The notes beneath the pieces were generated by a model. It saw only the letters and a program-made list of their open reading frames with translations. It made no database searches and was not told the DNA's origin. From NCBI GenBank assembly GCA_029257335.1, contig JARIBV010000068.1, forward strand, positions 55,998 through 119,997: a stretch of DNA of 64,000 bases, written 5' to 3'. The translations under genes and the position numbers were made by a program. Shown piece after piece: positions 1 through 64,000 of this stretch (its first letter is position 1; each line of letters begins with the position of its first letter). The DNA is from Faecousia sp. (lineage in GTDB: Bacteria > Bacillota > Clostridia > Oscillospirales > Oscillospiraceae).

Positions 1-254
1 CGGATGCTAAACCACAACGTTTCCTTGTAAGGAACCGGCGGATGCAGTCTGGCATCCCGATAGATGCGGGAAACCTTCAGCTCCACCCCGGGGATCTCTT
101 TGAAATAGGGATAGACTGCCTGCCCCAGGGCCTTCATAGGTTCATATAAATGCTCCACATACTCCTGCTTGTGTGCCTCAAACCAAGTGCGTTCGTTATT
201 CAGCCGAATGCCCCAGAGAAAATCCACCGTCTCTGGTGAAAAATGTTTTGCCAT
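1..254 (-). CDS. DUF2461-family protein (partial, C-terminus outside window)
   Basis: Minus-strand translation from ATG at 254 reads MAKHFSPETVDFLWGIRLNNERTWFEAHKQEYVEHLYEPMKALG..., typical of DUF2461; runs off the window edge. Confidence 0.75.
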   Translation of the reverse strand, partial: MAKHFSPETVDFLWGIRLNNERTWFEAHKQEYVEHLYEPMKALGQAVYPYFKEIPGVELKVSRIYRDARLHPPVPYKETLWFSI

Positions 255-263
255 ATTGTCTCC

Positions 264-746
264 TTATCTCTTGCGGCGGTATACGCAAAAACGGTAGGAA
301 ATCCCACCTTCCCACTGCTCTTCTCCCGGATCTTCACAAATCCATTGGGGGTCTTGGTCCAGATTGTGAAAAAATACATCAGATTTTGGGCTTGTCCCCA
401 CCTTGGTCACATAGACCGTATCACAGTAAGGCAGCATCTGTTCATAGACTGACGCCCCTCCAATGACCATGGTTTTCCCCTGAGCCAAGGCCAGGGCCTG
501 TTCCGGGCTATGGGCAAGGAGCGCTCCCGCAACAGGGTCTTGCCTACGGCTCAGCACAATATTGACCCGATTGGGCAGTGGCTTTCCTCCTGGAAAATCC
601 TGCAATGTACGACTTCCCACAATGACGCAGGCTCCTTTTGTCATCTGCCGGAAATATTTCCGGTCAGCGGACAGGGCCAGAGGCTGGGTGCCGTTGGCTC
701 CAATTCCCCAATCTTCATAAACTGCAACAATGGCTTCCATGGTCAT
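264..746 (-). CDS. folA: dihydrofolate reductase
   Basis: 160 aa, EAIVAVYEDWGIGANGTQPL...VIVGSRTLQDFPGGKPLPNRVNIVLSR...MVIGGASVYEQMLPYCDTVYVTKV, classic DHFR motifs; next to thyA. Confidence 0.95.
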   Translation of the reverse strand: MTMEAIVAVYEDWGIGANGTQPLALSADRKYFRQMTKGACVIVGSRTLQDFPGGKPLPNRVNIVLSRRQDPVAGALLAHSPEQALALAQGKTMVIGGASVYEQMLPYCDTVYVTKVGTSPKSDVFFHNLDQDPQWICEDPGEEQWEGGISYRFCVYRRKR

Positions 747-749
747 TCC

Positions 750-1586
750 TCAAATGGCCACAGGAATCTTTTCCCCAAAGGGGCAGAATTCATACCCCTC
801 CAGCCGAAAATCCTTGGCACAATAGTCATAAAAGTTATCTTTTTCTTCCATCACAAACTTCGGTGCAGAAAAACCGGGCTGCTCCAGCATCTTTTTGACC
901 AGAGGCACATGACGATCATAAATGTGACAGTCCGCAATCACATGCACCAATTCCCCTGCCTCAAAGCCGGAAACCTTTGCCATCATATGAAGCAAAACGG
1001 CATACTGACACACATTCCAGTTATTGGCCGTCAGCATGTCCTGAGAACGCTGGTTCAGTATGGCATTGAGGGTATTTCCGGAAACATTGAAGGTCATGGA
1101 ATAAGCGCAGGGATACAGATGCATTTCGTGCAGATCTTCAAAATTATACAAGTTGGTGAGAATCCGCCGGGAAGCCGGATTGTGCTTCAGGTCGTACAGG
1201 ACCCGGTCCACCTGATCGAACTCTCCTTCCGGAAACTGATATTTTTTCCCCAGCTGGTAGCCATAGGCCTTGCCAATCGAGCCGGACTCATCCGCCCAAC
1301 TGTCCCAGATATGACTGCTCAGATCCTTCACATTGTTGGATTTTTTCTGCCATATCCACAGCAGTTCATCCACGCAGCTTTGGAAAGCGGTACGCCGCAG
1401 TGTCATGACGGGAAATTCTTCCCGCAGATCGTAGCGGTTCACCACTCCAAATTTCTTCACTGTATGGGCAGGGGTTCCATCCTCCCACCGGGGGCGTACT
1501 TCCTGATCGGTGTCCCAGACACCGTTTTCTAAGATATCCAGGCATGTTGCCCGGTAAATTTCATCAGCTTTGCTCACATCATCCAC
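750..1586 (-). CDS. thyA: thymidylate synthase
   Basis: 278 aa with LHMMAKVSGFEAGELVHVIADCHIYDRH and QRSQDMLTANNWNVCQYA motifs of ThyA. Confidence 0.95.
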   Translation of the reverse strand: MDDVSKADEIYRATCLDILENGVWDTDQEVRPRWEDGTPAHTVKKFGVVNRYDLREEFPVMTLRRTAFQSCVDELLWIWQKKSNNVKDLSSHIWDSWADESGSIGKAYGYQLGKKYQFPEGEFDQVDRVLYDLKHNPASRRILTNLYNFEDLHEMHLYPCAYSMTFNVSGNTLNAILNQRSQDMLTANNWNVCQYAVLLHMMAKVSGFEAGELVHVIADCHIYDRHVPLVKKMLEQPGFSAPKFVMEEKDNFYDYCAKDFRLEGYEFCPFGEKIPVAI

Positions 1587-1677
1587 CCTTTCTGTTTTTT
1601 GTCCATTGTATCATAAAAAAAACTGACAGGCAATGACCATGAGATACGCTGTCCGGTGTTTTTGTCCTTGAAGTGGC

Positions 1678-1706
1678 TTGACGGATTCATAAAAAGATGT
1701 TAAAAT
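1678..1706 (+). promoter_or_regulatory. sigma-70/A type promoter for tRNA-Leu
   Basis: TTGACG (1678-1683), 17 bp spacer, TAAAAT (1701-1706), 12 bp before the tRNA. Confidence 0.6.
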
Positions 1707-1718
1707 GATACAGATGAT

Positions 1719-1805
1719 GTCGGTGTGGTGGAACAGGCAGACACAAGGGACTTAAAATCCCTCGCCGTAAAAAGCGTACCGGTTCGATCCCGGTCACCGG
1801 CACCA
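1719..1805 (+). tRNA. tRNA-Leu (anticodon TAA), CCA encoded
   Basis: GTCGGTG...CACCGGC acceptor pairing, long variable arm, GGTTCGATCCC T-arm, anticodon loop around CTTAAAA. Confidence 0.9.
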
Positions 1806-1969
1806 GCACAGGGTCTGCGTATGCATTTTGTGTACGCAGACTTTTGCTATTCCCGGATATCTGCGCGCAGGGCTTCTTTGGGAAGCAGACTGCTTATTAT
1901 ACAAAATGAGGGCACGCATAACAACGCTTATGCATGCCCTCATTTCAATTTTTCCGACCTTTTTGCGGT

Positions 1970-2533
1970 TTACTTCTTATCCGTACCGGGAACAGCGGTG
2001 GGAACCGGAATGTCATTTCTCACAGCAGAAACCAGATACATTCCTTCATCTGTACACAGATCCACCACAAACCAGGGGGCCAGACGCTGTCCCAGCTCCT
2101 GGGCACTCATAACCTGTTCCGGCTTCCCAGTGCTATGGGCCAGCATGAGCCGACCGCCGGGCTTTACAAAATCGGCAAGCCGCGGGATCAGCTGCCCCAG
2201 ATCTTTGAACTCCGGCAGAGCGTCCACCAGGAGGCAGCGATCAAAGCCATGGTCAAATTTACAGGCTCGAATGTCTGCGCGGATCATATGGACTTCCGGC
2301 ATTGTGAATTTTTTCTTTCCTTCTGCCAGTTTTTCTGCAGAATAATCTACACCGGTAATGCCGGCAACCTTTTTTGCTAAGTATAGCGGAAATAATTCTC
2401 CGTTTCCGCAAGCTACATCCAGCACTTGCAGACCAGGCCGCAAGTTGGCCAGCTCTACGATTTTCTCCACAGCATCACGGCGGGAGGCCGGCACCTCAGT
2501 GGGAATTACAGCAGCTTTCATTTCGGCATACAT
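1970..2533 (-). CDS. class I SAM-dependent methyltransferase
   Basis: 187 aa; LQVLDVACGNGELFPLYLAKKVAGITGVDYS is motif I of SAM methyltransferases. Confidence 0.8.
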   Translation of the reverse strand: MYAEMKAAVIPTEVPASRRDAVEKIVELANLRPGLQVLDVACGNGELFPLYLAKKVAGITGVDYSAEKLAEGKKKFTMPEVHMIRADIRACKFDHGFDRCLLVDALPEFKDLGQLIPRLADFVKPGGRLMLAHSTGKPEQVMSAQELGQRLAPWFVVDLCTDEGMYLVSAVRNDIPVPTAVPGTDKK

Positions 2534-2862
2534 ATCCGATCACCTCATTTTCAATACTAACACCTCTTCGGGATGCAGATATCTATTATAACCAAACACA
2601 GCAAAAAAATCCAGTAAATTTATGTGCACAAAGTGTAAAATTCTTGAAAATTTTTTATCGCATCCCATGACCGAGAAGCCGCAGACCGGGGATCTTCCGT
2701 TTTGAAGAGCAAAACCGGGCATGCATGAATCCAGATAGCTGTATATGCTCTAAGGAATCGCAGAAAGTCTCGCCATGGAAATCTGTCTTTTGGTTCTCTG
2801 ATGAAGTATGAAAACTGGAAAACAAAAAACTCGGAAAGAACTCAAGGAGATGCCCATGAGGA

Positions 2863-2900
2863 TAAAAAAAACAAACCCCTTCCTTAATTAGAAGGGGTTC
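2863..2900 (-). terminator. rho-independent terminator downstream of tRNA-Val
   Basis: AACCCCTTC-ttaatta-GAAGGGGTT hairpin followed on the minus strand by a T-run. Confidence 0.7.
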
Positions 2901-2912
2901 GCTTTTTAAGTT

Positions 2913-2989
2913 TGGTGGAGACTACTGGACTCGAACCAGTGACCTCTTGCGTGTGAAGCAAGCGCTCTAACCAGCTGAGCTAAGCCTCC
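2913..2989 (-). tRNA. tRNA-Val (anticodon CAC), CCA encoded
   Basis: Reverse complement GGAGGCTTAGCTCAGCTGGTTAGAGCGCTTGCTTCACACGCAAGAGGTCACTGGTTCGAGTCCAGTAGTCTCCACCA folds as a canonical tRNA. Confidence 0.92.
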
Positions 2990-3208
2990 GTTCAGGACGA
3001 GATTCATTATACCACAGTTTTGTAAAAATGCAAGCCCTATTTTTAAATTTTTTCAATTCTTTTTTACTCCCTTCAATGATCTGCCAATGGTAAAATTTAT
3101 CTATTGTTGGCAAAGAAGTTTTTACTTATATTGACTTTGCGTATGTCCTCTGCTACAATGTCCGGTGGCGAATGTCACATTGCTATTAAAAACAACATGG
3201 AGGAACAT

Positions 3209-3919
3209 ATGAAAAAGCTGATTTTAATTGCGCTGTCTCTGGGGTTGGTCCTGGCTATGACTGCCTGCGGCTCTTCAAAAGATACTGCCGAGACAACCGC
3301 AGCAACCACTGCTGCAACTACTGCAACTACCGCTCCGGCTACCGACAAAACCGCCCCCTCCGCATCTGAACCCAATGCTTCTTTTGACGCTGCACAGGCA
3401 GCTCCTGTCATTGGTGTCTGGCAGTTCCAGTACACCATTCCCGCAGAAACCTTCAACCTGGAGGGCTTTGAAACTCCTCTGAATATCCAGATGCTCTACA
3501 CCCTGTCTGAGGATGCAACATGGTTCATCACCGTGGATTGGGACAAGACCAATGCCAATATCGAAGAGTTCAGCAAATCCCTCTCTACCTATACCTGCGA
3601 GCTTATGTACAAGCAGTTTGCCGACAAAAATCTTGACAAAGATCAGGCAAACGAAGCCATGCAGAGCCAGTACGGCAAGACCGTGGAAGAATATGTAGAT
3701 GAGCTGATTGCGCAAACCCTCTCTGTTGAAGCGCTGTCCGCCAGCACCCCCGAGGACAGCGGCACCTACTATGTAGAAGGCGGCTCTCTGCATCTGTCCA
3801 ACCCTTCCTCCTCTGCCGAGGAAGTCATCACCTTTACTTTGGAAGGCGATACATTGACCTTGCAGTCTTCCGACAATCCTCTTCAGGATCCCCTGGTTAT
3901 GACCCGCATCGCTGACTGA
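3209..3919 (+). CDS. putative lipoprotein with Thr/Ala-rich linker
   Basis: MKKLILIALSLGLVLAMTACGSS lipobox; start reset to the ATG at 3209 preceded by GGAGG; C-terminal domain of unknown function. Confidence 0.7.
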   Translation: MKKLILIALSLGLVLAMTACGSSKDTAETTAATTAATTATTAPATDKTAPSASEPNASFDAAQAAPVIGVWQFQYTIPAETFNLEGFETPLNIQMLYTLSEDATWFITVDWDKTNANIEEFSKSLSTYTCELMYKQFADKNLDKDQANEAMQSQYGKTVEEYVDELIAQTLSVEALSASTPEDSGTYYVEGGSLHLSNPSSSAEEVITFTLEGDTLTLQSSDNPLQDPLVMTRIAD

Positions 3920-3936
3920 TTGACATTGCATTCAAA

Positions 3937-3976
3937 ACGGCTGCCTCATCCGAATCGGTAAGGCAGCCGTCTTTTT
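3937..3976 (+). terminator. rho-independent terminator
   Basis: ACGGCTGCCT...AGGCAGCCGT followed by CTTTTT. Confidence 0.75.
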
Positions 3977-4352
3977 ATTCCTGCACTGTTTCCCGGGTCT
4001 TTAAAAATGCTGTTGCAGCCTCCAAAAGCGCCGGGGCATTGCGAACTCTGGAAAGCTGTTCCAACAGCGCCACATAGCCGGTTTCATTGCTGTCATTCAC
4101 AAAATAGGACCCATTGGTATAGGAAAACAGCACCAAATAGGGACGCTCCTGCCGATAACGGAGCTTGGCCCTTGTACTGGGTTCATAATTCAGCAGCATG
4201 ACCCGTCCTTCTTTTCGAATGGCCAGGGCACCATCTTCCTGCTCCTCTACTGCATACCCCATTTGCTCCAGAAGCTCCATGGGCTTGGGCTGCTCCGATA
4301 TTCTCTGCTTTTTGCGAAACAATGCCTTCATCCGTTCCATCCAGTCAGCCAT
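3975..4352 (-). CDS. hypothetical protein
   Basis: ORF MADWMERMKALFRKKQRISEQPKPMELLEQMGYAVEEQEDG...; no family recognised. Start placed at 4352 downstream of a GAAAGGATG ribosome-binding region. Confidence 0.5.
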   Translation of the reverse strand: MADWMERMKALFRKKQRISEQPKPMELLEQMGYAVEEQEDGALAIRKEGRVMLLNYEPSTRAKLRYRQERPYLVLFSYTNGSYFVNDSNETGYVALLEQLSRVRNAPALLEAATAFLKTRETVQE

Positions 4353-4412
4353 ATCATACACCATCCTTTCTACGATCTCCATTATACTACAAATATTCCA
4401 TTGTGTCTGCAC

Positions 4413-4448
4413 AAATAATACCCCCAGCTTTTGTTGGGGGTATTATTT
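4413..4448. terminator. bidirectional terminator-like hairpin
   Basis: AAATAATACCCCCAGCTTTTGTTGGGGGTATTATTT near-perfect palindrome. Confidence 0.65.
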
Positions 4449-4479
4449 ATAGAAAACATATTCACTCTTTTCTATGGTG

Positions 4480-5169
4480 CTATAGATCCAGCACTGCGCT
4501 CTGCTCCGGGGCTACCTGATGCAATCGGACGGCAATGGCCTCCATACGGCTGTCCGTCTGCGCAATAATATCGGCACACTGAGACAGCTCCTGCACGATT
4601 CCTGCCGGAATCTCTTCTGCATCTGTCTTATAGTGGATTTCATGCTCCAAGCTGGCCCAAAAATCCATGGCTATGGTGCGAATCTGGATCTCCACTCGGA
4701 CCATTTGCCGGGAGTCTGACAGATATACTGGCACCTCAACCACCAAATGCAGGCTTCTATAACCGTTTGGCTTCGGATTTTTAATATAGTCCTTCTCCTG
4801 GTACAGCCGGATATCTGCCTGAGACAGCAGCATATCCCGAACGGAATAAATATCGGAGATATAAGGGCAAATCACCCGGACCCCTGCCACATCGTTAAGG
4901 TTGTCCACAATGGAGTCGATGGATAACGCAATGCCTCTGCGAGACAGCTTTTGTGCAATGCTTTTCGGGGTTTTGAGCCGTGATTTCACTGTTTCGATGG
5001 GGGTACGCATTCCACGGACCCGGTGCTCTCGGTTCAAAATATCCAGTTTGGTGGTAATTTGCTTGATGCCCCCTTCATAGAGCAGCATGAGCTGCTGATA
5101 TCGGGCAGCAAAATGAATCAGTTCCTCCTGCCCAAGGGAGGTCATCGCATTGGCGGAAGATTCCTGCAT
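4480..5169 (-). CDS. small alarmone (p)ppGpp synthetase, RelQ/YjbM-like
   Basis: 229 aa with RelA/SpoT synthetase motifs: DNLNDVAGVRVICPYISDIYSVRDML, KDYIKNPKPNGYRSLHLVVEVPV, VEIQIRTIAMDFWASLEHEIHYK; no HD, TGS or ACT domains. Confidence 0.88.
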   Translation of the reverse strand: MQESSANAMTSLGQEELIHFAARYQQLMLLYEGGIKQITTKLDILNREHRVRGMRTPIETVKSRLKTPKSIAQKLSRRGIALSIDSIVDNLNDVAGVRVICPYISDIYSVRDMLLSQADIRLYQEKDYIKNPKPNGYRSLHLVVEVPVYLSDSRQMVRVEIQIRTIAMDFWASLEHEIHYKTDAEEIPAGIVQELSQCADIIAQTDSRMEAIAVRLHQVAPEQSAVLDL

Positions 5170-5283
5170 GGTCCCACCCCTTTCTCTGTTTTGTTTATTT
5201 TACCAAATTATTGTATATTAGTTGTAACAAAAGGGTTAATTTTTCTGAAATCGGGATTCTGCCCGCCTTTCTTGGGGAAACTA

Positions 5284-5311
5284 TTGCAAAAATGACCGTT
5301 TGTGTTATAAT
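5284..5311 (+). promoter_or_regulatory. sigma-A promoter upstream of the HIT-family gene
   Basis: TTGCAA, 16 bp spacer, TATAAT, about 40 bp upstream of the start at 5352. Confidence 0.6.
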
Positions 5312-5351
5312 ATTGGCAGTCACTATCCATTTAATACGGGAGGAATCATCT

Positions 5352-5687
5352 ATGTCTGATTGTCTTTTCTGCAAGATTGTCTCCGGCGACATCCCCTCCC
5401 AGAAGGTTTATGAGGACGAGACCGTCCTGGCCTTCCGGGATATCAACCCCCAGGCCCCGGTCCACATCCTGGTCATCCCAAAAACGCATATTGACAGTGC
5501 CGCTGCCATCACCGCCGAAAATTCCGGCGTGGTGGCCCACTGCTTTGAAGTCATCGCCCAGCTGGGCAAGGATTTGGCCGGCGGCTTCCGTGTGGTCAGC
5601 AACTGCGGCCCTGACGCCGGTCAGACCGTGCCCCACCTGCATTTCCACATTCTGGGCGGCCGCCCCCTGGCCATGGAAATGGCCTGA
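5352..5687 (+). CDS. HIT family (histidine triad nucleotide-binding) protein
   Basis: MSDCLFCKIVSGDIPSQKVYEDE...GQTVPHLHFHILGGRPL; HxHxH triad. Confidence 0.93.
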   Translation: MSDCLFCKIVSGDIPSQKVYEDETVLAFRDINPQAPVHILVIPKTHIDSAAAITAENSGVVAHCFEVIAQLGKDLAGGFRVVSNCGPDAGQTVPHLHFHILGGRPLAMEMA

Positions 5688-5704
5688 GCAAGAAAGGAGT
5701 ATCT

Positions 5705-6409
5705 ATGGCAGAATTACGGCCCAATGAGGGCAAAAAAGGAATGATTGAGGTAGATGGCGTGCAGTATCTGCGCCTGCCCATCACCACCCATCTCATTACC
5801 AAGGATGATAACATCTGCGATGTCGCAGAAAAGTACGGCAAGCCCCAGCTGCAGCCCGGTGATGTGCTTTTTATTTCTGAGAAGATCGTGGCCTGCACCC
5901 AGGACCGCGCCATTCCTCTGGAGGACATCAAGCCCCGGAAGCTGGCCTACACTCTGAGCAAGTATGTGACCAAAACGCCCCACGGCATCGGGTTGGGTAT
6001 GCCTGAAACCATGGAGTGTGCCCTGCAGGAATGCGGCGTTCTGCGCATCCTCTTCGCAGCCGCCGTATCCGTCATCGGCAAGAAGCTCTTTAAGAAGAAG
6101 GGCTGGTTCTACTCTGTAGCAGGCTATAAGGCACGCTCTATCGACGGCCCCTGCCACAACACCATTCCTCCTTATAACCACTATGTGGTTCTGGGTCCCG
6201 TGAAGCCCGACAAGGTTGCTGCCGAAATCAAAGAACGCATCGGCTTTGATACCTGCATCGTGGACATTAACGACCTGGAAGGCCAGATTCTGGGCACCTC
6301 CTCCAAGGCTCTGGACAAGCATCTCTATGCCCGGATCCTGAAGGACAACCCCCTGGGCCAGGATGACCAGCAGACCCCCATGGGCATCATCCGCAAAGTG
6401 ACCGTCTAA
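5705..6409 (+). CDS. coenzyme F420-0:gamma-glutamyl ligase (CofE)-like protein
   Basis: 234 aa; LPITTHLITKDDNICDVAEKYGKPQLQPGDVLFISEKIVACTQDRAIPLEDIKP resembles the CofE family N-terminus. Confidence 0.7.
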   Translation: MAELRPNEGKKGMIEVDGVQYLRLPITTHLITKDDNICDVAEKYGKPQLQPGDVLFISEKIVACTQDRAIPLEDIKPRKLAYTLSKYVTKTPHGIGLGMPETMECALQECGVLRILFAAAVSVIGKKLFKKKGWFYSVAGYKARSIDGPCHNTIPPYNHYVVLGPVKPDKVAAEIKERIGFDTCIVDINDLEGQILGTSSKALDKHLYARILKDNPLGQDDQQTPMGIIRKVTV

Positions 6410-6492
6410 CTTCTAAATCCCCCGTCTCTGTGACCCGGCACCGAACCGCGCACAGGGCGGGGATTTTTCATTCTTTGAAGGAGGAGTTCCCT

Positions 6493-7062
6493 ATGAAAAT
6501 TTTGTTTACCGGCTTTATGCCCTTTAACGGAGGGCCTACCAATCCATCCTATGACTGTCTGAAAAATATGCCCCAAACCATAGACGGCGCCACCATTGTC
6601 ACCGCTGAGCTCCCCGTAGTATTCCAGGCTGCTCCCCAGGCTTTGCGGGCCCTTCTGGAGACCCATCAGCCCGACTGCGTGGTGTGCCTGGGGCTGGCTG
6701 CTGACCGGAAGAAAATCACGCCGGAAAAGGTGGGAATCAACTTCGCCCATGCCAGAATCCCCGACAACGCCGGCTTCCGGCCCGTGCACCAGACTCTGAT
6801 TCCCGGAGGGCCTGACGCCTATTTTTCCACCTTGCCTGTGGAAAAGATTTTAAAGGCGCTGGACCAGGCGCAGATTCCTGCCGACTTGTCCCTGAGCGCA
6901 GGAAGCTATGTCTGCAACTGCATTCTCTACCATCTTCTGAGCTGGGCCACTCCCAGAACAATTCCTGCCGGCTTCATTCATGTCCCCCCCGAGACAGAAA
7001 TGCCTCTGGAGCAGGTGACTCAGGCCATGATTCAGGTGGCAAAGGTCCTGGCTGCCCGGTAA
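6493..7062 (+). CDS. pcp: pyroglutamyl-peptidase I
   Basis: MKILFTGFMPFNGGPTNPSYDCL...VCLGLAADRKKITPEKVGINFAHARIPDN...AGSYVCNCILYHLL (active-site Cys motif). Confidence 0.9.
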   Translation: MKILFTGFMPFNGGPTNPSYDCLKNMPQTIDGATIVTAELPVVFQAAPQALRALLETHQPDCVVCLGLAADRKKITPEKVGINFAHARIPDNAGFRPVHQTLIPGGPDAYFSTLPVEKILKALDQAQIPADLSLSAGSYVCNCILYHLLSWATPRTIPAGFIHVPPETEMPLEQVTQAMIQVAKVLAAR

Positions 7063-7084
7063 AGCACCACCGCTTCGTGTATAC

Positions 7085-7127
7085 AGGAGCTGCCCGTTTC
7101 ACTTGCGGCAGCTCCTTTTCTTTTTTG
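7085..7127 (+). terminator. rho-independent terminator
   Basis: AGGAGCTGCC...GGCAGCTCCT followed by TTTCTTTTTT. Confidence 0.7.
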
Positions 7128-7141
7128 AAAACATTCGCTGA

Positions 7142-7176
7142 CAAAAAGGAAGCTGCCGCATTACGCAACAGCTTCC
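7142..7176 (-). terminator. terminator downstream of prfC
   Basis: GGAAGCTG...CAGCTTCC with minus-strand T-run. Confidence 0.55.
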
Positions 7177-7181
7177 AATGA

Positions 7182-8783
7182 TTATTCTTCTCCTTGTTCC
7201 ACTGTGATTTCAGACAGTTCCAGGCCGGGATTGCGGCGGCAGGTGAAGTCAATGGCCCAATAGCTGGTAAAGACCAGCAGACTTCTGCCACGATAATCCT
7301 CCAACAGCTCTGCATCGGAGCCCAGGTTCAAATCCTGGAGGTCTCCCGGGTAGCTGTCGATGAGCCTCAGTTCTTCATAGGGCAGATACTCCATCCGCAG
7401 ATCCACACCGTATTCGTTCTTCATACGATACTGGAACACTTCAAACTGCAAAACGCCCACCACGCCTACAATAACTTCTTCCATACCGGAATTGGGCACC
7501 TTAAAAATCTGAATGGCACCTTCCTGCGCAATCTGCTCGGTTCCCTTCACAAACTGCTTGCGCTTCATGGAATCCTTCGCAGAAACCCGGGCGAAATGCT
7601 CCGGCGCAAAGGTGGGAATCCCCGCAAACTTGAACTTTTTGCCGGGTGCGGTAACCGTATCGCCAATGGAGAAAATGCCGGGGTCAAAGACACCAATAAT
7701 ATCTCCCGCATAGGCCTCTTCCACGATTTCACGCTCCGCAGCCATCATCTGCTGCGGCTGGCTCAGACGCATCTTTCTGCCCCCCTGAACATGGTACACT
7801 TCCGCATCCCGCTCGTACTTGCCGGAGCAGATTCGCAGAAATGCCAACCGGTCCCGGTGTGCCTTATTCATGTTGGCCTGAATTTTAAAAACGAAAGCAG
7901 AGAAGCTGGGATCGAATGCGTCCACCACGCCGCAGTCCGCAGTCCGGGACAGCGGAGGCGGGGTCATCTTCAGGAATTCCTCCAAGAAAGGCTCTACGCC
8001 GAAGTTGGTCAGGGCAGAGCCAAAGAACACAGGGCTCAAACGGCCGTGCCGGACTTCTTCCAAATCGAAGTCCCGTCCCGCGCCCAGAAGCTCCACATCG
8101 TCTACCAGCTGACGATATTTCTTTTCGTCTCCCAAAATCTCCGCAACCTTGGGATCATAGAGGTCAATCTCTTCTTTTCCTGCCCGATTTCTGCCGGCGG
8201 CACCGGAGGAGAAAAAGAGGAGCTGACTGCCCCGGCGGTCATAGACACCCTGAAATTCCTTGCCGGAGCCGATGGGCCAGTTCATTGCATAGGTCTCGAT
8301 CCCCAGTTCCTGCTCCAGCTCTTCCAGGAGGTCAAAGGGGTCCCTGGACTCTCGGTCCATCTTGTTGATAAATGTGAAAATCGGAATGTGGCGCATGGCG
8401 CAGACCTTAAACAGCTTTCTGGTCTGGGCCTCAACACCCTTACTTCCGTCAATGACCATGACGGCAGAGTCCGCTGCCATCAGGGTACGGTAGGTGTCCT
8501 CGGAAAAGTCCTGGTGACCCGGGGTATCCAGGATGTTAATGCAGCAGCCGCCCCACTGGAACTGCATCACGGAGGAAGTCACAGAGATTCCTCTCTGCTT
8601 CTCAATTTCCATCCAGTCAGACACAGCGGCACGACGATTTTTTTTGCCCTTGACTACACCGGCCTGGGCAATGGCGCCGCCGTAAAGCAGGAACTTTTCG
8701 GTCAGCGTGGTTTTACCGGCGTCGGGGTGAGAGATAATCGCAAAGGTCCGACGGCGGCTGATTTCTTCTTGCAATGTAGGCAT
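7182..8783 (-). CDS. prfC: peptide chain release factor 3
   Basis: 533 aa translational GTPase; RTFAIISHPDAGKTTLTEKFLLYGGAIAQAGVVKGKK...SDWMEIEKQRGISVTSSVMQF is RF3-specific. Confidence 0.95.
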   Translation of the reverse strand: MPTLQEEISRRRTFAIISHPDAGKTTLTEKFLLYGGAIAQAGVVKGKKNRRAAVSDWMEIEKQRGISVTSSVMQFQWGGCCINILDTPGHQDFSEDTYRTLMAADSAVMVIDGSKGVEAQTRKLFKVCAMRHIPIFTFINKMDRESRDPFDLLEELEQELGIETYAMNWPIGSGKEFQGVYDRRGSQLLFFSSGAAGRNRAGKEEIDLYDPKVAEILGDEKKYRQLVDDVELLGAGRDFDLEEVRHGRLSPVFFGSALTNFGVEPFLEEFLKMTPPPLSRTADCGVVDAFDPSFSAFVFKIQANMNKAHRDRLAFLRICSGKYERDAEVYHVQGGRKMRLSQPQQMMAAEREIVEEAYAGDIIGVFDPGIFSIGDTVTAPGKKFKFAGIPTFAPEHFARVSAKDSMKRKQFVKGTEQIAQEGAIQIFKVPNSGMEEVIVGVVGVLQFEVFQYRMKNEYGVDLRMEYLPYEELRLIDSYPGDLQDLNLGSDAELLEDYRGRSLLVFTSYWAIDFTCRRNPGLELSEITVEQGEE

Positions 8784-9001
8784 CGTTCATTCCTCCATAA
8801 ATTTGTCCCTACTAAATCGGGGGGAAATGCCATAGAAAAAGCCGGAATCCCTAGGGGGCTCTGGCTGAAAAATAACGGATTTCACTCCAAACCACCTTAG
8901 TTTACCACGAATTTCTTCCATTTACAAGTGGTTCTTGCATTTGTTCTCCGCAACTGGTATAATGAACAAAATAGGCCCTCTGGGCAGAGAGGATTTTTGC
9001 T

Positions 9002-9355
9002 ATGAATATGGCTTTCGATATTCTGCTGACCCTTTGTTTTGTTGCAAGCGGGCTGTATGCCCTGATTCTGTGGGTCCAGGCCCAGTACTGGACGCAGCTG
9101 CTCCCCAATCCATATCTCTACCCCCGGGGAAAACATCCCGGCTCATGTCGAAAGCCTGAGGGCTACCTTCAGATGCTGCGTACCCGGCTTCTGGCCTGGG
9201 GAATTCTGCTTCTTCTTGCGGCAGGGGGTTATATTCTGGGACAGGTCCTGCCAGATTGTTCCCCTTGGGTTTCCTTCCTTTTCCTTCTGCTGGGCGCCGG
9301 GGTTTTCCTGAGTCACAAGTGGACCATGTACCGGGCTGCCAAACGGTTTTGGTAA
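9002..9355 (+). CDS. hypothetical membrane protein
   Basis: 117 aa, ATG after GAGAGGA RBS-like sequence, two hydrophobic segments. Confidence 0.5.
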   Translation: MNMAFDILLTLCFVASGLYALILWVQAQYWTQLLPNPYLYPRGKHPGSCRKPEGYLQMLRTRLLAWGILLLLAAGGYILGQVLPDCSPWVSFLFLLLGAGVFLSHKWTMYRAAKRFW

Positions 9356-9371
9356 CGGAATCATTCAAAAT

Positions 9372-9420
9372 CCACCCTTACTGCGAACGGCTCCGTTCGC
9401 GAGTAAGGGTGGTTCTTTCT
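9372..9420. terminator. terminator hairpin between convergent genes
   Basis: CCACCCTTACTGCGAACG-gctc-CGTTCGCGAGTAAGGGTGG followed by TTCTTTCTGTTTT. Confidence 0.7.
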
Positions 9421-9423
9421 GTT

Positions 9424-11085
9424 TTAATCGAGCTGATCGATCAGTTTGGTCTGGAAGCAGGTTTTCAGATCATCCATACGCTGTGGCTCAAAGGGGCTGA
9501 CGATCCCGGCGCCGCTGAGAAGATCACCAAATTCCTCATCTTCCCACTGCATGGACAGGGCATCAAACAGCTCCAAGCCGTCTCCTCCCGTCTCCAGCTC
9601 CTTCTCATAGATCTGCATGGCAATGTCATTGGACACCACATAGCTCAGGACATAAAAGGGCTCTGTGAAAAAGTGAGGAACTTCTGCCCAACCAGTCTGC
9701 ATTCCCTCCCCTGTCTCCACGCCAAAGTCCTTCATCACTGCAGCATATATGGCATTGAGATTTTCCAAGGTCAGCTCTTCTTTTGTAAGCTTGTAAACAC
9801 GGCTCTCAAATCTGTGATAGGCTGCCTGATCGATATAAGTGGACAGGCTATTGGCCAGCACCATCTTTTGCAGGGTTTTCAGTGTAGATCCGCTGGTATC
9901 CTTTGAATAGGAGGTCGCCAGATACTCCATCGCCTGAGACAGGACTTCCGCATTGTCTATGGATAGATAGCTCTCCTGGGTCATATAGTCATTGATAAAA
10001 TGACCGAACTCATGGGAAAACCCTATGTAATCCGTAATATCTCCATATGGATAAAAGAAAATAAACGGCACCTCATAACTTGCCAGATACAGCTCAAAGG
10101 AGCCTGCATACTTGTTTTCTCCGGCAGAGAGATCGAACAGCTCCTGATCGGCCAAAACCTGCCAGGCTTTCTCCGCAATCCCTCCCATATGCTCCGCAGC
10201 AGACTTCACATAGCTCTGGACCTGCTGCTGGGACACGGTTTTGGAATAGGCTTTCTCTAAAAAGTCAGAATTCCACAGCTGTAAATACAGAGGGACCAGA
10301 TTTTCCTGTATGGAAGAAACATAGGCCTCTGCCTCCCGGGGGGTATAGTCCCGATGGTAAAACCAGTCCCAGGCAAAGGATTCATAGTCGGCATACCCTG
10401 TCTCCCGGGCCATGGCCTGCCGCACCTGAACTAGCTCCGCATAGATGGGCGCCAATGCCTCTGCCAGCTTCCGGGTGTAGTCCGGATCTGTCTGATTCTG
10501 GGCAAGCGTGCTCAGAACATCATAATAGTTTGCCTCCAGCCGGGTCTCTTCTTCCAGGAGTTTTAAAAGTGTCTCAGACCAGACAGACTCTGCGGCCTGT
10601 CCCTGGTCGTCTAAGTACTGGTCAAAAAATCCGTCTCCAAAGAACTCCGCTTCCAGCTCCTTGCGCAGGGGAGACTGGGCCAGCGCACGGCCTACAGTGT
10701 CCGTACTCTCGCTTATCTGGTTCATGGCCTGCGCACAAAATTCATACTCTTCTTTGTAATACTGGTCGGACAGGTCCAGGCTGTGCCGGATGTCCGCCAA
10801 ATGGTACATGGTCTGACAGTGCTTAACCTGGTTGTAGTAAAAGGACAACGTTTCCAGCAGCACCTGAGGGTCAGTCTGTGTCAGGCTTTCACTGCAAATC
10901 TCTTTTTCTGTTCCCTTAAGCGCATCCATGTCAGGACGGGTATAGACCATCTCCCGAAAGGTGGGCGCCCGTTCTGTCTGCCCTGTCAGCTGGCCAACCG
11001 CACGGCTCACCTTCTCCGGTGTCATGGAGCAGGCAGACAGCACCAGCGACAGCAGCAGGAGCAGAGCCGTGATCGTTTTTTTCAT
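9424..11085 (-). CDS. lipoprotein M3-family oligoendopeptidase
   Basis: 553 aa with lipobox LSLVLSACSMTPEK and HEFGHFINDY zinc motif (HEXXH type of M3 peptidases). Confidence 0.8.
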   Translation of the reverse strand: MKKTITALLLLLSLVLSACSMTPEKVSRAVGQLTGQTERAPTFREMVYTRPDMDALKGTEKEICSESLTQTDPQVLLETLSFYYNQVKHCQTMYHLADIRHSLDLSDQYYKEEYEFCAQAMNQISESTDTVGRALAQSPLRKELEAEFFGDGFFDQYLDDQGQAAESVWSETLLKLLEEETRLEANYYDVLSTLAQNQTDPDYTRKLAEALAPIYAELVQVRQAMARETGYADYESFAWDWFYHRDYTPREAEAYVSSIQENLVPLYLQLWNSDFLEKAYSKTVSQQQVQSYVKSAAEHMGGIAEKAWQVLADQELFDLSAGENKYAGSFELYLASYEVPFIFFYPYGDITDYIGFSHEFGHFINDYMTQESYLSIDNAEVLSQAMEYLATSYSKDTSGSTLKTLQKMVLANSLSTYIDQAAYHRFESRVYKLTKEELTLENLNAIYAAVMKDFGVETGEGMQTGWAEVPHFFTEPFYVLSYVVSNDIAMQIYEKELETGGDGLELFDALSMQWEDEEFGDLLSGAGIVSPFEPQRMDDLKTCFQTKLIDQLD

Positions 11086-12167
11086 TGGAACTGCACCTCC
11101 ATGGCCTTCAGGTCCAGAGGATTGACCTGTACCACCACAGGATCATGCAGGGCACACGGAATGTCCGTCACATCCGCAATGAGATTCACCATCCCCACAT
11201 GCCCCAAAACCGGGCAGGTCTTTCCGTTGATCTCCACCGTCAGGCAATGGCGCTTCAGCAGATATTTGAGGTATCGGGCCATGGAATGGATGCAATCCCG
11301 GGGGCGGAATACATCATAGCCCCGCTCCACGGAAAATCCGTGCAGATACCCCACGCCGATTACAGCGATCTTCGTCTCCCGTTTCACCTGGCAGTCGCCG
11401 CCATAGCCCACATTATGCCCCTTGGGAAGGGTTCGCAGCGCCTCCACATCGGCCTTTACATAACCAACCCGCATGAGTCCGGCCTCCTGTGCATAGCACA
11501 CACGACCCAAAAGGCAGGAGCCCAGGCGCACCGCGTCCAGATGCATCTGCGGTCCATACCAAAAAGCCAGGGAGTTGCAGCAATGGACCATCCCCACCTG
11601 ACATCCCGCCTGTCTGAGTTCCGTCACCATGGCCTGGAAGGCTTCAAATTGCCGGTTTCTGACTTTTTCGTTGCCGCCTCGATAAAAGTGGGTAAAGACC
11701 CCCTCGATTTGGATCGTTTCGTACTTCCACAGCTCTTTGGCCTGTTCTATCTGCCGGGGCAGAAATCCATACCGCCCCATTCCCGTATCCAGCTTCACAT
11801 GGACCCGGGCCTTCTTCTCCATTCGCAGGGCTGCGGCATTGACAGCCTCGGCGGCCTCCACAGAGCCAACCGTGCAAATTACATCCAAATTCAGCAGCTG
11901 CTCCAGCTCCTGAGGGTCGGAGGTTTCCCGAAGCATGAGAATCTGCATGTCCTCCCGCTGTTCTTCCCGCAGGGCTGCGGCCTCTTCCAGCGCCGTAACA
12001 GCAAAGTGGGTGATTCCCTCTTCATAGAGCACCCGGGCCAGTCTTGCCGCCCCCAAGCCGTATCCGTTGCCCTTCACAACGCCCCAGATGGTAGCCTTGC
12101 CTGCCTTCTGTTTTAAAACCTGAACATTGTGAATGATATTCTTTGTTTCTACAATATAGGTTTTCAT
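11082..12167 (-). CDS. alr: alanine racemase family (PLP, fold type III)
   Basis: 361 aa; KATIWGVVKGNGYGLGAARLARVL PLP-lysine region, VKLDTGMGRYGFLP; overlaps the downstream peptidase by 4 bp (ATGA). Confidence 0.85.
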   Translation of the reverse strand: MKTYIVETKNIIHNVQVLKQKAGKATIWGVVKGNGYGLGAARLARVLYEEGITHFAVTALEEAAALREEQREDMQILMLRETSDPQELEQLLNLDVICTVGSVEAAEAVNAAALRMEKKARVHVKLDTGMGRYGFLPRQIEQAKELWKYETIQIEGVFTHFYRGGNEKVRNRQFEAFQAMVTELRQAGCQVGMVHCCNSLAFWYGPQMHLDAVRLGSCLLGRVCYAQEAGLMRVGYVKADVEALRTLPKGHNVGYGGDCQVKRETKIAVIGVGYLHGFSVERGYDVFRPRDCIHSMARYLKYLLKRHCLTVEINGKTCPVLGHVGMVNLIADVTDIPCALHDPVVVQVNPLDLKAMEVQFQ

Positions 12168-12184
12168 AGCTTCTCCCTCGGGAC

Positions 12185-13270
12185 TTACTCTGCTTTCTTT
12201 TCTTCCGGTGCCTTGTCCTTGTTCTCACGGCGGTACTTGAGGACATTCCGATGCTGATAGATCTTGGTGGCTTTGTCGATCATCACATACAGAGGCTTGC
12301 TGAGAATCAGGTCAAATTCGCCTACAAACTCCGTGAAATCACCGTTGAAGCCCTTCTTGAACTTGTACAGACCGTACAGGGGATTGCTCTCATCCAAATC
12401 GCCGGAAACACCACGGAAGTCATAGATCCTGCATTTCTTTTCCAGTGCCCACTGAATCATATTCCACTGCAAAAGATAGTTGGGCATCAGATTCCGGTGG
12501 CTGTTGGAGGAGGCGCCGTACAGATACCACACCTTGTCTCCAAACCAGATGGCCAGGGTGCCCGCAATGGGCTTTCCTTCATAAAAGGCCATGTACAGCC
12601 GGGCGTGTTCTCCCAGATTCTTCAGAATGTTGGAAAAATACTCCTCATTCCGGGTCACAAAGTTGTCACGCATACCGGTCTCAATCATGATCTGGGTAAA
12701 GTCATGCACCATCTCCTGCCCGCAGATTTTCACCTCTACCCCCTTTTTGGTGGCAAGACGGATATTATAGCGGTGCTTCTGGTGGAAGGAGGCCAGCATT
12801 TCTTCCTCGGTTTTGTTCTCCACATTCATGCGGAAAACAAACTTGGGCTGGATTCCTTCAAAGTTCTTTCCTTCCTGCATAATCCGGAAACCAAAGGACT
12901 CCAGCATCTGCCGGAAGGCCTGATTTTCCACAGGCACATCGGGATCTACCTTGATGACATAGCCGTGGTACTCCTTTGCAAGGGCCTTTGCGCCCTTCAC
13001 CAACTCCTCCATGGTCTGCCGGTCATCCAGATCGCACACAGGCCCCCGGCAGGCATAGAGCATACTGGCCCGGAAAATGGGCATTCTGCGGATCAGAAAT
13101 GCCATGGAGCCTTTGATCTTTCCATCCTCCCCACGGACCGCAACGGCCCGCCAGGTCCAGGCTGCCTTCTGCTTGCCCCAGAGACTGGACTGGGCAAAAT
13201 GCCCCTTGGGGTGGCCTGCAATAAATGCCTCATACTCTGCCAGGGTCTTATCGTTAATCAATTCATACAT
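12185..13270 (-). CDS. FemA/B/X-type peptidoglycan bridge aminoacyltransferase
   Basis: MYELINDKTLAEYEAFIAGHPKGHFAQSSLWGKQK...GASSNSHRNLMPNYLLQWNMIQWALEKKCRIYDFRGVSG; start set at 13270 with AAAGGAAG RBS. Confidence 0.88.
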   Translation of the reverse strand: MYELINDKTLAEYEAFIAGHPKGHFAQSSLWGKQKAAWTWRAVAVRGEDGKIKGSMAFLIRRMPIFRASMLYACRGPVCDLDDRQTMEELVKGAKALAKEYHGYVIKVDPDVPVENQAFRQMLESFGFRIMQEGKNFEGIQPKFVFRMNVENKTEEEMLASFHQKHRYNIRLATKKGVEVKICGQEMVHDFTQIMIETGMRDNFVTRNEEYFSNILKNLGEHARLYMAFYEGKPIAGTLAIWFGDKVWYLYGASSNSHRNLMPNYLLQWNMIQWALEKKCRIYDFRGVSGDLDESNPLYGLYKFKKGFNGDFTEFVGEFDLILSKPLYVMIDKATKIYQHRNVLKYRRENKDKAPEEKKAE

Positions 13271-13388
13271 GGCGTAAGCTTCCTTTGTTATAAAATAATC
13301 ATAGGCGTAAAAATCCAATTTAATTCCCATATCATATCATGTTTTTCCCGTTTGTGCAACGACTAACCGGAATTCTTCCCAGTTTTGT

Positions 13389-13417
13389 TTGCAATTCCTA
13401 AAAATGTAGTGTATACT
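13389..13417 (+). promoter_or_regulatory. sigma-A promoter for the DEAD-box helicase
   Basis: TTGCAA, 17 bp spacer, TATACT. Confidence 0.55.
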
Positions 13418-13458
13418 GTAGAAATGCCTATGGCAAATTTACATAGCAAGGATTATCT

Positions 13459-14814
13459 ATGACATTTCAATCACTCAATCTATTGCCTGAGCTTCTTCAG
13501 GCCGTACAGAAGATGGGCTATACCGCCCCCACTCCCATTCAGGCTGCTGCCATCGGCCCCGTGGCGCAGGGTCGGGACCTCATTGGCTGCGCCCAGACAG
13601 GAACAGGGAAAACCGCCGCTTTTTCCATTCCCATTTTACAGCGGCTCTCCGGGAAAATTACAAAAGATCACCGCCCCATCCGTGCCTTGATTTTAACTCC
13701 TACCCGGGAACTGGCTTTGCAGATCCAGGAGAATTTCCGCTCCTATGGTGCCTTTCTGCCGGTCAGAAGCACAGTAATCTTCGGCGGTGTGGGGCAAGCT
13801 CCCCAGGTGCAGGCCCTGCAAAGAGGCGTGGATGTACTGATTGCCACCCCGGGCCGGCTGAACGACCTGTGCAATCAAGGCCACATCGATCTGAGCCGAC
13901 TGGAAATTTTTGTGCTGGATGAAGCCGATCGGATGCTGGACATGGGCTTTATTCACGATGTTCGGAAGGTCATTGCCAGACTTCCTCAGAAGCGGCAGAC
14001 CCTCCTTTTTTCTGCCACCATGCCTCAGGAAATCACCGCACTGTCCAAGACCATTCTTCACGATCCCATCCGTGTAGAGGTGGCGCCCCAGTCTTCTACG
14101 GTGGATACCATTTCCCAGCAAGTCTACAAAATCGATAAAGGGAACAAAAAACTTCTGCTGCATGACATTCTCACAGAAAACAGCTACCCCAGTGTGTTGG
14201 TTTTCACCAATACCAAACACGGCGCCAATCGAGTGGCGGACACTCTTACCCGGTCCGGGATCCCTGCCATGGCCATTCACGGCAATAAAAGTCAGTCCGC
14301 CCGGGTGACTGCGCTGGAGCGGTTTAAATCCCGTGACATTCGGGTGCTGGTGGCAACCGACATTGCCGCCCGTGGAATCGATGTGAATGAGCTGCCCTGC
14401 GTCATCAACTATGAGCTTCCCAATGTGCCGGAAACTTATGTGCACCGCATCGGCCGGACCGGTCGGGCCGGGCACTCAGGCATTGCCATCAGTTTTTGTA
14501 ACTTCGACGAGCTTGCCTACCTCAAAGACATCGAAAAGCTGATTGGAAAATCCATACCGGAGATCAAACAGCATCCCTGGCCCATGGAAATCTTTGAACC
14601 GACTCCCAGGCAGCAACGAAACCAGCGGCCCCTGCGCAAGCCGAATTCCCAGAATCCGGCGTCTCCCACCGTCCGGCAGATTCCTGCTCCTGCGCAGAAG
14701 CCCGCAGCGGTCTCCGTTCCTAAGCCCCGCGGCCTTCGCTCCGACCCCAGGATTCCCGGAACCGTGGTGGCCGTTGCAGACGGCAGGCGCAGAAAAAGAA
14801 ACCGAAAGCCCTGA
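13459..14814 (+). CDS. DEAD-box ATP-dependent RNA helicase (RhlE/CshA-like)
   Basis: [36 protein letters not shown] motifs; basic C-terminal tail. Confidence 0.95.
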
Positions 14815-14838
14815 CTTTGATCCCAGGAGGTAGCATCT

Positions 14839-15648
14839 ATGGCCGATATTCGAGAAATTACCGACTTTTCCGCACCCGAGCTGGACATCTATGCCCGGCG
14901 CTCTGAGGTGCAGCTTCTGAATCGGGAGAATCCACAGGAGGGGATCTTTATCGCAGAAAGCCCCAAGGTCATTGCCCGGGCTCTGGATGCGGGCTATGAG
15001 CCCGTCTCCCTTCTGGCAGCCTCCAACGAATTGCAGGGACAGGCTGCCGGGATTCTGGACCGATGCAGCAGCATCCCGGTTTATACCGCTCCTTTTGATG
15101 TTCTTACCCAACTGACCGGTTTTCAGCTGACGAGAGGCATCTTGTGCGCCATGCGCAGAAAGCCCCTGCCCACCATGGACTCCATCTGTGCCGGAGTACG
15201 CCGGGTTGCCGTGCTGGAAAATATAATGAACCCTACCAATGTAGGAGCCATCTTCCGTTCTGCCGCAGCTCTCAACATGGACGCCGTTCTTCTGACCGAC
15301 TGCTGCACCAACCCCCTCTACAGGCGGGCCATCCGGGTGAGTATGGGCACCGTATTTCAGGTGCCCTGGACCTATGTTGGACCCGACTGGCAGCAGTGTC
15401 TCCGCAGTTTAGGCTTTCAGACGGCTGCTATGGCCCTGAAGGAGGACTCCCTTTCCCTTCGTGACCCCCGCCTGACCCGGGCAGAGCAGCTGGCCATTGT
15501 CTTGGGCACCGAAGGGGATGGTCTTGCCTCCGAAACCATTGCACGATGCGACTACACCGTTATGATCCCTATGACCCATCATGTGGACTCTCTGAATGTC
15601 GCCGCAGCCAGTGCAGTGGCCTTCTGGCAGCTGGGTTCCTATGAATAA
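14839..15648 (+). CDS. TrmH/SpoU-family rRNA/tRNA 2'-O-methyltransferase
   Basis: VLENIMNPTNVGAIFRSAAALNMDAVLL, IVLGTEGDGL, VMIPMTHHVDSLNVAAASAVAFW SPOUT motifs. Confidence 0.93.
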   Translation: MADIREITDFSAPELDIYARRSEVQLLNRENPQEGIFIAESPKVIARALDAGYEPVSLLAASNELQGQAAGILDRCSSIPVYTAPFDVLTQLTGFQLTRGILCAMRRKPLPTMDSICAGVRRVAVLENIMNPTNVGAIFRSAAALNMDAVLLTDCCTNPLYRRAIRVSMGTVFQVPWTYVGPDWQQCLRSLGFQTAAMALKEDSLSLRDPRLTRAEQLAIVLGTEGDGLASETIARCDYTVMIPMTHHVDSLNVAAASAVAFWQLGSYE

Positions 15649-15736
15649 ATCCATTTTTCGGGCAGTCCCGCCAAACGGCAGGACTGCCCATTGTAATAAT
15701 GTCAAAATTTTTGTGGAAAATTTCATAAAATAATGA

Positions 15737-15766
15737 TTGATTTTTGCACCAACCGAATAGTATAAT
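15737..15766 (+). promoter_or_regulatory. sigma-A promoter for glmS
   Basis: TTGATT, 18 bp spacer, TATAAT, about 55 bp upstream of glmS. Confidence 0.5.
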
Positions 15767-15820
15767 GCAGGTAATGAATTGGGCTCAAATTCCTATTCTA
15801 TTATGTTGGAGGTTTTTTCT

Positions 15821-17662
15821 ATGTGTGGAATCGTTGGATATGTTGGCCAGCGACAGGCAGCGCCGATTCTGTTGGATGGCCTTTCCAAGCTGGAATATCG
15901 CGGCTATGACTCTGCCGGTATCTGTGTACACGGCCCCATGGGGCTGGAAGCCATGAAGACCAAAGGCCGCCTTCAGGCCCTGCGTGACAAGACAGACGAT
16001 GGCAGGAAGCTTCCCGGCGTTATTGGCATTGGCCATACCCGGTGGGCCACTCACGGCGCTCCCTCAGACCAGAACTCCCACCCCCATTTATCCGATGACG
16101 GTGTCATTGCCGTGGTGCACAACGGCATTATTGAAAACTATATTGAATTAAAGGAGATGCTGACCTCCAAAGGCTGTCATTTCCATTCGGACACAGATAC
16201 CGAGGTCATTTCAAACCTGATTGCAATGCACTACCGGGAGCACCATGATCTGCTGGAGGCCGTGCGGCAGGCCATTCGCAGGCTGGAAGGCAGCTATGCC
16301 CTGGGTATCTTGTGCAGAGAATTTCCCCGGCAGATGATTGCGGTGAAAAAAGACTCCCCTCTGATTTTCGGCTTCGGAGATCAGGAGTATTTCATTGCCT
16401 CCGATGTGCCCGCCATCTTGAAGCACACCCGGAAAGTGGCCTATCTGGAAGATGGTGATATGGCTGTTTTTACCGCCAATTCTGTCTCCTTCTACAATGC
16501 ACTGGGAGAGCCTGTCCGCAGAGTTCCGGAAACCATCACTTGGGAGCTGTCTGCCGCTGAGCGGGGTGGATTCCCCCATTTCATGCTGAAGGAAATTTAT
16601 GACCAGCCAAATGTCCTGCGTGATACCATCCACCCCCGGATTCAAAATCATCATGTGGTGCTGGATGAGATTCAGTTCTCTCCCAGTGTGCTGAAAAAAA
16701 TACGCAGGATCTACATTATTGCCTGTGGTTCTTCTTATTATGTGGGTTGTGTGGCCAAATATATTCTGGAAAAGAGCTGCAAAATCCCCACCGAACCCAT
16801 TGTTGCCTCGGAATTCCGATATGCAGATCCCATTCTGGATGAAAATACCCTGTGCCTGTTTATCAGTCAGTCCGGCGAGACCGCCGATACACTGGCTGCC
16901 CTCCGGGAAGCCAAGGCGCAAAAGGCCAAAACTCTGGCCATTGTCAATGTGGTAGGCAGTGCCATTGCCAAGGCCGCCGATCAGGTGCTCTACACCTGGG
17001 CAGGACCGGAAATCGCCGTGGCCACCACAAAGGCCTACTCCACCCAGCTCGCTACCATATACCTGATCACGCTGTATCTGGCAGAGGTACTGGAAACCAT
17101 GGCCCAGGAGGAAATTCAGGCAGCATGCAATGCCCTCTACACCCTTCCCGAGCAAATTCAGGCCTGTCTCAGTGAGGAGCGGATCGCACAGATTCAGTAC
17201 TATGCTTCCACTCTCTTTGACCACCGTGACGCATTCTTCATCGGGCGCAACCTGGACAGTGCCACCTGTCTGGAGGGCAGCCTGAAACTGAAAGAGATTG
17301 CTTACATCCACTCTGAGGCCTACGCCGCAGGTGAGCTGAAGCACGGCCCCATCTCACTGATTGAGTCCGGCACCCTGGTGTTGGCGATCGCCACTGTGGC
17401 ACCGCTGTTTGAAAAGACCATGGCAAATATCAAGGAGGTAAAGGCGAGAGGCGCCCATGTCCTGTGTCTTACCACGGAAGATCTGGAGCAGGAGGCAAAA
17501 AAGACCGCTGACCATGTGATTACGGTCCCCAAAATCCATCCCCTGCTGCAGCCCAGCCTCAATGTGATCCCCTTGCAAACCTTCTCTTACTACACCGCTT
17601 TGGCACGGGGCTGCGATGTGGATCAGCCCAGAAATCTGGCAAAATCCGTCACTGTGGAGTAA
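15821..17662 (+). CDS. glmS: glutamine--fructose-6-phosphate aminotransferase (isomerizing)
   Basis: MCGIVGYVGQRQAAPILLDGLSKLEYRGYDSAGI...; complete GATase-2 and two SIS domains, ends DQPRNLAKSVTVE. Confidence 0.98.
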   Translation: MCGIVGYVGQRQAAPILLDGLSKLEYRGYDSAGICVHGPMGLEAMKTKGRLQALRDKTDDGRKLPGVIGIGHTRWATHGAPSDQNSHPHLSDDGVIAVVHNGIIENYIELKEMLTSKGCHFHSDTDTEVISNLIAMHYREHHDLLEAVRQAIRRLEGSYALGILCREFPRQMIAVKKDSPLIFGFGDQEYFIASDVPAILKHTRKVAYLEDGDMAVFTANSVSFYNALGEPVRRVPETITWELSAAERGGFPHFMLKEIYDQPNVLRDTIHPRIQNHHVVLDEIQFSPSVLKKIRRIYIIACGSSYYVGCVAKYILEKSCKIPTEPIVASEFRYADPILDENTLCLFISQSGETADTLAALREAKAQKAKTLAIVNVVGSAIAKAADQVLYTWAGPEIAVATTKAYSTQLATIYLITLYLAEVLETMAQEEIQAACNALYTLPEQIQACLSEERIAQIQYYASTLFDHRDAFFIGRNLDSATCLEGSLKLKEIAYIHSEAYAAGELKHGPISLIESGTLVLAIATVAPLFEKTMANIKEVKARGAHVLCLTTEDLEQEAKKTADHVITVPKIHPLLQPSLNVIPLQTFSYYTALARGCDVDQPRNLAKSVTVE

Positions 17663-17703
17663 GTCCGGTTTCTGCAACCATTTTCCTAAAATCTACAACA
17701 AAA

Positions 17704-17750
17704 ACCAACGGTACGCAAGATATGCTTCTTGGGTACCGTTGGTTTTCTTT
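17704..17750 (+). terminator. rho-independent terminator of glmS
   Basis: ACCAACGGTAC...GTACCGTTGGT followed by TTTCTTTT. Confidence 0.75.
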
Positions 17751-17922
17751 TGAGATGCACACAAATCAGAGAGCCGGCAGGCATAAGAAAGAAAAAGTGC
17801 CAGAAAATGTTATTTCAACCAAATTTTCAACTTCTTTTTTCACCTGCTGACATATTTTGTGGTTTGAGGAAATAAATTTATGCAATATGTAGGGTTTCGA
17901 CAAACTGTGCACGAAATATGTG

Positions 17923-19878
17923 TTATGTTACTGTTGACGATAAGGGACGAAGGCAAATCGCCACTGCTGTCTGATCGTCTTCCTGAATTTCAGGTCCGGC
18001 AACCAGCAGAGAAGCCAACGCCTTTGTGGAATGGCCAGTGTAATCCGCAATTTTGGTCTGGGTCTCCTCTCCATCCAGACCGTCGCTGACCAGTACCACA
18101 ACCTCCTGCCTCTGTAGGGATAGCCGAATCACCTCTGCCCGGTGTGTCTCTCCAATTCCCACACCGGGTGGTGGTGCGGCTGTCCCCAGCAGTCGTACTG
18201 CGCGGCGATGTTTTAAAAAGCTGACTGCCGCACCCCATTTGTACAAAACGCCTCTTCCTGTGTCCAGGTGGAGCTCAAGAAGATCCGCTGTTGAAAAGCC
18301 TCCTGTGTCACGAAGAACATATAAATCATTCAGTGTCTCCAGGGCTGCTTTGGCTGGGTATCCGGCCTGAAGCATCCCCCGCAAAATCTCAGTGGCCCTC
18401 TCACTCTCCCGAGCGGCTCCTACTCCGGCCCCCATGCCATCACACAGCACTACATAGTAACGGCTGCCAGGGCCGGGGAAATGCACCACAGCGTCCCCGG
18501 AATCATGGAGTCCGAACTTTCCTCTGGCCCCGATCCCCAGATCCGGTTCGTATTGTTTCTCCCCATCCCGCGGCAAAAACAGCCCTTGAGCTGCTTCACG
18601 CAGATATGAAGCAAGAAATCCATACTGATGTTCCAGCGCCTTTCGACTCTCCCTCTGCCTTGCCTCATACTGAAGACGCAGCCGCATTTCCTCCATCGTC
18701 TCATACATGGCGCTGAGCATCCCATCCGGTCGGCGGCATCTGGAGCGGAAGTCATCGGGCAAATCCTCCGCCTCTACCTTTCTCCGCTCCAGCATAGGCA
18801 GGATGCACCGCTTTAGCTTGGAACGGTTTTCCTCCCCCTCCATAATCCAGCATTGTTCCCGTCTGCTGCACCCCTGACAGGCCCGTGCAATCACCTGTTC
18901 TAAGAAAATATCGCCCCGGTACATCGGCATCCGATCCTGTGACAACAGGTTTTCTAAATACTCCATCGATTCCGCAGCCTGCTCCAAACGCCGGATGATC
19001 CGCGGAGATGGCCGGGGTGCCTTCTTTTTTTCCACAGGCAGAAACATAGAAGCCAAGCCTCCGGCTCCCAAGGATATGGGAATCCCAGGCGCAAACGTTC
19101 CCGCCAAATAGAGAAACGGCACGCACCACAAAGTGGCCGCCAATGCATGTTTGCCCCTGCTCTTTCCTGTAAGGCTGTCTGAAAGCAGCGACAGGCACAG
19201 CACCGGTGTCAGCATCACCTTTGTAATCCCTGACAAATCGATGGCAATTCCGCAGCATAGTGCCCAAGGGAGTCCGTCCATTCCTCCGTGGAGGCTGACC
19301 AGAAAAGCTGACACCGCAATGCCTAAATCCAAAACTCTGCCAAAGCTCACCTGACACAGTCCTAAAACTATCGCTCCCCACCGTACAGGCGCAATGGAAG
19401 GTTCCTGAAATACCGCAGCCCCTGCACCTGCCCATAACGCACGGAAACAGTAGTCCAACAGGTCCGCGGCAGGCAAGGTCGGTTTGTTTAAAAGGAATGG
19501 AAATCCCAGTGCCGCAGTGATGCCCGTACACAATGCCGGAAGAAACCATGACCGCTCCCTTAGCTCTGTTCCCGTAAAAATGGCTATCCCCAGAAGTGCT
19601 GCTATAATTCCTGCCAGAGGCTCCAGTGAAGCTTGTCCGCCCCAGAAATGGAAGTAACCCAGGGCTGCCCCCATAGCTCCCACCAAAGAAGACCAGTCCG
19701 CCTTACAGTTGACAATAAAGCCGATGCAAATTGGAATGGGACTGGTTTTGAGGGCAGCCGCTGACAGAATATAAGCCAATGCGCCATCTTGTACCAATCC
19801 CAAAAGTGTTTTAAGAGGTTCTATACGCCTCAGTCTGTGCCCAACCGCCTGCACCGCCGCAGGAGCAAAATGCCCCAT
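17923..19878 (-). CDS. spoIIE: stage II sporulation protein E-like PP2C phosphatase
   Basis: 651 aa; multi-TM N-terminus and C-terminal PP2C-like domain (YYVVLCDGMGAGVGAARESERATEILRGMLQAGY, EVVVLVSDGLDGEE). Confidence 0.85.
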   Translation of the reverse strand: MGHFAPAAVQAVGHRLRRIEPLKTLLGLVQDGALAYILSAAALKTSPIPICIGFIVNCKADWSSLVGAMGAALGYFHFWGGQASLEPLAGIIAALLGIAIFTGTELRERSWFLPALCTGITAALGFPFLLNKPTLPAADLLDYCFRALWAGAGAAVFQEPSIAPVRWGAIVLGLCQVSFGRVLDLGIAVSAFLVSLHGGMDGLPWALCCGIAIDLSGITKVMLTPVLCLSLLSDSLTGKSRGKHALAATLWCVPFLYLAGTFAPGIPISLGAGGLASMFLPVEKKKAPRPSPRIIRRLEQAAESMEYLENLLSQDRMPMYRGDIFLEQVIARACQGCSRREQCWIMEGEENRSKLKRCILPMLERRKVEAEDLPDDFRSRCRRPDGMLSAMYETMEEMRLRLQYEARQRESRKALEHQYGFLASYLREAAQGLFLPRDGEKQYEPDLGIGARGKFGLHDSGDAVVHFPGPGSRYYVVLCDGMGAGVGAARESERATEILRGMLQAGYPAKAALETLNDLYVLRDTGGFSTADLLELHLDTGRGVLYKWGAAVSFLKHRRAVRLLGTAAPPPGVGIGETHRAEVIRLSLQRQEVVVLVSDGLDGEETQTKIADYTGHSTKALASLLVAGPEIQEDDQTAVAICLRPLSSTVT

Positions 19879-19976
19879 ATACCACCGCCTCCCTTTGCCT
19901 CTATTTTAGCACAGGGGCAGGGCAGAACTTGTCGGGAAGTGGCGGCTCTTTGAAAACTTATCTGCTGTCTTGATGC

Positions 19977-20127
19977 AAAAAGGGACTGTACAAAAACTCG
20001 TTTTTCTTAAAAACGGCAAAATAAATTCCAGCAGGAAACAGAGATACAGCCCGATTTCCTGCTGGAATTTTTAAATTGTATAGATTGCGAAATGCTGTGA
20101 CACGGACTTTTTGTACAGCCCCTTAAT
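19977..20127. mobile_element. MITE-like inverted-repeat element (about 150 bp, non-coding)
   Basis: Terminal inverted repeats AAGGGACTGTACAAAAACTC / AAGGGGCTGTACAAAAAGTC (second from the reverse complement) flank an internal hairpin AAATTCCAGCAGGAAA...TTTCCTGCTGGAATTT; no ORF. Confidence 0.6.
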
Positions 20128-20135
20128 GATAACTC

Positions 20136-20399
20136 TTATAGACCGAATGCGAACCAGACCACCAGAACGATAAAAAGGAGAGCAAGAATACATGCTGGAA
20201 CAATGGTAATAAGCGCCGATATAATCATGGCACGAAGATCACCTTTCTCCAACGCAATATCCTTTTCAACCAAATCCTCCATAGGAGGCAATTCATCAGA
20301 AGTCTCGTACTCCGGCTTCTTCTTGCTTTCAGCCTCACGCTGACGGACCTGTTCTTTTTGCCAGTCAAAGGCTCTTTTTACTTTCCGTTGCAGGAGCAC
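20136..20399 (-). CDS. small C-terminal single-TM protein at the end of the opp operon
   Basis: 87 aa: charged N-terminus then ALITIVPACILALLFIVLVVWFAFGL; immediately downstream of oppF. Confidence 0.65.
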   Translation of the reverse strand: MLLQRKVKRAFDWQKEQVRQREAESKKKPEYETSDELPPMEDLVEKDIALEKGDLRAMIISALITIVPACILALLFIVLVVWFAFGL

Positions 20400-20412
20400 T
20401 GCCGGGCCTCCT

Positions 20413-21951
20413 TTATTTCTCGTTCAGGACATGGTGACAAGCCACAAAATGGTTGGGGCGAAGTTCACGGAACTCAGGCACAACCTGTGTGCAGATCTCG
20501 GTGCAGTACTTGCAGCGAGTATGGAACTTGCAGCCCTTGGGAGGTCTCACGGGACTGGGGATATCGCCCTCCAGAACCTCGGGCTCCCGGTTGGCGTCCT
20601 CGTCTGTAGTGGGAATTGCATTCAGCAGAGCCTCGGTGTAGGGGTGCATGGGATGAGCAAAAATGTCATCAGAAGGAGCAAGCTCAACCATGTTGCCCAG
20701 ATACATAACACCGATTCTATCGGAAATGTACTTAACAACGGACAGGTCATGGGTGATGAACATGTAAGTCAGATGCTGCTTTTCTTTCAGTTCCTTCAGC
20801 AGGTTGATAACCTGTGCCTGAATAGAAACGTCCAGAGCAGAAACGGCTTCGTCACAAACCACGAACTTGGGGCGCAGTGCCAAAGAACGGGCGATACCGA
20901 TTCTCTGACGCTGACCACCGGAGAACTGGTGAGGGAAACGGTGGACAAAGTAGCCAGCCAGGCCACATTCCTCCATAACCTTCACAACCTCTTCCTGCAT
21001 ACGCTCATCATTTTTACGGAAGTACTTATGCGCAATCATGCCCTCACCGATAATCTGACCAACCGTCATTCTGGGGTTCAGGGAGGAATAGGGATCCTGG
21101 AAGATCAGCTGCAAATCGCTGCGCAAATGGCGCATCTCATCATAGGTCAGACGAGCCAGATCAATACCATTGGAGCGGTAAGCATCATACTTTGCAAAAT
21201 CAGTGTCCTTCTCATGCTGCTTCCGCAGGGCATCGATACGGACATTGATATCTGCAAGACGCTTGCGAATCTGAGCAATTTCATCGTCGCAGGCATTCAG
21301 CTTAGCTACAGCTTTATCGGCCTTAGCCTTGGCAGAGCCCTCAGCCTTACCAGCCTCTCTCTGCTTCTTCAGCTGGTATGCAGTATCCTTCACATCAAGC
21401 TCCAAATCCTGGCGCTTGTATGTAGCTTTGGACAGTTCCTGGAACACCTTGTACTGCTCCAGATAAATATTTGCAACAGGCTCCATATCAGGAGCGGCCA
21501 CCAGACCACCGATCAAAGTAGCCAGATCCAGCATTGCATCATTGGCTTCCTTCTTGAGGTGAGTCAGCTCTGCATGCTTTGCATACTGCTCTGTTTCAGG
21601 CAGAGCATCGTACTCAGCCTGAAAAGCTTCGTACTTTTTCTGATCCTCCAGCATCTTTTCCTTCCGCTTGCTCATATTACGGAAGGTATCGTGCACATAC
21701 TTAGGTGCAATCTCAGCCAGTTCACGGCCAAAGTACATGGTACGACCATCGGTCTGCTTGTACAGCTGCAACAGAGACCGGCCCAAGGTGGACTTACCAC
21801 AGCCGGACTCACCGACCAAACCGAAGGTTTCACCTTCATAGATATCGATGGAGATACCATCGTTGGCCTTAACTGCCAGGCCCTTTCCCACAGGGAAGTA
21901 CTGCTTCAGATTGGAGATTTGCAGCAGTATCTTGCGTTCCTTATTTTCCAT
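20413..21951 (-). CDS. oppF: oligopeptide ABC transporter ATP-binding protein with long coiled-coil insertion
   Basis: GLVGESGCGKSTLGRSLL Walker A, HQFSGGQRQRIGIARSLAL signature, FVVCDEAVSALDVSIQ Walker B; 512 aa versus about 320 aa expected. Confidence 0.9.
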   Translation of the reverse strand: MENKERKILLQISNLKQYFPVGKGLAVKANDGISIDIYEGETFGLVGESGCGKSTLGRSLLQLYKQTDGRTMYFGRELAEIAPKYVHDTFRNMSKRKEKMLEDQKKYEAFQAEYDALPETEQYAKHAELTHLKKEANDAMLDLATLIGGLVAAPDMEPVANIYLEQYKVFQELSKATYKRQDLELDVKDTAYQLKKQREAGKAEGSAKAKADKAVAKLNACDDEIAQIRKRLADINVRIDALRKQHEKDTDFAKYDAYRSNGIDLARLTYDEMRHLRSDLQLIFQDPYSSLNPRMTVGQIIGEGMIAHKYFRKNDERMQEEVVKVMEECGLAGYFVHRFPHQFSGGQRQRIGIARSLALRPKFVVCDEAVSALDVSIQAQVINLLKELKEKQHLTYMFITHDLSVVKYISDRIGVMYLGNMVELAPSDDIFAHPMHPYTEALLNAIPTTDEDANREPEVLEGDIPSPVRPPKGCKFHTRCKYCTEICTQVVPEFRELRPNHFVACHHVLNEK

Positions 21952-22930
21952 TACGGGCCTCCTTATCCGGATAGAAGCAGCGAATTTCCTGGTTAGGTGC
22001 TACGGAAACCAGCTCAGGCTCCTCTTCCATACAGCGCTGAGTGCAGTACTTGCACCGGGGTGCGAATTTACAACCCTTGGGCAGAGCCAGGGGATGGGGA
22101 ACTGCGCCGGGAATAGCGTCCAAGCGCTCACTATGGGTATCCAGGCGAGGCATGGAAGCCAGCAGGCCCTCTGTGTAGGGGTGGGAGTACTTCACGGACC
22201 GGGAGAACAGCGTCCGGGCAGGGACATGCTCCACAACCTGACCACAGTACATAACAGCGACATCATCGGCCATCTGGTTAATAACACCGAGGTCATGGGT
22301 GATGAACATGATGGAGGTGCCGCGGGTACGCTTCAGCTCGTTCATCAGGCGCAGGATCTGGGCCTGAATGGTAACGTCCAGAGCGGTAGTAGGCTCATCC
22401 GCAATCAGCAGCTTAGGCTCACAGGCCAGAGCGATTGCAATCATAACACGCTGACGCATACCACCGGACAGCTGATGGGGATACTGGTTCAGAACCACCT
22501 CAGGATTGGGGATCTTTACGTCAGCCAGCATCTTAAGGGCTGCCTTTGCAGCCTCCTTCTTAGACATCTTGCGATGGATGATGAAGGGCTCAGACAACTG
22601 CCGTTTTACAGAGAAAACGGGGTTCAGTGCGGTCATAGGCTCCTGAAAAATAACGGAAATGTCGTTGCCACGAATGGCATACATCTCGTCCTTGCTGCAC
22701 TTGGTAAGATCAACACCGTCAAAGAGAATCTCACCGGAGTCGATATAACCATTGCCATCCAGCAACTGCAGAACGCTCATGGCGGAGACGGATTTTCCGG
22801 AACCGGACTCACCGACAACGCCCAGAGTTTTTCCTTCGTCAACGGAGTAAGAAACTCCGTTGACAGCCTTTACGATACCCTTCTTCGTGCGGAAGAAGGT
22901 ATGTAGATCCTTTAATTCAAGTAATGCCAT
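21941..22930 (-). CDS. oppD: oligopeptide ABC transporter ATP-binding protein
   Basis: 329 aa; VVGESGSGKSVSAMSVLQLL, YPHQLSGGMRQRVMIAIALACEPKLLIADEPTTALDVTIQ. Confidence 0.95.
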   Translation of the reverse strand: MALLELKDLHTFFRTKKGIVKAVNGVSYSVDEGKTLGVVGESGSGKSVSAMSVLQLLDGNGYIDSGEILFDGVDLTKCSKDEMYAIRGNDISVIFQEPMTALNPVFSVKRQLSEPFIIHRKMSKKEAAKAALKMLADVKIPNPEVVLNQYPHQLSGGMRQRVMIAIALACEPKLLIADEPTTALDVTIQAQILRLMNELKRTRGTSIMFITHDLGVINQMADDVAVMYCGQVVEHVPARTLFSRSVKYSHPYTEGLLASMPRLDTHSERLDAIPGAVPHPLALPKGCKFAPRCKYCTQRCMEEEPELVSVAPNQEIRCFYPDKEARNGK

Positions 22931-22944
22931 AACTTCTCCCTCCC

Positions 22945-24894
22945 TTACTTATCGCGGTCAGACTTGGGGTCCATGACGTCACGCAGAGCGTCGCCGACCA
23001 GATTGATACAAATACAGGTGATTGCCAGGAACAAAGAGGTGAATACCCACTGCCACCAGAAGTTCTTAATAATGGTAGCATTGTTTGCACCATTGAGCAT
23101 GTTGCCCCAAGTGGGTCTGGGATAGGTAACACCGAAGCCCAGATAGCTCAAGGAGGACTCAGTCAGCATACAAGTTGCAAAGTTCAGAGTCAAGTTAACA
23201 AAGATGACGGAGACGATGTTGGGCAGGATGTGCTTGAATGCGATTGCGCCTTCACGAACACCCATTGCCTTAGCAGCGGTAACATACTCGTTTTCTCTTG
23301 CAGCCAGAACCTGACCACGAACCAGACGGGCAAGGCCAGTCCAGCTCAGAAGACCCAGGATTACCATCAGCACAAATATCTTCGAGTTTTCAGAAATATC
23401 CATCTGCGCCATGACAGCCGACAGAATCAAAGCAAATGGCAGGAACGGAATGGCTGCGAAGACCTCAGCAACACGCATCAGGAACATATCTGCCTTGCCG
23501 CCGAAGTAACCGGAGATACAGCCGATAACAATACCAATCACGGAAGAGATGATAACGGCAACTGCACCGATGGTCATGGTCATCTTACCACCCTGAATGA
23601 TACGCTGGAAGATGTCAGCACCATAGCTGTCTGTACCGAAGATGTAGCCCTTGAGGCCCCACTTTGCCATCAGCTTGTTATTTGCGTCTACTGCATAGCT
23701 CTGGAAAGAACCGCCGTAGATCCGGTCAGCGCCCTTGGCACTTGCTTCCACATCGCACTGGCCCAGAACATTGCCGCCCCAGGAGTAAACATTTCCCTTG
23801 TCGGTCAGAGCAGTGTAGTGATAAGCACCTGCCTTCACATCCACAATCTGTTCGCCATTCATCTCGGGCATGTTTACGGAACCTGCGGGGAAGTCACCGG
23901 AGAAGCACATGGTGCCATCATCCAGCAGCATACCAACATTGGAGCTGGTAGCATAGATGCTGGTGATCTTCCGGCCATCCAGGAACTTGCCGGCAGGGCT
24001 GGCAGATCCGGTCATATTTGCGCGGTACTGATCCAGCAGGCCACGCTTGCCGGTAAACAGGCCATTGCCCTTCTCAGTCAGGCCGACAACATAGCTCAGA
24101 GTGAAATCAATGTCTACAAGATCCTTCTTGTCAACGAAATTTTCAATGTTGGAATATGTGTTCTTGTTGCCCCAGAGGTACAAAGTACCATCATTCATCA
24201 AAATTGCAGAGCACTGGTAACCACAGGTAACCTTCTTGATGTTCTCCACATCGATGGTGCCATTAAGCAGCTGATCGGGCATGGGGAGAATATTGGGGTA
24301 GAGCTCCGGATCAAAGTAACCGTACTGACCCAGCTTATTTACGCCCCAGGCGTATACCTTACCATTCTCGTCAATGGCAATGGCGTGGTCCATACCGGCA
24401 GCGACCTGAACGATCTTAGCGTCCTGGATTTCCTGAGGGATATCCTTCATATCAATTCCAGTTGTGCCCATCTTGGTAGAACCCCAGACATACACCTTAC
24501 CGGCATTGGAAAGACCAACGCTGAAACTGCCGTAGCTGTCGATCATTTTGATGTCGTTTTTCAGTTCCTTGGGAACGCTCATCATACCCATTGTAGGAGG
24601 AACATTCTTCTGGGTGACCTCTGTGTAGGAGTCACTGTAGTTCTTCATAAACAGAGGTCCAATGAACACGGTCAGCATCATCACAATGACGACGATCAAT
24701 GCAAAGACAGCCAGTTTGCGCTCCATAAAGCCCCGGATGATCTGTTTAGTAGGACTGACAATCTCCTCTACATCCTTAGTGGGGTCTTTCTTATTCTGCT
24801 CCATCTGGTCTACCAACTCAGCAGAGCCGCCTCTGAACAGGCGACGGCCCCAACCGGCGATTGTGCCGAAGAAGCCTTTTTTCTGTTTTTTCAT
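22945..24894 (-). CDS. oppC: oligopeptide ABC transporter permease with embedded RCC1-like repeats
   Basis: 649 aa; TM1 at residues 62-82, RCC1-like repeats at about 105-415, then YIFGTDSYGADIFQRII and the C-terminal BPD_transp_1 domain (EYVTAAKAMGVREGAIAFKHILPN EAA motif). Confidence 0.92.
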   Translation of the reverse strand: MKKQKKGFFGTIAGWGRRLFRGGSAELVDQMEQNKKDPTKDVEEIVSPTKQIIRGFMERKLAVFALIVVIVMMLTVFIGPLFMKNYSDSYTEVTQKNVPPTMGMMSVPKELKNDIKMIDSYGSFSVGLSNAGKVYVWGSTKMGTTGIDMKDIPQEIQDAKIVQVAAGMDHAIAIDENGKVYAWGVNKLGQYGYFDPELYPNILPMPDQLLNGTIDVENIKKVTCGYQCSAILMNDGTLYLWGNKNTYSNIENFVDKKDLVDIDFTLSYVVGLTEKGNGLFTGKRGLLDQYRANMTGSASPAGKFLDGRKITSIYATSSNVGMLLDDGTMCFSGDFPAGSVNMPEMNGEQIVDVKAGAYHYTALTDKGNVYSWGGNVLGQCDVEASAKGADRIYGGSFQSYAVDANNKLMAKWGLKGYIFGTDSYGADIFQRIIQGGKMTMTIGAVAVIISSVIGIVIGCISGYFGGKADMFLMRVAEVFAAIPFLPFALILSAVMAQMDISENSKIFVLMVILGLLSWTGLARLVRGQVLAARENEYVTAAKAMGVREGAIAFKHILPNIVSVIFVNLTLNFATCMLTESSLSYLGFGVTYPRPTWGNMLNGANNATIIKNFWWQWVFTSLFLAITCICINLVGDALRDVMDPKSDRDK

Positions 24895-24906
24895 TCCTGC
24901 GCCTCC

Positions 24907-25959
24907 TTACTTTCCAACTCTGACTCTGGGGTCAACAAGGCCGTAGATGATATCAATGATCAGGTTGCCCAAGAGAGACATTCCAACGTAGAACAGCTGC
25001 AGGAACAGAACTACATCAAAGTCAGTCTTACGCAGGGAGTCGATCATAATCTTACCCATACCATTGAGGCCAAACATGTTTTCAAACACCAGAGAACCGG
25101 CGAAGATGCCCAGGAACCAACCAACAACCAGAGTTACGACGGGAATCAGAGCATTGCGCCATGCATGAGAGTAGATAACTGCCTTTTCCTTGACGCCCTT
25201 TGCGCGAGCGGTCCGGATGCAGTCCATACTCAGTGCATCAATCATAGAGGCACGGACATAACGGGTCATGCCACCCATGGAGCAGAATGTCATAGTGATA
25301 AGGGGCAGGGCCAGATACTTCAAAGTATCCTTCCAATATGCCCAACCCTGAAAGTTACTGCCGGGGGTTTTCATACCGCTGGGCGGGAACCAACCAAGCA
25401 GTGAACAGAATATCCAAATGAAAAGAATTGCTGTGATAAAGGTAGGCAAGCTATAGCCTATAATTGTGAAGATCTGAACACCTCGGTCAAACTTGCTGTT
25501 CTTCTTCACCGCACACATAATACCCAGAGGAATCGTAATACCCAGGGCCAGAATTGTAGAAAGAATATTGATGATGATTGTATTTCTCATAGGCTCTTTA
25601 ATGACATTGATTACATCATCTTTGAGCTCATAGGAATAACCAAAGTTGCCTTCCAGCAGACCATTAAAGCTGCCGTTGTACAGGGGGTATACGCCGATCC
25701 AACGGCCATAACGAATCAGCATGTTGTCGGTATCGGTACCGTAGCGACGCTGATATTCAACATAGCGTTTTTGGAACCACTCTTGACGTTGCTCTTGAGT
25801 GAGGCCCTTCAGGGCTTGCTTCTGACTGTTTTCATCTGCTTTTGCATCTGTATAAGCACGGTTATTCGGGACAAGGTTATAGATCAAGAACATAAGAAGC
25901 GACAATATGACCAGAACAACAAGCATATAGCAGATTCTCTTAAGTACATATTTTCCCAT
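24907..25959 (-). CDS. oppB: oligopeptide ABC transporter permease
   Basis: MGKYVLKRICYMLVVLVILSLLMFLIYNLVP...DCIRTARAKGVKEKAVIYSHAWRNALIPVVTLV; start at 25959. Confidence 0.93.
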   Translation of the reverse strand: MGKYVLKRICYMLVVLVILSLLMFLIYNLVPNNRAYTDAKADENSQKQALKGLTQEQRQEWFQKRYVEYQRRYGTDTDNMLIRYGRWIGVYPLYNGSFNGLLEGNFGYSYELKDDVINVIKEPMRNTIIINILSTILALGITIPLGIMCAVKKNSKFDRGVQIFTIIGYSLPTFITAILFIWIFCSLLGWFPPSGMKTPGSNFQGWAYWKDTLKYLALPLITMTFCSMGGMTRYVRASMIDALSMDCIRTARAKGVKEKAVIYSHAWRNALIPVVTLVVGWFLGIFAGSLVFENMFGLNGMGKIMIDSLRKTDFDVVLFLQLFYVGMSLLGNLIIDIIYGLVDPRVRVGK

Positions 25960-26297
25960 ATTATTCTCCCATCTGTCGCCCGCGCGACAGTGTATTTGGC
26001 ATGGCATGAGGCTTTGGATCACCCCCTGCATGCCATGCGGGGGTAATTTGCAAATTTTGGTCCTACCTGTCCGGCCAAAAAAGACCGCACACTGGAGAAA
26101 ACGAACAGTGTACGGCATCTTGCGCCGTGTTGTGAATCAAACCATCCACCAGAGGTAGGTGGTGTTACTCCCCGCTGTCCCACAGATGCAATGCTTTCGC
26201 AGTATGGCCTGCAACCACAGGGTGGGTTTCCCCACCCTGTGACCGCAATGTCACACCTTACACATGGGTGTTAAGCTAGGGGTTTCAAAGTGATGGA

Positions 26298-28583
26298 TTA
26301 CTTCATCCAGTAGATATCGGCCATATCCTTAATGAAGTACTGGCTGTAGTTGCTGTACATGCTGGGATCAATGGTCAGGTTGAAGGAGTAGTCATAGACA
26401 GCGGAGTTGTAGCCGGTGCCCAAGTTGAAGCAGGTGTACATGGGAGTACCGCTGTAGTAGCCGTAGATCTGAGCCTGCTGCATTTCGTCCAGCATGGGGT
26501 TGAAGTCACCAATGGTCTTGTAGACAGCGAAGCCTGCAGCCTTCATGTTCTCGGACTGCTCAAAACCGGTAACCAGCAGATCGGAGAAGTCGTTGTTGGT
26601 GGTGCCGTACCAGTTCAGAACCAGAGGCATGTAGTAGTCGCCATTGACCTGGACGGTCTTGTAAGCGCCGTCAACAGACTTGTAAGCCTTGTCGAACTCG
26701 GTAGCCACATCGCCGGGGATCTTCTTGTAACGAACGCCCTCGGTGTACTCGCCGCCTTCAGCATTGTAGATCCAGCCGTCTTCCTCCAGAACTGCGATAG
26801 CAGAGTCCACGGAGGTATCATAAGCATTCAGAGACATGCCCTGGGAAGTAGCAGCTCTGTACATCCAGGAACCGGTGTAGTAGGGGCCGTCAACAACGCC
26901 GCCGTAGCCGCCGGTGAAGTCCTTAGCAAAGGTGGAGCGGTCCATGCAGTAAGCAATGGCCTGACGGACAGCAGTGTACTGAACGGGGCCATAGTCAGCA
27001 CGGAATGCCAGCTTACCATAGCCGGCACGGCTGTAGTGGGTGTAAACATAAGCGCCGTTGGAGCCGTCAGCCAGAGCGATGGCTTCGTTGGTGGGAGCGC
27101 CGCCGGTGATGCCGGGCAGGACATCAACGCCGCCGGCCTTGAAGTCTTCCAGCTGAGTCTGGGTAACGATCTTCTTGTAAACAACCTTCTGGATGCTGGG
27201 CTTCTTGCCTTCAAAGTTGCCCTTGAAGTTGGGGTTCAGTTCCAGAGTTGCTTCCTTGCTGGAAGCGTCGTACTTAGAGAGCACATAGGGACCGGAGTAG
27301 GGGTAGGTGGTATCGGTATTCTGAGAAGACTGCAGGATGTGAGCAGCATGGGTGTAGTTCTCGCCTTCCTTGGCGTAGAAATCACCGGTGATGTAGCAGC
27401 CCTTGCCGTCATCTGCGATGTCGAATTCGCCCATCCACAGATCCTTGAAGGTGGGATCAAAGGAAGCGTAATTGAGAGCGTAGAAGTAAGGCAGATACTG
27501 AGGATCGATGGTTACGGAGAACTGGTAGTCGCCCAGCAGGCGAAGACCGGTCATTTCCTTGGTAACAACGGTGCCGTCGTCCAGGGTAGCGCCTTCGTTG
27601 GTGCCATCATAAGCATTGTAGCCCTTGAAGCCAACGAAGTTCATGGTGCTCATATGATCCTTACCGGCAGCCTGAGTAGCTACAGGAGTGGAGAATGCCA
27701 TGGCATAGTACAGGTAGTTCTTAGCGGTGATGGGAGAACCATCAGAGAACTTCAGGTCTTCCTGAAGAGTAATGGTGTAGGTCAGAGAACCGTCCTCGTT
27801 GTTGACGCTTTCCAGGTTCTTTACGACCTGCTCGTTCACAACAAAAGCACCGTCCTTGTTGGCCACAACGGTTTCCAGACCGTTGCACATATGGGAAACA
27901 GCAAGGTCGGATGCAGCGGGGCTGGTGCCGCCGAAGGCAGCAAAACGGAACTTGCCGGACAGCTCGGTAGCATCGCCGATGATGATGGAGTTGTCAGCCT
28001 TCTCGGAGGTCCAGTCAATCAGAGCCTTGGTAACAGGCCAGTAGGGGTTGGTCGCATGCTCCTCAATACCCTTGATCTGTGCGTTGTACAGATCATAGAA
28101 CTCGTTGGAGTACAGGGGAATCTCGGGCATCATCATGTTCCAGCGGGTGATGTAGTACTTCCACCACTCGGCATAGACCTCATCTTCGGTCTTGAAGTCA
28201 GTGCCTTCGGTAGAGGTGTTGTAAACCATGGCCATGGACAGGAAGTCCAGACCCAGTTCAACAGACTCGCCGTCAACATCCAGGTAGGCCAGGCCAGTGG
28301 TGGGATCCTCGGTGACATCAGCGATGGAGACGTCCTTACCCATGTGCTCGTACAGGGAGACATAATCCATGCCGTACTCCTTGCCGTTCAGCATCTGAAT
28401 AGAGGAAGGCTCGCCGTCAGCGTTGACAGGCTGGGTCTCATTTCCAGTAGCGTCGGGGTTAGCGGTCTCACCAGAGACAGTGGAGTCGGTGCCCTTTGTC
28501 TCGTTGGTGTCGTTTTTGCTGCAGGCGGTCATAACGGAAGTCACCATAACGGCAGCCAGCAGCAATGCGAACAGCTTTTTCAT
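26298..28583 (-). CDS. oppA: oligopeptide ABC transporter substrate-binding lipoprotein (SBP family 5, atypical N-terminus)
   Basis: 761 aa; MKKLFALLLAAVMVTSVMTACSK lipobox; TYTITLQEDLKFSDGSPITAKNYLYYAMAF typical of SBP_bac_5. Confidence 0.92.
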   Translation of the reverse strand: MKKLFALLLAAVMVTSVMTACSKNDTNETKGTDSTVSGETANPDATGNETQPVNADGEPSSIQMLNGKEYGMDYVSLYEHMGKDVSIADVTEDPTTGLAYLDVDGESVELGLDFLSMAMVYNTSTEGTDFKTEDEVYAEWWKYYITRWNMMMPEIPLYSNEFYDLYNAQIKGIEEHATNPYWPVTKALIDWTSEKADNSIIIGDATELSGKFRFAAFGGTSPAASDLAVSHMCNGLETVVANKDGAFVVNEQVVKNLESVNNEDGSLTYTITLQEDLKFSDGSPITAKNYLYYAMAFSTPVATQAAGKDHMSTMNFVGFKGYNAYDGTNEGATLDDGTVVTKEMTGLRLLGDYQFSVTIDPQYLPYFYALNYASFDPTFKDLWMGEFDIADDGKGCYITGDFYAKEGENYTHAAHILQSSQNTDTTYPYSGPYVLSKYDASSKEATLELNPNFKGNFEGKKPSIQKVVYKKIVTQTQLEDFKAGGVDVLPGITGGAPTNEAIALADGSNGAYVYTHYSRAGYGKLAFRADYGPVQYTAVRQAIAYCMDRSTFAKDFTGGYGGVVDGPYYTGSWMYRAATSQGMSLNAYDTSVDSAIAVLEEDGWIYNAEGGEYTEGVRYKKIPGDVATEFDKAYKSVDGAYKTVQVNGDYYMPLVLNWYGTTNNDFSDLLVTGFEQSENMKAAGFAVYKTIGDFNPMLDEMQQAQIYGYYSGTPMYTCFNLGTGYNSAVYDYSFNLTIDPSMYSNYSQYFIKDMADIYWMK

Positions 28584-29198
28584 TTCTTTTCCTCCTTAAG
28601 AGATAGTTGCGGTCTTGCGACCTATTTAATACCTGTCGTGGGAAGCGACAAGATATTAACGTAAGATAGTATACTACCCGTTTGGTAAAAATGCAATAGT
28701 CACATTGTATTTTTACATATTTTTCGTTCATTTCGTCAATATCCCCATAAGGCAACCGACGGCTGTCCACCAGGTACGGAACTTTATGCAAGGTGCTACA
28801 GGGAAACTTGGCAATCTGTACGCGAGCAGCGGAGCACTGACCGTGAGCCACGCTTGTTATTGAAGCTACACTATCCTGTGCTTTCACTGTACTATACCAC
28901 ATTGTTCACTAATAATCAACTATTTTCTGCAGCCCGCTTTTTTGGTCAACGGAAATCATGCAATCCCCATAAATTCTGTATATATATTTTATATATTTTG
29001 CACCTGCTTCCTGGTTTTTTGCGATTTCTTTTCAGAACATATATTTTAAGAGAATAGATCCCTTTGTTTTTATCTATTCTGCCAGTTTTTAAAGCTTTCC
29101 TCTTTCGTTCGTCGATTTTAAAAACCAATTTTGATGCGTGTAAACTGTATTTTTCCATTTACAAGCACCGATGTATCTTTCCTGCGGACACCCCAAAA

Positions 29199-32004
29199 TC
29201 AGCTTTTTGTGGTATACCGAAGCAGGGTCACTATTTCTCCTGCCTTTTGAAGGAGCCGGACCGTTTCATCTTTTACACAGAGCTCTTTTAAAGGTTGTTC
29301 TGCCAAATCCGCAATAAATGCCTTTTGAAGTCCGTCAAAGCGAACCCAGACCATCCCCTCTTTCAGGCAAGGCTCCAAAAGGCGCAGCACCGTTGCTTTT
29401 CCATCCTGAGAGCGTTTGACGCTTCCCACCTGGGCTACACCGTGGATTTCAAAAAAGCGGTATGTCAAAGGCAGGGTAACCGGATGGGAAATGTTGGATG
29501 CATAAGAAAGATCCCAGTGGGTAAAGGCGGTGCCCAGGGCTTTCAGCGTCATACCATCCGATTTTGCGGCACACATACCCAAACGAAACCGGCACTGTCC
29601 CAGCTCCGGATAAGGGTCAGGGCCGGAGGAGGAACGCAGAAGAGACACCTGCAGGTTGTCTGCATACCCACGATAGCCATATTTGTTATCCGTGAGCAGG
29701 GCCATTCCCATCTTCTCTCCTGCTGCAAACAGAAAGTTTCTGGCGCAGTGGTCATGCAGAGGTTCCGGCATCCGCCGATCCAGGCCAATAAGCCCGTCAC
29801 CAAAAAATTGCTCCGGTGTCCAGGCCAGATGCATCTGAACGCACAGGCTCGGGCTTCCGGTTTCGTCCGCCAGTTCCATCCAGTGCACTTTGCCCGTCAG
29901 CTCCAGAATCGCAGATCCCTTTTCTAATGTGGCGGTGACCTCCAGCCTGCTGTCATGCATCCGGATTTCATAGGTCAGACTTTGACGGAGCTCCCCTTTT
30001 TCGGGTCCTTTGATTCGGCAGACACAGCCGGTTTTATGAAGATCCACCGGCTCCATCTGCACTCCCTCTACCCAGGCATTTCCTGTTGTCTCCCCTTTTC
30101 GCTCTCGGTACATCCGGACCCTGCTCCTCGAGGGCCCAGCATCTGTCTGCCTGTTTCCTTATATATAGGAGGCAATGGACAAATCTTCCTCCCGGAATGT
30201 GATTTTCACCACATCATTTTCTAAAATCAAAGGTTGGTATACGGTCACCCTGGGATTCGGTGGCAACGCCGAGAAGCAGAAGCTCTGCTTTTCCTCCTCG
30301 GTCACGACCACCGTGGTATACCCCAAAGCAGGGACCTCCATCTGAACAAGAAGGTCCGTTCTTCTGTGACTCCAGTCCGAAGCCCCATGGGCCAACACCT
30401 GAGAGGGCAGCAGGTCCCCTTGTGCATCACGGACCCACAGCTGTTCCGGATTTCCGGGCCAGTCCCAGAGACTGGCTTCCATCACGCCTTTGCGATCAAA
30501 GCCCGTTGGATTGAAGAAATGCAAAATTCTGGTTTTTCCTCTGCTGCGCTCCATCCCGGCAGGCGGAACCCATTGGCAATGTCAATCAACAGCCCCATAC
30601 CTACTCCTTCAGAGCAAGATATCACAGGCGTATCCAGTGTCGCATAGGATGGGGTATCAATCCGGTCTGCAAAAGCCCGCAGCGATGCACCGGAGGCCGC
30701 CATCACCACGCCCATCGCCTCTTCAAACGCCCCCATGGCATGATCTCTGGAAATCTCCACATGGGAGCCAGGGAGAATGTCATGAAACTGATTGAACAAA
30801 ATCCGTTCCCAGGCAAACCGAAATTGGGGGTTGAAGCCCTCCATTGCTGTGGATTCTTCCGCAAGAGCGGCCAGTACTTCCGCCTCATACAGCCGATCCT
30901 CTGCCATTCGGTTGGCCTCCTTGATCCTGGACTGGGAGGTATAGCAGCCCGTAAAGGTGGGGCCAAGCTTCCCTGAAATCACAGGCAGCCGATGCATGAT
31001 GGGCAGGATGTTTGAAAAATACTCCCCATAGGTAGAAAACCTGATTTTGGGTGACAAGGGCCAGGTCTGCATCTGCAAAATACGCTCCAGATCCTGCCGG
31101 GTAGGTCCCCCGCCATGGTTGCCCACGCCATAAATCTTCATCATATCCTGAATGCCGTATTTTTTGCAAAACAGAGGCACCTGATTCAAATACATGGGCC
31201 GAATGGCATCGTTGTACCACAGAAGCTCGTTGAGTGCCAGAATTTCCGTACCGTTTGGAGCCTGCCAGCGGTAGAGGTTCTCCCCATCCAGGCCCCGGCA
31301 ATGGTAGAACCAGCGGATCCCGCCGGCTGTCAGGATTTCCGGCACCCAGGCACTGTGGCCAAAGGAATCGGGATGAAAGTCCCCTTCCACACTATCATAA
31401 ACTATGCCGAATTGCTGATAAAGATACTCCTTTGTATACAGAATGTGCCGTGCCATGGATTCCGCATTGGGCATGTTTTTGTCCAGCTCCACATAGGAAG
31501 ACCCCGCAAACTCCCATCGGTCTTCTCGCACCCGCTGCCTGATCCGGCGAAAGAGTGCCGGATCGTAAAATTCCGCAATTCGGTATACGGCACACTGAGA
31601 CTGGGAGAATGTAAACTCCGGGTATTCCTCCATAAGATCCAACATGGTCCGAAAGGTGCTCAGTACCGCCTGCACTGTTTCATGGGTGCCCCACATCCAA
31701 TCCATGTCAATATAGGCATGGGCAACGCAATGGTGAGTATACTGCTTTGCTTTCGGTGTCAGGGGAAGCAGCACCAACTCCGCCTTTTGCAGGGCAGTAT
31801 CCGTCAGGGCATGTTCCCGCTGAAAGCTGTCGTATAAACCGTCTACGGCCTGCTCCAAAAGCCGACGCTCCTGCCCTTCCGCCACAGCCTCTGCCACAGA
31901 AAAGGATGCAAAAAATCGCTCGCCCCAGGAACTCAGCTCAGGAATGTCGATCCAGTGGTTTTCTGCTCCGGCTTCATCTGCGCTATTTTATCATACATGG
32001 TCAT
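29199..32004 (-). pseudogene. GH38-family alpha-mannosidase, interrupted
   Basis: Three ORFs (30482..31897, 30159..30554, 29199..30113) read consecutively as one GH38 protein (AHAYIDMDWMWGTHET..., NHGGGPTRQDLE, RILFNQFHDILPGSHVE, HFFNPTGFDRKGV, GETTGNAWVEGVQMEP). One frame change near 30550, an in-frame TAA at 30159-30161, and the start-proximal ATGs (32004/31998) out of frame. Confidence 0.75.
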
Positions 32005-32069
32005 ATGTATTTCTCCTCTTTGGTTGATTATCCCATTATGGCACAAGCAAATTCTCTTTGCAACTACCA

Positions 32070-32110
32070 TAAAAAAGAAAGGCCTGCCGCATATGCGACA
32101 GGCCTCTTTT
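32070..32110 (-). terminator. rho-independent terminator
   Basis: AGGCCTGCCGCATATGCGACAGGCCT with T-run on the minus strand. Confidence 0.7.
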
Positions 32111-32127
32111 CGGACATACTTTTGGGA

Positions 32128-32535
32128 TTACAGGTACTTCTTCATTCCCTCGGTTGCCAGAGCAACATCATCAGAAATGGTAATGGTGAAGTGCATGTCA
32201 TTGGCCTTGCCAAACTCGGCACACCAATCCAGGAACTCTTCACCTACGGTACGGTTCTCACCGATGAACTTGTACAGGCTTTCAATAAACACATGGGTGA
32301 TATCGAAGTTACCGGCATGCAAGCCACTGATGAAGCCCTTGAGCATAGTAATGTCATTAACACCATAGTCCTTGGCGTCGATGAGACGGACACGGTAATC
32401 AATGTCATAGGTCAGCTTCTGGCCGTGCTCAACACAGACCACGCTGCCGTTCTCGCTCTGAACCGCCTCGTTGATATTTTTGACCAACTGCTTGGTTTTG
32501 CCAGAGCCCTTCAGTCCCATAATTACTTTCACCAT
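32128..32535 (-). CDS. small P-loop ATPase-like protein
   Basis: 135 aa, MVKVIMGLKGSGKTKQLVKNINEAV has a Walker A (GLKGSGKT). Confidence 0.7.
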   Translation of the reverse strand: MVKVIMGLKGSGKTKQLVKNINEAVQSENGSVVCVEHGQKLTYDIDYRVRLIDAKDYGVNDITMLKGFISGLHAGNFDITHVFIESLYKFIGENRTVGEEFLDWCAEFGKANDMHFTITISDDVALATEGMKKYL

Positions 32536-32637
32536 AGGTATCTCCTCCTTACAGCACCGGGATATCCCGGTTATGTTCTACTATTCTACCAGTTTCTTCG
32601 TGGAATTGCAACTGTTTTTCTTCTAAGTCGTCAAAAC

Positions 32638-33948
32638 TTATTTCTGCTCATAGCCGGGCTTGCCCAAAAGCTGGAACATATTGCGCTTATAAAACTCCAC
32701 GCCGGGCTGGTTGAAGGGATTGACTCCCAACAGATAGGCAGAAATTCCGCAGGACAGCTCAAAGAAATAGAAAATCTCGCCCAGCTTGGCATCGTTCAGT
32801 TCGCCCACATCCACGGTAATCACGGGTACGCCGCCATCCACATGGGCTGCCACAGTGCCCCGGAAGGCCTGCTCGTCCACAAAGTCCAGGGTCTTGCCCT
32901 CCAGATAATTCAGTCCGTCCAGGTTCTTGTAATCAGACCCCACCGTCACGGCGTTGGCATCAGGGGCAAAGCGCACCATAGTTTCAAACAGATTCCGCTT
33001 CCCCTGCTGAATCATCTGCCCCAAGGAGTGCAAATCGGCGGTAAACTCGGCAGTGACCGGGAACAGTCCCTTGCCGTCCTTGCCCTCAGACTCTCCAAAG
33101 AGCTGCTGCCACCAGCCACCCATCATCTTAAAAGCAGGCTCAAAGGAGGTAAACAGCTCAATCTCTTTTCCCTTCCGGTTCAGAAGGTTCCGAATGGCGG
33201 CATACAGCCAGACGGGGTTTTCAAAAGAACGCAGATTGTAGCTCTGCTTGGCCTCGGCAGCGCCGGCCATCACCGCCTCAATGTCGATCCCGGCCACAGC
33301 CATGGGCAGCAGTCCCACCGCCGTCAGCACGCTGAAGCGTCCGCCTACATTCTGGGGAATGGTGAAGGTCTCCCAGCCCTCTTCCTGAGCCATCTGGCGC
33401 AGAGCCCCCTTTTCCGGGTCGGTAATGGCGAAGATACGGGACTTGGACACCTCAGAGCCATATTTCCGCTCCAGCATCCAGCGCAGGGCACGGGTCGCGA
33501 TAGCAGGTTCCGTTGTGGTGCCGGACTTTGAGATAAATGCCACGGAAAAGTCCTTTCCCTCCAGCTGCTCTACCAGATCATTCCAGGCACGGGTAGACAG
33601 ATTGTTCCCCGCAAAGAAGATTCTGGGGTTACCCTTGGTTCCGCGCTTGAGATTGTAATTCGGCCCTTCCAGCAGTTCGATTGCAGCCCGGGGGCCCAGA
33701 TAGGAGCCGCCGATGCCCACCACAACAAATGCTTCGGAACTTTCACGAATGGTCTTGGCCGCATCCATAATGCGGCGCATTTCCTGGGTCGTCTCACGGG
33801 TGGGCAGATTCAGCCAGCCCAGAAAGTCGTTGCCCTCGCCGCTGCCCTCCATAACCGTGTTATGGGCGGCAGATACCTCTTTCTCCGCAGCCAGCAGATC
33901 GGGCAGAGCCAGCTGACCCCACACATTAGAAATATCGACTTTTATCAT
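32638..33948 (-). CDS. pgi: glucose-6-phosphate isomerase
   Basis: VVGIGGSYLGPRAAIELL, FISKSGTTTEPAIATRALRWML, FYKRNMFQLLGKPGYE; start set at 33948 (MIKVDISN). Confidence 0.96.
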   Translation of the reverse strand: MIKVDISNVWGQLALPDLLAAEKEVSAAHNTVMEGSGEGNDFLGWLNLPTRETTQEMRRIMDAAKTIRESSEAFVVVGIGGSYLGPRAAIELLEGPNYNLKRGTKGNPRIFFAGNNLSTRAWNDLVEQLEGKDFSVAFISKSGTTTEPAIATRALRWMLERKYGSEVSKSRIFAITDPEKGALRQMAQEEGWETFTIPQNVGGRFSVLTAVGLLPMAVAGIDIEAVMAGAAEAKQSYNLRSFENPVWLYAAIRNLLNRKGKEIELFTSFEPAFKMMGGWWQQLFGESEGKDGKGLFPVTAEFTADLHSLGQMIQQGKRNLFETMVRFAPDANAVTVGSDYKNLDGLNYLEGKTLDFVDEQAFRGTVAAHVDGGVPVITVDVGELNDAKLGEIFYFFELSCGISAYLLGVNPFNQPGVEFYKRNMFQLLGKPGYEQK

Positions 33949-34166
33949 AACAAGTCCACGTCCTTTCAACCGTATACGATTCCAGAGCACACATACTCTT
34001 TTCTAGTATGCTACCGCAAAATCAACGGAAACGCAAGGGCTTTTTTCCCGGAAGCAAAAAAACTTTTCTGCTTCTTATTTTCTGTCAAAATTTTGCTGGT
34101 TCTGGACTTTTTTATGGCGGGGCGATATAATAGGAAAAGCCATTCCCTTGTTTGGAGGTAAACAAC

Positions 34167-35117
34167 ATGATATATGGATTTGGAATCGACCTGGGCGGCA
34201 CCACTGTGAAGCTGGGTCTTTTCACTCAGGAGGGAGCCTTGGTTGAAAAATGGGAGATCCCCACAAATACAAGCCAGAATGGTTCCTCCATCCTGCCAGA
34301 CATCGCCCAAGCCGTTGAGGATTGCATGTCCCGGCACCAAATTCCAGCAGACCGGTGTCTCGGCATCGGCATCGGTGTTCCAGGCCCCGTAAGCAGCGAC
34401 GGCACAGTAAACCGCTGTGCAAATCTGGGCTGGGGTGTTTTTAACCTGCAGCACAGGCTGCAGGAGCTGACAGGACTTCCCGTAAAAGCCGGAAATGACG
34501 CCAATGTGGCCGCTTTGGGAGAATGCTGGCAAGGCGGCGGACGGGGATGCAAAAATATGGTCCTGGTCACTTTGGGAACCGGAATCGGCGGCGGCATTGT
34601 GGCGGACGGCAAAATCCTTTTCGGGGCCCATGGCGCAGCCGGAGAAATCGGCCATCTGCCCATGGACAAAGCCGAAACCGAGCCCTGCGGCTGCGGAAAA
34701 TATGGCTGCGCCGAGCAATACGGCTCCGCCACCGGCATTGTCCGTCTGGCACGGCGGGCCATGAAGCAAAGCCAACTGTCTTCCCGCCTGCGCTCTGTGG
34801 AGCATATGACGGCCAAGGACATTTTTGATCTGGCAAAGGAACAGGACCCTCTGGCCTTGGAGGTCCGGAGCCGCTACTTTGATTTTTTGGGGCAGTTCCT
34901 GGCCTGTGTATGCTGCGTGGTAGATCCCGAAGTGGTGGTCATAGGCGGCGGCGTGTCCAAAGCCGGTCCGGTACTGTCTCAGGGAATCCAAGAGGCATTT
35001 GTACCCTATATGTTCCACACCGGACGGAACATCCGCTTTGTTCTGGCCGAACTTGGAAACGATGCAGGTATTTATGGCAGCTTTAAGCTGGCCTTGGATC
35101 ATTGGGAGGAAAAATAA
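34167..35117 (+). CDS. ROK-family glucokinase
   Basis: MIYGFGIDLGGTTVKLGLF; VTLGTGIGGGIVADGKILFGAHGAAGEIGHLPMD; CGCGKYGCAEQYGSATGI ROK signature with zinc cysteines. Confidence 0.93.
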   Translation: MIYGFGIDLGGTTVKLGLFTQEGALVEKWEIPTNTSQNGSSILPDIAQAVEDCMSRHQIPADRCLGIGIGVPGPVSSDGTVNRCANLGWGVFNLQHRLQELTGLPVKAGNDANVAALGECWQGGGRGCKNMVLVTLGTGIGGGIVADGKILFGAHGAAGEIGHLPMDKAETEPCGCGKYGCAEQYGSATGIVRLARRAMKQSQLSSRLRSVEHMTAKDIFDLAKEQDPLALEVRSRYFDFLGQFLACVCCVVDPEVVVIGGGVSKAGPVLSQGIQEAFVPYMFHTGRNIRFVLAELGNDAGIYGSFKLALDHWEEK

Positions 35118-35965
35118 TGGATGTTTTGGTATTAGGCGGCGGCCCTGCCGGTGTCAGCGCCGCAATTTATGCAGCTCGTGCAGGAAAAAGCGTCACCCTT
35201 CTGTACATGGATATGGGGGCGCTGGGTCGGGCAGAACGGATCGATAATTTTTACGGTTGTCCTGCCACCACCGGTCCTGCTCTCTTTGAAGCCGGGCTGC
35301 AGCAGGCACGGGATCTGGGGGTCACCGTAAAGAAGACCCAGGTGCTTTCCCTGGGCTTCGGAATGGAGGGGCTGCTGGCAGAAACCTCAGAGGGAGACCT
35401 GGAGGCCAAAGCCGTCGTTCTGGCCACAGGCACTCAAAGAAAGGCTCCGAAAATTCCGGGGCTGCAGGACTTTGACGGTGCAGGCGTCAGCTATTGTGCC
35501 ATCTGTGACGGCTTTTTCTGCCGCGGCAAAGAGGTTGCCGTACTGGGTGCTGGAGAGTATGCCCTCCATGAGGCGCAGGTTTTGGCTCCCCTTGCCTCCA
35601 AGGTCACCCTGCTTACCAACGGAGAGGACGCACCCCTGTGTGAATTTTCTGTGGACCGGCGTCCCATTGCCGCTTTAGAGGGAGCCAACGGCATTTTGCA
35701 GCAGGTTCGTTTTCAGGACGGAGAGGCGCTGCCTGTATCCCGGCTCTTCGTGGCCCTGGGCACCGCAGGAAGCGGCGACCTTGCCAAAAAGGCAGGAATT
35801 CTCACAAATGCCGACAAGATCCTGGTGGATGACAGCATGGCCACCAATATCCCCGGCCTCTTCGCCGCAGGTGACTGCACGGGAGGTCTGCTCCAGGTCT
35901 TTAAAGCTGTTTCCCAAGGCTCCCAGGCAGGTATGGCTGCGGTGAAATATCTCAACTCTCTGTAA
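35117..35965 (+). CDS. thioredoxin reductase-like FAD/NAD(P) oxidoreductase
   Basis: MDVLVLGGGPAGVSAAIYAARAGKSV; GVSYCAICDGFFCRGKEVAVLGAGEYA (CxxC); NIPGLFAAGDCTGG; overlaps the upstream stop by one base. Confidence 0.9.
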   Translation: MDVLVLGGGPAGVSAAIYAARAGKSVTLLYMDMGALGRAERIDNFYGCPATTGPALFEAGLQQARDLGVTVKKTQVLSLGFGMEGLLAETSEGDLEAKAVVLATGTQRKAPKIPGLQDFDGAGVSYCAICDGFFCRGKEVAVLGAGEYALHEAQVLAPLASKVTLLTNGEDAPLCEFSVDRRPIAALEGANGILQQVRFQDGEALPVSRLFVALGTAGSGDLAKKAGILTNADKILVDDSMATNIPGLFAAGDCTGGLLQVFKAVSQGSQAGMAAVKYLNSL

Positions 35966-35981
35966 GGTCCCCCTATGACGC

Positions 35982-36018
35982 AAAGGCTCAGACAAGCAAG
36001 ATTGTCTGAGCCTTTTTC
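35982..36018 (+). terminator. rho-independent terminator
   Basis: AAAGGCTCAGACA...TGTCTGAGCCTTT. Confidence 0.7.
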
Positions 36019-36029
36019 CGTCTCTCTGT

Positions 36030-38078
36030 TTAATTGAAGGTGCCTATGCCATCGTGAAACAGATGGCCGATACGGCTGCGCAGGGCCTGCGCCTCCGGGG
36101 TGTGCTCCGCTCCATGGAGATTCACCCATTCCGAAGCCGCAGCCTGCGCCTGCTTCAAAAGGTCCAGATCCATGGATAAACTGGCGGCCCGGAAGGTTGG
36201 CAAGCCATGCTGACGGTGACCAAAGAAATCACCCGGGCCACGAAGCTTCAGGTCCTCCTCCGCAATGCGGAAGCCGTCTGTGGTTTTACACAAGCTCTTG
36301 AGCCGAAGCAGCGTGTCAGGATTTCGGCTGTTTGACACCAGAATACACCAGCTTTTATCCTTGCCCCGGCCGACCCGGCCCCGAAGCTGATGAAGCTGAC
36401 TCAGACCAAAACGGTCCGCATCTTCCACCACCATCAAGGTGGCATTCGGAACATCCACCCCCACCTCGATCACTGTGGTTGCCACCAAAATCTTAGCTTC
36501 TCCTCTGGAAAAGGCGCCCATGACCGCTTCTTTTTCACTGCCTTTCATTCTGCCATGGATCAGCGCCACAGGCAAGTCAGGAAAAACCGTTCTTTGCAGC
36601 GTCTCCGCCCAGGTCTGGGCCGCCTTGCCGGTCTCCGTTTCCCCTTCCTCCACCGCAGGACAGACAATATAGCACTGATGCCCTGCCTGCACCTCTTTTC
36701 GGATAAAGCCGTTCAGCCTGGCCCGGTAGGATTCGTTGACCAGGAAGGTATCGATCACCTGTCTGCCAGGAGGCAGCTCGTCCAAAACAGAAACCTCTAA
36801 ATCACCGTAGAGAATCAGTGCCAGCGTTCTGGGAATGGGCGTGGCAGACATGACCAGCAAATGACTGCCGCTTCCTTTTTCAGACAGGGCTGCACGTTGG
36901 GCCACACCGAAGCGGTGCTGTTCGTCCGTAATTACCAGGCCAAGATTGGAAAACTCCGTGCTCTTGGAAAATAGTGCATGGGTTCCTACTGCCAGATGGG
37001 CTTCCCCGGAACTAAGCGCTTCCCGCGCCAGCCGCTTTTCCTTGGGCGTCATAGACCCTGTCAACAGTATGCACTGCACGCCCAAAGGGGTCAGGAGGCC
37101 GGTCAATGTCTTATAATGCTGCTCGGCTAAAATTTCTGTGGGTGCCATGAGCGCTGTTTGCCGGCCGTTCTTACAGGCCAGATAGGCCGCAGCCGCTGCC
37201 ACCATGGTTTTGCCGCTTCCCACATCCCCCTGTAAAAGCCGGTTCATGGGAAATCCCTTGGAAAAATCGTTGCTGATTTCCTCAATGGCCCGTTTCTGTG
37301 CCTTGGTCAAAGAAAAGGGCAGGGCCTCAAAAAACGGTGTCAGATCCCGCCGAAGATACGGATGCACCGTTACCAAGGTGCGCTGGGCTCTCATCAGACT
37401 GAGGGCTGCGGAAAATACGAAAAACTCCTCAAAAATCAGCCGCCGTCTGGCATGGTCCAGATCTTCCGGGCTTTGGGGCTGGTGGATGGCATAGTAGGCC
37501 CGATCCGCTCCAATAATGTGATATTGCTCTAAAATCTCCTGAGGCAAAATCTCCTGGGGAGGGCCGCAAAGGGCCAATGCCTGGGCGATGGCCTTGGAAA
37601 CGGCCTGATTGGTCAGCCCTGCGGTGAGGGGATAGATGGGAAGGATTCTTCTGGTCACGCCCGGATCGGAATCCACCGACTCAAAGACCGGATTGGTCAT
37701 GCCATAGCCCCCAAACTCTCCGGTCACTGCTCCGTAAAATATGTATTCCCTGCCCGGCACCAGCTGTTCCGTCCCGAAACGGCGGTTGAAAAATGTAATG
37801 TTCAGTCTGCCGGAGTGGTCAGCAACGGTCACCTTTGTGAGCTCCAGCCCCTTGCGGATTTTGTGGCTTCTTGGGCTTGTCATCACCATGGCACGAAAGC
37901 AGGCCGGCGTGTCCACCTCCAGCTGTGCAATGGTACTCAGTCTGGTGCGGTCCTCATAGGTGCGGGGATAGTGGCAGATGAGATCCTCCAGGGTGTGGAT
38001 CCCCAGTGAAGCAAACAGCTTTTCCTTCGCAGGGCCTATGCCCTTCATGGTCTGAATGGAATCTGTACGATGTGCCAT
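36030..38078 (-). CDS. recG: ATP-dependent DNA helicase RecG
   Basis: 682 aa; wedge/OB N-terminus, GDVGSGKTMVAAAAAYLA, ITDEQHRFGVAQR, QLHQLRGRVGRG. Confidence 0.96.
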   Translation of the reverse strand: MAHRTDSIQTMKGIGPAKEKLFASLGIHTLEDLICHYPRTYEDRTRLSTIAQLEVDTPACFRAMVMTSPRSHKIRKGLELTKVTVADHSGRLNITFFNRRFGTEQLVPGREYIFYGAVTGEFGGYGMTNPVFESVDSDPGVTRRILPIYPLTAGLTNQAVSKAIAQALALCGPPQEILPQEILEQYHIIGADRAYYAIHQPQSPEDLDHARRRLIFEEFFVFSAALSLMRAQRTLVTVHPYLRRDLTPFFEALPFSLTKAQKRAIEEISNDFSKGFPMNRLLQGDVGSGKTMVAAAAAYLACKNGRQTALMAPTEILAEQHYKTLTGLLTPLGVQCILLTGSMTPKEKRLAREALSSGEAHLAVGTHALFSKSTEFSNLGLVITDEQHRFGVAQRAALSEKGSGSHLLVMSATPIPRTLALILYGDLEVSVLDELPPGRQVIDTFLVNESYRARLNGFIRKEVQAGHQCYIVCPAVEEGETETGKAAQTWAETLQRTVFPDLPVALIHGRMKGSEKEAVMGAFSRGEAKILVATTVIEVGVDVPNATLMVVEDADRFGLSQLHQLRGRVGRGKDKSWCILVSNSRNPDTLLRLKSLCKTTDGFRIAEEDLKLRGPGDFFGHRQHGLPTFRAASLSMDLDLLKQAQAAASEWVNLHGAEHTPEAQALRSRIGHLFHDGIGTFN

Positions 38079-38309
38079 AGCCGCCCTCCTTGCCTAGCCT
38101 GTGTTTCTTTTGATTATACCGCACAATCCTTTCCACTGCAATCAAAATTCTTTTGTCCATGCATCCTCAGCCGCCGCTGCGCATAAGATAGAGCAAAGAC
38201 CCGGTGGCCGGTATCTACCGCACTCTCCCTCTTTCGGTTGTCCCGAATTTTATAGAATTCTGTGTATAACGGTGGAATTTTCGGAAAAACTGGATCTGAG
38301 GTGAAGAAT

Positions 38310-38528
38310 ATGAAACACTGTTTGGCCAGTCTTTGTCTTTTGGGAATGATTCTGGGGGTCTCTCGTGGATATGTGGCCATCTGGAAAGAGGAGGATCCCC
38401 AGCCCTGGCTGGTAACAAAAATGCCTGTGGAGTTGCTGCCGCAGCAGGACCAGATTGCCCTGAAAAAAGGCATCCCGCTTCCGGACGATGCGGCCCTTAC
38501 CAGGGCGCTGGAAGATTACTGTTCATGA
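38310..38528 (+). CDS. small exported/anchored protein
   Basis: MKHCLASLCLLGMILGVSRGYVAIWKEEDPQPWLVTKMPVELLPQQDQIALKKGIPLPDDAALTRALEDYCS; signal-like N-terminus. Confidence 0.5.
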   Translation: MKHCLASLCLLGMILGVSRGYVAIWKEEDPQPWLVTKMPVELLPQQDQIALKKGIPLPDDAALTRALEDYCS

Positions 38529-38620
38529 CAACTAAATTTCCTCTTGATTTTCTGCGCAAAACAGGTTAATATTATGGCATGAAAACCCCCTGGCCACCAG
38601 GGGCCTGGAGGTAGCATACT

Positions 38621-38914
38621 ATGGAAGAATACGGTTCCGATTTCATCACCATCACCGATGAGGACGGTAAGGAATACGAGCTGGAGATCTTGCAGCAGCT
38701 GGAGTATCAGGGAAAAACCTATATGGCTGTTGTTCCCGCCGTATCATATGACGAGGCAGAGGAAGAGCTGGAGGTCAGCCTTCTGCGCTCTGATGAAGAG
38801 GACGGCGAGCCCATCCTCAGCGCCATTACCGACAACGAGGAACTGGAAGCCGTCTACGCCCTCATGATGGAGGCGCTCTACGCCGACGAAGATGAGGAGG
38901 AAGACGCTGAGTAA
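38621..38914 (+). CDS. DUF1292 domain protein
   Basis: DFITITDEDGKEYELEILQQLEYQGKTYMAVVPA plus acidic tail. Confidence 0.85.
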   Translation: MEEYGSDFITITDEDGKEYELEILQQLEYQGKTYMAVVPAVSYDEAEEELEVSLLRSDEEDGEPILSAITDNEELEAVYALMMEALYADEDEEEDAE

Positions 38915-38919
38915 TCATC

Positions 38920-39168
38920 AATCATGGATCTCCCTGCTTGGTTCGTGACGTGCCCGTTTAGACCCACATTTTTTACTAGGGACGCAGGACTTCTTCTTCG
39001 GATTGCAGGCCTCCCGCCGGCGCTTTGACGATCGGTGGACGTTGGAAGCAGTTAAGATGTTAGAGCGGCGACCCACCTGCCGTTTTGTGCAGGTTATAAT
39101 CGGGTGCGCACGGCTAAAGTGGGGATTTTCAGGACCTGGTGCAAGAAATTGCCCAGGTCCTTTCTCTA
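38920..39168 (+). ncRNA. ssrS: candidate 6S RNA (ssrS) with terminator
   Basis: Non-coding gap with rod-like complementarity between CGTGCCCG near 38950 and CGGGTGCGCACG near 39100, CCACATTTTTTACTAGGGACGCAGG internal segment resembling Firmicutes 6S RNA, and an AGGACCTGG...CCAGGTCCT-TTCTCT terminator at 39131-39166. Confidence 0.5.
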
Positions 39169-39189
39169 TTTGCAGAAAGGAATCGATTT

Positions 39190-39666
39190 ATGACACAACA
39201 ATACACTCTGCTTCAGGAGCAGCTCAAAGCCCTTGTGGAAGGGGTCCCCCATCTCATCGCCAATCTTTCCAACGCCTCCGCCCTGATTATGGACAGTCTC
39301 CCAGACCTCAACTGGGCAGGGTTTTACCTGCTGGAGGAGGATACCTTGGTGCTGGGTCCCTTTCAGGGAAAGCCGGCGTGTATCACCATTGCCGTGGGCC
39401 GTGGCGTCTGCGGCACAGCCGTGAAAGAGGGCGTGACGCAGCTTGTGCCGGATGTGCATGCCTTCCCCGGCCACATTGCTTGTGACTGTGCTTCCCGCTC
39501 CGAAATTGTGATCCCCCTGCGCAAGGACGGAGCCGTGGTGGCGGTATTAGACATGGACAGTCCCACTGCGGGCCGGTTTACACAGGAGGATCAGGAGGGT
39601 CTGGAAGCCCTGGTGCCCATTTTGGAGGCTGTGTTTCAAAGCAGCAGCCCCTTTCCTCCCATATGA
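39190..39666 (+). CDS. GAF-domain free methionine-(R)-sulfoxide reductase
   Basis: LPDLNWAGFYLLEEDTLVLGPFQGKPACITIAVGRGVCGTA...HIACDCASRSEIVIPL fRMsr Cys pattern. Confidence 0.9.
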   Translation: MTQQYTLLQEQLKALVEGVPHLIANLSNASALIMDSLPDLNWAGFYLLEEDTLVLGPFQGKPACITIAVGRGVCGTAVKEGVTQLVPDVHAFPGHIACDCASRSEIVIPLRKDGAVVAVLDMDSPTAGRFTQEDQEGLEALVPILEAVFQSSSPFPPI

Positions 39667-39677
39667 TTGATTTTCAG

Positions 39678-39720
39678 TCTGCCGAAGAACCAACCGGTTC
39701 TCGGCAGATTTTTATTTTTA
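39678..39720 (+). terminator. rho-independent terminator
   Basis: TCTGCCGAAGAACC...GGTTCTCGGCAGA followed by TTTTTATTTTT. Confidence 0.7.
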
Positions 39721-39931
39721 TGCAAATAAATTTCATGAATATACATTTTAATATACATAGCAGCTTGCATATCATGTTTGAAATTGTGAATAAACTAGAA
39801 TATATGCACATAATTTTCGGATTTTCCCGAATAATAATGTGTTATTATACAATTGACAACGAATAATATACGGTATATAATGCAACACATGATACAACCT
39901 CATTTACAGATGCTTTGAAGGAGAATGAAAA

Positions 39932-40780
39932 ATGAAAAAATATGTTGCAATGATGCTTGCAGTTCTTATGCTCTGCGGTCTGTTTGCCGGATGCGGCTCA
40001 TCCAATGACGGTCCTACCGTAAAAAAGGGGAAACTCACCGTAGCCACCAGCCCTGACTTTGCGCCCTTTGAGTTTTATTCTCTGGACGATGCCGGAAAGC
40101 CCACCCTGGCAGGCTTCGACATTGCACTGGCGCAGTATATTGCAGACTATATGGGTCTGGAGCTGGAAATCATCCCCATGGACTTTGACGGCACTCTCAG
40201 CGAGCTCACCAGCAAAAAGGTGGACCTGAGCATGGCCGGTTACTCCCCCGATCCTGCCCGAGAAAACAGCATGAGCTTCTCCGATGTATACTATACCTCC
40301 GGCCAGGCTTTCCTCTGCACCAAGGAAAATGCCTCCAAATTCTCCACCATTGCAGATGCCAACAAGCCTGAGTATCAGCTGGGCGTGCAAATTGGTTCCA
40401 TACAGTATGGCCTGGCCCAGGAGAACACCCCGGAGGCTGACATTGTACAGCTGAGCAAGGTGACCGACATCATCGCCGAGGTCCTCTCCGGCAAGCTGGA
40501 CGGTGCGTTTGTAGAAACCGCCGTGGCAGAGACCTACATGAAAAACTATCCGGAACTGACCGTTGCTTTGGATGTTTCCTATGAAAAGGACGGATATGTG
40601 ATCGGCGTTTCCAAGGGAAACGAGGCGCTTCTTGCCTCTGTAAACGAAGCCATTGCAAAGGCAAAGGAAGATGGCTCTCTTGCAAAATTCATTGAAGAGG
40701 CCAATGTGCAGGCGGCCTCCAATACCTTTGAAGGGCTCTTGGATGCACAGGGCGGCGTTCCTACCGAGGCCAACAACTAA
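39932..40780 (+). CDS. polar amino-acid ABC transporter substrate-binding lipoprotein
   Basis: Lipobox CGLFAGCGSS; LTVATSPDFAPFEFYS...GFDIALAQYIADYMG SBP_bac_3. Confidence 0.93.
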   Translation: MKKYVAMMLAVLMLCGLFAGCGSSNDGPTVKKGKLTVATSPDFAPFEFYSLDDAGKPTLAGFDIALAQYIADYMGLELEIIPMDFDGTLSELTSKKVDLSMAGYSPDPARENSMSFSDVYYTSGQAFLCTKENASKFSTIADANKPEYQLGVQIGSIQYGLAQENTPEADIVQLSKVTDIIAEVLSGKLDGAFVETAVAETYMKNYPELTVALDVSYEKDGYVIGVSKGNEALLASVNEAIAKAKEDGSLAKFIEEANVQAASNTFEGLLDAQGGVPTEANN

Positions 40781-40794
40781 ATCAGAAACAATCT

Positions 40795-40830
40795 GGATTC
40801 CCCCGGAGGCTGGCCTTCGGGGGGAATCCC
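40795..40830 (+). promoter_or_regulatory. intercistronic hairpin between SBP and permease genes
   Basis: GGATTCCCCCGGAGG...CCTTCGGGGGGAATCC, long stem immediately upstream of the permease RBS. Confidence 0.6.
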
Positions 40831-40847
40831 ATGAAAGGAGCTATTTT

Positions 40848-41546
40848 GTGATCAGTCTACACGGTTTTCAGGCAACTTTTCAGTACCTTGAGCTGTTCAT
40901 CCAGGGACTGGTTTGTACCTTGTCCCTGTCCGTATTCACGGTACTGTTTGGTTTCATTTTGGCGCTGGCTCTGGCTCTGATGCGGATGAGCAGGATCAAG
41001 CCCATTCGTTTTCTCGCTGCTGCCTATGTGGAGGTATTCCGCGCCACCCCCATTATGGTCCAGCTGTTTCTGGTCTATTATGTTTTGCTGGCCGGTGTCA
41101 GCCTCCCCTCTTTCAAGCTTTTTGGATTCATTCGCTTCGAGCGCTTTGTTCCCGGTGTCATTGCTCTGTCCCTCAATTCCGGCGCCTATCTGTCAGAAAT
41201 CATCCGTTCCGGTATTCAGAGTGTTGACCAGGGCCAGACCGAGGCTGCCCGCAGTCTTGGGATGAGCCAGCGGCAGAATCTGGTTGAAGTGGTCATCCCC
41301 CAAGCCATCAAAAACATTCTGCCCGCCATTGCAAACGAGTTTGTGACCATCATCAAGGAATCTTCCATCTGCTGGACCATTGGCGTGCAGGAAATCATGT
41401 TTGCTGTAACCACGGTAAAAACTGCCACCTATTCCATCGGCGAGCCCTTGATCGTGGCTGCCTGTGTATACTTCTGCCTCACCTTCCCCACCAGCAAACT
41501 GATCGAACATTTTGAAAGGAAGATGCGCCGTGGCGACAAAAGATAA
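40848..41546 (+). CDS. polar amino-acid ABC transporter permease
   Basis: GTG start after [28 protein letters not shown]...[29 protein letters not shown]. Confidence 0.92.
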
Positions 41547-42306
41547 CTGTATTCAGGTAAAGCACCTGAAAAAATATTACAACAAAGGGGCACTTCGTGC
41601 CCTGGACGATGTGTCCGTAGATATTCACACAGGCGATGTGATGGTGGTCATCGGACCCTCCGGCTCCGGAAAATCCACCCTGCTCAGAAGTCTGAATCTT
41701 CTGGAGGTTCCCACCCAGGGTGAGATCCTGTTTGACAGTGTGGACATTACAAAGAAAAAAGTCAGAAACGCCGACGGAAAGCTGGTCAAAGTAAATATTG
41801 ACCACCATCGGCAGAAAATGGGAATGGTCTTTCAGCACTTCAATCTCTTTCCCCATAAGACCATTTTGGAAAATATGACTTTGGCCCCCATCAAGGTGAA
41901 AGGAATGCCCAATGAGGAGGCCCAAAAAAAAGCACTGGCCCTTTTGGAGCGCGTAGGCCTTCAGGATCGAGCCAACGCCTATCCCATCCAGCTCTCCGGC
42001 GGTCAGAAGCAGAGAATCGCCATTGTAAGAGCTTTGATGATGGAGCCGGAGGTTCTGCTATTTGATGAGCCCACCTCCGCTCTGGACCCCGAAATGGTGG
42101 GAGAAGTTCTACAGGTCATGAAAGAGCTGGCGCAGCAGGGCATGACCATGGTGGTAGTCACCCACGAGATGGGGTTTGCAAAGGAAGTAGGAAATCGAGT
42201 CCTGTTCATGGCAGACGGAAAGCTTCTGGAGCAAGGGACCCCCGATGAGATTTTCAATCATCCAAAACATCCCAGACTTCAGGATTTCCTGTCCAAGGTC
42301 CTGTGA
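41530..42306 (+). CDS. polar amino-acid ABC transporter ATP-binding protein
   Basis: [59 protein letters not shown]. Confidence 0.95.
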
Positions 42307-42312
42307 TGCCTA

Positions 42313-42360
42313 TAAAAATTCCCCCACAGAAGCCCGTCTTCCGTGGGGGAATTTTTTATT
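42313..42360. terminator. bidirectional terminator
   Basis: AAAAATTCCCCCAC...GTGGGGGAATTTTTT. Confidence 0.75.
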
Positions 42361-42459
42361 ATTCCACAGCCCCTGTGCCGGTTTGTGGAAAAAGGCGAGC
42401 AGAGTTTACAATCCGCTCGCCTTTTCTCATTTGCCCTCAGGGACAAATTCCGTTTTTTG

Positions 42460-43059
42460 TTAAATAAGCTGTCTGCCCTCCAGCGCACGCAGAAGCGTAA
42501 CTTCGTCGGCATACTCCAGCTGGCTGCCCACCGGGACACCATAGGCCAAACGAGTGACCTTGATTTCCATAGGCCGCAGAAGGCGGGACAGATACATGGC
42601 CGTGGCCTCCCCTTCTGTGTCGGGATTGGTGGCCATAATGACCTCCTTCACATCCCCCTGCGCCACCCGGTTTAGAAGCTCCCGGATTCGGATATCGTCA
42701 GGCCCCACATGATTCAGCGGCGAAATGACACCGTGCAGCACATGGTACACCCCACGATACTCTCTGGCCCGTTCCAAAGCCATAAGATCCCGGGGCTCCG
42801 CCACCACGCAGATAGTGCTTCTGTCCCGCTGGGGATCCGCACAGATGGGGCAAAGCTCCTGATCTGTGAGGTTTTGGCACACGGGGCAGGTTCTCACCTT
42901 CTGCCTTGCATCTACGATGGCCTGCGCAAAGTCCTGCGCCTCCTGCTCCGGGAGTCGAAGCACATGAAACGCCAGCCTCTGGGCTGTCTTGGTACCGATG
43001 CCGGGCAGCTTACCGAATTGCTCGCTGAGGCGCTCCAGCGCCGTGGGAAAACTCTGCAT
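42460..43059 (-). CDS. recR: recombination protein RecR
   Basis: LSEQFGKLPGIGTKTAQRLAFHVL; CPVCQNLTDQELCPIC; TOPRIM ICVVAEPRDLMALE. Confidence 0.96.
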   Translation of the reverse strand: MQSFPTALERLSEQFGKLPGIGTKTAQRLAFHVLRLPEQEAQDFAQAIVDARQKVRTCPVCQNLTDQELCPICADPQRDRSTICVVAEPRDLMALERAREYRGVYHVLHGVISPLNHVGPDDIRIRELLNRVAQGDVKEVIMATNPDTEGEATAMYLSRLLRPMEIKVTRLAYGVPVGSQLEYADEVTLLRALEGRQLI

Positions 43060-43062
43060 GAT

Positions 43063-43425
43063 TTAGAACAGACCTCCCAGATTGATTCCGCCGGTGAGCT
43101 TGGACATCGAGTTGGAAGCCTCATTTTCCGCGCTGCGCATGGCCTCGTTGATGGCGGCCATCACCATGTCCTGGAGCATCTCCACATCATCGGGGTCCAC
43201 TGCCTCGGGTTTAATGGTCAGGGACACCACCTCGTGAGAGCCGTTGACCTCAGCACGGACCATGCCGCCGCCGGAGGTAGCCGCATAAGTCTTGGTCTGG
43301 AGCTCCTGCTGCATCCGCATCATTTCCTGCTGCATCTTCTGGGCCTGCTTCAGCATAGCCGCCTGATTTAAGCCTCCCATGGGGCCCCCACGAAAACCGC
43401 CTTTAGCCATTGTATGTTCCTCCAA
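43063..43425 (-). CDS. YbaB/EbfC nucleoid-associated protein
   Basis: QAAMLKQAQKMQQEMMRMQQELQTKTY...; between dnaX and recR. Confidence 0.94.
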   Translation of the reverse strand: MEEHTMAKGGFRGGPMGGLNQAAMLKQAQKMQQEMMRMQQELQTKTYAATSGGGMVRAEVNGSHEVVSLTIKPEAVDPDDVEMLQDMVMAAINEAMRSAENEASNSMSKLTGGINLGGLF

Positions 43426-45048
43426 TTACTTGATTTTAATGACATCGCTGTGTTGTTTTCCAAAATTCAAAAGTTCCTGAAAGTGTTCACTGTTTCTGGG
43501 CTTTGCCTGCTGATCACTGGCCCAGGTTCTGATGGGGCGGCCCAAAAACTCCGTGGCAACCTTGCCCACCAGTTCCAGATTCTCCCGCTTGCTGATCAGC
43601 TCATAGACATATGTGCTGTTGCATCGCAGCTCCAGCCGGTCCCCCTGCAAGCAGCCCTGCACAAGTGCATCGGGTGTGGCTCCAAAATAGCCGCGCAGAA
43701 CAGGATTTTTGATTTCCTCATGGATTTTACTGACCAGATCCGGCCAGAATCCCACGGGGGATTCTTCCCGACTGCCCGGGAGTTCCTGGGGTTCTTCCTC
43801 CTGCGTCACAGGCGGCGCATCCTCATCTCCGGGCATAGGCGGGAATTCTTCTTCCCCGCCGGTCTCTTTGGGAGCCTCCCGGACCACACGGACGCCCTTT
43901 GCCACCGCACTTTCCAGCCTGGAAAGCCGGGCATTCAATGCCTCCGCATCCAGATTCAGTTCCGGCTGGCACAGCCGCAAAAGGCACAGCTCTCCATCCA
44001 TTCGAGTTTTGCCACCTCTTGTAAAGCCTGCGGCGGTGGCTTGTAGTTCCTTCATGATCCGCACCAGCTCCCCGGGAGAAAACCGATCCCGGAGGGCCAT
44101 GGCCTCCTGATCTGTGGCCACACCGGAGAGCATGGACAGGCCGGACTGCGGGGCTGTTTTCAGCACCAGAAGGTCCCTGGCCACGGCACACAGCTCGTCC
44201 AGCAGGGCCGCCACATCCTTGCCGTCCGCATAGAGCCTGTCATAAAGCTCCAGGGCTCCTTTGGTATCATGGGCAGCCAAATGGCTCATCATAAGAGCGG
44301 CTTTCTGCTCTCCCGCCAATCCCAGACACCGATACACCGCCTCTGCGGTAACCGGGCCCTGGGTTGCAGAGGCACACTGGTCCAAAAGGCTGACACCGTC
44401 TCTCAACGCACCGTCTGCCATACGGGCCAGAACCATGGCCGCCTGCGGCTCCAGGGTGATCTGCTCCTGTGCAGAAATATACTGAAGCCGATCAGCCACA
44501 TCCTCCGGGGAGATTCTTCGGAAAGAAAACCTCTGGCACCGGGATAAAATCGTGGCAGGAACCTTGTGCAGCTCCGTTGTTGCCAGAATAAAAATCAGAT
44601 GTTCCGGCGGCTCCTCAATGATTTTCAGCAGCGCATTAAACGCCGACAGAGACAGCATATGGACCTCGTCCACAATATACACCCGGTAGCGCACCTCAGA
44701 AGGGGAATACACCGCATCATCCCGCAGGTCTCTGATATTATCTACGCCGTTATTGGAGGCGGCATCGATTTCCAGCACATCCATGCAGGAGCCTTCATCA
44801 ATGGCCCGGCAGGCTGCACACTGGTTGCAGGGATTGCCGTCCCGGGGATTGAGACAGTTGACCGCCTTGGATAAAATTTTTGCACAGCTGGTCTTGCCGG
44901 TGCCCCGTGAGCCGGTAAACAGATAGGCGTGGCTCAGGTGACTGGTAACCAGCTGGGTTTTGAGGGTTCGGGTAACACCCTCCTGCCCCACGACCTCGTC
45001 GAAGGTCTGGGGACGATATTTTCGATATAAGGCCTGATACATCCGCAT
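43426..45048 (-). CDS. dnaX: DNA polymerase III subunit gamma/tau
   Basis: MRMYQALYRKYRPQTFDEVVGQEGVTRTLKTQLVTSHLSHAYLFTGSRGTGKTSCAKILSKAVNC; start set at 45048. Confidence 0.96.
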   Translation of the reverse strand: MRMYQALYRKYRPQTFDEVVGQEGVTRTLKTQLVTSHLSHAYLFTGSRGTGKTSCAKILSKAVNCLNPRDGNPCNQCAACRAIDEGSCMDVLEIDAASNNGVDNIRDLRDDAVYSPSEVRYRVYIVDEVHMLSLSAFNALLKIIEEPPEHLIFILATTELHKVPATILSRCQRFSFRRISPEDVADRLQYISAQEQITLEPQAAMVLARMADGALRDGVSLLDQCASATQGPVTAEAVYRCLGLAGEQKAALMMSHLAAHDTKGALELYDRLYADGKDVAALLDELCAVARDLLVLKTAPQSGLSMLSGVATDQEAMALRDRFSPGELVRIMKELQATAAGFTRGGKTRMDGELCLLRLCQPELNLDAEALNARLSRLESAVAKGVRVVREAPKETGGEEEFPPMPGDEDAPPVTQEEEPQELPGSREESPVGFWPDLVSKIHEEIKNPVLRGYFGATPDALVQGCLQGDRLELRCNSTYVYELISKRENLELVGKVATEFLGRPIRTWASDQQAKPRNSEHFQELLNFGKQHSDVIKIK

Positions 45049-45099
45049 AACCTCCATTCTCGAAAAGGTACAATAAGGCCGACTCATAACAAGATCGCA

Positions 45100-45370
45100 C
45101 ACCCACATTTGAAACAGCGCAACACCCGATACCGGCGCAGCCAGCTCGGAAACGGCAACCTCACGGCACACGAACAGATCCGCTTAATGCTGCTTGGTTC
45201 CCCACCTGACATGGTTCACGGGAGTCCGTTGCGTAAGACCGGTTCTTCAACGCCGCTTACGCCGGCCAGACGGTATTGCTGCTGATCCGGGTATGGGAAT
45301 TCATCCCTGCTGTAGCGGATTGCAGGTTACAGGGCACCGCTATCTCCCCGACTAGTGCGACCTTGTTATA
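45100..45370 (-). ncRNA. ffs: signal recognition particle RNA (long, Bacillus-type)
   Basis: Minus strand contains GGGGAGATAGCGGTGCCCTGTAACCTGCAATCCGCTACAGCAGGG (Alu domain) and GTGAACCATGTCAGGTGGGGAACCAAGCAGCATTAAGCGG (S-domain/helix 8); next to dnaX as in B. subtilis scr. Ends approximate. Confidence 0.93.
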
Positions 45371-45414
45371 AGCCGGCCGCTTGTAACAAGGGGTATTCGA
45401 TTAAAGCTCGAGGA

Positions 45415-45636
45415 TCAGTTCAGCTTCTCCTCAATGTAGTCAGCCAACTCACCGAAGGTGGTAATCTGCTGGCCTTCCAGATCCAGCTCCACGCCCAGCT
45501 CCGCCTCAAAATCAATGGTCATCTCTACAATATCCAGAGAGTCAACACCCAGACTTTCAAAGGTGGTATCCCGAGTGATCTCCTCAGCAGAAATCTCCAG
45601 CTGCCGGGAGGCATAGGAAACGATTTTCTCAAACAT
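45415..45636 (-). CDS. acpP: acyl carrier protein
   Basis: 73 aa with TFESLGVDSLDIVEMTIDFEAELGVEL phosphopantetheine DSL site. Confidence 0.96.
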   Translation of the reverse strand: MFEKIVSYASRQLEISAEEITRDTTFESLGVDSLDIVEMTIDFEAELGVELDLEGQQITTFGELADYIEEKLN

Positions 45637-45759
45637 ATTACTTATCCTCCAGAAAGAACGATCTTCCAGAAAGAAGCATTGCCTGCGTTCTAGAATTCAC
45701 GGGATATATTTTATTACATCTTTCCGTGTTTGTCAACGCCAAGTTTTCTTCCTTCTGCG

Positions 45760-46461
45760 TTACAGCGGTTTCTGTTTTATTTTTGTAAACCGTCTGGGAT
45801 ACTGTGCCGGGGTAGGCTTTACCTTCCGGATCACCAAAATGCTGTGTTCCGTGCCATCCACGCCAAAACCCGTCTGCTTTTCCAGCTTACCACCCAGGAT
45901 CGCAATGGCCTTTCCGGCTTCCTCCAGCTCTTCTCTGGCGGCAGCCCCCTTCATCGCCAGGAAGGCACCTCCCACCTTCACATAGGGAAGGCACAGCTCG
46001 CACAGGATGTTGAGCCGGGCCACAGCCCGGGACACCGCAAAATCGTACTGTTCCCGGCGAGTGGCCACAGCCTCCTCCGCTCTGGCCGTGAGGCACTCCA
46101 CTTCCAGATCCAGCGCGGGCAGGGTCTGGGCCAGCCAATCCATTCGCTTACCCAAAGAGTCCAGAAGGGTCAGTTTCATTGCAGGACATGCAATTTTCAA
46201 GGGAACACCGGGAAATCCGCCGCCGCAGCCCACATCAATGACCTTCTTCCCTGAGAGATCTCCCAGGGTCAGCAGGGTCAGGCTGTCTAAAAAATGGAGC
46301 TTGGCCACCTGGGCCGGGTCTGTAATGGCCGTCAGGTTCATGACCTGGTTTTTTTCCAGCAGTGCCTGCCCGAACCGGCACATGGTCTGCACCTGTTGCT
46401 GCTCCAGACGCAGGCCCAGCTCCGGCAGGCCTGCCTGTATCACTTCCATCATTTCCTGCAT
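45760..46461 (-). CDS. rsmG: 16S rRNA m7G527 methyltransferase
   Basis: NLTAITDPAQVAKLHFLDSL, VIDVGCGGGFPGVPLKIACP; start set at 46461. Confidence 0.94.
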   Translation of the reverse strand: MQEMMEVIQAGLPELGLRLEQQQVQTMCRFGQALLEKNQVMNLTAITDPAQVAKLHFLDSLTLLTLGDLSGKKVIDVGCGGGFPGVPLKIACPAMKLTLLDSLGKRMDWLAQTLPALDLEVECLTARAEEAVATRREQYDFAVSRAVARLNILCELCLPYVKVGGAFLAMKGAAAREELEEAGKAIAILGGKLEKQTGFGVDGTEHSILVIRKVKPTPAQYPRRFTKIKQKPL

Positions 46462-46462
46462 C

Positions 46463-47638
46463 TTATCCCTCCTTCGTTGTCTCGGTCGGCTCTGTGGATT
46501 CCGTTGTCTTGGCACCGAAGACATCGTCATAGTTCAGAGGGTTGAATTCTGTGGGAGGGGGTGTGGTGTCTACCACATACTGATCCTGATACCACGCTAC
46601 CAGAAGGTCTGTCACATGGCTGTAGGTCTTAACGCCCTCTTCCTGTCCATTGGATTGGAGGTAAGCGTTATTGACTGCATCCACAGCCTGCTGCGCCGTT
46701 CCATTTTGCTGCTCCTGCACCTGATTCAACCGCTCCACATCACGGCGAATGGTGTCGGAGGCATCCCGCCACACTTCGGACCAGGCCGCACGGTCGATCT
46801 CATACAGTCTATCTGCACAGAAGAGGAAAGCTTCCAAATTGCCGGAATACCGGAAGGTGGGGTCTTTGCTGAAATCGCAGGCCAGATAGGCTGCAAAGTT
46901 TGCCTCATCCTCTCGTGCAATGGCCAAAAGGTGGGCTATTTCGTGGCAGATATTAAAGGGGATCCGAGTAGGATACTGGTTCAGATTCACAGCTGCCTCA
47001 CCGGTGAGAGCCATAGCCACACCGTCAACGCCCATGTTGTGGAACTGATCCTTCCAGCCCAATTCTTTCACCGTAATTTTGGGGCCTGCAAAAACAGAGT
47101 ATTTCCACACCAGATTGGTATAGGCCTGATTGGCGATATCGTTCATTTGCTCCAGAGCCGGCAGGCGCAGATCCCCGTTTTCATCCCGTGCTGCCTCAGC
47201 AGAAACCGCCTCTGCCTGCTGCCGGTAAAATACCGCCGCTTCTTTCAATTCCTCCACGGAATAGGTCTCTTTCACCGGCATCTTCATGCTGTCTTCCAGG
47301 GGTTTGTTGTAGTAGTTGATCCCCCAAATGGCGGTAAACAGGAAGACTGCCACAGAAGCGGGAGCCAGGACCCACCCCAGCCAGCGCAGCAGGTTCTTCC
47401 GAAACAGCACCGCAAGTGCAAGACCCACCAGGCAGGCCAACAAATACAAAGCCAAAATAACCTGCCACAGGCAGAAGTCAAGTACCCCGGTTTTTGCCGC
47501 CATCAGCTCGATAAAGGTCTTGGAAGCAAACGGATACGCCATACCCACCAGAAGTCCAAAATGTTCCGCTGCGATTTTCAGGATAACTGTCAGCGCCAAA
47601 AATACGGCCGCCACAATAATGCCGCGCAGATTTTTCAT
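46463..47638 (-). CDS. DUF3810 domain membrane protein with zinc-metallopeptidase-like motif
   Basis: 391 aa; N-terminal TM segments and NICHEIAHLLAIAREDEANF (HExxH). Confidence 0.82.
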   Translation of the reverse strand: MKNLRGIIVAAVFLALTVILKIAAEHFGLLVGMAYPFASKTFIELMAAKTGVLDFCLWQVILALYLLACLVGLALAVLFRKNLLRWLGWVLAPASVAVFLFTAIWGINYYNKPLEDSMKMPVKETYSVEELKEAAVFYRQQAEAVSAEAARDENGDLRLPALEQMNDIANQAYTNLVWKYSVFAGPKITVKELGWKDQFHNMGVDGVAMALTGEAAVNLNQYPTRIPFNICHEIAHLLAIAREDEANFAAYLACDFSKDPTFRYSGNLEAFLFCADRLYEIDRAAWSEVWRDASDTIRRDVERLNQVQEQQNGTAQQAVDAVNNAYLQSNGQEEGVKTYSHVTDLLVAWYQDQYVVDTTPPPTEFNPLNYDDVFGAKTTESTEPTETTKEG

Positions 47639-47808
47639 AAAAGCGACCTCCTTGCTTTTCTATAGATTCCAAAAGGTTCCATCATCCAGACAAAGGAACC
47701 CATTAAACCATAGTATACCACACATGGAAGAAAAAGTCTCCCCCAAAATTTTGAATTTTCCAAAAACAACCGTCCCTTTTCTTGCGCAATCCCCGGCCAT
47801 AAAAAGGA

Positions 47809-47842
47809 AAAAACTGCCTCGCCTCAAGGCAAGACAGTTTTC
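47809..47842. terminator. terminator-like hairpin
   Basis: AAAACTGCCTCGCCTCAAGGCAAGACAGTTTT imperfect palindrome. Confidence 0.55.
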
Positions 47843-47850
47843 CCTATCAT

Positions 47851-48564
47851 TCAAGTTTTGTCAATCAGCTCCATGATTACAGCCCCGGCCAGTTCAAGCC
47901 CTGCCACACTGGGGACCCAGGACACCGAAGCCGGAATGCTTCTGCGACCCGGTGGCGGCGCTTCCAGACTCTCCGGGGTAAGCGCCGGTTCCGTACTGAA
48001 CAGGACCTTATGATGCAGGATGCCGCGCTCCTTCAATTCCTTTCGCACCACCCGTGCCAGAGGGCAGAAGCTGGTCTTGGAGATATCCGTGATCTGAAAT
48101 TTCGTGGGATTCAGCTTATTTCCCGTGCCCAGAGCACTGATGATGGGAATCTCCAGCCGGTGGGCATTTTCAATCAGGCTCAGCTTGCAGGACACCAAAT
48201 CGATGGCATCCACAATATAGTCATATTTTACATCAAAAAAGCGGTTTTTGTTCTCTTCTGTATACCGTTCCGCCAGAGCCCGCACCTGGCATTGAGGGTT
48301 GATATCCAGAACACGCTCCGCCATAACCCGGGCTTTGTACTTTCCCACCGTGGAGTGCATCGCACAAAGCTGCCGGTTGATGTTGGTAAGGCCCACCGTA
48401 TCATCGTCCACCAGAGTGAGAGCCCCCACCCCGGCCCGGGCCAGGGCCTCTGCGGTATAGCTTCCTACGCCGCCAATGCCAAAGACTGCCACATGGCTTT
48501 GCTTCAGCCGTTCCAGAGCCTTGGCTCCCAGCGCCATTTCCTCTCTCAAAAACGGATGCTCCAT
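47851..48564 (-). CDS. tcdA: tRNA threonylcarbamoyladenosine dehydratase (ThiF/MoeB/TcdA family)
   Basis: VAVFGIGGVGSYTAEALARAGVGALTLVDDDTVGLTNINRQLCAMHSTVGKYKARVMAERV. Confidence 0.9.
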   Translation of the reverse strand: MEHPFLREEMALGAKALERLKQSHVAVFGIGGVGSYTAEALARAGVGALTLVDDDTVGLTNINRQLCAMHSTVGKYKARVMAERVLDINPQCQVRALAERYTEENKNRFFDVKYDYIVDAIDLVSCKLSLIENAHRLEIPIISALGTGNKLNPTKFQITDISKTSFCPLARVVRKELKERGILHHKVLFSTEPALTPESLEAPPPGRRSIPASVSWVPSVAGLELAGAVIMELIDKT

Positions 48565-48588
48565 TGTATTCTCCTTTCAGTTAAAAAA

Positions 48589-48612
48589 GAGGGCTGCTTT
48601 GCAGCAGCCCTC
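48589..48612 (-). terminator. terminator downstream of the parvulin gene
   Basis: GAGGGCTGCTTTGCAGCAGCCCTC with T-run on the minus strand. Confidence 0.7.
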
Positions 48613-48636
48613 CTCGGGATGTTCGTAACCGGAATC

Positions 48637-50214
48637 TTAGCGCTTGGGCATCTTGGGCTGCAAAACATGGTCGGTCTTAATAAAGCCGTAGCCCATGCCG
48701 TTCTCCGTAGAAACAGCCTCAGTCACATCCTTATACCAAGCTTCGTACTCAGCATTCTTCAGAGCGTTTACAACCATGCCGTCACGGTAGGAGTACTCAC
48801 CCTTGCCAACGAAGTACATGAGGTGATAGCCATAATCGGTCTCCACCACATCCACATCGCCTGCCTTGCGGCTGCTGTCAAAGATCCATTTGTCGAAGGA
48901 CTCTACCATCATGCCGGGAGCCACAGACTCATACAGGCCGCCCTTGGTGTTAGAGCCGGGATCGGTGGAGTACTTGTTGGCCAGCTCAGCAAAGTTGTCT
49001 TCCGTGGGGTCCTTTTCATACTCAGCCTTGATCTCCTGGATCTTGGCCTTGGCGGCCTCCTTCTCCTCAGGCTTCTCAGCACTGATAAGGATATGGCGGA
49101 CATCCACCGTCTCGATATCGGAATTGTCCTTGCTGGACAGGTACATCACAACACTGTAGCCATTGGTAGCTTCCAGAACCGTGGTCTCCCCGGCGGTACG
49201 GGCGGTATCTACAATCCAGTCTGCCATGTTGCTGGCTATGTTGGCCTTGAGATAGTTCTGGTACAGGGAGGTATCCTTAACCTCGGGCTGCTTGGCTTCC
49301 TTGTCCTCAGACTCCTTTGCCTTCTTCTCGGCGGCAGCCTTGTTCATCTCGAGCACAGCAGTCTCAAAGGCCTTCTCATCCCCCTTGCAGTCGGCAGCCA
49401 TTTTGTCGGCAGCGGCCTTTGCGGCGGACTTTGCAGCCTCGGTCTCTTCCTCGGTATGCTCTTCAGCGTCGGTTTCGTAATAATCGCTGGTAGCAAAGGT
49501 GTAGACACGGTAGGTGTAGGAAGAATAGTCAGTAGGATTCTTCTCAGATTCTGCCTTGATCTCTTCTGCAGTGTACTCCAGACCTTCCAGGTACTGGTTG
49601 ATATAGTTGGAAGCCACAATCTGCACTTCCAGGAAGTCCCGATAGGTGCTCACATTGCAGCCCACACCATAGTTGGCACGCAGCATCGCGGAAGCACTGT
49701 TAAATCCATAGGAAGGAGCGGTTGCCTCCAGAGCATTGATAGAAGCCTCCACGGAAGCCTTGTCCTCCTCGGTCAGGGTATAACCGTTGGCAATGGCCTC
49801 ATCATAGATGGCATACATATTACGAGCGGTAAGAACTGCATTCTCCAGCAGATAATCAGCAAAGGTCTTGCCCTCTTCCATCTCCTGCTTGTCCAGGGGA
49901 ACGCCGGGCTTCACCATGTAGCTCAGGTAAGGGTCACTATTCATGGCATTGCCATAGAAATAGTTCATTTCCGCAGCGGACAGCTTATGCCCACCCACGG
50001 TAACAGCGGTAACGGTACGCTGCAGCAGGCCGCTATTGATAAAAGCAGACACCGCAATGCCAACGATTACCAGGCCGACGATCACATAAAACAGGATGGT
50101 CCAGACCTTGAGCTGTCTTGCAGCCTTGGCCTCTTCCTTCTTCTCGAGGCGTTTCTGTTCGACGGCCTCAGTGGGCTGCCCCTGACGGAGCTTTTTCTGA
50201 CGGGATGCACTCAT
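48637..50214 (-). CDS. membrane-anchored parvulin-type peptidyl-prolyl isomerase
   Basis: 525 aa; one TM near residues 37-58; VDVRHILISAEKPEEKEAAKAKIQEIKAEYEKDPTEDNFAELANKYSTDPGSNTKGGLY PpiC domain. Confidence 0.9.
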   Translation of the reverse strand: MSASRQKKLRQGQPTEAVEQKRLEKKEEAKAARQLKVWTILFYVIVGLVIVGIAVSAFINSGLLQRTVTAVTVGGHKLSAAEMNYFYGNAMNSDPYLSYMVKPGVPLDKQEMEEGKTFADYLLENAVLTARNMYAIYDEAIANGYTLTEEDKASVEASINALEATAPSYGFNSASAMLRANYGVGCNVSTYRDFLEVQIVASNYINQYLEGLEYTAEEIKAESEKNPTDYSSYTYRVYTFATSDYYETDAEEHTEEETEAAKSAAKAAADKMAADCKGDEKAFETAVLEMNKAAAEKKAKESEDKEAKQPEVKDTSLYQNYLKANIASNMADWIVDTARTAGETTVLEATNGYSVVMYLSSKDNSDIETVDVRHILISAEKPEEKEAAKAKIQEIKAEYEKDPTEDNFAELANKYSTDPGSNTKGGLYESVAPGMMVESFDKWIFDSSRKAGDVDVVETDYGYHLMYFVGKGEYSYRDGMVVNALKNAEYEAWYKDVTEAVSTENGMGYGFIKTDHVLQPKMPKR

Positions 50215-50329
50215 GGTTTATCAAGTCCTCTCATAATCCTTAGGTATTGGGGGGTATAGACTTGGCTATTATAACCGAAAATTCCCCCAGTTGCAAGTGG
50301 TGTTTCTGGAAAGATGAAATAATTTTACA

Positions 50330-51151
50330 TTACCCCAGGGGCAGCCGGTCTATTCCCTGCTTGAACCGTGTAATCATCTCTCCCGTAAGGCTGTCGCCGG
50401 AGAAATCATCCGGAAGCTCCTCCCGCCGGAACCAGGTTCCCTCTGCCAGCTCGTCTTCCTGGAGCTTCACCTGATCACTGCCCTCCAAATCAGCATAAAA
50501 CCCCATAAGCAGACTATCCGACACCACCCAGGGCTGGGACTTATAGAAATGAAGCGATCCCAGCCGCAGTCCTGTTTCCTCCATCACTTCCCGCCGCACC
50601 GTTTCTTCCACCGTTTCGCCAATCTCCGAGTAGCCGGCCACCAGAGCATACCGTTTGAAGGCTCGTCCGGCGTACTTGGTCAAAAGCAGACGCTCCCCGT
50701 CCCGCACCGCCACAATGACCGCAGGATTGATCCTTGGATAAACCGTATTGTGGCATTTCGTGCACACCAGCGCCCTCTCTTTTTGACTGTGCTCCATGGG
50801 CGCTGCGCAGCATCCGCAGAATCGGTTGCCCTGATACCAGCGGGCCAGACTTTGACCCACCGCACAGGCATAAACCAGTTCCTTCGGGGCCCCTCCACGA
50901 TAGTCTTTTACAAAGGAGAAACCGGCCGCTTCCCCGGAAAATGTAAGAAAATAGGCTGTTTCATCAATAGAAAACCCATATAAAAACGACTCTGCCCTTT
51001 GCACCTGCCCTACCCTGGGCAGCGTCCAGTGATCCCCTTCCCGGCGAAGAAGCACTCCGTCTTTTGTACAGACCAGCGCCAGATCTTCCTGTCCGGGCTG
51101 ACGAAACTCCATGGGATTGTGGTACACATGAGGTGCAATATCCTGTAACAT
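50330..51151 (-). CDS. nudC: NAD(+) diphosphatase (NudC-like, Zn ribbon + Nudix)
   Basis: FCGCCAAPMEHSQKERALVCTKCHNTVYPRINPAVIVAV; GYSEIGETVEETVRREVMEETGL Nudix box. Confidence 0.92.
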   Translation of the reverse strand: MLQDIAPHVYHNPMEFRQPGQEDLALVCTKDGVLLRREGDHWTLPRVGQVQRAESFLYGFSIDETAYFLTFSGEAAGFSFVKDYRGGAPKELVYACAVGQSLARWYQGNRFCGCCAAPMEHSQKERALVCTKCHNTVYPRINPAVIVAVRDGERLLLTKYAGRAFKRYALVAGYSEIGETVEETVRREVMEETGLRLGSLHFYKSQPWVVSDSLLMGFYADLEGSDQVKLQEDELAEGTWFRREELPDDFSGDSLTGEMITRFKQGIDRLPLG

Positions 51152-51228
51152 ACGCGTATCCTTCTTTCTGTTCTTTTGATGAATTCCTTTTCAGTGCAAC
51201 GCCCCTGCACTTTTCCCAAAAAACGCCA

Positions 51229-51258
51229 CGCAGGGGAGGGATCTCTCCCTCCCCTGCA
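51229..51258 (-). terminator. strong terminator-like hairpin downstream of gluQ
   Basis: GCAGGGGAGGGATCTCTCCCTCCCCTGC, T-run TTTTTT follows on the minus strand. Confidence 0.6.
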
Positions 51259-51325
51259 AAATATTCCTCTGGACAACTCTGTTCTGTTTTTAAGGCTTTC
51301 GTGTCATCTGTGCACACATTTCGCA

Positions 51326-52231
51326 TCAAACAGTTCGGATGTAAACATCCTCCCTGCCTACCCTCTCCCAGGAAAAGCACTTGGCCAGCTCCTGGGGCGT
51401 CACAGGCTCTGCGCCAGGGTTGAGACCTGCCCACTGTGCCAGCAGCCCCACAATGGCCTGCGCAGACAGGGTCCCGGACAGCTCTTCCAGATCCATGTCC
51501 CGGTCTCTTTTGGAAAGCCGCCGGCCGTCGCTGCTCATCAGCATGGGCACATGGTAATACGACGGTGTCTCATATCCGAAAAGCCGCTGCAAATACATCT
51601 GCCTGGGAGTGCTGTTGAGCAGATCCCTTCCTCTGACGACCTCCGTCACACCGGCGTCTCCGTCATCCACTACCACCGCAAGCTGGTAGACAAAGGCTCC
51701 GTCGGCTCTTCTTACTACAAAATCGCCGCACTGGGTTTTCAGATTTTCTGTATAAAGCCCCTGAAGACCGTCCCTAAAGGAGATCTCCTCACGAGGCACC
51801 TGAACCCGCCAGGAGGGAGGACGACCCATGGCCTTCTTTTCCTCTTCTGACAATGCCAGGCAGTGGCCGTCATAGACAAAAACTCCTTCTGAGGCATGGG
51901 GGGCCGTCAGACTGTGCAGTCTGCTTCTGGTGCAGAAGCAAGGGTACAGCAGCCCCTTCTCTTTCAAAACAGAAAGCTGCTCCAAATACCGCTCCGTACG
52001 CAAACTCTGCGGTGTTGTCTCCACATCCCAGTCCAGCCCCAGCCACTCCAGATCCCGGCGGATGCGGTCGGCGTTGAGGCTGCTGGTCCTCTGGGTATCC
52101 AGGTCCTCCATGCGCAGGATCATGGTCCCGCCCTGACTGCGCACAGACAGCCATGCCAGCAGCGCCGCAAACAGATTCCCCATATGCATCCTGCCGCTGG
52201 GGGTAGGAGCAAACCGCCCTACAACCTTCAC
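51326..52231 (-). CDS. gluQ: glutamyl-Q tRNA(Asp) synthetase
   Basis: 301 aa, GRFAPTPSGRMHMGNLFAALLAWLSVRSQGGTMILRMEDLD; truncated GluRS without anticodon-binding domain; CFCTRSRL zinc cysteines. Confidence 0.88.
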   Translation of the reverse strand: MKVVGRFAPTPSGRMHMGNLFAALLAWLSVRSQGGTMILRMEDLDTQRTSSLNADRIRRDLEWLGLDWDVETTPQSLRTERYLEQLSVLKEKGLLYPCFCTRSRLHSLTAPHASEGVFVYDGHCLALSEEEKKAMGRPPSWRVQVPREEISFRDGLQGLYTENLKTQCGDFVVRRADGAFVYQLAVVVDDGDAGVTEVVRGRDLLNSTPRQMYLQRLFGYETPSYYHVPMLMSSDGRRLSKRDRDMDLEELSGTLSAQAIVGLLAQWAGLNPGAEPVTPQELAKCFSWERVGREDVYIRTV

Positions 52232-52797
52232 CCTTCTTCCTCCACCGGAAGCTCCACAAAAACAGGCTCATGGTCCAAAGCCGGAATGACCTGTTCCAGT
52301 ACGACAGGCATTGGGATTCGCAATGTAGAGGTATTTTTGCATGGATGCAGACCCAGCCAATGCCGGCGAAGCAAAGGCTTGTCGATCACCAGCTTGACCC
52401 GTTTTTCCCGGTCCCGGAGCAATCCCAGCAAACTGGCAGAGCCTGGCTGCACGCCTAAAAGCTCCTGCAAATCCTCCTCCGGGGCAAAGCTCAAGCGGCT
52501 GCACCCCAGCTGCGAGGAGAGATACTTGGTCTTAAACACCTTGTCCCCCTCCAAAAGCAGGAGATAATGCTGGGTTCTCTGCCGATTACATAGAAATAAA
52601 TTCTTGGCAATGGGCGCCTCCAGCACCTTTTCCACAGCATGGCAGGTGTCAATGTGAAAGGCAGCATCGTGATCCACCCGATCATAGGCCACGCCCAGAC
52701 CGTCCAAAAAGTCATAACACCCCTGCTCCACCGGTTCCCGTTCTTCCCGGGGCCGGCCAGTATGGCGGACAGGGTCCAGCCAAAATGCGGTTTCCAT
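52228..52797 (-). CDS. YbaK/ProX-type aminoacyl-tRNA deacylase
   Basis: CYDFLDGLGVAYDRVDHDAAFHIDTCHAVEKVLEAPIAKNLFLCNRQRTQHYLLLLEGDKVFKTKYLSSQLGCSRLSFAPEEDLQELLGVQPGSASLLGLL. Confidence 0.9.
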   Translation of the reverse strand: METAFWLDPVRHTGRPREEREPVEQGCYDFLDGLGVAYDRVDHDAAFHIDTCHAVEKVLEAPIAKNLFLCNRQRTQHYLLLLEGDKVFKTKYLSSQLGCSRLSFAPEEDLQELLGVQPGSASLLGLLRDREKRVKLVIDKPLLRRHWLGLHPCKNTSTLRIPMPVVLEQVIPALDHEPVFVELPVEEEG

Positions 52798-52814
52798 GGT
52801 CTATCTTCTCCCTT

Positions 52815-54065
52815 TTACTGTGCAATGTTGAGATCTTCGCTCTGAATCTTCTGTTTATAAGGATTGCAGTAGTCATTGACCATGTCCGCCACCTCATCGG
52901 GGGACAGGATATAGTAGGACTGGCCATCTATGTAATCCGCATAGCCCGGCAATGTCTGGGCCTCTATGTTTCCAAGCCCGGCTTTCCATGCATTTACTCC
53001 CAGCCACAGCATGTTTCTGGTGGAAAGATCCGTGACAATGTACTTGTTGAGGCAGGAAAGCAGACTCGGAAGTTTTGTAATGCTTCCCACAGAAAGCCAC
53101 TGGTCCATGCAGGCAGAGAGGAACGCTCTTTGCACTTCTACCCGGCCAAGGTCCTGATTGTAGTAGCCTTCCCGGTAGCGCACCACACACATGGCCTGCA
53201 ATCCGTCCAGCTTCTGAGGTCCGGCCTTCAAATCGATGTACAGATCCTGAGAAGCATCCTCATAGTACATATCCTGGGGCACATCAAATTCCACACCGCC
53301 CATAATGTCCACCATCTCAACAAATCCGTCCAGATCGATCAGCATGTATCCGTCCGGCCGATAGCCGATGATCTTCTCCACATAGCCCATCAGCTCATAC
53401 ATTCCCTCCTCCGGGTCTTCGGCACCGCCGTTGCGGCCGAAGGCAGAATTCAGCTTGGCATAGCTTCCGGAGGTGGTCTCGGTGAGTGTATCTCTGGGCA
53501 GGCTCACAAGGTTCACCGCTTTTTCCCTGGCATTCACATACAGAACCATCATGGTGTCGGTCCGAAACCCGCCTTCATCGGTGCCGCAGAGCAAGATGGT
53601 AGAGGCTCCACTCTTTCTGGCTCCCACAGGGCGATCTGTCACAGGCTGCTTTGTAAGCAGGAATATGGGTACGATGATGATTGCCAGCAGCAACACCAGC
53701 AGGCACACCAGGACACGAAGGCCCCGTCTTTTCCTCTTGCGGTGTTTTTTTCCCTTCCGGGTTTTCTCCGGGGCTCTAGCCTGGACCTCTGCCGCCGCTC
53801 TGCTGCCACCTCGACGGGTCTGCTGTGCGGACTGCATCATAGGGGAAATCTCCTCAATATCCGGGTTATAGGCCGGAATTCCTCCCGCCTGGGAGGCGGC
53901 AGGGGATTTTTGAAAATCCCGGCCATAGTTGTTGCTAAAGTTTGCATAATAGGTTTGCGCCGGAGGTTCCTCCATCCGGAAGTCCTCCTGGTCCTCTTCT
54001 TCCAGCAAAGCATCCGCTTCCCGGAGCAGGTCTTCCAGGTCATCTCTTCCCGGTCTGTCTGTCAT
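52815..54065 (-). CDS. LytR-CpsA-Psr (LCP) family cell-wall ligase
   Basis: 416 aa; single TM, DTMMVLYVNAREKAVNLVSLPRDTLTE, VGGVEFDVPQDMYYEDA..DLYIDLKAGPQKLDGLQAMCVVRYREGYYNQDLGRVEVQRAFL. Confidence 0.93.
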   Translation of the reverse strand: MTDRPGRDDLEDLLREADALLEEEDQEDFRMEEPPAQTYYANFSNNYGRDFQKSPAASQAGGIPAYNPDIEEISPMMQSAQQTRRGGSRAAAEVQARAPEKTRKGKKHRKRKRRGLRVLVCLLVLLLAIIIVPIFLLTKQPVTDRPVGARKSGASTILLCGTDEGGFRTDTMMVLYVNAREKAVNLVSLPRDTLTETTSGSYAKLNSAFGRNGGAEDPEEGMYELMGYVEKIIGYRPDGYMLIDLDGFVEMVDIMGGVEFDVPQDMYYEDASQDLYIDLKAGPQKLDGLQAMCVVRYREGYYNQDLGRVEVQRAFLSACMDQWLSVGSITKLPSLLSCLNKYIVTDLSTRNMLWLGVNAWKAGLGNIEAQTLPGYADYIDGQSYYILSPDEVADMVNDYCNPYKQKIQSEDLNIAQ

Positions 54066-54318
54066 GGCACATGCCTCCTTACTCTTTAATTTTGATTTCG
54101 GTTATTATAGCGCAAATTTTCCCGGATGTAAACGCTTTTCCATCATCATTTCACTTTTCTGCACTGCAAAGAGGTTCCCAAATCCTTTCTTCCTTCCTCT
54201 TTTCCACAGGCTGGCAGTATATAAAGAATTTGTAAAATTTCCACTTTTTTCTCCCGGAAACAGAAATTATATGTTACAATAAAAAAAGCAATTCCCGTGA
54301 GGGAGGGAGGAACATTCT

Positions 54319-55527
54319 GTGAAACGATTCAAACCAAACAACCGATTTCAGCAGGCAGCAGCCCTGGTGGTAATCGGCATCCTGACTTATACGCTTATCA
54401 ACCATCTATCCGTCATCAGCACCGTATTCTGGTTCCTCACGGACCTGTTGGAACCGCTCATTATCGGCGGTATTCTGGCCTTTTTTCTCAGCGTACCCAT
54501 GCGTGCTCTGGAACGGTGTCTGGCCCGGTTTCAGGAGAAACACAGCCGAAAGATCCGGACCCGATTCAATAGTACCATCAGCCTTCTGATTACCTATGTG
54601 GGCAGCTTTTTTCTGATTTTCATGGTGTTCTACATTCTGGTTCCTCAGCTGATCGAAACCATTCCCCCCATTATTACCTCTGTAGAAAACGCCCTTCCTC
54701 GGTTCTATGCTTTTCTGGAAAAGCACAACATTGACAGCGCTCAGATCAAATCTTTGTTGTCAGGCATCGATCTGGGTGTGCTGATCCAAACCCTGATGGA
54801 CAATTACGAGCAGATCATCAACACCTCTTTGACTGCGGTTTCCTCCGTGGTGGAGGTCCTGATGCTGGCCATATCCGGCTTCGTCATTTCCATTTATATC
54901 CTGGCCAACAAAACCAAGCTGCAGCGCCAGATTCGCAAAGTGCTCTATGCCTATGTGGACAAGCGTCACGCCGACCGCATCTCCGCTGTGGCAAGCCTCA
55001 CCAACAAGACTTTTTCCAATTTTCTCTCCGGGCAGTGTCTGGAATCCCTGATCCTGGGCTGTATGTTCTTCGTCACCATGAGCATTATGAAGCTGCCTTT
55101 CGCTTCTGTTATCAGCGTGTTTATCGCTTTTACCGCCATGATTCCCTATGTGGGTGCTTTCCTGGGCGGTACGGTAGGTGCCCTGCTGATCGTGACCGCA
55201 AGTCCTATGCAGGCCCTGGTTTTCCTCATTACCTTCATGGTGCTCCAGCAGGTAGAGGAACAGCTGGTCTACCCCCGGGTGGTGGGCAGCTCTGTGGGAC
55301 TTTCCCCCATTTGGATTTTGGTATCCATCTTCGTAGGCGGCAAGCTCTTTGGCATTATGGGAATGCTGTTCTTCATTCCCCTGACCTCCGTCATATACAG
55401 CCTCCTGCGCACCAATGTTGCCAGCCGACTCGAGAGCCGTGGCCTGGAAGTTACGGCAGACGAGGTTCTTTCTACAAAGGTTGCCGAAACGACCAAACCG
55501 GAATCCGACAAGCAGCCCAAAGAATAA
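54319..55527 (+). CDS. AI-2E family transporter
   Basis: 402 aa; multi-TM, FIAFTAMIPYVGAFLGGTVGALLIV, VEEQLVYPRVVGSSVGLSPIWILVSIFVGGKLFGIMGMLFFIPL. Confidence 0.9.
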   Translation: MKRFKPNNRFQQAAALVVIGILTYTLINHLSVISTVFWFLTDLLEPLIIGGILAFFLSVPMRALERCLARFQEKHSRKIRTRFNSTISLLITYVGSFFLIFMVFYILVPQLIETIPPIITSVENALPRFYAFLEKHNIDSAQIKSLLSGIDLGVLIQTLMDNYEQIINTSLTAVSSVVEVLMLAISGFVISIYILANKTKLQRQIRKVLYAYVDKRHADRISAVASLTNKTFSNFLSGQCLESLILGCMFFVTMSIMKLPFASVISVFIAFTAMIPYVGAFLGGTVGALLIVTASPMQALVFLITFMVLQQVEEQLVYPRVVGSSVGLSPIWILVSIFVGGKLFGIMGMLFFIPLTSVIYSLLRTNVASRLESRGLEVTADEVLSTKVAETTKPESDKQPKE

Positions 55528-55532
55528 AAAAT

Positions 55533-55556
55533 AACTTCCCGGAACTCCGGGAAGTT
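55533..55556 (+). terminator. terminator-like hairpin
   Basis: AACTTCCCGGAACTCCGGGAAGTT. Confidence 0.5.
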
Positions 55557-55597
55557 GCAATCTTCCTGCTCTGCGGCCACGATCCCGCATATATCAT

Positions 55598-55625
55598 ACG
55601 CCCTGCCGATTACCGGCAGGGCGTA
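55598..55625 (-). terminator. terminator-like hairpin downstream of typA
   Basis: TACGCCCTGCCGATTACCGGCAGGGCGTA. Confidence 0.5.
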
Positions 55626-55631
55626 TGCTGT

Positions 55632-57458
55632 TTACTTTTCTCTTTTCTTCATGACCTCGCGCATACGAGTGGCGTGGTCCAAGGTGCGCTTGCGGATACG
55701 CAGGCTCTTGGGTGTGCACTCCAGCAGCTCGTCGTCGGCCAGGAACTCCAGGCACTGCTCCAGAGAGAAGATTCTGGGTGTGGTCAGGCGCAGGGCTTCG
55801 TCGGAACCGGCGGCACGCATATTGGTCAGCTGCTTCTTTTTGCAGATATTCACCGTCATGTCTTCGTTCCGGCTGCAAATACCCACTACCATGCCGGCAT
55901 AGACATCGGTACCGGCGCCCACAAACAGCTGTCCGCGCTCCTGGGCATTAAACAGGCCGTAGGAGCTGGCTTCGCCGGTCTCGAAGGCAATGAGAGAGCC
56001 GGTCAGTCGGCGGCTGATCTCGCCCTTCATAGGTGCATAGCTGTCCAGAACAGAGGACATAATGCCTTCCCCTCGGGTATCTGTCAGGAACTCATTGCGG
56101 TAGCCAAACAGGCCCCGGGCAGGCACCAGGAATTCCAGACGATAGCGGTTGCCCACAGGATTCATGGAAATGAGGTCGCCCTTTCTCTGTCCGATCTTCT
56201 CGATCACGGCGCCCATGGTGCCGTCGGGCACATCACAAACCAGACGTTCAACGGGCTCGCAGAGCTTGCCGTCGATCTCCTTGGTAAGGACTCTGGGAGT
56301 GGACACAGAGAACTCGTATCCCTCCCGGCGCATGGTCTCCATGAGGATGCTCAGGTGCATCTCACCACGGCCAGCCACATTGAAGGAATCCGTTCCTTCC
56401 TCGCTGACCCGGAGGGAGACATCCTTGAGAAGCTCCTTGGTCAGGCGGTCCCGGAGGTTTCTGGAGGTAACAAACTTACCTTCTCTGCCTGCAAAGGGGC
56501 TGTCGTTGACCGCAAAGGTCATCTCGATGGTAGGATCGGAGATCTTCACGAAGGGCAGCGGCTCCACGCAGTCGGGCGCACACAGGGTATGTCCGATGGT
56601 GATATCCGCCATGCCGGAAAATGCCACGATCTCGCCGGCAGAGGCCTCCTGAATGGGAGCCTTGCCCAGACCGTCGAACTCGTACAGGGCCACGATCTTG
56701 CCCTTCTGCTTCATGTCGGGATTGTGATAATCACAGATTACCACTTCCTGGTTCACTCTTACGGTACCCCGTTCTACACGGCCGATGCCGATTCTGCCCA
56801 CATACTCGTTATAATCGATAGAGGACACTAGGATCTGGGCAGGGCCATTCTGGTCGCCGCTGGGGGCGGGGATATAGTTCACAATGGTCTCGAACAGAGG
56901 CACCATGTCGGTTCCCAGCTCATCGGGGCCATAGGAAGCAATGCCCTGGCGGGCAGAGCAGAACACGGTGGGGGAATCAAACTGCTCTTCGGTTGCATCC
57001 AGGTCCAGGAGAAGCTCCAGAACCTCGTCCATTACCTCATGGACTCTGGCATCGGGGCGGTCCACCTTATTGACCACCACAATGACCTTGTGACCCAGCT
57101 CCAGGGCCTTCTGCAAAACGAACCGGGTCTGGGGCATGGGGCCTTCGGCTGCATCTACCAGAAGCAGAACGCCGTTGACCATCTTCAGAATACGCTCCAC
57201 CTCACCGCCGAAGTCGGCGTGGCCCGGGGTATCAACGATGTTGATTTTTGTTCCTTTATAGTTGACTGCGGTGTTCTTCGCCAGGATGGTAATGCCACGC
57301 TCCCGCTCCAGATCTCCGGAGTCCATCACACGCTCCACGGTGGCCTGATTTTCACGATAAATGCCACCCTGCTTTAAAAGCTGGTCCACCATGGTGGTCT
57401 TGCCATGGTCAACATGGGCGATAATTGCAATATTACGAATATTCTCCTGCTGCGCCAT
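55632..57458 (-). CDS. typA: GTP-binding protein TypA/BipA
   Basis: 608 aa; [57 protein letters not shown]. Confidence 0.97.
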
Positions 57459-57732
57459 ACTTTTGGTCGCTCCTTCCTTAAATAAAAGCCGTTGTCTCGA
57501 CTAAGAAATATATCACATTCTCCCCGGAATTGCAACGGATTTCAGAAAAAACAAGAAAAAAATCAGATATTTTCCCGTTTCAGTATACCCAATCGTCAAT
57601 GTGCCATTCAAACAGCTTCCAGAAACACCATTTATTATAGAACCTTTATAATACCGTTTGCTCTTTGCGCCGCAAAAAACCGGTTCCCAGACAAGCCGGG
57701 AACCGGGTTTATACAGACACAAAGGAACTGTT

Positions 57733-58818
57733 TTACTTTTTCACCAGGTACTTTCTCATATCCAGGGCGCAGGCCACCAGAATGATGAGGCCCTTGATAA
57801 TATACTGTGTATTGGCATCAATGCCCAGCATATTGAGGGCAACAAAGATGATACGCAGAATGAATACGCCCAGGACGATCCCGCTGATCTTGCCGGTACC
57901 GCCTACAAAGGAGACACCGCCAATGACGCAGGCTGCAATGGCATCACATTCGGCATTGGCGCCGGTGGCCGCAGTAATGGAGCTGATTCTGGCACCCTCA
58001 ATGAAGCCGGTCAGGCCGTACATAACGCCGGCCAGAGTATGTACCAGCACGGTGGTTTTAAACACATTGACGCCGGAAACGTTGGCGGCTTCCGCATTGG
58101 AGCCAACCGCAAACATATTCTTGCCAAAGGTAGTCTTGTTCCACAGGAACCACATTCCGATCACCATAAGCACGGCATACAGCACATACCAGGGGATGGA
58201 TGCATCACCGATCTTGAACATGGTGCCGTTGACAAATTGTGTATAGCCCTTGTCCAGCTGGGAAAGGGGCTGACCATTGTTGTTATTCAGCATGAAAAAC
58301 AGAAGAATCAGGCCGTAAGTAATCAGCTGCGTGGCCAGGGTGACGATGAATGGATGGAGCTTATACTTTGCCACGAAGAAACCGTTGACCGCACCGATGA
58401 TGGCGCCCACAGCCATAACGGAAACAATGGCAATGATGATATATGCCCAGATCGGCAGCTCCGGCAGGAAGTTGAACAGTCGCTTTTGATAAGCAAAGTT
58501 CTGCAAAAATGCGGCAGAAATGGCAGCGCTGAGGCCCACCACTCGTCCGCCTGACAGGTCCGTACCTGTCAGCACAATACAGCCTGCAACACCCAAAGCA
58601 AAGGGCAGGGAGGCAGCAGCCAGAGAAATGATATTGGCAATGGAGCCGGCTTTCAGGAAATTCTCGTTGGCAATGGCCGTGTAGACAATAAAGATGATCA
58701 TAAGGATATACAGAGCATTGTTCAAAAGCCCGTCCACCCAGAAGCGGCGCTTATCCTTCTGATCCATCTGCTTATAGTTGTCACTGGTGGTTCTCAATTT
58801 TTGAATGGGGCTGACCAT
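57733..58818 (-). CDS. mglC: galactose/methylgalactoside-type ABC transporter permease
   Basis: 361 aa; LPFALGVAGCIVLTGTDLSGGRVVGLSAAISAAFLQ typical MglC. Confidence 0.9.
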   Translation of the reverse strand: MVSPIQKLRTTSDNYKQMDQKDKRRFWVDGLLNNALYILMIIFIVYTAIANENFLKAGSIANIISLAAASLPFALGVAGCIVLTGTDLSGGRVVGLSAAISAAFLQNFAYQKRLFNFLPELPIWAYIIIAIVSVMAVGAIIGAVNGFFVAKYKLHPFIVTLATQLITYGLILLFFMLNNNNGQPLSQLDKGYTQFVNGTMFKIGDASIPWYVLYAVLMVIGMWFLWNKTTFGKNMFAVGSNAEAANVSGVNVFKTTVLVHTLAGVMYGLTGFIEGARISSITAATGANAECDAIAACVIGGVSFVGGTGKISGIVLGVFILRIIFVALNMLGIDANTQYIIKGLIILVACALDMRKYLVKK

Positions 58819-58832
58819 GGGAAAGACCCTCC

Positions 58833-60329
58833 TTATACATATTTTGCAGCCAGGCTCATGATCTCTTCCTGACTGGTATTTTGCGCATTCACTTCACCAG
58901 CCACACGGCCGCCGGACATTACCACGATCCGGTCGCAGATTCCCAAAAGCTCCGGCATTTCGGAAGAAACCATCACAACGGTCTTTCCACTGTTTGCCAG
59001 ATCCAGAATGAGCTGGTAGATCTCATATTTTGCGCCTACATCAATGCCCCGGGTGGGCTCATCCAGAAGCAGAACCTCGGGATCTGTCAGCAGCCACCGG
59101 CCCAGAATCACCTTCTGCTGATTACCGCCGGACAGGCTGCGAATCTTGGTATCCTGGGTGGGAGTCTTGGTATGCATGGCATCAATGGACCACTGGGTAT
59201 CCTTCTTCATGGAGCTGTCACTCAGACAGACACCGCCGCGAAGATGCTTTTTAAGGCTGGAAATTACAGTATTGTCCCGGATATTCAGAATGGAGTAGAT
59301 GCCCGTGGAGCGACGCTCCTCTGTCAACAAGGCAAAGCCATTTTGGATGGATTCCCGGGAGTTTCGATTTCTGCAAACTTTACCGTCCAGCTTTACCGTG
59401 CCTTCCTTTCGGGTCATAATGCCGAAAATGCTTTCCAGCGTCTCTGTTCTGCCGCTGCCATCCAAGCCTGCCAGACCCAGGATCTCTCCTCTGCGGGCCT
59501 GAAAAGATACATCCTGCAGGTTGTTATACTGACCGGTCAGGTGCTCCACTTCCAGATACACATCTCCAGGCTTATTGGTCTTGGGAGGGAACTGGTTGGT
59601 GAGTTCACGGCCCACCATCAGACGAATAATGTCTGCCATGGAGAGCTTCTCCGTGGGCTCTGTTGCAATCCACTGGCCATCACGCATAATGGTGATTTCG
59701 TCAGAGATTCGCTTGATTTCCGCCATCTTGTGGGAGATATAAATGATGCCCACGCCCCGGTCCCGGAGCATATCAATAATTTTAAACAAGTGCTCTACTT
59801 CCTCCTCCGTCAATGACGAAGTAGGCTCATCGAACACAATCACTTTCGAATTATAAGAAACTGCCTTTGCAATTTCCACCATCTGTCTCTGAGACACCGG
59901 CATGGTGTTCATGATACGACGGGGGTCAATGTCGAGTCCCAGTTCTTCAAACACCTTTTTGGTATCCCGATACATCTTTTTTTCATCGATCATCAGGCCG
60001 GACTTGGGATATCGGCCCAGCCAGATATTATCCATTACAGAACGCTTCAGCGCCTGATTCAGCTCCTGATGCACCATGGCCACGCCATGGTCCAGAGCCT
60101 CCTTGCTATTTTTAAAGTGAATTTTCTGGTCTTCCAGGACAATGGTGCCACTGTCCATATTGTACATACCGAACAGACATTTCATCAAGGTAGACTTACC
60201 TGCTCCGTTTTCACCCATAAGTGCATGGACGGTACCACGCTTCAGCGTAAAGGAAACATTATCCAGAGCCTTCACGCCGGGAAATGTCTTGGTGACGCCT
60301 GTCATTTGCAGCAGAACTTCCTGTGACAT
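58833..60329 (-). CDS. mglA: sugar ABC transporter ATP-binding protein (two ABC domains)
   Basis: 498 aa; [94 protein letters not shown]. Confidence 0.95.
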
Positions 60330-60358
60330 ATCGTTCCTTCCTCCTTCCTTAAACTTCC

Positions 60359-60395
60359 GAAAAAAGGGAAGCTGCCGCCAAAACGACAGCTTCCC
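60359..60395 (-). terminator. intercistronic terminator/attenuator between mglB and mglA
   Basis: Minus strand GGGAAGCTGTCGTTTTGGCGGCAGCTTCCC followed by a T-run, inside the transcription unit. Confidence 0.65.
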
Positions 60396-60424
60396 AGTGC
60401 TTAGGCTTCGGTGTGGGGTGTCAA

Positions 60425-61624
60425 TTATTCAGCTTCTCCGGTGTAGGGAGCGTAAGCAACAAACAGCTTGTTGTTCAGATCTTTTGCTACGGAGTAGATG
60501 TCGCCCTTTTCAGCAGCGGCAGCAACTGCCTCAGGCATCGCCTTGCCTTCTCCCAGAGCCAGAGCGGTAGAAGCAATGGCGGAAGCCATGCCCTTTGCAT
60601 CCTGCTTGACGGTGCCGGTCATCTTGCCCTGTGCAATCAGAGCCTGTGCAGAATCGGTTGCGTCAACGCCGAACACGGGGATGGTCTTGGTGCCTTCGCC
60701 GTTGTTGTAACCGGCCACATTCAGAGCAGAGATGCAGCCTTCTGCCATGTTGTCGTTGTTGCAGATGATGAGCTCGATCATGTTCTTGTTGGTCTCGTTG
60801 TACTGTGCCAGGTTGGTGTTCATGTACTCCATGGCAGCGCTTGCAGACCATGCGCCGGCCATATCCACCTGATAGCCGGTGGTGTTCTTGGAATCGAAGT
60901 ACTGCATAGCGGGCTTGCCGGCCCCAGTCAGAATTGCATTTGCATCCTCAACGCCATACTGGGTACGGTAGATGGCCTCGGGGTTGGACTCGTCGCCCTT
61001 GAACATTGCGTAAGAGATCACCCCGTCGCCGTTGAGATCGATAGCATTATAGTTCTCCAGAACATACTCGCCAACCAGCTTGCCCTGCAGGTGGCCTGCC
61101 TCGGGAGCATCGGTGCCGATGAAGCAGATGTTCTTATAGGCACCCAGAACGGTACCGGCTGCATCCTCGTCCTCAATGGCACGGTTAAAGAAGATAACGG
61201 GCACATCTCCGGCAATCTCCATGATGGCCTTAGCGGTATCGGAAGAGTTGGAAGTAACCATGTTGACAATCAGCAGGTTGTAGCCGTCAGTAACAGCAGT
61301 CTGAATCTGCTCGTTCTGTGTGGCCTGGACATTGTTGCCGTCAAAGTCACGGTAAGTAACGCCGGCACTTTCCAGCTCTGCATCCAGAGCGGAACGGACG
61401 CTGGAAATATATACATCGGCGTAGCTGTAATAGAAAACGCCAACATTCAGATTGGTGGCCTGGGTGGTGCCGCTCCCCTCGGTATTCTCGCTGCCCTTGG
61501 TTTCCCCGGTGGACTGGGTTGTATTCTTGGTGCTTTCGTCGGTGCCATTTTTCCCTTCACCGCAGCCCGCAAACAGGCAGGCAATCAACGTAAAGGAAAG
61601 AAGCAGTGCAATGAGTTTCTTCAT
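60425..61624 (-). CDS. mglB: galactose-type sugar ABC transporter substrate-binding lipoprotein
   Basis: [24 protein letters not shown] lipobox; [32 protein letters not shown]...[30 protein letters not shown]. Confidence 0.92.
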
Positions 61625-61801
61625 TTTGAGTTCCTCCAATTTATAATCTTGCGGGGGCTCCCTTGGCTCCCCTCAGTGATTACAATTTTATCAGGAATCA
61701 AGAAAAACTCCATTGATTATCTTTAGATATTAGTTAAAATTTTTACTCATTTCCACTATGTATATAAAAATTTTCCTCATAAAATTATGCATATTGCACA
61801 A

Positions 61802-62764
61802 TTACCAAAAAGGAAACAGTACCTTTTGACTTTCTGTGGTAAACATATTATCCTTTGTCACCACGGTCGTGGAGGTGTTGATCAGGGTCTCCGGGGAATA
61901 GAGTTTGCCTTGCAATATCTTGTATGCTGCCTCTACGCCCAGATAGCCCATGGCATAGGGGTTCTGAACCAGCAATGCCGAAACCTCTCCGGTCTGGAGG
62001 TAGTCAATGCATTGCACATGGGCATCGAACCCGATCAGATGCACCTGGTCTTCCAGATCACAGACATCCACAGCCCGGGCCGCTCCCACTGCCAGAGGCT
62101 CATTGAGGGCCAGCAGAACATTCAGATCCGGATGCTTTTGCAGCAGAATTTCGGTTTGGGCCCGGGCCGCTTCCGGAGAAGTCAGCACATTGACCGTGAC
62201 GATCTGTTCCACTCTGGGATCTTTCTCCAGCACCTCCCGCAGGCCTGTTTCCCGCTCCTCTCCATTTCGGCTCACCACAGAATAATTGATAATACCGATC
62301 CGAAGCTTTGGCTCTTCCAGGTCGAGAACCGCCTCCGCGGCCATGTGTCCGGCCTCGATATTGTCCGTTCCAACCCGAACGGATACCGCCCGAGAGTCCA
62401 CATCACTGTCAATGACTACAATCTTCACCCCTTTGGAAGCTGCGTAGTCAATGGCCTTGGCATTTTCTTCGTAACTGATGGCGGAAAAAACAATGGCATC
62501 TGCTCCCTGGGCCACGGCTTCCTCTATATAATGGTTCTGTGCCATAAAATCTTCTTCTGTCTCAGGCCCCCGAATGGTCAGGGCCAGGTTATACTCTGCC
62601 TTTGCGGCGTTGGCCCCTGCAAAAGAGGCCTTCCAGAACTCGGACTCTGTGGATTTTGCAATGAGCCACACAGAAGGCCGCTCCTTGCTGTCGCTGTCGG
62701 CGCAGCCGTTCAGACACAAAAGACTGCACAACAGCAATACCAGAAGCCCTTTAAATCTTTTCAT
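61802..62764 (-). CDS. periplasmic-binding-like sugar-binding lipoprotein (putative sensory SBP)
   Basis: MKRFKGLLVLLLCSLLCLNGCADSDSKERPSVWLIAKSTESEFWKASFAGANAAKAEYNLALTIRGPE...; start codon overlaps the end of the kinase gene. Confidence 0.88.
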   Translation of the reverse strand: MKRFKGLLVLLLCSLLCLNGCADSDSKERPSVWLIAKSTESEFWKASFAGANAAKAEYNLALTIRGPETEEDFMAQNHYIEEAVAQGADAIVFSAISYEENAKAIDYAASKGVKIVVIDSDVDSRAVSVRVGTDNIEAGHMAAEAVLDLEEPKLRIGIINYSVVSRNGEERETGLREVLEKDPRVEQIVTVNVLTSPEAARAQTEILLQKHPDLNVLLALNEPLAVGAARAVDVCDLEDQVHLIGFDAHVQCIDYLQTGEVSALLVQNPYAMGYLGVEAAYKILQGKLYSPETLINTSTTVVTKDNMFTTESQKVLFPFW

Positions 62765-64000
62765 ACTGCGCTGCCTCCCGGACCTTTGGCATTCGGATGT
62801 AGACTCTGGTTCCCTCGTCGGGAGCACTGTCGATGGTAATGCCGTATGAATTGCCAAAGTAAATTTTCAGACGGTCATTGACATTCTTAATGCCGATGCC
62901 CGTGTGGTCGCTGCGCTCCTTGGACAAAATGGCCTGCACCGTCTCCGGCTCCATTCCGGCTCCGTTGTCCTCCACTAAAAACAGCAGGTCCTCTCCCTCC
63001 TCTTTCAGGCTGATGACGATTTCTCCCTCCTCTACCAGACCGTTAATGCCATGATAGATCGCATTTTCGATGATGGGCTGCAAAGTAATCTTGTTGCACA
63101 GGTAGTCCAGGCAGCTTTCCTCCACATCAAAGCGATAGGAAAACTGGTTTTTATATCGGTACGCCTGAATTTCCAGATAACTCTGCGCATGCATCAGCTC
63201 ACTGCGAATGGGAATCAGCTCATGTCCCCGGCTGATACTGATACGAAAAAGTCTGGCCAGGGCATTCACCATCTTCACTGCGTCCCCGGTTTTCCCCCGT
63301 TCGCACATCCAGGAAATGGAATCCAGGGTATTATAAAGAAAATGGGGATTGATCTGGGCCTGCAGCGCCTTTAATTCCGTTTTTCGCAGGTTGATTTCTT
63401 CGCTTCTCACCTGTTCCATCAGTTTTTGGATTCTTCCCACCATATGATGGAAGGAATCTGACAGGGCCACAATTTCTCTGGCGCCTCCTACAGGCTGATA
63501 AACAAAATGATCCGCATCCGCCTCAAACTGGCCCATGGCACCAGACAGCTCCCGGACGGGTCTGGAAAGCGCCCGGGAGAGAAAAAAGCCGATCAAAAGA
63601 GCAAACAGCGCAATCAGTACCGCTGTTACCCCCATAATTTCCGATATATCCCGAACACTGTCATCAATCAGCTCATCCACAAAACTCACACCTACCACAC
63701 GCCACCTGCAGTTATTCAGGCTCCGCACGGTGTAAATGACATTTTCCTTTACCATGCTGCCATCCATTTGCCGGGCAATAAACTCCGTATCTTCCGTTTT
63801 CAGGCTGGAATAAATCAGCTGCTGCTGCGGGTGATAGATCATATTTCCCTTTTCATCCATCAGAAAGCAGTAGCCATGCTGCCCGATTCCCACCCCACTG
63901 ATATACTCGGAAATACTGCTGAAGCTGATGTCCAGCCCGATCCATCGGTTCTTTTCTTGCAGGGGAGCGGTCATGGTGACCACCCAGGGATATTCCCCTT
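62751..64000 (-). CDS. YesM/LytS-type sensor histidine kinase (partial, N-terminus outside window)
   Basis: dCache-like extracellular region, HAMP, LKALQAQINPHFLYNTLDSISWMCERG (His_kinase), GIGIKNVNDRLKIYFG HATPase; ORF open at the window edge. Confidence 0.92.
   Translation of the reverse strand, partial: GEYPWVVTMTAPLQEKNRWIGLDISFSSISEYISGVGIGQHGYCFLMDEKGNMIYHPQQQLIYSSLKTEDTEFIARQMDGSMVKENVIYTVRSLNNCRWRVVGVSFVDELIDDSVRDISEIMGVTAVLIALFALLIGFFLSRALSRPVRELSGAMGQFEADADHFVYQPVGGAREIVALSDSFHHMVGRIQKLMEQVRSEEINLRKTELKALQAQINPHFLYNTLDSISWMCERGKTGDAVKMVNALARLFRISISRGHELIPIRSELMHAQSYLEIQAYRYKNQFSYRFDVEESCLDYLCNKITLQPIIENAIYHGINGLVEEGEIVISLKEEGEDLLFLVEDNGAGMEPETVQAILSKERSDHTGIGIKNVNDRLKIYFGNSYGITIDSAPDEGTRVYIRMPKVREAAQYEKI

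Follow-up and report, generated by a model that had tools for sequence, protein, structure and literature searches.

Few ABC systems have been studied as thoroughly as the peptide importers. Opp/Dpp importers (E. coli OppBCDF, 8z21, and DppABCDF, PMC12136057; M. tuberculosis OppABCD, 8j5q) comprise five gene products, and a minus-strand operon encoding the same five, ordered oppA-B-C-D-F, was found in the window, the 64,000-nucleotide stretch of Faecousia sp. DNA analyzed here. The window system also shares with them the OppC_N and BPD_transp_1 domains, the EAA loop, and a cluster C type binding protein. All four partners of OppC are present, namely a family 5 solute-binding protein (SBP), a second permease, and two ATPases with oligo_HPY. 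By its OppC_N and BPD_transp_1 domains and these four operon partners, the system can be assigned to the Opp/Dpp-type importers, suggesting peptide transport.

The core of the window OppC is 36% identical to E. coli OppC by structural alignment. Unlike E. coli OppC, however, it carries a predicted RCC1 propeller of ~330 residues in place of the short linker between TM1 and TM2. RCC1 repeats and the propeller fold are shared with BLIP-II, UVR8, RPGR, and HERC, none of which belongs to an ABC permease, whereas the propeller in the window sits between two TM helices. The binding protein also departs from Opp/Dpp importers, as OppA in the clade of the window is circularly permuted. Natural circular permutation is already known for a binding lipoprotein of another ABC importer, TpMglB-2 of Treponema pallidum, a cluster B sugar-binding protein whose N-terminal strands were moved to the C-terminus (PMC4990184). 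The window OppA is of the family-5 peptide type (SBP_bac_5) and its C-terminal segment was moved to the N-terminus, the opposite transfer; both features place it outside the TpMglB-2-like cluster Bc. The open-licence papers searched contained no account of OppC, or of any other permease of an ABC importer, with an RCC1 domain, and none of a permuted family-5 binding protein.

Table 1. Features of the operon and of compared loci (window positions, unless a locus is named)
Feature	Position	Strand	Basis or remark
oppC, 649-aa permease, predicted RCC1 propeller in TM1-TM2 loop	22945..24894	-	ORF, Pfam, solved-structure alignment, AlphaFold2
OppC TM1, hydrophobic stretch, residues 52-86	24637..24741	-	OppC_N 47-100; hydropathy
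Propeller blade 1, residues 113-152	24439..24558	-	Repeat count; AlphaFold2
Propeller blade 2, residues 159-206	24277..24420	-	Repeat count; AlphaFold2
Propeller blade 3, residues 217-252	24139..24246	-	Repeat count; AlphaFold2
Propeller blade 4, residues 257-304, divergent	23983..24126	-	Repeat count; AlphaFold2
Propeller blade 5, residues 308-344, divergent	23863..23973	-	Repeat count; AlphaFold2
Propeller blade 6, residues 348-384	23743..23853	-	Repeat count; AlphaFold2
Propeller blade 7, residues 389-414, passes directly into permease core	23653..23730	-	Repeat count; AlphaFold2
OppC TM2-6 permease core with EAA loop, residues 415-649	22948..23652	-	BPD_transp_1; alignment to 8z21_B
oppA, 761-aa lipoprotein-type binding protein, circularly permuted	26298..28583	-	SBP_bac_5; permutation alignments
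Relocated OppA segment, residues ~63-196, C-terminal in unpermuted relatives	27996..28397	-	Relative alignments, rotation
oppB, permease	24907..26118	-	Pfam; start more likely 25959 (MGKYVLKR), giving 350 aa, from where relatives align
oppD, ATPase, 329 aa	21941..22930	-	Pfam, NCBIfam
oppF, ATPase, 512 aa, ~185-residue insert at residues ~77-261	20413..21951	-	Pfam, NCBIfam, relatives
Unpermuted OppA of L098	L098:9271-11505	-	Alignment to window OppA
Acetatifactor muris OppA	L038:2158-4338	-	Side-by-side permuted/unpermuted RCC1-Opp systems
Insert-bearing OppC of second subfamily, 530 aa	L114:7731-9320	+	Loop insert
Insert-bearing OppCs of second subfamily, 679-727 aa	L153-L158		Loop insert
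GH38 alpha-mannosidase frames	29199-30113, 30159-30554, 30482-31897	-	Three ORFs

The insert between TM1 and TM2 of OppC

The oppC gene is a single intact reading frame with an ATG start and 0 internal stops; a long antisense ORF over this region (23230-25404, +) was taken as a mechanical ORF. Pfam assigned OppC_N with 35.2 bits (cut-off 23.9) and, at residues 454-644, BPD_transp_1 with 112.5 bits (cut-off 26.4). After the insert, the permease part restarts at FGTDSYGADIF, and residues 80-301 of the solved E. coli OppC align to residues 415-645 of the window protein (3e-47). The score for the NCBIfam Opp4C equivalog (NF045476) was 297.5 bits, below the curated cut-off of 350.

The preliminary description, made from the sequence alone, had located at least five RCC1-like repeats inside this one reading frame (positions 23647-24582, corresponding to residues 105-416), followed by a return to the OppC motif and the EAA loop. 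The alignment to E. coli OppC agrees with that return, and Pfam, AlphaFold2, and conservation all bear out the repeats, of which we counted seven (Table 1). Both Pfam models that it had proposed as a check exceeded their cut-offs, RCC1_2 (PF13540) with 101.6 bits against 22 and RCC1 (PF00415) with 61 bits against 21.7, while the full-length RLD model PF25390 remained below its own (128.9 versus 150). RCC1-type proteins of solved structure matched the insert at 3e-28.

A structure prediction lacking a propeller had been named as evidence against the proposal; the AlphaFold2 model, built with 38 sequences, instead divides residues 115-413 into seven strand units at regular spacing, with block pLDDT values of mostly 84-94; its TM part is less confident. 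Using Foldseek, this model matched BLIP-II, UVR8, and RPGR, and separately E. coli OppC; the closest solved fold to the propeller was BLIP-II (E 7e-14, TM-score 0.70 on target). The insert is thus predicted to fold as a complete seven-bladed RCC1-type propeller at residues ~113-414, and the architecture read from the sequence is TM1, propeller, and TM2-6 in one OppC. The RCC1 label refers to fold and repeats only, and a bacterial domain on the outer face would not be expected to catalyze nucleotide exchange on Ran.

The insert contains no hydrophobic segment: its highest 19-residue mean is 0.83, whereas TM1 reaches 3.0. K/R outnumber D/E by 12 to 8 in the first 58 residues of OppC. The cryo-EM structure of E. 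coli DppABCDF places the region between TM1 and TM2 on the periplasmic side in both permeases; in DppB this region forms a scoop motif that grips DppA (PMC12136057). Because of this homology, the propeller is placed outside the membrane, at the C-subunit equivalent of the scoop site. An outer-face location, as the preliminary description had assumed, is therefore supported by homology to DppC and by the hydropathy profile, and nothing spoke for the cytoplasmic placement of residues 105-415 that it had named as counterevidence.

Distribution, origin, and a second insert at the same loop

The RCC1-OppC architecture was identified in 66 loci, all from Clostridia, with at least one contig counted twice (L045 = L111) and five loci lacking complete recovery of all genes. 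The 65 loci besides that of the window, including the isolates Butyrivibrio proteoclasticus P18 and Acetatifactor muris DSM 23669, rule out a chance match or sequencing artifact. Matches across the insert were found in 19 of 301 family genomes (12 of 106 genera) and in 14 rows of a phylum sample of 399 genomes, counting the window's own and one (G649) that matches only from model position 350 onward. A scan of genome contigs yielded 39 loci labeled Lachnospiraceae, Oscillospiraceae, or unassigned Clostridia, many of them from gut or rumen. Many gut and rumen Clostridia build this propeller into an importer loop. The window genome contains six other OppC-type permeases, all short, with RCC1_2 matches confined to this oppC, and no plasmid record covers 80% of the query.

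In a tree constructed from the TM domain alone, the RCC1-OppCs formed one clade (SH-aLRT 99), and L064, labeled non-RCC1 in that tree, is a truncated member of it. This monophyly rules out repeated independent insertion for this sample, and the propeller insertion has a single origin there.

A second OppC subfamily from the same bacterial family (L114 and L153-L158) likewise carries a large insert in the TM1-TM2 loop, a repeat region of 200-380 residues. Unrelated to the propeller, this insert matches no Pfam model and lacks RCC1 repeats, and the OppC cores of the subfamily fall outside the RCC1 clade in the TM-domain tree. Among the 301 family genomes, 47 gave matches to it, the weakest being marginal; the 19 genomes that carry RCC1-OppC gave none (probability of zero overlap by chance 0.036, relatedness ignored). 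Judged from these proteins, the TM1-TM2 loop of OppC is a recurrent insertion site. The unrelated insert might indicate that the propeller is itself a tolerated insertion, a spacer without a specific role in a loop that accepts inserts, and the faster evolution of the propeller compared with the TM domain (median identity 35% versus 61%) points the same way. However, no propeller loss was seen inside the RCC1 clade in this sample, and across 61 operons the insert keeps a length of 301-406 residues with many repeat residues more than 90% conserved. We regard this explanation as the least probable of those considered.

A circularly permuted binding protein

In the OppA-family profile, residues 141-196 align to the C-terminus (504-556) of the solved OppA 9p48, and later residues of the window OppA family align to its N-terminal parts. 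The motif LPEIPLYSNEYYDLY lies at residues 117-209 in the frames of the close group and near the C-terminus (559-704) in other motif-bearing OppAs. The same rearrangement was evident against the OppA of L098, from the same genus, in which residues 84-631 correspond to window residues 200-744 and residues 669-738 to window residues 109-189 (6e-19). When the window OppA was rotated by script, its score increased against every unpermuted relative tested (L098: 1270 to 1442) and decreased against both permuted relatives tested. The relocated C-terminal segment rules out a new domain in the N-terminal ~200 residues. These alignments indicate that OppA is a natural circular permutant, with the usual C-terminal ~100 residues now N-terminal.

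The permuted OppAs form one clade comprising 37 of 61 operon rows (SH-aLRT 99). Matches spanning the new junction were found in five of the 301 family genomes, all with RCC1-OppC, and permuted OppA was seen only together with RCC1-OppC. Acetatifactor muris (L038) has permuted and unpermuted OppA in neighboring RCC1-Opp operons. Because unpermuted relatives occur within one genus, and in A. muris within one genome, the permutant offers a natural experiment on what the position of the lipid anchor does for a binding protein.

Covariation, neighboring genes, and the possible role of the propeller

To identify the partner that the propeller follows, we correlated the pairwise distances of operon parts over 61 systems, after selecting columns that gave every part a similar divergence (rate matching). 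After rate matching, the partial r between RCC1 and OppA was 0.78, compared with 0.70 for OppC TM-OppB and 0.72 for OppD-OppF, which served as positive controls because they are known physical partners, and -0.02 between RCC1 and its own TM domain. OppA was the top partner of RCC1 in 300 of 300 subsamples. On ranks, the RCC1-OppA value was 0.50 (range of rank values 0.36-0.57), and it fell to 0.60 (0.36 on ranks) when the OppB loop and OppC N-terminus were added; it was 0.46 within the permuted clade and 0.24 within unpermuted systems. The outer loop of OppB also correlates, pairs in such distance correlations are not independent, and some of the signal could reflect rate changes common to the extracellular parts. 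The covariation therefore provides moderate support, not proof, for an interaction between OppA and the propeller.

The reading we favor, somewhat above even odds, is that the propeller is a dock for lipid-tethered OppA at the channel mouth. It is suggested by covariation with OppA rather than with its own TM domain, by the insertion site, which by homology equals the scoop-motif loop, and by the closest solved fold, BLIP-II, being a protein-binding propeller. Lipid-anchored OppA would catch a peptide and, once loaded, dock on the propeller and scoop region. The propeller, occupying the C-subunit loop equivalent to the B-subunit loop that forms the OppA-gripping scoop motif, would hold or orient OppA for efficient handover in a cell without an outer membrane. 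OppA would then release the peptide into OppB-OppC, with OppD-OppF driving transport. Docking of OppA had been proposed in the preliminary description and gains indirect support here, weaker within the sub-clades.

The covariation would also fit if the propeller itself bound peptide, a role likewise named in the preliminary description, as a second receptor or selectivity filter above the channel, since OppA meets the same peptides. RCC1-type propellers bind varied ligands, and this one is located above the pore by homology. Nevertheless, no known peptide pocket was identified in it, and the positions with at least 80% conservation are mostly Gly, Trp, Tyr, and Ala of the repeat motif. We consider this explanation unlikely.

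The docking reading may extend to a dedicated extracellular dock that allowed OppA to permute, shifting its lipid anchor, as one case of a habit of placing domains in the OppC loop. We propose this extension tentatively, as it is more doubtful than docking itself. If true, binding protein and ABC importer would be coupled here in a manner of their own, and the propeller would exemplify a broader tendency of gut Clostridia to add domains at this site. With a conserved extracellular propeller that covaries with OppA, the way in which a binding protein locates and contacts its channel when the bacterium lacks a periplasm becomes testable.

Gene order was A-B-C-D-F in 61 of 61 loci with five complete genes. 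The OppF insert (21169-21723, -), which is charged, probably coiled-coil, and lies between the Walker A and Q-loop regions, occurs in most RCC1 systems. It is absent from L103-L106, L109, and L110, whose plain OppFs of 332-336 aa rule it out as a fixed propeller partner. The fixed pairing with one OppA/OppF type suggested earlier therefore did not hold, as OppA is permuted in some operons only.

M3-type oligopeptidases are usually cytoplasmic. A gene for an M3-type oligoendopeptidase adjoins oppA in 12 RCC1 loci (e.g., L048:4488-6233, +), and one is also found upstream in the non-RCC1 locus L114. From the importer family and this neighboring gene, the substrate is probably oligopeptides. The M3 gene, despite the usual location of its product, and the outer-face position predicted by homology could be taken to mean that the importer is tethered through its propeller to a different partner at the surface, such as a polymer of the cell wall, a surface protease, or a ligand of the host. 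However, no non-operon gene is constant beside the RCC1 operons compared; once operon genes and overlapping frames in antisense are set aside, the most frequent neighbor family occurs at 13 of 61 loci. Covariation, in turn, singles out OppA. Anchoring is accordingly improbable, and the wall or host ligands named in the preliminary description found no support here.

At Rfam gathering thresholds, no riboswitch or T-box was detected before oppA in the window, L029, L036, or L041. Elsewhere in the window, a GH38 alpha-mannosidase (29199-31897, -) is split over three frames, reflecting a frameshifted gene or an assembly error, and Rfam identified a 6S RNA (38928-39129, +) and a bacterial large SRP RNA (45095-45360, -).
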